Source: Candidatus Iainarchaeum sp.
Lineage (GTDB): Archaea > Iainarchaeota > Iainarchaeia > JAGGVJ01
Length of the DNA stretch: 31,812 nt
Direction of reading: 5' to 3'
NCBI GenBank assembly: GCA_021158055.1
Contig: JAGGVJ010000028.1
Location: 1 to 31,812 of the forward strand
A program made the position numbers and the translations under genes. Shown one piece after another: positions 1 through 31,812 of this stretch (positions are counted from its first letter, which is position 1; each line of letters opens with the position of its first letter). The notes beneath the pieces are model-generated. The model was given only the letters and a program-made list of their open reading frames with translations. It searched no databases and was not told the DNA's origin.

Positions 1-228
1 AAAATGCCAGGAACCAACCAAACCAGTGTTGTCATACAACGCAGTCGTCAAATCAAGCGGAACCTGAAAATCAGTCAACTCAGAACCTGAAGAATCAGTA
101 ACAGTGATTGCTTTCCTGTACTCCCAGTTTGAATCCCACCAGACACCCGCTGAACAGACCGGCTGAACCAAAAGAAAAGCGATCACAACGCACGCAAGAG
201 CCAAAAACAACTTCTTTTGAAAAACCAT
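1..228 (-). CDS. Secreted DUF2341/LamG-type protein, N-terminal part (gene runs off the window)
   Basis: Only the first 76 codons are present; the frame stays open to base 1. The protein starts MVFQKK, has a hydrophobic signal segment at about residues 6-22 and a likely cleavage region near CSAG (residues 25-28). The mature part opens with WWDSNWEYRKAITVTDSSG, the pattern of DUF2341 domains found at the start of archaeal and bacterial surface proteins. It then reads GLVGSWHF at the window edge, which resembles the first strand of a LamG/concanavalin-like domain. The start is supported by an SD sequence AAGGTG five bases upstream of the ATG. It is divergent from the small membrane protein at 418. 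The family call comes from recognised patterns; the full architecture lies outside the window. Confidence 0.75.
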   Translation of the reverse strand, partial: MVFQKKLFLALACVVIAFLLVQPVCSAGVWWDSNWEYRKAITVTDSSGSELTDFQVPLDLTTALYDNTGLVGSWHF

Positions 229-290
229 TTAAACACCTTAAATTGATACCTGAAAGTAACAATCAAACAATTTCATTAAACCTAACTGAT

Positions 291-314
291 ATAATATATT
301 TAAACATATATTAT
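291..314. promoter_or_regulatory. Perfect 9-bp inverted repeat in a divergent promoter region
   Basis: ATAATATAT and ATATATTAT flank the 6-bp centre TTAAAC. The dyad lies between the start of the secreted protein (228, minus) and the small membrane protein (418, plus). It overlaps the best TATA-like stretch for the minus-strand gene. It could be an operator, or simply a symmetric AT-rich promoter. Confidence 0.45.
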
Positions 315-386
315 CCCGAATTAATTTCACTGCCCTGCTTTTTTTGTTTTTTCACCGTTGTTTTATTTGAAGTTTGTTTGCATGGC

Positions 387-397
387 ATTTATATATG
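387..397 (+). promoter_or_regulatory. TATA-box-like element of the small membrane protein gene
   Basis: ATTTATATATG is centred about 26 bp upstream of the ATG at 418. This is the spacing expected when transcription begins at the start codon. No SD sequence is present, which supports a leaderless transcript. Confidence 0.55.
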
Positions 398-417
398 TGT
401 TTTTCTTTAATTATTGC

Positions 418-666
418 ATGGTTTTTAAAGAACTGGCTCATTCAGTCATGGACACGATGGAAGAAATAGTGTACTTTTTAGTGGGCTTGTTTATTTCAGG
501 CGTAATACTCGGTGAGTTTTACTTGATGTGGCTGTTCAAGCTGCCGTTGCCAAAAGACCTTATGGCCCCGTTTTGGTTTCCGGTTTACGCAATGCTTCTT
601 CTTATAGTACTGAAAACAATAGACAACTGGCAGGAGTCACGTGCACCTGCTCCGTCAGAAGAATAA
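418..666 (+). CDS. Small two-helix membrane protein, unknown function
   Basis: The 82-residue protein has two clear hydrophobic segments, at about residues 17-40 (YFLVGLFISGVILGEFYLMW) and 50-66 (FWFPVYAMLLLIVL). The N-terminus is polar and acidic and the C-terminal tail is proline/glutamate-rich. ATG 418 was chosen because a TATA-like box lies 26 bp upstream; a later ATG at 451 would also keep both helices. An upstream TTG in the same frame lies before the TATA box and is unlikely. A T-rich stretch follows the stop. I do not recognise a family. The neighbours (a secreted protein and fttA) do not point to a role. Confidence 0.6.
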   Translation: MVFKELAHSVMDTMEEIVYFLVGLFISGVILGEFYLMWLFKLPLPKDLMAPFWFPVYAMLLLIVLKTIDNWQESRAPAPSEE

Positions 667-686
667 TATTTTTTTACTGTTTTTTG
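667..686 (+). terminator. Oligo-T terminator after the small membrane protein
   Basis: Two T-runs of seven and six follow the stop codon directly. They lie between convergent genes, as expected for archaeal intrinsic or FttA-assisted termination. No hairpin is seen. Confidence 0.4.
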
Positions 687-712
687 AAAAACCGCTTTTG
701 TTTTGTAATCAG

Positions 713-2614
713 CTAGCGCAGCCTGATTATTTCAAGATTTTTTGGCGATTTGCTGTCAATTTTAAACATGTTGTGTATTGTGTTTGACAGTTCAAGGCAT
801 TTTTGCCTGTCTCCGTGGTCAATTATGGTGAGTTTTGGCTTTGACCTCATTTTACGGATGTATGCAAGAAGCTGTCTCCTGTCAGAGTGGCCTGAAAACC
901 CGTCGATTGTTTCTATGTTCATGTTGATTTCAACGGTTTTTGTTTTGCCGTTTTCTTCGCCTACCGGTATTTCGCGTTTGCCTCTTTGTATTTTTTTGCC
1001 AAGGGTTCCTTCTCCTTGGTAACCCACAAAAATCAGCTGGTTTTTTGGATCAGAGGCAAGCATTTTCAGGTATTCAAGTGACGGTCCGCCGGTAAGCATT
1101 CCAGAACTTGCGAGTATGACTCCGGGTTCGCCGTTTTTTATGATTTCTTCGCGTTCTTTTCCGCCGCGTATTTCCTGGAATATGCTGCATGTGAAAGGTG
1201 AATCGTTGTGGAGGACCCGTCGTTCAATGTTGTTTTTCAAAAATTCAGGGTAAATTGTGTGTATTGCCGATGCTTGTTTTGTCATGCCGTCAATGTAAAC
1301 GGGGGCGTTGAATCTTTTTCTTTTGAATGCTTCTTCAAGCACAAGCATGACTTCCTGTCCTCTTCCGACCGCAAACACGGGGATGATTGTGAAACCGCCT
1401 TTTGCGATGGTCTTGTTCACGGCCCGCACAAGGTCTTCGTCACAGTCTTTTCTCTGGGTCTGAATGTCGTTTTTTCCGCCGTAAGTGCTTTCAAGAATAA
1501 GTGTTTCAACGCGCGGGAAACTTTTGTTGTCTGCGGGTTCAAATAGTTTGGTGTAACCGTATTTTATGTCTCCGCTGTAAACAAGGTTGTGCGCGCCGTT
1601 TCCGATGTGCAGGTGCACTGAAGAGCTTCCGAGAATGTGCCCTGCGTTGTAAAGTGTCATTCGCACGTCCGGTGTTATGTCTGTGACTTCACCAAAGTTT
1701 CTGGTTATGGTGTGTTTTACGACTTCTTTGATGTGTTTTTCTGTGTAGAGGAGGTCTTTTCCTTCTTTTGCTGCAATGTCAAGCGCGTCAAAGTGAAGCA
1801 GTGACATGAGGTCTCTTGTCGGGGCGCTGCAGTAAACAGGTCCCTCGTAGCCGTAAGCGTACAGGTATGGCAGGAACCCGCTGTGGTCAAGGTGCGCGTG
1901 GGAAATGATGATTGCGTCGAGTTCGCTTAAAGGGAAGTCAAGGGCGTCCAGGTAAGGGTATGCTTCGCTTGGGTTGCCGATGTTTATTCCGCAGTCAAGC
2001 ATAACTTTGCTTTCAGGGGTTCTTAAAAGCATGCAGCTTCTCCCGACTTCCTGGCATCCCCCGAGAAATTCAAGGCGAATCCAGTCTTTTGTATTTTTTT
2101 TGGGTTCCCTGTAAATCCGTTCCGCAACGGTTTCAAGGATTTTTTTCCTGTTTTTGCTTTCTTTTACCATGCTAAAGCGCAGGTGTTTTATTATGTCGCA
2201 TTCTGTTGTCGGCGCGCGTTTTATGTTTGAGGTCCATCCTGTTTCGAGAGTGATTTGTTTTGAAACGGAACCGTTTTTTCCGATGACTACCCCCAGCTTT
2301 TTTGCTTCTATTACTACTTCGCTGAAAACCGGGTCAAATCTTATGAATGTTATGTCTGCATCTTCTGACACTATTTTTCTTATTTTTGCTTCTGCTTCAA
2401 CAGGGTCTGTTAAAAGTGATTTGTCGGTTCTTATGTTTATGTGTTTTTTCAGCGCTCCGGCTAACCGTCTTACAATTGATTCGTCGTCAAAAAATGCTTT
2501 CGGGTTTTTTGTGTAAAGAACTATTTCCGGTCCTTCGTGCCCAATTTTTGTAACTTTGCATTTCTCAGGCACTATTTTTTTTACCAGTTCTTCTACTTCT
2601 TCAAAATATTTCAA
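713..2614 (-). CDS. fttA: FttA/aCPSF1, KH-domain beta-CASP ribonuclease and transcription terminator
   Basis: The 633-residue protein matches archaeal CPSF73-like factor aCPSF1 (FttA). This factor cleaves nascent RNA behind RNA polymerase to terminate transcription and also acts as an endo/5'-3' exonuclease. The N-terminal 150 residues hold KH-type domains, including IGKNGS at 111-116. The metallo-beta-lactamase signature HAHLDHSG starts at residue 239, and the beta-CASP part ends with the conserved SGHSD at 574-578 followed by IIDHGD. These residues bind the two zinc ions. The start is a TTG, with the SD GGGGGTT eight bases upstream and no better ATG. Length and domain order are normal for the family. 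It is the minus-strand neighbour downstream of psmB, with a 200-bp gap that holds its own promoter region and direct repeats. Confidence 0.96.
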   Translation of the reverse strand: MKYFEEVEELVKKIVPEKCKVTKIGHEGPEIVLYTKNPKAFFDDESIVRRLAGALKKHINIRTDKSLLTDPVEAEAKIRKIVSEDADITFIRFDPVFSEVVIEAKKLGVVIGKNGSVSKQITLETGWTSNIKRAPTTECDIIKHLRFSMVKESKNRKKILETVAERIYREPKKNTKDWIRLEFLGGCQEVGRSCMLLRTPESKVMLDCGINIGNPSEAYPYLDALDFPLSELDAIIISHAHLDHSGFLPYLYAYGYEGPVYCSAPTRDLMSLLHFDALDIAAKEGKDLLYTEKHIKEVVKHTITRNFGEVTDITPDVRMTLYNAGHILGSSSVHLHIGNGAHNLVYSGDIKYGYTKLFEPADNKSFPRVETLILESTYGGKNDIQTQRKDCDEDLVRAVNKTIAKGGFTIIPVFAVGRGQEVMLVLEEAFKRKRFNAPVYIDGMTKQASAIHTIYPEFLKNNIERRVLHNDSPFTCSIFQEIRGGKEREEIIKNGEPGVILASSGMLTGGPSLEYLKMLASDPKNQLIFVGYQGEGTLGKKIQRGKREIPVGEENGKTKTVEINMNIETIDGFSGHSDRRQLLAYIRKMRSKPKLTIIDHGDRQKCLELSNTIHNMFKIDSKSPKNLEIIRLR

Positions 2615-2649
2615 TATAGAACCCCCAGAAATTACAAAATAATCACCAT

Positions 2650-2727
2650 TGGTTTGTTTCAGAATGATTATTTTATGGTTTATTTCAGAAAGCTATTCCG
2701 CAGGTTATCGCAGAATAACCATGGTTT
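2650..2727. repeat. 26-bp direct repeats upstream of fttA
   Basis: The core TGGTTTRTTTCAGAA occurs at 2650-2664 and 2676-2690 with one difference. A third degenerate copy (AGGTTATCGCAGAA) starts at 2702. The period is exactly 26 bp. On the minus strand the repeats lie 36-113 bases before the fttA start, upstream of its AT-rich TATA region, so they could be factor-binding sites or a decayed tandem duplication. Confidence 0.65.
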
Positions 2728-2815
2728 AATTCTTAACTTTCGCACACTATTTTTTAGATATAGTTTGGTTTTTCCGTTTGTTTAGACGTATTTCAGGTCA
2801 GCTGGTTATGCAGCT

Positions 2816-3409
2816 TCACAATTTTATTTTTCGGAATCCGTTTTTGTCAATTACTGCAACGTCTGCTTCAAATCCTGTGTTTGATTCTCGTTTTATTGCG
2901 GTGTTTATTGTTTTTACCGCGACTTCTATTCCTTCTTTTTCACTCATGTCTGACTTGAAGAGTGTTTCAAGCACCCCGAGCGCTACAGGAGTGCCGGATC
3001 CCGTGGCATAATATTCTTCGTCATCGACTGCTGACCCGTCAGGGAAAAGGGAGAGTATTTGCGGGCCGTTCCTGTCATATCCCCCCAGGATCATCACTGC
3101 TATGGGCGGAAAGTATCTTTGGGAGAAGAATATGTTTGAAATGACGGTTCCGAGCGCGTTAACTGTAATCGGCATGTTTTTCTTTATTTTGTACAGGTTT
3201 GCCTCTGCTTTCAGGTGTCTTGCAAGGCTTTGGTTGTGTCCTGCGGATCCCGCTGTCGTGATTGCGAGGTGGTCGTCCAGTTGGATTATTTTTGTGACCT
3301 TTTCTTTTATGCTGCCGATGCTTCCCTGCCTGTCTGTAGCCAGAACAACGCAGTCTTTGCATTTCAATGCAACAGTAGTGGTTCCTGTACTTCTGAAATT
3401 ACTTTCCAT
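2816..3409 (-). CDS. psmB: 20S proteasome beta subunit
   Basis: This is the catalytic subunit of the archaeal 20S proteasome. The short propeptide MESNFRSTG ends in the conserved Gly, and processing exposes Thr10 as the nucleophile (mature start TTTVALKCKD). Mature Asp17 lies in ATDRQ, a Lys in the VTKI stretch aligns with catalytic Lys33, and the GSG motif lies in YATGSGTPVALGVLE. DVAVIDKNG is the conserved C-terminal strand. At 197 residues the length is normal. ATG 3409 was chosen over an upstream TTG at 3424 because the SD GAGGGTG sits just before it and gives the usual short propeptide. The alpha subunit is not in this window. Two direct repeats lie upstream, in the promoter region. Confidence 0.96.
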   Translation of the reverse strand: MESNFRSTGTTTVALKCKDCVVLATDRQGSIGSIKEKVTKIIQLDDHLAITTAGSAGHNQSLARHLKAEANLYKIKKNMPITVNALGTVISNIFFSQRYFPPIAVMILGGYDRNGPQILSLFPDGSAVDDEEYYATGSGTPVALGVLETLFKSDMSEKEGIEVAVKTINTAIKRESNTGFEADVAVIDKNGFRKIKL

Positions 3410-3499
3410 GACACACCCTCTCAAAAGTTACTGAAAAATAGGTTTTGTTTTAGTTGTTTCTATTTAGTTTTATAATGTTATTCTTAGTTTTTATTCATT

Positions 3500-3533
3500 A
3501 TGTTGTCTTTATGCTGTTAAATGTTGTCTTTAT
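3500..3533. repeat. Direct repeat pair upstream of psmB
   Basis: ATGTTGTCTTTAT occurs identically at 3500-3512 and 3521-3533, 21 bp apart (two helical turns). The copies lie 91-124 bp before the psmB start, within a 220-bp intergenic region. Further upstream TTTGTTA recurs at a 20-bp interval (3569-3597). They are possible regulator sites. Confidence 0.55.
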
Positions 3534-3630
3534 ATTGATTATACTCTCTTTTTTGGTTTATAAAAACCTTTGTTAGTTTACAATAACTTTTGTTAACAGG
3601 TGGTTTTTCAACCTTTTGAAGTTTGAGACT

Positions 3631-4353
3631 TCATTTTTTTGAGTCGGTTTTTTCTTCTGTCTTGTCCGGGTTTTTTTTCTTGAATTCTTCAACAAATTGT
3701 ATGTTTTCAATGTCTTTCATGTATGAAAGAACCATGTTTCCCATTGTGGCTTTTGAAAGTCCCGCGTGCTGGTGCATGACAAGGTCTTCTGAAAGATTTA
3801 CAGTAATTGTTTTTCCTTCAATTTTTATGTTTTGCTTTTCAAGGTCTGCGTACGGAAAAGCTATTTTGAACAGTTCGTTTACCTGTTTGGATTTGTCGGT
3901 TATTTTTTCGTGGACTGTAAAAACGTACTCAAGCGGTTTTCCGGCCAGTTCGTGGTTGAAGTCCACGCGCACGCGCCCGCCCGAGACGCTTTGCACTCTT
4001 CCGCGCTCGTTGTTTATGTCAACAGGCATTCCCGGGAATGGTTTTATCCCCTGGTCTTTGAAGTTTTTCATTGCAACGAGCCTTACTTTGCCTGCGTCCC
4101 TTGTTCCGAAACCTTCTTCCGGCTTGATTCTTACGCTGGTTTCTTCGCCGATTTTCGCATCTGAAAATGCATTATCCAAACCTTTTAATACCTGCCCGGA
4201 CCCAACAATTATGGTTGCAGGCCCGTATTTAGCGCCTTGTTTGTGGATTCCGGCTTTTTTGGCCGTTTCTTCAGAAGTCGTGTCAAACACACTGTTGTTT
4301 ACTGATCCTGTAAAGTCAACTTTTATAAATTCATTTTTGTTTATGTTAGTCAA
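3631..4353 (-). CDS. FKBP-type peptidyl-prolyl cis-trans isomerase, long archaeal (SlyD-like) form
   Basis: The protein has about 240 residues. It shows the FKBP start (INKNEFIKVDFTGSVN), the chaperone insert bracketed by GPATIIVGSGQVLKGLDNAF and EEGFGTRD, and the FKBP return NHELAGKPLEYVFTVHEKI. This is the domain order of archaeal long FKBPs, which catalyse proline isomerisation and act as folding chaperones in the cytoplasm. An extra domain of about 85 residues follows and ends in a charged Lys/Glu/Asp tail. I chose TTG 4353 because GGGGTG lies six bases upstream; an in-frame GTG at 4362 overlaps that SD and is the alternative. The gene is divergent from the protein at 4377 with only about 23 bp between starts, so the two promoters must reach into each other's coding sequence. 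Confidence 0.9.
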   Translation of the reverse strand: MTNINKNEFIKVDFTGSVNNSVFDTTSEETAKKAGIHKQGAKYGPATIIVGSGQVLKGLDNAFSDAKIGEETSVRIKPEEGFGTRDAGKVRLVAMKNFKDQGIKPFPGMPVDINNERGRVQSVSGGRVRVDFNHELAGKPLEYVFTVHEKITDKSKQVNELFKIAFPYADLEKQNIKIEGKTITVNLSEDLVMHQHAGLSKATMGNMVLSYMKDIENIQFVEEFKKKNPDKTEEKTDSKK

Positions 4354-4376
4354 ATAAAACACCCCGGGGATTTTTT

Positions 4377-5867
4377 ATGCATAATTCGGTTTTAGCTAAA
4401 TCAGTAGTTGTTGTTCTTATTTTAATAATGACTTTGTCAACATTAGGTTACTTGTTTAAAGGAAATGATGATCCAAACCAGTCACCGGATGACTGGAATG
4501 CAACAGGGCAGTTCAGTGGACATGAAGGACCTGAGCCGGAAGTGAGTTGTTTTTCAGGCGATTCTTCTTCCACTTTAATTAGGTTTAAGGAATATTTAAA
4601 GGTTCAGTCCTGCACAGACCGCTCTGACTTTGAAGTTGTGGCAGAGGAACTTCAGGGCATTACGGGGGTATACAAAGTAAGCTATAACCCGCAGTTGTCT
4701 TCTGAAGGCGATTCATGCAACGGCGATTCAATTTATGTCTTCAACGCTGATTTGACTGTTTCAAAGTCAAAGATGTCAAGGCCGAAAGACCGTTCAGCCA
4801 TGATAAAAAGTGTAAAGAAGGCCCTTGAAAAGGACTTCAGTGAAACAGTTGTTGCTTTGATCGGGGTGGTTGAACTGCCTGAAAAAGTGATTTTCAAACC
4901 CCTTGACTGTGACACTTACATTCCGATTGATTCCAATGTGACAAAAGAGTACGAGTTGCAGGTAAGGGAGATTCCGTCAGTCATAAGTGAGTATTCAAAG
5001 GTCGGCGAGTCTGTTCCGGTAACTATTTACGCGTCGTTTAAGTCAACGCCTGATTCTGAAATATTAAGCAGCATAGTGGCTTTTGAAAAGCAAAGGCCCA
5101 TAATGAGGTACCCTGAGATAAAGAATACTGTTGTGGATGCGTTTGTGAAAGAGGATCTTAAAAAGATAGAGTTTTCAGGAAGCCTTAATTTGTCTGATTT
5201 CGTGGAAAAGGATGCATTGGCGCAAAAGCTCAGTGCAGACGGGATAACCAAGGTTGAGCTTAATGACTATGCTGAACCGGAGCTTGTTTTGAGTGGGCAC
5301 GCAGTCCTTGAAGAGAGCGTTTCAGGTGAGCCGGATAAGGCGGGTGAAATTGATGTGAACAAGACCGATGAACTGCTGTCAAAGCTTGAAAGTGTTGAAA
5401 GCGTTTCAGGTTCAGTTCGCGACAATTCCTACACGTTTACAGTTGATTTGAATTCAAGCAAAAACATTCCCCAGACAATTGACTCAATTAAAACAGTGCT
5501 TGAGAAAGAGGGTTTTGTTGACGTGAGGGTTCAGGAACGGTTTGCAAGCATTGGCGGAAGTGCTCTTTATTCGGGCGATGGCAGGCAGGCGTTTGACGCG
5601 TTTAAGTCGGCTCTTGATGAAAGCAATGTAACTGTGTTTGAAATAGGCCGTGTTGTAATGGCGCAGCTTCCGGAGATAGTATCTTTGGAAGAAAAGGTTT
5701 CAGAGGATTCAAACGCAACAGAGCTTGTGGATTATCCTCTTGAGGAAAACCTTGTCAAGGTAAAAGTCAGCCCGGAAGTAGCTGAAGGGGACAAGATTAG
5801 CGTGGATCTGGATGTTTATGTCCTTGACGATGAAATAGTCGGGACAAATGCAGAGCAGACCAGATAG
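4377..5867 (+). CDS. Membrane-anchored extracytoplasmic protein, unknown function
   Basis: The 496-residue protein has one N-terminal transmembrane segment (about residues 8-27) and then a large, acidic, strand-rich outer part. All four cysteines of the outer part (58, 79, 114, 178) lie in its first 180 residues, which suggests two disulfides in the first domain. Two segments look like copies of one alternating strand/helix unit: residues about 118-170 (YVFNADLTVSK, then a Lys-rich helix) and a later unit beginning YTFTVDLNSSKN, also followed by a helix and VEKEG/VDVRVQE-like strands. This suggests duplicated ferredoxin-like domains, which is inference. No SD is visible. The start was chosen because it keeps the membrane anchor. 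A long T-rich stretch follows the stop. No family recognised. Confidence 0.75.
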   Translation: MHNSVLAKSVVVVLILIMTLSTLGYLFKGNDDPNQSPDDWNATGQFSGHEGPEPEVSCFSGDSSSTLIRFKEYLKVQSCTDRSDFEVVAEELQGITGVYKVSYNPQLSSEGDSCNGDSIYVFNADLTVSKSKMSRPKDRSAMIKSVKKALEKDFSETVVALIGVVELPEKVIFKPLDCDTYIPIDSNVTKEYELQVREIPSVISEYSKVGESVPVTIYASFKSTPDSEILSSIVAFEKQRPIMRYPEIKNTVVDAFVKEDLKKIEFSGSLNLSDFVEKDALAQKLSADGITKVELNDYAEPELVLSGHAVLEESVSGEPDKAGEIDVNKTDELLSKLESVESVSGSVRDNSYTFTVDLNSSKNIPQTIDSIKTVLEKEGFVDVRVQERFASIGGSALYSGDGRQAFDAFKSALDESNVTVFEIGRVVMAQLPEIVSLEEKVSEDSNATELVDYPLEENLVKVKVSPEVAEGDKISVDLDVYVLDDEIVGTNAEQTR

Positions 5868-5875
5868 GTTTGCTT

Positions 5876-5895
5876 TGTTTTTTCTTTTTTTATTT
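5876..5895 (+). terminator. T-rich terminator between convergent genes
   Basis: GTTTTTTCTTTTTTTATTT follows the stop at 5867, in the 55-bp gap before the convergent glycosylase-like gene. No stem-loop is needed for archaeal termination at such U-tracts. Confidence 0.45.
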
Positions 5896-5922
5896 GATCG
5901 GTAGCGTATTTGAAGATTTGGT

Positions 5923-6579
5923 TTATCGGTTTTTTCTTGGTTTGTCTGAAACAAGAAGCCACACAAACCAGCAGAAAGTAACTGCATCCATACCGTATTT
6001 GTTTCTTAAAAAGTCAAATTTTTCAATTGCTTCAGGCTGGTTTGAAAAAGTGACTTTGAGCTCTTTTTCCATGAAGCGCAGGATTATCTTGTCAGGCATG
6101 AGCGTGTCGATTCCTGCCTGCATCCTGAGGTATTGGAATGAATTGAGCCCGATTCCGTTTATCTTCCCGACCGCATCGTTTGACCAGTTTGTTTCGTCTG
6201 CATTTTCTGCCCAGTGCTTCAGCGCGTCAAAGTCGTTTTCAAAATTCATTTCGCGTTTTGTTTCAAGAAGTGCTTTTGCGGTTTCACAAAACACATTCCA
6301 GACCCGCTTGTTGTTGAAAAGAGCAAGCAATTCAGGGTTGTCGCATTTGATTTTCGATGCTTTTTCAAGCGAGCCGTGTTTTTCAAGAAACTTGTTTTCA
6401 AAGGTTTTTACACGCGGAACAACTACTGTGAAGTATTTGAGCCCGCTGCTTGTAAGGGCAGTGTCTAAAAGAATAAGTATTGCGTTTCCACCCCAGCGCT
6501 TTCCTGAAAAGCATGCGTTTGAAAACTGCTTTGCTTCAAGGAAAACTTGCGGGTTTTCATTGATTAGTTTTGAAAGCAT
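5923..6579 (-). CDS. Helix-hairpin-helix (HhH-GPD-like) DNA glycosylase-like protein
   Basis: The 218-residue protein is mostly helical. The hairpin region KINGIGLNSFQYL (139-151) is followed after a short helix by GIDTLMPDKIILRF (156-169). This matches the order of the HhH-GPD superfamily of base-excision enzymes: a Gly-Ile-Gly hairpin that grips DNA, then a catalytic Asp, here probably Asp158. The lysine that bifunctional glycosylase/lyases carry in the hairpin is absent (Asn/Ser in its place), so any activity would be monofunctional or divergent. It is not a plain Ogg or AGOG sequence, and the substrate cannot be stated. ATG 6579 is preceded by CAGGTGA. The gene lies 56 bp downstream of nac, across a 26-bp duplication that also duplicates this SD-like motif. 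Confidence 0.6.
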   Translation of the reverse strand: MLSKLINENPQVFLEAKQFSNACFSGKRWGGNAILILLDTALTSSGLKYFTVVVPRVKTFENKFLEKHGSLEKASKIKCDNPELLALFNNKRVWNVFCETAKALLETKREMNFENDFDALKHWAENADETNWSNDAVGKINGIGLNSFQYLRMQAGIDTLMPDKIILRFMEKELKVTFSNQPEAIEKFDFLRNKYGMDAVTFCWFVWLLVSDKPRKNR

Positions 6580-6591
6580 AAACGGTTTTTC

Positions 6592-6639
6592 ACCTGATTT
6601 GTCAACTGTTCAGTTTTACCTGATTTGTCAATTGTTCAG
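6592..6639. repeat. 22-bp direct repeat, period 26, at the nac/glycosylase junction
   Basis: ACCTGATTTGTCAAYTGTTCAG occurs at 6592-6613 and 6618-6639 with one difference. The second copy includes the nac stop codon and the first contains the SD-like sequence of the downstream gene (minus strand). It looks like a tandem duplication of the gene junction. Confidence 0.85.
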
Positions 6640-6965
6640 CCAGTGAGTTTTTCTATCGCTTCAGCAATGTCGCCGTCGGTTTCTTCAAGCGCTTGTTTTG
6701 ATTCGTCTTGGCTTTTGCCGGTGGCGTCCATTACCATTTTAATGTCTTCTTGCGGAATCCCAAGGGTTCTTTCCTGAGCGTCACCCAAGATCTGGAATGT
6801 TACAGTGCCCTGCATTTGTACTTTTGTTACCTGCGGGTTTGATATTACAAGCTCTCGGTCACGAAGTTTGATTATCACTTCTTCTGCGTCAAGTTCTTCG
6901 TTTTGGATTCCCATCTGTTTCATCATTCTCTGCATTTGTTTCGGGTTGATTTTTCCAGGCATCAT
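6636..6965 (-). CDS. nac: Nascent polypeptide-associated complex protein (NAC)
   Basis: The 109-residue protein forms the archaeal homodimeric NAC, which binds ribosomes and newly made chains. A basic, Met-rich N-terminus (KINPKQMQRMMKQMG) precedes the NAC beta-barrel domain at about 27-65. A short linker leads to a C-terminal UBA domain (about 69-108) ending in ALEETDGDIAEAIEKLTG, the family hallmark. The length is typical. The first ATG (6965) is preceded by GAGGT at seven bases; the second codon is also Met. A duplication of 26 bp lies directly after the stop. The gene may be co-transcribed with the downstream glycosylase-like gene. Confidence 0.95.
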   Translation of the reverse strand: MMPGKINPKQMQRMMKQMGIQNEELDAEEVIIKLRDRELVISNPQVTKVQMQGTVTFQILGDAQERTLGIPQEDIKMVMDATGKSQDESKQALEETDGDIAEAIEKLTG

Positions 6966-7056
6966 GTTCAGACCTCATTGTTTTGTGGCTTTTGATAAAA
7001 TTTGTTTAATTTTTTATTACCGGCAATTTATGTTATTTCACCATATTTATCTGTCG

Positions 7057-7351
7057 TGAGTCAAGAAGACCAATCCCTTTAGGGGTTGGATGAATTGACT
7101 CCGTACATTTTTAACTTTGTTTTTTCATATATTGTATTGCTCTTACTGGCATGAGTCAAGCGATTGACTAAGGATACGATGGGTATTGTCTTTTTTGGTT
7201 TGAGTAGGCTGTTACACTCCATGTAATGGGTTTACCCTTTCATGTCAACCAGCCGAATGTCCTCCGTTCCTGCTTGCAGGCGTCTTATGGATATCAACCT
7301 CCTTAACGAAAACTGGAAGGGCAAGCCACCTATTTTAAGGGGGTAGTTGAC
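7057..7351 (+). mobile_element. Decayed IS200/IS605-like remnant with right-end-type hairpins
   Basis: This 417-bp gap between nac (6965) and the S66 peptidase (7383) has no intact gene. At 7065-7099 the sequence runs GAAGA, then an 8-bp stem (CCAATCCC/GGGGTTGG, loop TTTA), then ATGAATTGAC. At 7316-7351 it runs GAAGGGCAAG, then CCACCT/AGGGGG (one mismatch), then TAGTTGAC. Both follow the pattern I know from archaeal IS200/IS605 right ends: a hairpin just after tnpB, then a ...GAC end. A further perfect hairpin AGTCAA-GCGA-TTGACT lies at 7154-7169. The frame leading into the second end reads ENWKGKPPILRG then stop and could be a tnpB tail, but upstream it is broken by stops. No transposase is left. 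Alternative: a structured non-coding RNA. Confidence 0.45.
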
Positions 7352-7352
7352 C

Positions 7353-7360
7353 TTTAAATA
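7353..7360 (+). promoter_or_regulatory. TATA box of the S66 peptidase gene
   Basis: TTTAAATA is centred 26-27 bp before ATG 7383, and no SD lies between. This fits a leaderless transcript and decides the start codon. The box directly abuts the remnant's right end, so the element may have supplied or reshaped the promoter. Confidence 0.65.
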
Positions 7361-7382
7361 GTGTTTCTTGTTTTATTTATTT

Positions 7383-8327
7383 ATGTCATTTGAAACGATT
7401 ATTCCAAAAAAGCTTAAAAAAGTAAGCAAGATAGGCATTGTAACGCCTTCAGCGCCTGTTGCCGGAAAAGAGCTTGTGCGACGATTCAAAAAAGGAGTGT
7501 TATTTCTTGAAAATTTAGGTTTTGAAGTGGTTGTTGCAGAACACGCTCTTGGTGTTGATAACTGGCGCGCGGCAACGCCTGTTGAATGCGCGGAAGACAT
7601 AAATTCAATGTTTGCTGATAAAACAGTTGATGCAATAATCTGCTCTATAGGAGGGGAAACAGCAAACACATGCCTTCCGTTTCTTGACTGGGCCACTATT
7701 AGAGAAAATCCCAAGATTTTTCTGGGCATAAGCGACATAACAGTCTTGCTCAATGCAATCCATAAGAAAACAGGGCTTGTGACTTTTCACGGAAATGATA
7801 TTCTGTTTGGTTTCGGAAATGACATGGGTGATTATGAGTTAAATGAATTTCTTGACCGGTTTCAAAAAGGAAAAATCGGAATCCTCAAAAAAAATTCAGA
7901 GCACAAGACAATCAGAAGCGGAAAGGCACAAGGAAAACTTTTCGGCGGAAACCTGAACTGTTTGCTTAAGCTTGCAGGAACACCTTATTTTCCTGATTTA
8001 TCTGGTTCAGTTCTTTTTCTTGAAGAATATGAATCAACGCCGGAGGAAGCAGATTGCAAGTTAAACCAGTTGAAACAGATGGGTGTTTTTGAGCAGGTAA
8101 ATGCTGTGATTGTGGGTTATATTTGGGGTATGCAAAAAGAGGGTGCAATTCCAACCACGCAGGTGGAAGATGTATTGCTTGAAGTTTCAAAAGAGTTTGA
8201 TTTTCCAATATTGAAATCAAATGATTTTGGCCACAACTGTCTCAATACTGTTTTGCCGGTCGGGTGCAGAGTTGAAGTTGACGCTGACAAAAAAGAGATT
8301 TCTATTTTGGAGAAATGTGTTGAGTGA
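7383..8327 (+). CDS. S66 family peptidase (LD-carboxypeptidase / MccF-like)
   Basis: This 314-residue serine peptidase belongs to MEROPS family S66, whose members are cytoplasmic LD-carboxypeptidases or MccF-type enzymes that detoxify microcin C-like peptide-nucleotides. The family nucleophile is Ser117 in FLGISDIT. The partners are Glu214 (LFLEEYEST) and His284 (NDFGHN). The N-terminal VSKIGIVTPSAP and SIGGETANTCLPFLD are also characteristic. An archaeon with no murein suggests an MccF-like or other amide-cleaving role, but this is inference. ATG 7383 was chosen by its TATA box; an in-frame TTG at 7368 is less likely. Position next to an IS remnant, convergent with tgtA, and a somewhat more AT-rich codon choice hint at horizontal gain. 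Confidence 0.88.
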   Translation: MSFETIIPKKLKKVSKIGIVTPSAPVAGKELVRRFKKGVLFLENLGFEVVVAEHALGVDNWRAATPVECAEDINSMFADKTVDAIICSIGGETANTCLPFLDWATIRENPKIFLGISDITVLLNAIHKKTGLVTFHGNDILFGFGNDMGDYELNEFLDRFQKGKIGILKKNSEHKTIRSGKAQGKLFGGNLNCLLKLAGTPYFPDLSGSVLFLEEYESTPEEADCKLNQLKQMGVFEQVNAVIVGYIWGMQKEGAIPTTQVEDVLLEVSKEFDFPILKSNDFGHNCLNTVLPVGCRVEVDADKKEISILEKCVE

Positions 8328-8353
8328 TAGTCAATCATTGACATGCATATGAA

Positions 8354-10450
8354 TTAACGTATTTTCCCTGCTTTTCCGGTGTTAAATTCCAATATTTCCC
8401 TTGCGCAAAGTTCTATGTTTGCGATTCCAAAAAGCTTGTCTTTTTTGTTCACAACCAAAACCTCGTCTCCCGCACGAATTTCACTGTCGCAGTCAAGAAC
8501 AAATTTTGAGAAAATAGTTTTTCCGCTTGTGGCAAATTCTTCACCTTCTTCACACACTGTGATTCTTCTGAACGGAAAAGGGATTGCTTTGTGAATTTTT
8601 TTAAGCGAGGTTCCTTTTGGAATAATGAACCCGTCTTTTGCCCGCATTATTGCAACAAGTTCATTGTTTTCTTTAATGCGTTGAATTTTTCCGGTTTTGT
8701 TGGAGCGTTCAACTATGCAGTTGTCGCTGAATATTTTTTTACCTATTTCAAAACCGAATTGATAATCCAGGCTTGCGCGCACTTTTTCTAAATCGCGTTT
8801 GTTTTTCGCGTTAAGTGTGATTGGGTTTGGGCTGGTTGTTTTTGTTGCCTGGATAAGTGCTTGTGTAAGTGATTCAATGTCTTGTGCTTCAACAGCGTCT
8901 TTCCAGATTCCGGAAAGAATTTGTTTTTCGTAAACTTGTGTTTCGTTGAATCCGCTTTTGAATGTTTTCGGCGCGTAAATAATGATGTGTTTGTATTGTT
9001 CTGTGTGTGTTCCGAGAAATGTTTTTATCTGAAGCACAGTTGTTTTTTCCGCGCGCAAATCAGGTGTTGACGGGTGTGACTGTTGTGAAAGCGGGTAGGT
9101 TTCGTCAATTTCTCTTGGCACAAGCCCGAACGGGATAACAACGCCCATTTCCTGAACGCTTCCCTCAAACCCTTTAATGGCTCCATCAATGTGCTTTTTT
9201 ATGCTGAGATATCCAGGGGATCCAAAGTACGGCCCGGTGTCAAGGTCAGGCAGGATTAAGAGGATTTCCTTTGAAGTATCGGGATTGTATTTTGTGTTCA
9301 TGTATTTGTGGTGCCGAAGGACTTCGGGCCTGAATGCGTTTTCCTCTGCGGTGTGAAAGAATCCCTTGAGTTTTGTTTTCGGCTCAAGTTCTTCAATGTA
9401 GCCGATGTGTTTTTCAGCAGTTTTAAGTGCGTCAATAAGCGCGGGGTGAGAACGGCATCGCTGGATGGTGTATTCCCAGAGGTTTCCTTCGTGGATTGAT
9501 TGCTTGATTCGGTTTATTTCTTCAAGCGTCACCCACAGGTTGTGCCTTGAAAGAAGGGTTTCGCGTTCGTTTTCTTCCATGTCAGATAAGTCGTCTGGAC
9601 TGTGTTTTGAACAGACTTCGCAGTTGCACGGAAAGTATTCAAGGTTATCAAGCTTTATTGTCCCTGATTCGGTCAGGTAGCGGCCGTCTTTTGCAAAAAG
9701 GCTGTATGCGGCACTGTCAAATAAATCAACTCCAAGAAGAACAGGCAGTGCGAAAAACATCGGGTGCCCTGCCCCGAAAAGGTGAACAGGGTGGTCTATA
9801 GGCAATGCTTTTTTTGTTTCAGCTATCGCGTTCACAACATCTGTGTATCGGTATTTGTTCATGAGGTCAACAACGCTTCCGATTGCGTTTAGTTTGAAGT
9901 TCATTTTTCCGATTTCTCTTGCGTTTTGTTTTACAAGTTCAGGGTATTTTCCCCCTTGAATAGGTCCACTCCAAAGTGATTTTGAATTTTTGATGTATTT
10001 TTGCGCTTCAATTGCTCGCTTTATGGTTTCAGTGGAGTTTTCTTTGACTGTGTCGTAAGTTGCGCCTGATTTTGCAGGGATGTCCAATATGACTCCAATA
10101 TCCACTCCGATTTTGTCCTGAAATTCAATTATGTCTTTGTTTGAAACAGTTATGTCCCCGTATACCATTAGCTGAAAGGCCCCCGAGTCAGTCATTATTG
10201 AGCCCTTGTAGTCAAGCATTTTGTGGATTCCCTGCTTGAGGGCTTTTTCCCTGAGCTCTTCTTTTCTGTAAATAATGTAAGAGTTTGTGATTATCCCGTC
10301 TACTTTGAATTTTTCAAGCATTTCTTTCGGGCTGATCTGTTGTATGTTTGGGTTGATGACTGGGAAAACGTGAGGTGTCTCTATTTTTCCTGTTCTTGTT
10401 TTAAGCGTGCCGATTCTTCCGGCTCCGTCTTTGCTTTTTATTTCAAACAT
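8354..10450 (-). CDS. tgtA: Archaeosine tRNA-guanine transglycosylase
   Basis: TgtA exchanges guanine 15 in the tRNA D-loop for preQ0, the first tRNA step of archaeosine synthesis. The TGT barrel shows the catalytic Asp in MTDSGAFQLM (Asp88), GPIQGGKYPEL (162-172), HLFGAGHP, and the zinc ligands Cys275, Cys277, Cys280 and His303. The C-terminal half carries a domain paralogous to the DUF5591 part of ArcS (compare IPFGLVPREIDETYPLSQ here with SPVGVVPRETEHIYPASN there). Its catalytic-type motif is replaced by PDLDTGPYFGSPGY (401-414). A PUA domain ends the protein. At 698 residues it is somewhat long for the family. The SD GAGGT lies eight bases before the ATG. It is the last gene of the arcS-RaSEA-tgtA cluster. 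Confidence 0.96.
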   Translation of the reverse strand: MFEIKSKDGAGRIGTLKTRTGKIETPHVFPVINPNIQQISPKEMLEKFKVDGIITNSYIIYRKEELREKALKQGIHKMLDYKGSIMTDSGAFQLMVYGDITVSNKDIIEFQDKIGVDIGVILDIPAKSGATYDTVKENSTETIKRAIEAQKYIKNSKSLWSGPIQGGKYPELVKQNAREIGKMNFKLNAIGSVVDLMNKYRYTDVVNAIAETKKALPIDHPVHLFGAGHPMFFALPVLLGVDLFDSAAYSLFAKDGRYLTESGTIKLDNLEYFPCNCEVCSKHSPDDLSDMEENERETLLSRHNLWVTLEEINRIKQSIHEGNLWEYTIQRCRSHPALIDALKTAEKHIGYIEELEPKTKLKGFFHTAEENAFRPEVLRHHKYMNTKYNPDTSKEILLILPDLDTGPYFGSPGYLSIKKHIDGAIKGFEGSVQEMGVVIPFGLVPREIDETYPLSQQSHPSTPDLRAEKTTVLQIKTFLGTHTEQYKHIIIYAPKTFKSGFNETQVYEKQILSGIWKDAVEAQDIESLTQALIQATKTTSPNPITLNAKNKRDLEKVRASLDYQFGFEIGKKIFSDNCIVERSNKTGKIQRIKENNELVAIMRAKDGFIIPKGTSLKKIHKAIPFPFRRITVCEEGEEFATSGKTIFSKFVLDCDSEIRAGDEVLVVNKKDKLFGIANIELCAREILEFNTGKAGKIR

Positions 10451-10474
10451 TTTTCTTACCTCAAAATCAAATGA

Positions 10475-11449
10475 TTATTCAAACACTGTTCTCGGGCTTG
10501 CGTCAAAAAACAGGTGTTCGCATTCAAGAAGTTCTTTGTAATAATCTGCGCATTGGCATTTAATTTTATCAAGATCTACTTTTTTTTGTTTTTCAAAACC
10601 TTCAGAAAGAGCCGCAATTATTTTTTTGTCGCATGCTCTGCAGTTGTGGGGTCCTCTTTGGGTTCCGGCTCCGACAATCCCAAGGTTTGTGCAGTCAAAT
10701 TTTTTCACCGCGTAATTAAAGGTTTCGGCAACGCTTGAAAGCCACGGCGGCCTGTATTCGCCGCGTTTCCATAGCTGTTCAAGCGGTGTTTTTGAGTGGA
10801 CTGCAACGGGATTTATTGAAATTGAGTCCGTGATTTTTTCAACGGCGTCAATTGTTGAAAAAACATCCTGGATGCTTTCAGATTCAGTTAAAAACATCGG
10901 TTTTTGAAGGATGTAGGTCTTGACTTTCAGCCCTGTTTTTTTTATTGATTCAGCTGCTTTTTTGTAGTCTTTAAAAGTGAATCCTTTGTTTATGCATTTT
11001 TCAAGCACAGTGTTGTTTGCAGATTCAAGCCCAAGCGCCACGTATCCTGTTTTTCCAAGAAGCCCTTCTTTGAATCCTTCAAGCTTTTTTGAAGACACGT
11101 ATTCCGGTCTTGATTCCGCAATAAATTCAAGCACATTGTCTGCTGAAGCAACGCTTGAGACTATGTGCTTTCTTGCGTTTGCAGGCATGTCGCGGTCATC
11201 AAAAAAGCTCCCCGAAGTATATACTTTAAGGACGACTGGTTCGCTTAGGTCCGAAACCTGTGATATGACATCATCAAACTGCGCAATTATTTCATTTTCG
11301 CTGACGTCCCTGCTGTCCTTGAAGTAGCCGCACATGGTGCACCCGCCGTCTTCTTTTTTTTGCCATGAACAGCCTTTGGTTGTCAGCACTGCGCTGACTG
11401 ATTGCCCGTATCCTTTTGAGGTCCAGTCGCTTCGAACGTAAATTTTCAT
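10475..11449 (-). CDS. Radical SAM archaeosine synthase partner (RaSEA)
   Basis: The 324-residue radical SAM enzyme has a [4Fe-4S]-binding pattern TTKGCSWQKKEDGGCTMCGY (Cys27, Cys37, Cys40). The spacing is non-classical but typical of the family (TIGR01210) that includes RaSEA. RaSEA acts with ArcS to turn lysine-modified preQ0 in tRNA into archaeosine by radical cleavage of the lysine part. Position between arcS and tgtA supports this role strongly. Later conserved parts include LESANNTVLEKCINKGFTF and a Cys-rich C-terminal region (NCRACDKK, KCQCADYY) that may bind a second metal or cluster. It lies 54 bp after arcS, and a TATA-like box 25 bp before its ATG suggests its own promoter as well. 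Confidence 0.9.
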   Translation of the reverse strand: MKIYVRSDWTSKGYGQSVSAVLTTKGCSWQKKEDGGCTMCGYFKDSRDVSENEIIAQFDDVISQVSDLSEPVVLKVYTSGSFFDDRDMPANARKHIVSSVASADNVLEFIAESRPEYVSSKKLEGFKEGLLGKTGYVALGLESANNTVLEKCINKGFTFKDYKKAAESIKKTGLKVKTYILQKPMFLTESESIQDVFSTIDAVEKITDSISINPVAVHSKTPLEQLWKRGEYRPPWLSSVAETFNYAVKKFDCTNLGIVGAGTQRGPHNCRACDKKIIAALSEGFEKQKKVDLDKIKCQCADYYKELLECEHLFFDASPRTVFE

Positions 11450-11469
11450 TTTTTCACTTTCTGTATTGT

Positions 11470-11477
11470 TTTATATC
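11470..11477 (-). promoter_or_regulatory. Internal TATA box for RaSEA
   Basis: On the minus strand the sequence reads GATATAAA, centred about 24-25 bp before ATG 11449, inside the 54-bp gap after arcS. No SD precedes this ATG. A leaderless internal transcript is therefore plausible. Confidence 0.5.
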
Positions 11478-11503
11478 TTTTGCCCGGTCGTTTGAAACAA
11501 GGA

Positions 11504-13165
11504 TTATTTTTGCTTGTGCCTGAATTCAAATGCAAGCCCGGTTTTTGAAGCAGTCATGTCTTTTCCGCTCATTTTTGCTTTTCCGACTCCCATGTATTTG
11601 TTGTTGCACGCGGCCACTATTTCATCGCCGGGCAAAATGTTTTCGTCGGCATTTTTTACACCTGCCGCGAACATGTTGTTTCCGCTGAAAACGGCTTCGA
11701 TTTCAACAATGTATCGTTTCTTTTCAAAAATCCTTTTGCCGCCTTCAAGCGACAGAGACAGTGTTCCGAATTCGTTGAAGGTTGCAATGTGTTTGGGGTC
11801 AAAAACCTTGATATTTTTAGGCCCTTCCTTTACGCGCGCCCGGTCGCTTAATATGTCTCCGGCACTGCCTCCGAACTGGTGGTTTAAGGTTGCGCGTGCT
11901 TTTTCAAGTTCAAAACCGTATTTTTCACGGTTCATTTTGCTGACAAGTCCGCTTATTTTTCCTTCAATGGAGTCCACGAAAGTTATGTCAAGCCCAGTCG
12001 CTTTTGCAATCCTGATGTAGCCGTCGTTTTTCAGGAGCGCGAATATCTTTTCATATTTTTGTTTTTCAAGAAATTTTTTCAGCAGGCTTGAAATTTCCCG
12101 CACTTCGTCGTCTGACCATATTCCGCTTGTTGCGGTGTCATAGTTTGACGCAGGGTAAATGTGCTCTGTTTCCCGCGGAACGACCCCGACAGGCGAGCTG
12201 ATTGTTATTTCATGCACAAGGTTGCGTTTTTTCCCGAGGTGTTGTTTGAGTTGAGAGATTATTTTTTTGTGTGAAGGTGACCTGCTGTAAGGTGTTGTGA
12301 AAGAACACGGCAAAAGCAATGCGATTTTCTTTGATTTCGGGCGGTTGTACCTTTCAGCAATTTTTTTCACAAAGCCGTGTATTTCCGGCTTGAAAAACGA
12401 GTTGAATGAGCCGCACAGGTTTTTGGTTTTTTTTGCAACCGGTGTTACGGATCCGATTAAGTCAGGGAATTCGCGCGTGAGTATTGTGAACGCGGAGCTT
12501 AAGTGCGGGAAAAGCAGGCTTCTTGATTCAGCATAGTCAAACATTCGCCCGGCTATTGTCATTTTTTTTACGCGGAAGATTTCGCTGAGGAATTCGTTTT
12601 GGTTTTCTTTAAGTAATTCTTTTTTGTTTTTTTCAGGGGGTGTGTTTTCAAACCCAAAAAACGTTATTTTTTTGCCTGCTGCGGTCGCAAGCTTGAAGGT
12701 GGTTTCGTCAAAGGCGGTTGCCCCGCAGTAGCAAAGGAGCGGGATGTTTGATGTGTGCATTGGACCGGCGGCGTAAATGACTGCGCACGGATTTTTTTCC
12801 CTGAGTTTTCGAAGGTTTGAGAAAAATTCCCTCGGGTGATTCAGTTGCATGGATGCGTTTGCGATTGTTATTGTCTGTGATTCAAGAAGCAGTGCGTGGT
12901 TTTGCGTCGAGCCTGTGAAGAGCACTTCTTGACCTGTGCCTTTGTTTTTTTTCTGTTCTTTTTCAAGAGCTGCTTTTTGTTTTTCTTCAATTCCAAACTG
13001 GACAGGGAAAAATTGGTTTGAAAGCACAGGTGTTTTGCTTGTTTTGACGCCGAGTTTTTCTTTCAGGTCTTTTTCTGAAAGTACGCAGGGAGAAGCTAGT
13101 GTGCCTTTTTCTGTTGCAATGGAGCATATTTTTGCCCCGTCCAAAAATTTTGTTGTAATTTTCAA
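11504..13165 (-). CDS. arcS: Archaeosine synthase ArcS (TgtA2-type, DUF5591 plus PUA)
   Basis: ArcS attaches lysine to preQ0 at tRNA position 15, making the substrate of the radical SAM partner. This 553-residue protein is a TgtA paralogue whose N-terminal TGT-like part lacks the catalytic Asp motif and zinc ligands. The conserved DUF5591 active-site pattern is present as LLPCSFTTPYSRSPSHKK (284-301), followed by SSPVGVVPRETEHIYPASNYD. A PUA RNA-binding domain closes the protein (PGDEIVAACNNKYMGVGKAKM). The start is a TTG at 13165 with SD AAAGGCGAT a few bases upstream. A TATA-like stretch (ACTATAAAAA on the minus strand) lies about 40 bp before it. It is the first gene of the archaeosine cluster and divergent from the PLD-like gene. 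Confidence 0.93.
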   Translation of the reverse strand: MKITTKFLDGAKICSIATEKGTLASPCVLSEKDLKEKLGVKTSKTPVLSNQFFPVQFGIEEKQKAALEKEQKKNKGTGQEVLFTGSTQNHALLLESQTITIANASMQLNHPREFFSNLRKLREKNPCAVIYAAGPMHTSNIPLLCYCGATAFDETTFKLATAAGKKITFFGFENTPPEKNKKELLKENQNEFLSEIFRVKKMTIAGRMFDYAESRSLLFPHLSSAFTILTREFPDLIGSVTPVAKKTKNLCGSFNSFFKPEIHGFVKKIAERYNRPKSKKIALLLPCSFTTPYSRSPSHKKIISQLKQHLGKKRNLVHEITISSPVGVVPRETEHIYPASNYDTATSGIWSDDEVREISSLLKKFLEKQKYEKIFALLKNDGYIRIAKATGLDITFVDSIEGKISGLVSKMNREKYGFELEKARATLNHQFGGSAGDILSDRARVKEGPKNIKVFDPKHIATFNEFGTLSLSLEGGKRIFEKKRYIVEIEAVFSGNNMFAAGVKNADENILPGDEIVAACNNKYMGVGKAKMSGKDMTASKTGLAFEFRHKQK

Positions 13166-13435
13166 GCAATCGCCTTTTGATACGTTGTTTTTGAATTGAT
13201 TTTTATAGTATTTAAGTTATCAGGTGTTTGAGTAATCAGATTGAAATTTAATGATCTGCAGTTTTGTTTGATGATTAATGATTTGCACTGTTGTTTTTTG
13301 AAGTTGTATGTTTGTGCAACAGTGTAACAATATAATATATGGGATTAAAACTTTAAATCTTTTTTGCACCTATTTGCAGGTTTTTATATATGTTTGAGTA
13401 TCTTTTTATTTACAGGATTTTACAGGTTTGATTGC

Positions 13436-14125
13436 ATGCCAAAGAATTTTTTTATAGTTGTATTTTTCATGTTGTTGATATTTTTGCTTGGGATGTTTTC
13501 TTCCCAGTCAATTTTTTCATTGCTTAAAATACCCACTCAGTCGGCTGTGGAGTCGCTTGGCATAACAGAGTATTTTGAAACCACAAGTGACGGGTGTGTC
13601 GCGGAATTTGTTAACGGTCCGGAGGAGACTCTGGAGTTTTCATTGAAGGTGATAAATGATGCAAAGGAGGAAATATTTATTGTTCAGTCTTACACTGAAG
13701 TTGAAAAGGAGATTAAAAAAGAAATTAACACTTTGCTTGAAAGGGGGATAATAACTGAAAAACCCAAAACACCCATGGGAAAAATAATGATGGCGCTTGA
13801 AAGAGCAGGCAATGGAGGAGTGAAGATTAGGGCAGTTATAAGGGATGAGCCAAACAACAATGATTTTATACTATTTCTGAAAAAAACAGGGGCTGAAGTC
13901 AAGATTTACAGGGAACACGAAGTTTTCTGGAAAGAAAAACAGGGAACCGCTCATTTGCATGAAAAGCATTTGTGCAATGAAAACTTTTGTGTTATCGGAT
14001 CAGCTAATTTTTTGAATTCTTCCCAGGGCTTCAACGATGACTCTGCTTATTACACGTCTTGCGATTACGACGAGGTAATGATTGATTTCAACGAACTCTG
14101 GTTGAAAAAATCATTTTTTGCTTAA
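13436..14125 (+). CDS. Membrane-anchored phospholipase D-like protein with one HKD motif
   Basis: The 229-residue protein has an N-terminal membrane segment (about residues 4-20), so the catalytic part is probably outside the membrane. The PLD fold is seen in EEIFIVQSYTEVEKEI (78-93), GGVKIRAVIRDEPNN, and the HKD-type motif HEKHLCNENFCVIGSANF (175-192). His175, Lys177 and GSAN (188-191) are kept; the usual Asp is replaced by Glu/Asn and the loop is one residue shorter. Single-motif members work as dimers on phosphodiester bonds of lipids or nucleic acids; the substrate is unknown. Start ATG 13436 is supported by the AT-rich box TTTTTATT 26-33 bases upstream (leaderless). A TTG further upstream lies before that box. 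Confidence 0.75.
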   Translation: MPKNFFIVVFFMLLIFLLGMFSSQSIFSLLKIPTQSAVESLGITEYFETTSDGCVAEFVNGPEETLEFSLKVINDAKEEIFIVQSYTEVEKEIKKEINTLLERGIITEKPKTPMGKIMMALERAGNGGVKIRAVIRDEPNNNDFILFLKKTGAEVKIYREHEVFWKEKQGTAHLHEKHLCNENFCVIGSANFLNSSQGFNDDSAYYTSCDYDEVMIDFNELWLKKSFFA

Positions 14126-14279
14126 ATGTTTAGACGTGTTGTCTTAAGTGTTTAAGTGTGTTGTTTTATGCCTGCGTTGTTTGTGGGGGGACAGGCATTG
14201 TTGATTGACTGGTATATTTGTTGTTTTCAGCGACAATGTTAAATAGGGTTCTATATTTATAGATTTACAGGGGGAGAGT

Positions 14280-14324
14280 ATGCTTTGTCTTTGTTTGTTT
14301 GGACAATGGCAGTGTGCTGCTTGA
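14280..14324 (+). CDS. Possible 14-residue leader peptide (MLCLCLFGQWQCAA)
   Basis: A short reading frame has a very strong SD: CAGGGGGAG lies just upstream of its ATG. TATA-like TTAAATAG (14239-14246) and TATATTTATAG (14252-14262) precede it. The peptide has three Cys in 14 residues. The next gene, at 14358, is preceded by the near-identical CAGGGGGAGCG. The region could be a leader peptide, a decayed gene start, or a duplicated ribosome-binding region. No coding statistics are possible at this size. Confidence 0.3.
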   Translation: MLCLCLFGQWQCAA

Positions 14325-14357
14325 GATTATCTCTGCATTCGTGCAGGGGGAGCGATC

Positions 14358-15044
14358 ATGGATTTCAAGATAATAACAAGTTTTGATGAGATGGAAAAAT
14401 ATATCTCAAATGTTAATGCGTTGCCTGAAAACGATCGCCGTCTTTGGGCAGTTAAGCGTTATTTTGAAAGGCACAGGGGCATATTTTACATTTCCGTGGT
14501 AAAAGACAGGAAACAGGATTATTGGCCTTTTTTGTATTATCCGACAAAGAAAAAATTGAACACGCTGATTGAGGAAACAAAACAGACCCTTGATTATATG
14601 AGGTCTGCGAAAGGATTTTGGAAAAAGCAGTATAATAAATCAAAAAAAAATAGTTTTTCTTCTTTGGTTAAAAAATGCTCTGAGCCGATTTACTGGCAGC
14701 ATTACTTCAACATGCTTTTGAATCCTGTTTACAAAAAGGCAGCAAACGAAGTGAACTTGCCGATTCATCTTGTCTCCGATTCGAAGTGGAGGGGCATGCT
14801 TAAAATGTTTGTGAAAAATCCCGAGTACAGGGAACAGCTTTTGGAGACCGTAAGGGACTCGATTATTTATGCAAAGGACAAGAGGCTTGCAAAACACGCT
14901 GATTTGGTAAAGGAGTTTCGTGAAAACATATCAAAGCAGAAATTAAGCGAAGCAGATTCTGTTGTGCTGGAACTCAATGAAGATATCAGCATGGCCCGCG
15001 AGCTTTTAAAATGGACCACAGGAAATAAGTATAAGGTGAAGTGA
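14358..15044 (+). CDS. Uncharacterised basic helical protein
   Basis: The 228-residue soluble protein is rich in Lys, Tyr, Trp and Phe and is predicted by eye to be largely helical. It has no membrane segment, signal peptide or metal motif that I can recognise. Notable stretches are RRLWAVKRYFERHRGIFYIS near the N-terminus, aromatic-rich sequence in the middle (EPIYWQHYFNMLLNPVY) and a charged heptad-like C-terminal third (DLVKEFRENISKQKLSEADS). ATG 14358 has GGGGGAG seven bases upstream. The gene overlaps the next one by one base (TGATG), which suggests translation coupling. It heads a four-gene plus-strand run that ends with the helicase. Function unknown. Confidence 0.7.
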   Translation: MDFKIITSFDEMEKYISNVNALPENDRRLWAVKRYFERHRGIFYISVVKDRKQDYWPFLYYPTKKKLNTLIEETKQTLDYMRSAKGFWKKQYNKSKKNSFSSLVKKCSEPIYWQHYFNMLLNPVYKKAANEVNLPIHLVSDSKWRGMLKMFVKNPEYREQLLETVRDSIIYAKDKRLAKHADLVKEFRENISKQKLSEADSVVLELNEDISMARELLKWTTGNKYKVK

Positions 15045-15559
15045 TGGGCTCGGCTGTTAAACTGGCTGCTGCTTTGCTGTTTTGGATTCTTGCTTTCGCG
15101 ATGTTTTTGCATGTTTCTTCGCTTAAGTTTTCTGATGTTGATTTTCAGGACAACATAATTAAGTTGAACGGGAAGGAATACGAAGTGGTTCCGGAGTCAT
15201 ACTTTCCGTCAACTTACGACGCCCTTCTTGAAACCAAAAATTTGTTTTTTGATTACCGTTATCCTTTTTTGATGGGTGACCTGGTGGTTACGACCGGGGG
15301 GTACAGGGGCAACCTTGTGAATTCAAGGCTGGCTGACCACCACCTTTACACTGAAATACCTGTAAATACAAGCGGGGCTTTTTATGTCATCCACCCGATT
15401 GCCGCAAATTCGGAGATTGCGGAAAAAATAAGGAATTTAAAGCAGGGCAGGATGGTTTGGATAACAGGCATTGAAGTCTACAAAGTGAATATGGAGGACG
15501 GCCGTTATTGGATTGATGACGGCTGCCACACTCTTTTGGTAACGGAAGTGGTTCAGTGA
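15044..15559 (+). CDS. Membrane-anchored protein with OB-like extracytoplasmic domain, unknown
   Basis: The 171-residue protein starts at ATG 15044 (SD AAGGTGAAG, overlapping the previous stop). One N-terminal membrane segment is followed by a domain of about 140 residues exposed outside. Segments such as FLMGDLVVTTGGYRGNLVNS, QGRMVWITGIEVYKV and WIDDGCHTLLVTEVV look like the strands of an OB-type barrel similar to small secreted nucleic-acid- or sugar-binding folds; this is inference from pattern only. It contains a single Cys near the end. It is coupled to the gene at 14358 and is followed by a 114-bp gap. Confidence 0.7.
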   Translation: MGSAVKLAAALLFWILAFAMFLHVSSLKFSDVDFQDNIIKLNGKEYEVVPESYFPSTYDALLETKNLFFDYRYPFLMGDLVVTTGGYRGNLVNSRLADHHLYTEIPVNTSGAFYVIHPIAANSEIAEKIRNLKQGRMVWITGIEVYKVNMEDGRYWIDDGCHTLLVTEVVQ

Positions 15560-15673
15560 TTTTTTTTAATGATTTTGACAGGCAGGCGCTTCAAGGTGTC
15601 TTGGATTGTGCGGCGCAGGAAATATTTTTATGTTTTGGTCGCGCTGTAATTTGCATGAAGGCGAGGTGTGAGT

Positions 15674-15856
15674 TTGAAGCCGTTGATTGATTTTGTGTTC
15701 ATTTCAGGGATAATGATTTTTGTGTTTTTTTTAATGGTTGAAACAATTGGTTTATTTTTCGGGTTTCTTGACCCGTTGATAAGATTTGTCGCGCTTTTGA
15801 CTTTTTACGGCTGTTTTTCTGTTGTCTGCCTGAGTTTTTACATGCGCGGGGAATGA
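15674..15856 (+). CDS. Small two-helix membrane protein
   Basis: The 60-residue, very hydrophobic protein has two membrane segments, about residues 5-26 (DFVFISGIMIFVFFLMVETI) and 32-54. I chose TTG 15674 because GAGG lies seven bases upstream; GTG 15668 is too close to the same SD. The stop at 15854-15856 is one base before the helicase ATG, so the two genes are translationally coupled. A protein of this kind could anchor or modulate a partner, but nothing shows which one. No family recognised. Confidence 0.6.
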   Translation: MKPLIDFVFISGIMIFVFFLMVETIGLFFGFLDPLIRFVALLTFYGCFSVVCLSFYMRGE

Positions 15857-15857
15857 A

Positions 15858-18197
15858 ATGGCTTCTTTTGAAAACCTGAGAGACTTAAATGTTAAACTTC
15901 CCCCTGTTTTTCTAAAGAACCTTGAAAAACTCGGGATAAGCAAGTTAAACAGAATGCAGGAACTTGCGGTGTCAAAAGGGCTTCTTGATGAAAAAAGCAT
16001 GGTAGTCAGCGCGCCAACCGCTTCGGGAAAAACGCTTCTTGCATTGCTTCGCGCGTCTTTGGATCTTGAAAAAGGCAGGAAAGTGATTTTGACGGTCCCG
16101 TTGAAAGCGCTTGCACAAGAGCACTTTGAAGAGTTTTCAGCTGTTTTCAGCGGCTTGTTTAAAGTGGTTGTTTCAACGGGTGACCTGGACTCGCAAAGCG
16201 CTTACCTGCAGGATTACGATGTCATTGTAACCACTTATGAAAAAATGGATTCCATTCTTCGCCACAAGCCAAAGTGGCTGGAGTCTGTTGGTTTGCTGGT
16301 GGTTGACGAGGTTCACGAAATTGACAGCGACCGCGGTTCCACTCTTGAGATGGTAATTACCAAGATGCGTTTGTCAAATCCGAAAATCGGAATTCTTGCA
16401 TTGAGCGCCACCATACCCAACCCGGGTGAGATAGCAAGCTGGATCGGAGCGCCGTTTGTTGAAAGCGTCTGGAGGCCTGTAAAACTTGTTGAAGGCGTTT
16501 ATGTTGACGGGAAGATAAATTTTGTGGATGGTCAGAAGGCCGTGAAGGTGAAAAAAGACGATGTGCTTTCCATTGTTTCATACAGTATTTCTGACGGTGG
16601 CCAGTGCCTTGTGTTTGTTGACAGCAGGCGTTCTGCCGAGTCCATTGCAGTGAAGCTTTCAAAAGAACTTGATTTGGGTTCAGGTAAGCTTAATCAAGAT
16701 TCAAAAGACCCTGGATTTAATCTAAAAGAACTTGAGCTGTTGTCTGAAAAAGTCGCAGGCGTCTTAAGCCCGCCTACCGTGCAGTGCAAAAAACTTGCCC
16801 AGTGCGTTTCTGGGGGGGTTTCGTTTCACCACGCCGGTTTGGTTTCAGAGCAGAGAAAGCTTGTTGAGGGGTCGTTCAAAAAAAACGTCCTTAAAGTGAT
16901 AGTTGCCACCCCGACTCTTGCGGCGGGTGTGAATCTGCCTGCCCGTCGCGTTGTTCATGCGACGGTTTCCCGTTTCACTGATTTTGGGCATTCGTTTATT
17001 TCTGTCCGCGAGTACAGGCAGCGCGCCGGAAGGGCGGGAAGGCCGAGGTTTGATGATTTTGGGGAGTCTGTTCTGGTGGCAAAAAACGACCTTGATGCAA
17101 AGAAGCTTTTTGACAGGTTTATTTTCGGCAAGGTCGAACCGGTTTATTCAAGGCTTGGAAACGAGCCCGTGCTTAGGACCCACGTGCTTTCAATGGTTGC
17201 GGGAAGCCACGGCACTTCAAAAAAAGAGTTGTTTGGGTTTTTTTCAAAAACTTTTTACGCCAGTCAGTACGGTGACTTGAGTGAAATGAATTCTGTTTTG
17301 GACCACATAACCGGTGACCTTGAGGAATGGGGGTTTGTTTCCTGCAAAGGCGAAGACGTGAATGCAACCCCGTTGGGCTTGAGGGTATCAATGCTTTGCA
17401 TTGACCCGTTGTCTGCAAAAGATGTGCTTGATTCTCTTTTTGCGGCCCAGTCAAGGCTTGACCTTGACATTGCATATTTGTTCATGTTGTGCGATACAAA
17501 AGAGCTTTACCCCCTGCTTTCGGTTTCCAGAAAACAGGAGGAAGCGGTGTGGGAGAAAGCGTCTGAGTTTTCAGAGATGCTTTTCAGGGAAAATGTTTTT
17601 GAGTTTGACGTTGATGCTCTCAAGAAGTTTTTCACGGCAATGCTTTTGGAGTCCTGGATTCTTGGGGAAAGCGACGAGTTGATTTTGAAAAAATACAATG
17701 TTGCTCCCGGGATAGTTCACGCGAAAGTTTCAAACGCGCAGTGGATGGCTTACGCGGCGCGTGAGCTTGCAAGGTTGTCGAAGCTGAAAAAGATTGCACC
17801 AAGGTTAAGTGAAATTGAAACAAGACTCAGATTCGGAGTCAAAAAAGAACTCCTCCAGCTTGTGGCGTTGAAGGGGATCGGGAGAGTGCGCGCAAGGCAG
17901 TTGTTCAACGCGGGGTTTAAAACAAAAAAAGATATTTTGGCTGCGCCCGTTGAAGGTCTTTCAAGGATTGTCGGGCCTGCTGTTGCTGTCAAGCTCAAGA
18001 GAGAATTGGGTGTAACTTTTTCAGGCAGTGAGGTTTTGGAGCTGAAAAAAAAATTAGGGAAAAACTTTATTTCCCTTGAAGATTCCTTTGCCAAAAATCC
18101 ATCCAAAGATAAGAAAAACACTGATAAAGATAAGACAGTCAAAAAGAAAAACACACGGGAAAAGGGTTTTTCTCAAAAAAGTATGTTTGATTTTTAG
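15858..18197 (+). CDS. hel308: Hel308-type superfamily 2 DNA helicase
   Basis: The 779-residue ATP-dependent 3'-5' DNA helicase of the Hel308/Ski2-like type is associated with stalled replication forks. Motifs: Q motif Gln34, Walker A APTASGKT (52-59), DEVH (150-153), SAT (183-185), HHAGL (324-328), ATPTLAAGVNLPARR (350-364) and QRAGRAGRPR (388-397). A winged-helix and ratchet region follow, then a helix-hairpin-helix LKGIGRVRARQLF. A Lys/Asp-rich linker leads to the last seven residues QKSMFDF, which fit a PCNA-interacting box. Family members are about 700-750 residues long, so the extra length is mainly this tail. The start follows the previous stop by one base. The possible Hel308 versus related-helicase distinction rests on motif order only. 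Confidence 0.9.
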   Translation: MASFENLRDLNVKLPPVFLKNLEKLGISKLNRMQELAVSKGLLDEKSMVVSAPTASGKTLLALLRASLDLEKGRKVILTVPLKALAQEHFEEFSAVFSGLFKVVVSTGDLDSQSAYLQDYDVIVTTYEKMDSILRHKPKWLESVGLLVVDEVHEIDSDRGSTLEMVITKMRLSNPKIGILALSATIPNPGEIASWIGAPFVESVWRPVKLVEGVYVDGKINFVDGQKAVKVKKDDVLSIVSYSISDGGQCLVFVDSRRSAESIAVKLSKELDLGSGKLNQDSKDPGFNLKELELLSEKVAGVLSPPTVQCKKLAQCVSGGVSFHHAGLVSEQRKLVEGSFKKNVLKVIVATPTLAAGVNLPARRVVHATVSRFTDFGHSFISVREYRQRAGRAGRPRFDDFGESVLVAKNDLDAKKLFDRFIFGKVEPVYSRLGNEPVLRTHVLSMVAGSHGTSKKELFGFFSKTFYASQYGDLSEMNSVLDHITGDLEEWGFVSCKGEDVNATPLGLRVSMLCIDPLSAKDVLDSLFAAQSRLDLDIAYLFMLCDTKELYPLLSVSRKQEEAVWEKASEFSEMLFRENVFEFDVDALKKFFTAMLLESWILGESDELILKKYNVAPGIVHAKVSNAQWMAYAARELARLSKLKKIAPRLSEIETRLRFGVKKELLQLVALKGIGRVRARQLFNAGFKTKKDILAAPVEGLSRIVGPAVAVKLKRELGVTFSGSEVLELKKKLGKNFISLEDSFAKNPSKDKKNTDKDKTVKKKNTREKGFSQKSMFDF

Positions 18198-18243
18198 GGT
18201 TTGGTTTTAGAGTTTTTTTGGGTTGTGTCTTTGTAGTGTGTTG

Positions 18244-19443
18244 TTATAGGTCGTATTGTTTTTTCATGACGTTGAGTATTTTGTCTGCGGGGAACGCGAG
18301 TTTTATGAGTTGTGTTGTTCCGCGTTGTCCTGCTCCGCTCATGGTTGTTGTGATGAGGCCTGTCATTTCAAGGTCTTTGAGGTATTCGCGAAACCATCTT
18401 GCTGAGCGCGTTTCTTTTCCGAATTGTTTGCTTAGTTCTGTGTAGTGTTTGTATACTTCGCCTGATATCCAGGTGTCGATTGTTTCGCCGAGTAAGTTTT
18501 TGTTGTTTTCGCCGAGTTCTGCAAGTTTTGCTATTGTGAAGAGTACGAGTTGCTGGTATTCCGGCAGGGTGTCTATGAGACTTAGGACGATGTCTTCTTC
18601 GACGATTTTTCTTGCGGTGTTTATGTGCTCGTCTGTTACTTGGTTGTCGCCTGCGTTGTCTGCGAGTTCCCCTCCTTTCAAGAGCAGGTTGAGTGAGTAT
18701 CTTATGTCTCCGTTTTCGCTTGCTGCCAGGGCCGCCACAAGGTTTATGGCCGAGTCGCTGACGCTGTTTTCCTTGAACCCTATTTTTACTCTTTGGTTTA
18801 GTATTTCCTGTATTTGTTTTGCGTTGTATGGTGCGAAGACCATTTCTTTTTCGCAGAGCGTGCTTTTTGATCTTGGGTCAAGTTTTTCTTTGAACATTAC
18901 GTTGTTTGAGATGCCGATGAGCGAGACGTGCCCTTTTTCGAGTTCGTCGTTTGATCTTGTGAGGAGGTAGATGAGTTCGTTTATGTCTTTTACTTTGTCT
19001 ATTTCGTCAAGTATTATGATGAGTGTTTTTCCGTCACTGTCCACGTAGGAAAGCAGTTTTTCGTAGAGGTGGGATGATGCGTATCCTGTGAGGTCTTTGA
19101 ATCCTTTTTTGTTGAGGGAGTTTATCAGCACGCGGTATTGTGTGTTGTGGATGTGGCAGTTGGTGTAGACTGAGTCTATTTTTGAGTTGTATTTTTTTGC
19201 GTATTCAAGCAGTTTTTCAACTACTTGTCGTGATATGGCGGTTTTTCCAAGCCCGGTTTTCCCGTATATGAACAGGTTTCCTGGTTTTTTTCCTGAGAGT
19301 GCGGGTGCGAGTATTTGTATTATGCTTTTTAGTTCTTTTTCCCTGTATGGCAGTTCGTTTGGAATGTAGTGGGGTGATATTTTGTTTGAGTCAAGGAACA
19401 CGCTTTGTTTTTGTATTTCTTGTTCAAACAGTTTGTCCATCAT
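18244..19443 (-). CDS. cdc6: Orc1/Cdc6 replication initiator
   Basis: This 399-residue AAA+ protein binds archaeal origins and loads MCM. It shows YGKTGLGKT (60-68, Walker A), IIILDEIDK (142-150, Walker B), a sensor-1 region LIGISNNV and the sensor-2 type sequence GDIRYSLNLL. A C-terminal winged helix includes RSARWFREYLKDLEMTGLI. Start: ATG 19443, directly followed by a second Met; the SD AAGGGGG lies nine bases upstream. Length and motif order are typical. It points away from a 460-bp non-coding region with tandem repeats and AT-rich sequence, the usual position of an archaeal origin. PolD genes lie a few kilobases away, as in several euryarchaea. Confidence 0.95.
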   Translation of the reverse strand: MMDKLFEQEIQKQSVFLDSNKISPHYIPNELPYREKELKSIIQILAPALSGKKPGNLFIYGKTGLGKTAISRQVVEKLLEYAKKYNSKIDSVYTNCHIHNTQYRVLINSLNKKGFKDLTGYASSHLYEKLLSYVDSDGKTLIIILDEIDKVKDINELIYLLTRSNDELEKGHVSLIGISNNVMFKEKLDPRSKSTLCEKEMVFAPYNAKQIQEILNQRVKIGFKENSVSDSAINLVAALAASENGDIRYSLNLLLKGGELADNAGDNQVTDEHINTARKIVEEDIVLSLIDTLPEYQQLVLFTIAKLAELGENNKNLLGETIDTWISGEVYKHYTELSKQFGKETRSARWFREYLKDLEMTGLITTTMSGAGQRGTTQLIKLAFPADKILNVMKKQYDL

Positions 19444-19907
19444 TTGTTTTGCCCCCTTGATTTGTTTGTGTTTTTGCTATTTGTCTGTTGTGAGATATAA
19501 TGTTACATGTGTTGTGTATGTTGTGAAGTGCGGTGTTGTGTGTTATGTTGTTTGGTGTTGTGTGTTATGTTGTTTGGTGTTGTGTGTTATGTTGTTTGGT
19601 GTTGGTGTATATATTTGTGAAGCAGCATATAATATTAAGTATCTTTAATACAATATATTTTTTTGGTAATTGTCGGAAAGAGTTTGTGTGTTGGAGAGTT
19701 GGTTTTTGAAGAATGTAAAAAAAATTCAAATGTGATTTAAACCTTGACAATAGTATATTATAATAGTTTTGATAATAAAATATCAAGCGTTTTGTAACAG
19801 GGTATAAGTTTGGGTGTGTACAAATGCGTGGATTTTGAGCGTGCAAACCCGTAAGATTAATTTGCATGTAATGCATAGTTTATTGGTTTAGTTTGGATGG
19901 TGAAAAA
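19444..19907. other. Candidate replication origin region beside cdc6
   Basis: These 464 bp hold no convincing gene. They contain a GT-only 22-bp tandem array (19533-19604), the inverted repeat TATTAA/TTAATA near 19633 and an AT-rich stretch at about 19745-19792 that could unwind. Origins commonly lie next to cdc6 in archaea, and the gene context (cdc6, PolD) supports it. I could not find a canonical ORB (origin recognition box) dyad, so the call rests on position and composition. Confidence 0.4.
19533..19604. repeat. Tandem 22-bp GT-rich repeat, three copies plus a partial
   Basis: The unit GTGTTGTGTGTTATGTTGTTTG begins at 19533, 19555 and 19577, identical in all three, and a partial copy begins at 19599. 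The plus strand of the array has no C at all. It lies 90 bp upstream of the cdc6 start. Confidence 0.9.
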
Positions 19908-20273
19908 ATGGGTTTAGTTAAAAAACTTTCTAAAGGGCTTGGATTGGAGAAGGAAGAAGTTGATGTTGAGGATTTCCTGGATTCTCTTAATGTTGGGGAT
20001 CAGGACATTTTTTATGAGGAAGCGGATTTTTATGTTAAACCGATGACTCTTGAAAATGCCAACGATGTCAAGGCTGTTCTTGATGAGATAACCAAGGGAA
20101 ATATTGTTTTGCTTAATTTTGGACCGTTGATGCTTCGAAACAAGGTCCGTTTGAAACAATCAGTCAGTGAGATAAAAACCAAGGTCTTGGAGTTGAATGG
20201 GGACGTTGCAAGAATAACTGAAGAAAAGCTTATTGTGACTCCTGCAAAAGTCAAGATTGTCAAGAGAAGATAG
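19908..20273 (+). CDS. sepF: SepF, archaeal FtsZ membrane anchor
   Basis: The 121-residue protein fits archaeal SepF, which tethers FtsZ to the membrane during division. The N-terminus MGLVKKLSKGLG is a short amphipathic, basic membrane-targeting sequence. A linker leads to the SepF core: FYVKPMTLENANDVKAVLDE, ITKGNIVLLNFGPLM (62-75), and LNGDVARITEEKLIVTPAKV (96-115). ATG 19908 was chosen by the membrane-targeting sequence; a TATA-like GTTTATT lies about 26 bp before it. An in-frame TTG at 19893 is the alternative. It is followed after two bases by a membrane protein, clearly as one operon. FtsZ is not in this window. Confidence 0.9.
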   Translation: MGLVKKLSKGLGLEKEEVDVEDFLDSLNVGDQDIFYEEADFYVKPMTLENANDVKAVLDEITKGNIVLLNFGPLMLRNKVRLKQSVSEIKTKVLELNGDVARITEEKLIVTPAKVKIVKRR

Positions 20274-20275
20274 AA

Positions 20276-21085
20276 ATGTTGCTGGATAAGCCAGCGGTTA
20301 AGTCAGTGATTGGTCTTGACCAGATAATTTCCAAGGCAGAGTCTGAACTGGTTTCCGCTGGCAGGCGCGAGTTTGAACTGGTGGATGCGCGGCTTATTTA
20401 TAATCCGTTTTGGTCTTTTTCTTTTGACGCGTTGGTTGAAGAGCATAATGAAGAGGGAGTGGTTTCCTTAACAACCGGTGTTTCCAAAAAAGCAGTGCTT
20501 GATGCGCACACCGGCAAGTTGAATGTTGCGATTCTGGATGTTGTTCTGAATTTTTCGATTCCGAATCAAAACGAGCCGACTGACCAGTTTCCTTTTGATG
20601 TTATTCCCTTGACTGTCACTCTTGATGAGGCGAAAAAAGGCGCGGTTATCAAGGCTGCTGCGATGACCGGTGCTTCAAAGGAAAATGTTGCGGTGTCGGG
20701 TTTTCGCGCTTTTTACTGGCCTGTCTGGCAGGTTGTTGTGAAAAGCGATGGCGAGGACATGAATCTTGTGTTTGATGCAGCAACCGGGGTTTTGATTAGC
20801 GAGCATTCTTTTTCAGGAACGTCTTCTGATTGGGGTCAGGCGATCAGCAGTACAGCGAGCGATTTGAAAAACCCGCTGAATTGGGTTAAATATCTGGTTA
20901 CAGGGCTTGGTTTGGTTTTTGCTTCAGTGGTTTGGTTTTTTAAAAAGTTAAGCGGCAGGGAAACAGGTTCTGATGTGCTGGTTTGGCTTTTCACGACACT
21001 TCGCGGTTTTATAACTTTTTTTATTTTTGTTTTGCTTTTGCTTTTTGCCGCGGACAAGTTCGGGTTCATAAAGTTTTTCTCCTGA
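20276..21085 (+). CDS. Membrane protein co-transcribed with sepF, unknown
   Basis: The 269-residue protein has a large soluble N-terminal part (about 1-195) and two C-terminal membrane segments, about 203-222 and 240-262. Two aromatic motifs recur, NPFWSFSFDALV (43-54) and FYWPVWQVVV, each followed by a stretch with LDAHTGKL or FDAATGVL. These look like two copies of a PepSY-like unit. The topology puts the soluble part either in or out of the cell; I cannot decide. ATG 20276 starts two bases after the sepF stop. This tight coupling makes a SepF or divisome partner the best working idea, but this is inference and no family is recognised. Confidence 0.7.
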   Translation: MLLDKPAVKSVIGLDQIISKAESELVSAGRREFELVDARLIYNPFWSFSFDALVEEHNEEGVVSLTTGVSKKAVLDAHTGKLNVAILDVVLNFSIPNQNEPTDQFPFDVIPLTVTLDEAKKGAVIKAAAMTGASKENVAVSGFRAFYWPVWQVVVKSDGEDMNLVFDAATGVLISEHSFSGTSSDWGQAISSTASDLKNPLNWVKYLVTGLGLVFASVVWFFKKLSGRETGSDVLVWLFTTLRGFITFFIFVLLLLFAADKFGFIKFFS

Positions 21086-21102
21086 AGACGGTTTATGCCT
21101 GC

Positions 21103-21159
21103 ATGAAGCTTGAAAAGCTATATGGATCTTGAAAAGTTACATGAAGCTTGAAAGGTTTG
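21103..21159. repeat. Three 19-bp tandem repeats at the 3' end of the PolD large-subunit gene
   Basis: ATGAAGCTTGAAAAGCTAT, ATGGATCTTGAAAAGTTAC and ATGAAGCTTGAAAGGTTTG follow each other without gaps (starts 21103, 21122, 21141). The last copy encodes, on the minus strand, the end of the PIP-like tail, and the middle one carries the stop codon. The 19-bp unit shifts the reading frame. Confidence 0.8.
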
Positions 21160-24100
21160 TTTGCTTTACCTGGTCGTTTTCGAAGACGGATTGTATTTCT
21201 CTTTCAATGAGCATCACGCGTTGTTTTAAGTAGTTTGACAGGTGGTATTTTTCTGTTATTTCTTTTGTTATCTGCAGGTATTTTTTTACGCTTCCTTCGT
21301 GGATTGTAAGGACCAGTTTGTCTTTTTTGCATTTTGTGCATTTTCCGTTCAACGGCATGCGGCGGAATTTTGCGTTGCAGGCAGTGCAGCGTATCTGTTG
21401 TTTTGAGTGGGAGCGGAGGTTTCCGATCATGTCGGGCATGAAGTGCCCGTTAATGACCCGTTCTGTTGCGTCTTTTGAGTCCACTGCCTTTATTTTTCCC
21501 TGCAGTTCTATTTGTGTCTGTATTTTTTCTACCATGGATTCCAGGGTTATGTAAGAGCTTGTGCTTGGACCGTTGTCAAACTGCGCAGTGTCGTGTGAGA
21601 ACCCGAGCCCGTCGTATTGTTTTTCTGTCCCGAGCCGGTTTTCAACGATTGGGATTTTGTAAGCGTAAGGTGATTCGACTTTCCATGAACCTTCGTAGAT
21701 TTCTAGGGGATAGCTGTCAACGCATTCTATTTCGTGTGCTTCGTCGTCTATTTCTCTCGGGTCAAGCGTGACTGAAAGCACAAGCGGGGTGTCCATTTTT
21801 CCCCCTTTTGATGTCGGCAGGAAGTCGTGTGAAAAGTTCAGGAGGGAGTCCATCAGGAGCATGATTGAGTCCTGGTCGCCGTCGGTGTTTCTTCGTTTTG
21901 CAAGGTGGAAGAAGGGGTGTGCAAAGCATGCTCTGGCGGTTGTGAAGCCGATGATCCTGCTTATTACTCCTGCTGAAGTGTGGGGTGCAAGGCCTATGGT
22001 GAGTTCGCCGATTAGCTGTTCTTTTGCGGTGCAGCTGTAAAAGGGTTCAAGGCCGTAGAATTTTGTGAGCAGGTCGTCTATGAAGTTTGTTACTTTGACC
22101 ATGAAGTCCCCTGCAATTTTCGCGATGATTATGTCCTGCGGGAAGAGCTCAAGCATTTGTTCCGGGTCTTTCAGCGGTTTTCCAAATTTGTCTTTTGTGT
22201 AGCCGAGTTCTTTTGCCTTTTCAACAGAGAGGTTAATTTCACAGGGCTTGAAGTGAGAGATAGGCATGTTTATCATTTCAAACCGGATTGTTGAATCTTT
22301 GTATATATGCAGGTTGTATTTTGCCCTGAGCACTCCTTTTGCAAGCGGTTCCGGTGATTTTAGGTCGTTTATCATTCCTCTGACTCCTTTGAGGAGCTTT
22401 GGCATGGGTTCGTGTGTTTTTTTAACTGCGTCTTTGAGTTCTTTTGTTATGTTTAAGGGAGTGTCTTTGAAACATCGCAGTTTTGACCCGCAGTTCCTGC
22501 ACATTTTTGCCGTGGAGTCAAGTGTTTCAAGACCGCATTTCACACATTTGAAAAGCCTTTGTGTTTTTTCGTTGCATTTTGGGCACCGTATGTGGTGGGT
22601 GTTGAAGTTGCATTTAATGCATTTTCTTGTGGTCAGTTCGACGTTGATTATTTGCGCGTATTCGTCTTTTGCGCGCGCTGCCTTGCTTATGTCTCGTGTG
22701 GGTCCGCCGTAGGTGCCTATGGGAAAGAGGATGTGTGGTGCCGGACTTAAAAGCCGCTCTGAAGCTGCTTCGGGGCGCCCCATTCTTGCGCCGAGAAAAG
22801 TTCCGCCTTTGTTTTTGATTTTTATCCCTGAAAAGTGAGTTATTGCCTTAAGCGGGTCTTTTATGTTTTTGGGAATGCTTGTGTTTTTTTCGTTTCCGTT
22901 CAGCCCGAGCATTTCAAGTAGGGGAAGTGCGAGAGTGGTTATTTTTGCAGTTTTCCCATCGTTTTCGACTTCGTGTTCAAGGCATATTTTTTCAAAGATT
23001 TCTGCAAGTTCGCTGTCAAGGTTCAGCTTGATTCCTGCAAGTTTTTTGTTTTCACCGGTTATTTTTTGCGCTTTTGAAAGCTTTTCCCGAAGTGCAGTGA
23101 GTTCTTCAATGCTTAGCTGTTCAAGGAAAGGGGTGTATCGGGGGTGCATGGCAACAGATAGTGTTTTTGAGATTTCAACTGCTTGTTCCGGGGTTGTGTT
23201 TGCGCAGTCAGGCAAGGGGTTTTTTGCAAAGCCGGGTGATTCACCTGCATTTTTGTTTTTCTTGTTTTCAAGAGATGCTTTTTCAACTTCCATCGCCCAC
23301 CATTCTTCGCAGTATCCAAGCGGCACAAGCGGGTGCCCGCTTTTCCTGAAGTCCCCGTATGAGCAGAGAAAGTCGCCGAGAAATATTATCTTGTCTATGT
23401 CGGAGCGCAGTTTTTCTCCTGTTTGCCTTGTTTCAATTCGTTTTATAGAGCCGTTTTTCAGTTTTACGATCGGCGGTTCTATGGTGTCGCAGGGTGCGAT
23501 TCCCGCGCTTTTTCCGATTCTTTCTATTTTGAACTGGGTGCCTACTGCCGGAAAATTCCAGAGCACGGCCATGGCTGCGGGGTGGATTGCTTTTCCCATT
23601 ATCCCTGTGTTTCGCCCTCTTCCAAGCCTTACGCGAAAGCCCCCGAAGCGCATGGGGTAGGAAAAGATCGGTCTTCCTGCAACAAGCGAGCCAAGGTATT
23701 TGTCTATTTCAGCGAGTTCTTTTTGCCCCCCTTTATCTGTTTTTTCCAGTTTGATTATTTTTTTGAGCCAGCTCCAGTCAAGGTCCAGCTTTTCTCCGAA
23801 TTTGATTATTTTTGGCGCTTTTTGCGCAACACCTTCCCCGATTACAAGGCACATTCCGCCGCGTATCCTGTTTGTTTCCACTCGTTTAAGCCCGCGGTTT
23901 ATGCTTACTTCGACTTCGGAAGTGGGTTCTCCGTCCACGCACACAGGGCAGTTTTTGACGATGGTTGAAATTTCCTCGTCTTTGGGGTTGTATTGTAACC
24001 TTGAGACTCTTTCGTGGTAGAGTTTGATTTCTTCGATGTATCTTTTCACTTCGTTTTCGTCTGGCTTGTACCTGTCAAGCCCAAGGAGTTTTTTTCCGTA

Positions 24101-24616
24101 GTCTCCAAGCACAAGCGGAAGCACTGCTGCTGTTCCCCCGGCTGCCCTGATTGGTCCTGCAAAGTAGATTGTAACGTATTTTGTTCCGTCAGGGTTTTTG
24201 AGAATCTGCACTTTTGCAATTCCTTCTATCGGTGCGGTTACGCTTCCCTCGGTCTGGATCGTGAGTGCGCACCGGATTGCTTTTTCAAGGCGTTTTTCGT
24301 CGGTTTTTTCATCACCGAGTTTTCCTTCAACTATTTCTTTGAAGATTGTGAACATGACGCTTGTTCTGTCTTCTGTTTCAGCGTAGAGTTCGCGGTATCG
24401 TTTTGCGACTCCTTTTGGCCCTATGAGGATTTCTGTTCGTTCTGCAAGGTCTGTTGCAAGTGGTATTTCAACTTCGTCAATCGAGTCAAGGCCTTTTGAC
24501 CGCGCTGCTTCTGCCACTTCGTAGCCTTGTTTTGTTTTTTGCATTAGTGTCCCAAAGTAGTTTTTTATTTCTTTGGAGCCGATGATTCTGTCGGTTGAGA
24601 AGTTGTAGTCGACCAT
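21137..24616 (-). CDS. polC: DNA polymerase D large (catalytic) subunit DP2
   Basis: This is the polymerase subunit of the archaeal replicase PolD. Counted from ATG 24616 it has 1159 residues and no intein. Landmarks: MVDYNFSTDRIIGSKEIKNYF start, GPIRAAGGTAAVLPLVLGD, FGGFRVRLGRGRNTGIMGKAIHPA, a zinc-ribbon group of CxxC motifs at about 666-715, and the catalytic NTDGDQD (910-916; the family's NxDGDxD Asp cluster). A final zinc site IRCTACNAKF...KCTKCKKDK follows. The last eight residues QTNLSSFM fit a PCNA-interacting box. The start is chosen from the conserved N-terminus and a TATA box 26 bp upstream; an in-frame extension of 53 codons upstream is AT-rich and not conserved. It is convergent with the sepF operon. 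Confidence 0.97.
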   Translation of the reverse strand: MVDYNFSTDRIIGSKEIKNYFGTLMQKTKQGYEVAEAARSKGLDSIDEVEIPLATDLAERTEILIGPKGVAKRYRELYAETEDRTSVMFTIFKEIVEGKLGDEKTDEKRLEKAIRCALTIQTEGSVTAPIEGIAKVQILKNPDGTKYVTIYFAGPIRAAGGTAAVLPLVLGDYGKKLLGLDRYKPDENEVKRYIEEIKLYHERVSRLQYNPKDEEISTIVKNCPVCVDGEPTSEVEVSINRGLKRVETNRIRGGMCLVIGEGVAQKAPKIIKFGEKLDLDWSWLKKIIKLEKTDKGGQKELAEIDKYLGSLVAGRPIFSYPMRFGGFRVRLGRGRNTGIMGKAIHPAAMAVLWNFPAVGTQFKIERIGKSAGIAPCDTIEPPIVKLKNGSIKRIETRQTGEKLRSDIDKIIFLGDFLCSYGDFRKSGHPLVPLGYCEEWWAMEVEKASLENKKNKNAGESPGFAKNPLPDCANTTPEQAVEISKTLSVAMHPRYTPFLEQLSIEELTALREKLSKAQKITGENKKLAGIKLNLDSELAEIFEKICLEHEVENDGKTAKITTLALPLLEMLGLNGNEKNTSIPKNIKDPLKAITHFSGIKIKNKGGTFLGARMGRPEAASERLLSPAPHILFPIGTYGGPTRDISKAARAKDEYAQIINVELTTRKCIKCNFNTHHIRCPKCNEKTQRLFKCVKCGLETLDSTAKMCRNCGSKLRCFKDTPLNITKELKDAVKKTHEPMPKLLKGVRGMINDLKSPEPLAKGVLRAKYNLHIYKDSTIRFEMINMPISHFKPCEINLSVEKAKELGYTKDKFGKPLKDPEQMLELFPQDIIIAKIAGDFMVKVTNFIDDLLTKFYGLEPFYSCTAKEQLIGELTIGLAPHTSAGVISRIIGFTTARACFAHPFFHLAKRRNTDGDQDSIMLLMDSLLNFSHDFLPTSKGGKMDTPLVLSVTLDPREIDDEAHEIECVDSYPLEIYEGSWKVESPYAYKIPIVENRLGTEKQYDGLGFSHDTAQFDNGPSTSSYITLESMVEKIQTQIELQGKIKAVDSKDATERVINGHFMPDMIGNLRSHSKQQIRCTACNAKFRRMPLNGKCTKCKKDKLVLTIHEGSVKKYLQITKEITEKYHLSNYLKQRVMLIEREIQSVFENDQVKQTNLSSFM

Positions 24617-24638
24617 GCAGTAAATATGGTTTTTGACA

Positions 24639-24646
24639 ATAATATG
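24639..24646 (-). promoter_or_regulatory. TATA box of the PolD large-subunit gene
   Basis: The minus strand reads CATATTAT, centred 26 bp before ATG 24616, with no SD. This supports a leaderless transcript and the shorter start for the protein. Confidence 0.5.
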
Positions 24647-24732
24647 TTTATTGAATTTTAGTGGGGGGATTTGTGGGTTGCTTGCATTGAAGAGGGATTT
24701 GATTGCATAGAAAAGTTTTTGAATCAATAAGC

Positions 24733-24810
24733 AGTTGTTTAAATAGTGATACTTAAACAGTTGTTTAAACAGCAATAGATTAATAGTTGTTTAAACCGCA
24801 ACAACGTTAA
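24733..24810. repeat. Iteron-like 26-bp direct repeats between PolD large subunit and the next gene
   Basis: AGTTGTTTAAA starts at 24733, 24759 and 24785, a strict 26-bp period. Copies two and three extend to AGTTGTTTAAAC, and copy two includes the palindrome GTTTAAAC. Between the cores the sequence is only weakly kept. The block lies 117-194 bp before the PolD start and 48-125 bp before the plus-strand gene at 24858. Confidence 0.85.
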
Positions 24811-24857
24811 CCGTTTTTGGCAGTTGTGTTTTTGTTTTCCGCAGAGAGGTTTTTGTT

Positions 24858-25571
24858 ATGAGGGTTTCAACGACAATTGTGTTTTTTTTAGTGATATTTG
24901 TTGTGGCGGTTTTGCTGTTTGCTTTTGACGCTCCGTCTTACGATGTGTATTTGAAGGAGGCTGATTCGGTGTTTTTGGACAAGGACACAGGCAGGTTTGT
25001 TGCGCCTCTTACACTTAAGAATACTTCAAACCAGTCAATGGACTGCACTCTCAAGGCTTCAACCGAAGTTGCGTATGTCAGTGAAAAAACAGGTGTATTT
25101 GAAGTGTCTCTGGAGCCGGGTCAGGAACAGCCGATAAAGATATTTTTTTCCAGGCAACCTGAACAGGGAAAGATTGATTTTAATTTTGGGTTGGACTGCC
25201 CTTTTAAGCTTACAAGGCATTACACTAAAAAAATTGAGTTGTATAGTCCGCCTTCAATATTTTTTGAAGTGCGGTTTCCAAAGGAAGTATACGAGGGCAC
25301 CAGTTTTGAACTTGGCGTGAGCGTTGAGAATTTCGGAAACAGCTTGGTTGAATTTGAAGTGAAAGCAAAAGAGGTTGATTCAATCGGGTTGGTTGAGTTT
25401 TTTGATGTCCAGAAACTGGATATTTTGAGAACCGGTGAAACGTTTTCAGCCAGCATTCCCGGAAGGTCTTTTCTTGGCATGGATGGGGTTTCAAGAGTAA
25501 AGGTGACTGTTTATTCAGACGGGAGTGAAATAGAGTCTGAGTCGTTTGACATAAGGGTTGTGAAACACTGA
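24858..25571 (+). CDS. Membrane-anchored protein with Ig-like domains, unknown
   Basis: The 237-residue protein has an N-terminal membrane segment (about residues 6-24) and an outer part made of beta strands. Phrases such as FVAPLTLKNTSNQSMDCTLKA, LEPGQEQPIKIFFS and EGTSFELGVSVENFGNS are typical of CARDB-like or NEW3-like Ig folds. Two Cys (in MDCTL and LDCPF) in the first domain could form a disulfide. The SD GAGAGG is eight bases before ATG 24858. It lies between the two PolD subunit genes on the opposite strand and is convergent with the small subunit. The role is probably structural or adhesive at the cell surface; the partner is unknown. Confidence 0.7.
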   Translation: MRVSTTIVFFLVIFVVAVLLFAFDAPSYDVYLKEADSVFLDKDTGRFVAPLTLKNTSNQSMDCTLKASTEVAYVSEKTGVFEVSLEPGQEQPIKIFFSRQPEQGKIDFNFGLDCPFKLTRHYTKKIELYSPPSIFFEVRFPKEVYEGTSFELGVSVENFGNSLVEFEVKAKEVDSIGLVEFFDVQKLDILRTGETFSASIPGRSFLGMDGVSRVKVTVYSDGSEIESESFDIRVVKH

Positions 25572-25581
25572 TTTGAACGGT

Positions 25582-27111
25582 TCAGTCAGTTTTTGCCAGC
25601 GCTTTGTTGAAGTTTATTTCAGTCAGCTTGAATGATTTCAGGTCAAGCACAGGGACTATTCCCGGGGTTGGGTCAAAGTTCATTTTTTCCTGCAGGGGTG
25701 TTTTCAGCTGCCAGGTTCCGACGTTCATCATGAATGTTCCGTGGTACATTTCATAGTCGTTTTTGTGCACGTGGCCCATGAGCAGGATGTCAGGCACGTC
25801 TGAAATGGACAGGTAGTCGGTTTCTTCCATGGTTATGGGCTTGTTGCCGTAAGTGAGCGACAGGTTTCGTCTTTTGAGCATTTCACGCATTGCTTTTGTC
25901 GGTTTTTCGTATGATGCGTCTGGAAACTCTGCTATTACAGGGTCAAGTGATGTCCCGTGATACATGATGGTTTTTACTCCGTGGGTGGTTACGGTTACGG
26001 GACTTCCGACCATGTGGATGTTTTTGAAACCGTAAAGCTCTTTCAGGAATTCTTTCGGGACAGCCGGCTGCGGGTCAGCGACACGTACGGCGTCGTGGTT
26101 TCCCGGCCCTATTATGATTTCTATGTGTTCGGGAAGTTCTTTTATGTATGATTCAAATTCTTCGTATTGCCTGTAGATGTCAGGTGTTTCGAGTTCTTTT
26201 TCCTGCCCTGGAAAAATCCCTATTCCGTCAACGAGGTCTCCTGCAATGAACAGGTATTTTATTTTGCCCACCATTTCGCGGCTTTTTTTTGACCCGCAAT
26301 CGTTGTTCAGCCATTTTATCATTGTGTTGAATTTGTCTTTCATGAAAAGTTTTGAGCCGATGTGAAGGTCGCTTGTGAAAGCCGCAAGCACTTCTTCTTC
26401 CGAGCGGTTTCCTTTTCTGAACGGGATGTCAGGCCAGAACACTTCGTTGACAAGCAACAGGCCGCCGCTTCCAATCATCCGTCCTTTTATTGCGATGACG
26501 TCGTCGAGAAGTATTTGTTCTGCAATGTCATTGTTTTTTTCAAGCACGAGCGCTGCAGCGCTTCCGGTGGGGTCTTCTATTTCAATCAGCATGTGGTTGT
26601 TTTTTGTCCTGCGTTTTCCGGAAACCATTGCGATTAGGGTTGTGTCTTTGTTTGGCGGCACCCTGTTGAGGCGGTCAAGCTCTTTTATTGATCCAAGGCT
26701 GCTTCTGTTTTTGAGTATTTTTGCAAGCTGTTCGTATCTGTTGTTGAAATATCTTATAAAGTCCTCTTTTTTCCCTTCCCCTCTGGATTTGCCTGTGACG
26801 TCTGTTTTTTCATGTATTGTCAGCTGGCTTTCAATGTCTTTTGCAGCGGGCCTGAAAGAGGTTTTTTCAACGCGGGTTTTCCCCGGGGTGAGCGTGGTTT
26901 GTTTTTCATTGTCTTTTACCGCGTGCACGTCTTGCGCAGTTACCACTGCCTTGCTTGTGTCTTCTGCAAAATAGTCTATGATTTTTTTGAAGTTTTCTTG
27001 TGTCTTGAGGCTTTCAAGACCGTCTTCTGTCAAAATCACTGATTTTTCCAAGGCATAGGCAAGCACTTGTTTTTCAAGGTTTTCTTGTGAAGTGTCCTGC
27101 AAGTTTATCAC
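25582..27111 (-). CDS. polB: DNA polymerase D small subunit DP1 (3'-5' exonuclease)
   Basis: This is the proofreading subunit of PolD, with 509 residues. An N-terminal helical domain (about 1-65) and a charged, low-complexity linker precede an OB fold (about 155-235, including TLIAMVSGKRRTKNNHMLIEIED). The MRE11-like phosphoesterase follows: FTSDLHIGS (245-253), GDLVDG (291-296), GPGNHD (335-340) and GHVHKND (446-452). All metal-binding motifs are kept, so the exonuclease should be active. The start is a GTG at 27111 with only a weak SD (GGAATAAG). It lies 40 bp after UPF0147, in an rnp4-nog1-UPF0147-DP1 run. The partner subunit gene is about 1 kb further on. Confidence 0.96.
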   Translation of the reverse strand: MINLQDTSQENLEKQVLAYALEKSVILTEDGLESLKTQENFKKIIDYFAEDTSKAVVTAQDVHAVKDNEKQTTLTPGKTRVEKTSFRPAAKDIESQLTIHEKTDVTGKSRGEGKKEDFIRYFNNRYEQLAKILKNRSSLGSIKELDRLNRVPPNKDTTLIAMVSGKRRTKNNHMLIEIEDPTGSAAALVLEKNNDIAEQILLDDVIAIKGRMIGSGGLLLVNEVFWPDIPFRKGNRSEEEVLAAFTSDLHIGSKLFMKDKFNTMIKWLNNDCGSKKSREMVGKIKYLFIAGDLVDGIGIFPGQEKELETPDIYRQYEEFESYIKELPEHIEIIIGPGNHDAVRVADPQPAVPKEFLKELYGFKNIHMVGSPVTVTTHGVKTIMYHGTSLDPVIAEFPDASYEKPTKAMREMLKRRNLSLTYGNKPITMEETDYLSISDVPDILLMGHVHKNDYEMYHGTFMMNVGTWQLKTPLQEKMNFDPTPGIVPVLDLKSFKLTEINFNKALAKTD

Positions 27112-27151
27112 TCGGCTTATTCCAGGTGTTCGCTGTTGTTATTTTGTTGCT

Positions 27152-27403
27152 TCAAGATTTCATTGCTTCAAGCCCGGATACCATGCTCCATATTTGTGTG
27201 CGCGTGTGCATGGGCATGTTTACGTCGTTGCTTACTTCGTCCAGTAAGTATATTGCCGAGGTAACTTTGACTGAAAGTTCTTCGTTTTCCTCTTTGAGTT
27301 TTTCTTTTGCTTCTTTTACTGCTCTCCTGATGTTTCTTGGAACAGAGTTGTCTTCTTCGACTTCGCTCATGAAGTTAATCATGCTTTTTAGTCTGTCATC
27401 CAT
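27152..27403 (-). CDS. UPF0147 family protein
   Basis: The 83-residue helical archaeal protein is of unknown function. The pattern DDRLKSMINFMSEVEEDNSV followed by PRNIRRAVKEAKEKL and a C-terminal RTQIWSMVSGLEA is the UPF0147 signature. ATG 27403 was chosen because GAGGTGA lies six bases upstream and it gives the usual family start; an upstream extension is AT-rich and not conserved. It is placed between nog1 and the PolD small subunit, a frequent type of information-gene neighbourhood in archaea. Confidence 0.88.
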   Translation of the reverse strand: MDDRLKSMINFMSEVEEDNSVPRNIRRAVKEAKEKLKEENEELSVKVTSAIYLLDEVSNDVNMPMHTRTQIWSMVSGLEAMKS

Positions 27404-27496
27404 ATAGTCACCTCTGATGGTTTTAATAAAAAAAGTTTTGAAATATTTTTTTGTGCCTGTATTACAATGCACTTCATGTCTTTTAATGATGTGTTA

Positions 27497-27580
27497 TTTG
27501 ATCCTGATCTTCAACGCGTTTGATTCTGATTTTCACTGACTGTGTTTTTGTTTTTGAAGTTGTGTTTTTGTTTTTGAAGT
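27497..27580. repeat. Two successive tandem duplications at the 3' end of nog1
   Basis: TTTGATYCTGATYTTCA repeats with a 22-bp period (27497 and 27519). Immediately after, a 20-bp unit TGTGTTTTTGTTTTTGAAGT is repeated exactly (27541-27560, 27561-27580). The nog1 stop codon (27511-27513) lies inside the first pair, so the protein's last 25 or so residues are encoded by repeats. Confidence 0.85.
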
Positions 27581-28599
27581 TGCGTTTTGCTTAACCGGAC
27601 TTTTTGCGATTTCCCGCCCAGAATGCATATTTTCTTTTTTAGGTTTTCAATTGACGGGCTGCTTTTTTGGGATGTCTCAATTATGGGCTCATCAAATTCT
27701 TTTTTGCGTTTTTCAAGTTCTTTCGGGCCGATTATGTCTGTTTTGCTGAAAACAAGCAGCATTGGCATCGGGAAACTTTTTTTTATCTCTGAAAAGAGGG
27801 CGAGTTGTTTTTCGCAGCTGAACCCGCAGGTTTCAGTGGGGTCAAAGACAAATATGGCTGCGTCTGCAAGGTGTCTTATTGCGGAAACTGCCTGGAGTTC
27901 TATTTTGTTTCTTTCCTTGTTCGGCCTGTCAAGTATTCCGGGCGTGTCAAGCACCTGAAATTCTGTGTAGTCGTATTGAAATTTCCCTATGAATATCCTT
28001 TTCGTGGTGAACGGGTATTTTGCAACTTCCGGCGAGCTCCCGGTGAGGTTTATCAAAAGTGTGCTTTTCCCGACGTTCGGCATTCCTGCAATGACAACAG
28101 TGAAAAGGTCTTCGTTTAAGTGCGGTGCGATTGAAAGTTCTTTTGCGCATTTTATAAGGAAGTCAATGTCGTCTTCAAGGTCCATGAAAAAAGAGCTCAT
28201 TCTTCCGTAAAACCGTTTGCGTTTCACTTCGCATTCTTTTGCGTTCCGTGCGTGTTTGACTCCTTTTACATACCTGTTTCTTAAGTTGAACATGTTTTTT
28301 TCAGTTGCAGCAGCATGGTTTAATGCCTGCCTGAATTTGTCCGCGTCTATCTGGCTTTCCACAAATTCCCTGTAAAATTCGGGAAGCTCGTTTATCATGG
28401 GGGTTTTAAGCACTATGTTTTCAAGCTCTTTTTTTGACACGGCATAGCTTCTTTCAATGCGCAGGGTTTCAAGCCTTTTGGCCCTGTCGATGAATTTTGT
28501 GTGGGCCATTTTCTCGCGTATGTGGTCAGTGTACTTTGACGCTTCTTTGAATGATTTGTCAAGTATGCCCTGGGCCTTTAGCATGATCGGTATTTTCAT
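27511..28599 (-). CDS. nog1: NOG1-type GTPase, ribosome-associated
   Basis: The 362-residue GTPase belongs to the NOG1 subgroup of the OBG family, linked to large-subunit ribosome assembly. A helical N-terminal domain (about 1-160) precedes the G domain: G1 AGMPNVGKST (171-180), a G2 region YPFTTKRIFIG, G3 LDTPGILDRP (217-226) and G4 FSKTD (284-288, Ser in place of the usual Asn). G5 is probably ETSQKSSPS. The last part is a basic, Gln/Asn/Lys-rich tail (QLQKQKHNFKNKN) encoded by tandem duplications, probably disordered. ATG 28599 follows the rnp4 stop directly, so the genes are coupled. Confidence 0.92.
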   Translation of the reverse strand: MKIPIMLKAQGILDKSFKEASKYTDHIREKMAHTKFIDRAKRLETLRIERSYAVSKKELENIVLKTPMINELPEFYREFVESQIDADKFRQALNHAAATEKNMFNLRNRYVKGVKHARNAKECEVKRKRFYGRMSSFFMDLEDDIDFLIKCAKELSIAPHLNEDLFTVVIAGMPNVGKSTLLINLTGSSPEVAKYPFTTKRIFIGKFQYDYTEFQVLDTPGILDRPNKERNKIELQAVSAIRHLADAAIFVFDPTETCGFSCEKQLALFSEIKKSFPMPMLLVFSKTDIIGPKELEKRKKEFDEPIIETSQKSSPSIENLKKKICILGGKSQKVRLSKTQLQKQKHNFKNKNTVSENQNQTR

Positions 28600-28968
28600 T
28601 CAGGCACCCTCGTTTCTGCTTTTTTCCCTGATTGTTTTTGACGGCTTTTCAATTTTGTCAAGAAAATGTTTTTTTACGGCTCCGCACGACCCGCATGTTA
28701 TAAGGAGGTGTTTTTTCGGCTTTGAGACAATCCTGACAGTTGCGTTTTTCCCAGGGATGATCGGCGTATTGCATTTTTTGCAAAATGATTGTTTTTGTTT
28801 TTTAGTCAGCCGTTCGTTGTATTTTGAGCTTATTTTCCTTGCAATCTCTATGTATCGCGCCGCTCTTTTAGGGTGTGCTTCAAGCTCTTGTTTTGAAAGG
28901 TCAAAAAGTATTTCGATCCTTTGCCTTGCGATGTCCTGCACCACTTTTGGTTTTGCGCGCCTTTCCAT
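28600..28968 (-). CDS. rnp4: RNase P protein component 4 (Rpp21)
   Basis: The 122-residue zinc-ribbon protein pairs with Rpp29 in archaeal RNase P, which matures tRNA 5' ends. Zinc ligands are Cys63 and Cys66 (FCKKCNTPI) and Cys92 and Cys95 (ITCGSCGAVKKH). The N-terminal helix pair (AKPKVVQDIARQRIEILFD) and the basic tail are typical. Its stop TGA touches the nog1 ATG. It is divergent, with a 47-bp gap, from the DedA-like gene. Confidence 0.94.
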   Translation of the reverse strand: MERRAKPKVVQDIARQRIEILFDLSKQELEAHPKRAARYIEIARKISSKYNERLTKKQKQSFCKKCNTPIIPGKNATVRIVSKPKKHLLITCGSCGAVKKHFLDKIEKPSKTIREKSRNEGA

Positions 28969-29015
28969 GAATTAATATGGGAAAAGGATTTAATTAAGGG
29001 TTCACAAACTAAGTT

Positions 29016-29714
29016 ATGCCAATTATGTCAAAAAAGTTTTCCTTGAATGGCGGAAAAAACTCCGAGTTGCTGAAACAGGTTGTTGCAGGTGTTTTTGCCC
29101 TTGCAATCTTTGGTTTTGCAGTTTATTTTTCCTTTGGGCTGGATTTTTCAGGGTTTGCTCTTGAATATGGTTATCTCGGGGTTTTTTTGATTTCCGTTGT
29201 CGGAACTGCGACAATATTGTTTCCGGCGCCGTATACTATCGCGCTTTTTTTCATGGGTTCTCTTCAGAGTTTTGACCCGTTCCTGCTTTCACTGGTTGCC
29301 GGGTTTGGCGCTGCTGTGGGTGAGTCGGCGTCGTACTTGGTCGGGTTTGCAGGAAGGAGGCTGGTGCCTGAAAAGCACAGGGAAAAAATTGAGCCGTACC
29401 GCAGGATTTTTGAAAGGCACGGGTTTGCCGCGATATTTGTTTTTTCCGCAACGCCTCTCCCCGATGATCTTTTGTATATTCCTGTGGGGATGATGAAATA
29501 TCCTTTCGCCAAGTTTTTCCTTGCGGCTTTCGCGGGAAAGACGCTCATGAGCGCAGTGATAATATATTCCGGTTTTTATTCTCTTTCGCTTGTGAACGGG
29601 TTTTTCGAGGGGTTTTCGCTTTTGACTTTGCCGGCACTGGCAGGCATTGCAGCGGCTGTTTTTTTGATTGCTTTTGCTTTCAAGAAGTTTTTTTCACACG
29701 TGCGTGAAAAGTAA
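29016..29714 (+). CDS. DedA/VTT-domain membrane protein
   Basis: The 232-residue polytopic membrane protein is of the DedA/VTT (SNARE-associated Golgi) superfamily, whose characterised bacterial members move or flip lipid carriers. Hydrophobic segments lie near 24-45, 52-80, 88-112, 170-190 and 205-225. The family region GAAVGESASYLVGFAGRR and the re-entrant-type FSATPLPDDLLYIPVGMM are clear. ATG 29016 lies about 24 bp downstream of the TATA-like ATTTAATTAA, so the transcript is probably leaderless. An internal Met (fourth codon) is possible. It is the last gene with the base composition of the main chromosome part of this window. Confidence 0.85.
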   Translation: MPIMSKKFSLNGGKNSELLKQVVAGVFALAIFGFAVYFSFGLDFSGFALEYGYLGVFLISVVGTATILFPAPYTIALFFMGSLQSFDPFLLSLVAGFGAAVGESASYLVGFAGRRLVPEKHREKIEPYRRIFERHGFAAIFVFSATPLPDDLLYIPVGMMKYPFAKFFLAAFAGKTLMSAVIIYSGFYSLSLVNGFFEGFSLLTLPALAGIAAAVFLIAFAFKKFFSHVREK

Positions 29715-29827
29715 GGAAAAGCAGTGAATTTTTCAGGCGCGAAGAACAGGATTGATTTCTAAAAAGAGTTTTGTAGAAGTCATTTATAAATGGTTATGTA
29801 TGGGCTGTATCTGGGTGGTTTTGCCTC

Positions 29828-29903
29828 GGGATAAAAGGAAAATTGCTCAGCTCGCAATTTTCCCAAATTTTCTCCGCTACTCTCCGAAAACTTCTTTTAT
29901 CCC
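29828..29903. ncRNA. Candidate structured RNA or miniature element: closed three-way junction
   Basis: A perfect outer stem GGGATAAAAG (29828-29837) pairs with CTTTTATCCC (29894-29903). Inside it GGAAAATTGC (29837-29846) pairs perfectly with GCAATTTTCC (29854-29863) around the loop TCAGCTC. A weaker TTTTC/GAAAA pair at 29868-29890 may close a second arm. Two nested perfect 10-bp stems in 76 bp are well above chance. It may be a small RNA, or a MITE-like (miniature transposon) element with terminal inverted repeats; strand unknown. Confidence 0.45.
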
Positions 29904-29946
29904 TGATGTTATACACAATTGAATTTTCATTAGTCTAAATCTCATT

Positions 29947-30020
29947 CTTCTTTTAGAAAAAGAAGCAAAAGAGGAGGAGTCCAGATGCTACGCACATATA
30001 GTCTTTTGTTTCACAAAAGA
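29947..30020. other. Two further perfect 8-bp hairpins in the non-coding stretch
   Basis: CTTCTTTT/AAAAGAAG with a 3-base loop lies at 29947-29965, and TCTTTTGT/ACAAAAGA with a 3-base loop lies at 30002-30020. The 398-bp gap between the DedA-like stop and the next start (29715-30112) holds no gene that I can support. It is made up of these hairpins, the nested element before them and the promoter after them. Confidence 0.5.
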
Positions 30021-30025
30021 AATAC

Positions 30026-30040
30026 ATTCATATTATGAAT
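30026..30040. promoter_or_regulatory. Palindromic operator candidate upstream of the DUF134 operon
   Basis: ATTCATA-T-TATGAAT is a perfect 7-bp inverted repeat around one base. It ends 20 bp before the TATA box at 30060. This position is suitable for an activator or repressor; the DUF134 helix-turn-helix protein encoded downstream is a natural candidate for autoregulation. Confidence 0.5.
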
Positions 30041-30052
30041 ATTTACCCAAAA

Positions 30053-30067
30053 CGAAACATTTAAATA
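30053..30067 (+). promoter_or_regulatory. BRE/TATA promoter of the DUF5320-DUF134 operon
   Basis: CGAAAC (BRE-like) is followed by TTTAAATA (30060-30067). A start site is expected near 30089, leaving a short leader with the strong SD AAGGAGG (30097-30103), nine bases before ATG 30113. This is one of the few genes here with an ideal SD. Confidence 0.7.
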
Positions 30068-30112
30068 GTTTAATGCATATATATTCGTAATTAAACAAGG
30101 AGGAAAAACAAA

Positions 30113-30274
30113 ATGCCAAACAAAGATGGAACAGGACCTGAAGGAAAAGGATCAAAAACTGGGAGAGGATTGGGAAACTGTGCTGGAGAAACAAAGAATA
30201 CAGACAACAGACCCTTAAATCGTGGTATCGGTCGTAGATCTGAGCGAGGTCAGGGAAGAGGAAGAAATGCCTAG
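30113..30274 (+). CDS. Small DUF5320-like protein
   Basis: The 53-residue Gly/Arg/Asn-rich protein begins MPNKDGTGPEGKGSKTGRGLG. The N-terminal pattern M-P-x-x-D-G-T-G-P-x-G-x-G-x-x-T-G-R-G is typical of DUF5320-type proteins, which are commonly found next to NifX/DUF134 and Mrp-type ATPase genes in anaerobic archaea and bacteria. The one Cys is at residue 23. Start ATG 30113 has the SD AAGGAGG at nine bases. The stop overlaps the DUF134 start (ATGCCTAG), so translation is coupled. The function of the family is unknown; it is linked by context to iron-sulfur or metal chemistry. Confidence 0.8.
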   Translation: MPNKDGTGPEGKGSKTGRGLGNCAGETKNTDNRPLNRGIGRRSERGQGRGRNA

Positions 30275-30599
30275 ACCTTGTAAGAGAAGAAGAATTAGAG
30301 GAAATCCTAATTCTTCTTATTTTAAACCAGTAGGAATACGAATGATTGATTTAAAAGAATCTGTTTTAAATTTATCTGAATTCGAATCAATAAGATTAGT
30401 TGATTTAAATGATATTACTCAAAAAGAAGCAGGAAAACAAATGCAAATTTCACAGTCAACATTATCAAGAATCCTCAAATCTGGAAGAAAAAAAATAGCA
30501 GATGCAATAATAAACAGTAAGGCAATAAAAATTGAAAGGTATGAAACAAATACCAAAAATTTAGAAATTATTGAAAATAAATTAGATCACTCAAATTAA
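30267..30599 (+). CDS. DUF134 (UPF0251) helix-turn-helix protein
   Basis: The 110-residue protein starts MPRPCKRRRIRGNPNSSYFKP, the standard DUF134 opening. VNLDE-like acidic text follows (FESIRLVDLNDITQKEAG), then a helix-turn-helix KQMQISQSTLSRILKSGRKKIAD. It is a likely DNA-binding regulator of the operon. ATG 30267 was chosen because it gives the canonical MPRP start and overlaps the previous stop; codons upstream are in another gene. The normal family partner, a NifX-like domain either fused or adjacent, is only present as a broken piece just after the stop, in the same frame. Confidence 0.9.
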   Translation: MPRPCKRRRIRGNPNSSYFKPVGIRMIDLKESVLNLSEFESIRLVDLNDITQKEAGKQMQISQSTLSRILKSGRKKIADAIINSKAIKIERYETNTKNLEIIENKLDHSN

Positions 30600-30789
30600 G
30601 GTTTAACCCCTATTGATCAAATCATGAAATTTAATCCCAATATTGTTTTTACATTAGGCATAGGACAAAGAGCAATAAAGTTATTTAATGGAAAAGGAGT
30701 AAGACTTGAAACGGGGATATAAAACTGTAAAAGATGTTATTGAGAATATGAGCAATCTTAAAAAATTAAACTCGGGATGTGAGTATTAA
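30600..30789 (+). pseudogene. Remnant of a NifX/NafY-like (dinitrogenase FeMo-cofactor family) protein
   Basis: Directly after the DUF134 TAA, in the same frame, the sequence reads GLTPIDQIMKFNPNIVFTLG then IGQRAIKLFNGKGVRLETG. This is the C-terminal half of the PF02579 fold (pattern: PNIV..GIG.RA...L...GV). The frame then breaks at about 30717-30720. After a one-base shift it continues YKTVKDVIENMSNLKKLNSG CEY and stops at 30787-30789, just before the permease ATG. The N-terminal half of the fold is missing. So this copy has both an internal deletion and a frameshift. If real, cofactor-related function of the operon is lost or supplied elsewhere. Confidence 0.7.
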
Positions 30790-31215
30790 ATGAAAAATAA
30801 TACTTTCAGACAAGCAGTAATAAAAGCGGGGAAAGGATTATGGGGAGCATTTCCAATGATTTTAGGAACAATTTTACTTATAAGCCTAATCTCTACTTTA
30901 ATTCCTAAATTATTTTATACAAATGTATTTAGCAAAAATATTATTTTAAATTCTTTTATTGGTAGTTTAGTTGGGAGTATTTCTGCAGGAAATCCAATAA
31001 CAAGTTATATTTTTGGTGGAGAACTTTTAACTCAAGGAATTAGTCTTTTAGCTGTCACTGCTTTTTTAGTTGCATGGGTTACTGTTGGATTAATACAACT
31101 ACCCGCAGAATCAGCAGTATTAGGGAAAAAATTTGCTTTATTAAGAAATGCTAGTTCGTTCATCTTAGCAATGATTGTAGCTATAATCACAGTATCAATT
31201 TTAGGAGTATTATAA
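30790..31215 (+). CDS. Half-size permease (PF03773/DUF318-like), N-terminal half
   Basis: The 141-residue integral membrane protein has about four segments. The stretch NSFIGSLVGSISAGNPITSYIFGGELLTQG and the later QLPAESAVLGKKFALLRNAS fit the permease family that includes ArsP and related exporters, but only one half of the usual fold is encoded. The usual Cys/Ser-Cys motif of that family is absent; SAGNP is in its place. The ATG follows the pseudogene stop with no gap. It is paired with the second half two bases downstream. The substrate is unknown; an organic or metal(loid) compound is possible by family. Confidence 0.65.
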   Translation: MKNNTFRQAVIKAGKGLWGAFPMILGTILLISLISTLIPKLFYTNVFSKNIILNSFIGSLVGSISAGNPITSYIFGGELLTQGISLLAVTAFLVAWVTVGLIQLPAESAVLGKKFALLRNASSFILAMIVAIITVSILGVL

Positions 31216-31217
31216 AT

Positions 31218-31727
31218 ATGGGCATAAAAAATAAATTCAAACAAATTTCAGGAGCAGGGTATTTTTTAATAGGCATATTAATTGTTTATCTCATTTTATT
31301 TTTTATTAGACAGGACTTATTCTTTTCGAGTATAAACTTTTTTTATAATATTATTTTAAAAATAATTCCTGTTTTCATTTTAGTTTTCATTTTAATGACA
31401 ATTACTAATTACTTTATAACTCCAAAGTTTGTAATAAAACATCTTAAAGAGAAAGGAATAAAAAAATGGGTTTTTGTTATTATTGGAGGGGTTTTATCTA
31501 CAGGGCCAATTTACATGTGGTATCCTTTTTTAGCAGATTTAAAAAATAAAGGATTGAACTATGGGCTTATTGCTTGCTTTCTATATAATCGGGCAATTAA
31601 AATTTCTTTGTTGCCTTTGGCCATAATCTATTTTACTTGGCAGTATATCTTAGTTTTATCTTTTGTTATGATTTTTATTTCTATCATTCAAGGCATAATA
31701 ATAAATAAATTAATGGATAATAAATAA
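31218..31727 (+). CDS. Half-size permease, C-terminal half
   Basis: The 169-residue membrane protein has about four to five segments. IIGGVLSTGPIYMWYPFLADLKNKG (residues about 88-112) is the second-repeat equivalent of the family's conserved glycine-proline region, and FLYNRAIKISLLPLAI follows. It starts two bases after the first half's stop. The two halves presumably assemble into one transporter. The last residues (INKLMDNK) are encoded by a 19-bp tandem array, and the stop lies in its second unit, so the true original C-terminus may be altered. Confidence 0.65.
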   Translation: MGIKNKFKQISGAGYFLIGILIVYLILFFIRQDLFFSSINFFYNIILKIIPVFILVFILMTITNYFITPKFVIKHLKEKGIKKWVFVIIGGVLSTGPIYMWYPFLADLKNKGLNYGLIACFLYNRAIKISLLPLAIIYFTWQYILVLSFVMIFISIIQGIIINKLMDNK

Positions 31728-31812
31728 ATTAATGGATAATAAATAAATTAATGGATAATAAATAAATTAATGGATAATAAATAAATTAATGGATAATAAA
31801 TAAATTAATGGA
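31698..31812. repeat. 19-bp tandem array, about six copies, running off the window
   Basis: The unit GGATAATAAATAAATTAAT repeats perfectly with period 19 (GG at 31715, 31734, 31753, 31772, 31791, 31810), and the array begins inside the permease gene. There is no variation between copies. It could be a young slippage array, or an artefact at a contig end. Confidence 0.95.

Follow-up and report, generated by a model that had tools for sequence, protein, structure and literature searches.

A probable left-truncated attC site in Candidatus Iainarchaeum sp. and related sites in DPANN archaea and Patescibacteria

The hairpin locus and the adjoining AT-rich DNA

The window, which is the whole stretch of DNA analysed here (31,812 nucleotides), is one contig of a Candidatus Iainarchaeum sp. 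genome (G000) of 1.15 Mb in 45 contigs. A hairpin sits 113 bases past the stop codon of a gene for a VTT-domain (DedA-like) protein, and to the right of the hairpin the GC content drops from about 0.48 to 0.24-0.27, in agreement with the border between ordinary chromosome and AT-rich DNA described in the first-pass annotation. The features of the locus are as follows.

29819..29825, forward strand: expected position of an R'' box (NNNYAAC), reading TTTTGCC; R'' lost or cut off
29828..29903, reverse strand: attC-type core, an L''...L' stem with two side arms at a three-way junction, assigned from the fold, model matches and family covariation
29828-29837 paired with 29894-29903: outer stem GGGATAAAAG/CTTTTATCCC, the L''/L' arms
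29837-29846 paired with 29854-29863: inner stem GGAAAATTGC/GCAATTTTCC
29865-29872 paired with 29886-29893: third arm AAATTTTC/GAAAACTT, on the bottom strand, with one T-G wobble
29908..29914, forward strand: R' box GTTATAC, followed by ACAAT; predicted exchange point G29908^T29909 by analogy with integrons
29909..31812, forward strand: AT-rich DNA opening like a cassette; presumed extent, as the closing attC would lie beyond the contig
30113..30274, forward strand: cargo gene for a DUF5320 protein (Pfam PF17253)
30267..30599, forward strand: cargo gene for a DUF134 putative HTH regulator (Pfam PF02001)
30790..31215, forward strand: cargo gene for an ArsP_1-like permease half (under the Pfam cut-off)
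31218..31727, forward strand: cargo gene for a second membrane protein, probably the other permease half (open reading frame with no Pfam match)

The two nested 10-bp stems noticed in the first-pass annotation fold as claimed. As RNA, 29828-29903 has a minimum free energy of -20.1 kcal/mol, compared with -8.98 +/- 2.44 for shuffled sequences (z = -4.56; 0 of 200 as stable), and G29837 is common to the outer and inner stems on the top strand. The third arm, proposed in that annotation as a possibility, is real, and is fully paired only on the bottom strand, where the A29867/C29891 of the top strand becomes a T-G wobble. The folding energies of the bottom and top strands are -27.1 versus -21.5 (RNA) and -17.2 versus -14.9 (DNA), and the functional fold of the attC-type core is that of the bottom strand. 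A bottom-strand covariance model (R1) matches over 29817-29914 and an improved model (R2) over 29821-29914; the functional unit reaches the GTTATAC at 29908-29914.

In this box the GTT of the attC consensus GTTRRRY is present, with T at one of the three R positions. An R'' box (RYYYAAC) able to pair with R' is missing, the corresponding bases reading TTTTGCC, and the copy was therefore filed as an attC-derived, truncated site. Its homology with the family described below starts at GGGATAAAAG, and the copy also lacks the ACGCTGCGCT segment usually found ahead of R''. With both absent, the copy is truncated and probably unable to pair R boxes, and it would now be inactive or weakened. The R boxes of the subfamily to which it belongs, GTTATAC/GTATAAC, are one position off GTTRRRY/RYYYAAC. 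The ACAAT that follows R' fits the cassette-start consensus of the family, GTTA..Y.MAAT (NMAAT after R'), in which positions 9-12 are A or C in 95%, A in 83%, A in 90% and T in 92%.

As the intact R' and ACAAT match the cassette start of the family, the likeliest reading of the AT-rich genes (DUF5320, DUF134 and the ArsP-like permeases) is that they form an imported cassette of several genes, which would have entered via an attC/integrase route and would end beyond the contig, in a predicted attC site with R'' = GTATAAC. A permease with 61% identity to the ArsP_1-like one adjoins an attC in G081 (locus L061), a further genome of the class, where the orientation of the permease relative to its attC is opposite to that in the window; the G081 site has the canonical attC boxes GCCTAAC and GTTAGGT. 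A perfect 19-base tandem repeat (31698-31812, six copies) begins within the last part of the second permease gene and runs into the contig end, and is probably where the assembly stopped.

Copies, spread and structure of the attC-type family

BLAST found a second copy of the hairpin in the same genome (contig C21, 2063-2152; 86% identity) and a third in a relative, G045 (79%). The three aligned copies all have both stems, the third arm and a right-hand GTTATAC/T box, and a left box, GTATAAC or ATATAAC, is present in the C21 and G045 copies and absent in the window. In this alignment, which was not fitted to a model, five pairs are changed on both sides. There are two attC-type sites in the genome, one of them in the window, and no array was seen here; contig C21 carries a set consisting of a tyrosine recombinase, an attI-like site and one one-gene cassette. 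Within the class, family members are patchily distributed, being found in 5 of 87 genomes by R1 (E <= 0.001) and in 8 of 87 by R2 (E <= 0.01). On contig C78 of G045 (L017, 2784-3732), a DNA alkylation repair gene is followed by an intact attC, apparently as a single cassette within an otherwise ordinary chromosomal region.

A single pattern scan over 84,980 species genomes returned 64 loci, nearly all in DPANN archaea (Pace-, Nano-, Woese-, Aenigmat-, Nanohal- and Diapherotrites archaea) or in many Patescibacteria. A few lie in Methanocellales, Methanosarcinaceae, ANME-1 and others, and a handful are evident chance matches in unrelated bacteria; viral contig matches to the pattern were rejected as chance, lying inside a coding gene. 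R1 gave 132 matches, 102 of which were kept as sites; some weak matches (e.g. L053, L054) are low-complexity chance matches. Homologues and further copies, for which the first-pass annotation had asked, were recovered in the same genome, in the class and beyond.

The compensatory changes called for in the same annotation were also found. Across 75 sites, 94% of cells are paired and 26 of 34 pairs are changed on both sides, a level reached in 0 of 500 shuffles and not approached by slid controls; this alignment was fitted to the model and so leans to the structure, and the effect size and the unfitted comparison of three copies agree. A G-T pair occupies the same place in the third arm of 73 of the 75 sites, where the top-strand equivalent would be C-A, indicating that the bottom strand is under selection. 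Since the scan pattern fixes part of the arm sequence, letter conservation was re-tested on sites outside the pattern. There, the two unpaired junction Gs are kept in 24/25 and 22/25 sites, and the bottom-only G-T pair persists. At fixed positions, NNNYAAC is found in 89/102 sites and GTTRNNY in 73/102. R'' thus ends in AAC and R' starts with GTT, as in attC sites, and as judged by covariation and energies each site is an imperfect palindrome that favours the bottom strand and retains unpaired bases. Integron integrases recognise a bottom-strand fold with unpaired bases (PMC8946536).

A conserved segment, made up of ACGCTGCGCT and about 25 further bases, lies ahead of R'' in many loci (L113, L069 and L101 among them), and its flanks look complementary (CC/GG or GGG/CCC). 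RNAalifold gave no structure for this segment on the top strand; it is possibly an accessory part of the attC-type site. Elsewhere, locus L057 (G023:C18) has two direct repeats of about 100 bases (1501-1602 and 2106-2208) that weakly match the attC model, and between them a hicB/hicA-like gene pair, named by eye, in what resembles a cassette-like unit with another site type. At about 1500-1600 of L011 (G039:C18), an apparent intron-bearing tRNA gene, at which ARAGORN called no tRNA, holds GAAAATTGC..GCAATTTTC hairpins resembling the inner stem, which are probably chance or related hairpins.

Cassette arrays and the associated tyrosine recombinases

All sites share one orientation in each of the 23 loci with two or more sites (23/23). 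Neighbouring sites bound 29 cassette units of 468-2007 bp, each typically with one main gene, and in 23 of the 29 the longest open reading frame is on the top strand of the attC. These loci are thus same-orientation cassette arrays with one attC per cassette, G000 itself having one cassette seen. An integron cassette moves as a circle, and R'' is therefore expected to complement the start of its own cassette, not the following junction. Of 32 adjacent pairs, 20 have an R'' that perfectly matches the start of its own cassette, compared with 5.3 after shuffling (no shuffle of 5000 reached this level); the own cassette start is the better fit in 22 pairs and the adjacent downstream R' in 3. Such a match is the signature expected of insertion as a circular cassette.

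Flanking sequence was taken to about 4 kb as a rule and to 5.2 kb at most; in it, 16 of the 64 loci have a tyrosine recombinase gene, and C21 makes a seventeenth. The gene is upstream and divergent in all 17, and the proteins have about 270-300 residues where complete. In the array genomes, attC sites lie within 1.5 kb of 21/30 recombinases, as against 0/29 of the recombinase loci of the class. An attI-like site is located shortly ahead of the gene, and in four members of the clade of the window organism it is 59 bases before the integrase start. Its right half is conserved (CTTATATRCG.ACTTTTATA or close) and its left half varies with the cassette, and attI and cassette start together make a dif-like 11-6-11 inverted repeat. 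ATTTCGTATAACAACTTATATACGAACT is dif-like and was considered as a dif site, but it fits attI better, since only its right half is constant between relatives and the left half changes in step with the cassette start. As in an integron, the divergent tyrosine recombinase gene has an attI-like site beside it.

The C21 gene encodes the only tyrosine recombinase found in the G000 genome; a class-type XerA was not found there, and the cassette-associated enzyme may also serve chromosome dimer resolution, unless the housekeeping gene lies in the missing 5%. Its identity to class XerA proteins is 39% (median), whereas these are about 57% identical to each other, and a tree places it, with 100/100 support, among integrases from Nanohaloarchaeota and Aenigmatarchaeota that bear arrays; a relative from Nanohaloarchaeota is 71% identical to it. 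Identity and tree together rule out that it is the class's own XerA. Array integrases overall do not form one clade in this tree. The C21 integrase would be the enzyme acting on the attC sites.

The C21 protein scored 245.9 against NCBIfam XerA_Arch (cut-off 220), and 237.5, in two pieces, against the integron-integrase model TIGR02249 (cut-off 265), on which IntI1 scores 508.6 in one piece. Its alignment with V. cholerae IntI4 (2a3v) skips from residue 185 to 246, a stretch where the query has only 16 residues. The protein thus lacks about 40 residues, the I2 region, between the catalytic boxes. In 27 array-genome recombinases, 56-60 residues separate the KG..R box from the HxLRH box, compared with 100 in IntI1. 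With IntI1 as query, every recombinase of 24 array genomes matches piecewise: the first piece extends no further than residue 210 and the second begins at 219 or beyond, in most cases near 250. None in these incomplete MAGs, which may conceivably hold an IntI with the add-on elsewhere, matches across the add-on. With no I2 add-on and a score below the TIGR02249 cut-off, the C21 protein is not a canonical IntI. According to published work (PMC7790495), integrases gained the ability to recombine single-stranded attC with the acquisition of the I2 helix, which occurs in no other protein, and intermediates of this step are lacking.

Interpretation, alternatives and comparison with known systems

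Taken together, these data make it very probable that the hairpin derives from an attC, the recombination site carried by the cassettes of an integron-type system, and that it has lost its left end. Where relatives are intact, their bottom strand forms an R''/R' stem and an L''/L' stem, and a variable two-armed structure caps these. By analogy with integrons, a Xer-like integrase would cut the single-stranded site at R' (G^TTA), and the cut cassette would recombine with the attI beside the integrase's own gene or with another attC. The R' in the window would then mark the start of the imported AT-rich cassette. The absent add-on counts against this reading, because published work treats it as necessary (PMC7790495). 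Also against it stand the loss of R'' and of the ACGCTGCGCT segment in the window copy, the finding of only two sites in the genome and no array here, the one-position departure of the subfamily's R boxes, and an AT-rich region whose far end lies beyond the contig.

It is conceivable, if unlikely, that these are canonical attC sites (CALINs) served in trans by an ordinary IntI with the add-on, and that their Xer-like neighbours are incidental. Foreign IntI can use attC sites, and reported archaeal integrons are mostly attC clusters without an integrase, the few archaeal IntIs found carrying the add-on (PMC9668308). However, the divergent arrangement of the recombinase in every locus with one nearby, the attI-like sites in front of add-on-less recombinases, the association of attC with array-genome recombinases but not with class loci, and the failure of any recombinase in the 24 array genomes to match IntI1 through the add-on stretch all argue against a trans-acting IntI.

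Readings that dispense with cassette recombination fare worse. The first-pass annotation had suggested a small RNA, and strong covariation and a stable fold would suit a regulatory or small RNA. Yet there is no Rfam match, the copies are arranged head-to-tail among unrelated genes, an integrase flanking the series on one side, the cargo on either side differs widely, and the R''/R' register would be meaningless for an RNA; strand-specific pairing and array context point instead to single-stranded DNA recombination, leaving an RNA highly improbable. The other suggestion made there, a mobile element, holds in so far as the sites are linked to DNA mobility. A MITE or transposon end pair with terminal inverted repeats would account for the inverted ends, the copies in several genomes and the AT-rich neighbour, but is even less probable than an RNA: copies run head-to-tail in a single orientation per locus with one gene per unit, a Xer-like tyrosine recombinase, not a DDE transposase, is the enzyme linked to them, and the target duplications sought at the ends are not visible by eye at the three first copies. 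Least credible of all is a transcription terminator or chance palindrome, for which the position just downstream of the VTT-domain gene speaks, but not the homologous structure in two domains with compensatory changes. A tRNA reading of the hairpin was tried and rejected.

The attC interpretation leads to a broader proposal, for and against which we see about equal chances. DPANN archaea and Patescibacteria would share an integron lineage with integrases that never had I2 or lost it, and that still recombine folded single-stranded attC, perhaps via the branched cap and the junction Gs. Recombinases lacking I2 do stand at the front of attC arrays that have attI-like sites and show clear traces of past cassette exchange. 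Should these enzymes prove to carry out the reaction, natural proteins would allow a test of the evolutionary step, and the lineage would be either the missing intermediate from Xer to IntI or a second solution, and also a route for gene cassettes between domains. The occurrence of one site family over DPANN archaea and Patescibacteria suggests cassette traffic between two great groups of ultra-small cells. Searches that require the add-on would miss I2-less enzymes, which could explain why archaeal integrons look integrase-less. Integrons and archaeal attC are known; I2-less integrases with a branched attC family in two domains appear to be unreported, as no description of integrons in Patescibacteria, or of attC arrays led by add-on-less integrases, was found in the literature searched, subscription journals and preprints being outside it.

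Among known systems, the archaeal attC sites and cassettes of Ghaly et al. 2022 (PMC9668308) are similar in their one-orientation arrays of short genes, bottom-strand-folding sites, AAC/GTT boxes and attI beside the integrase; that work, in which archaeal attC sites were delivered to E. coli on a single-stranded suicide vector, is likewise MAG-based and includes Nanoarchaeota and Aenigmatarchaeota, and some family sites may already be among its 539 attC sites. It differs in that its IntIs carry the add-on, which the array integrases here lack, and the family described here has a sequence-conserved, branched two-arm cap common to archaea and Patescibacteria. The closest functional analogue is bacterial IntI (TIGR02249, NF011946; IntI1; V. 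cholerae IntI4, PDB 2a3v). The G000 integrase is 33% identical to IntI1 and alike in its divergent gene, attI and attC, but falls below the model cut-off and is without the I2 region. Archaeal XerA/dif (NF040815; PDB 5hxy, 4a8e) is matched by an integrase above the XerA_Arch cut-off and by the dif-like 11-6-11 repeat; in contrast, the integrase falls outside the XerA group of its own class, and adjoins attC and cassettes, which class XerA loci do not. IMEX elements (integrative mobile elements exploiting Xer) also use a Xer-type recombinase, and the CTX phage uses a folded single strand (PMC7790495), whereas here the recombinase is encoded with its sites and the mobile units are gene-cassette arrays.
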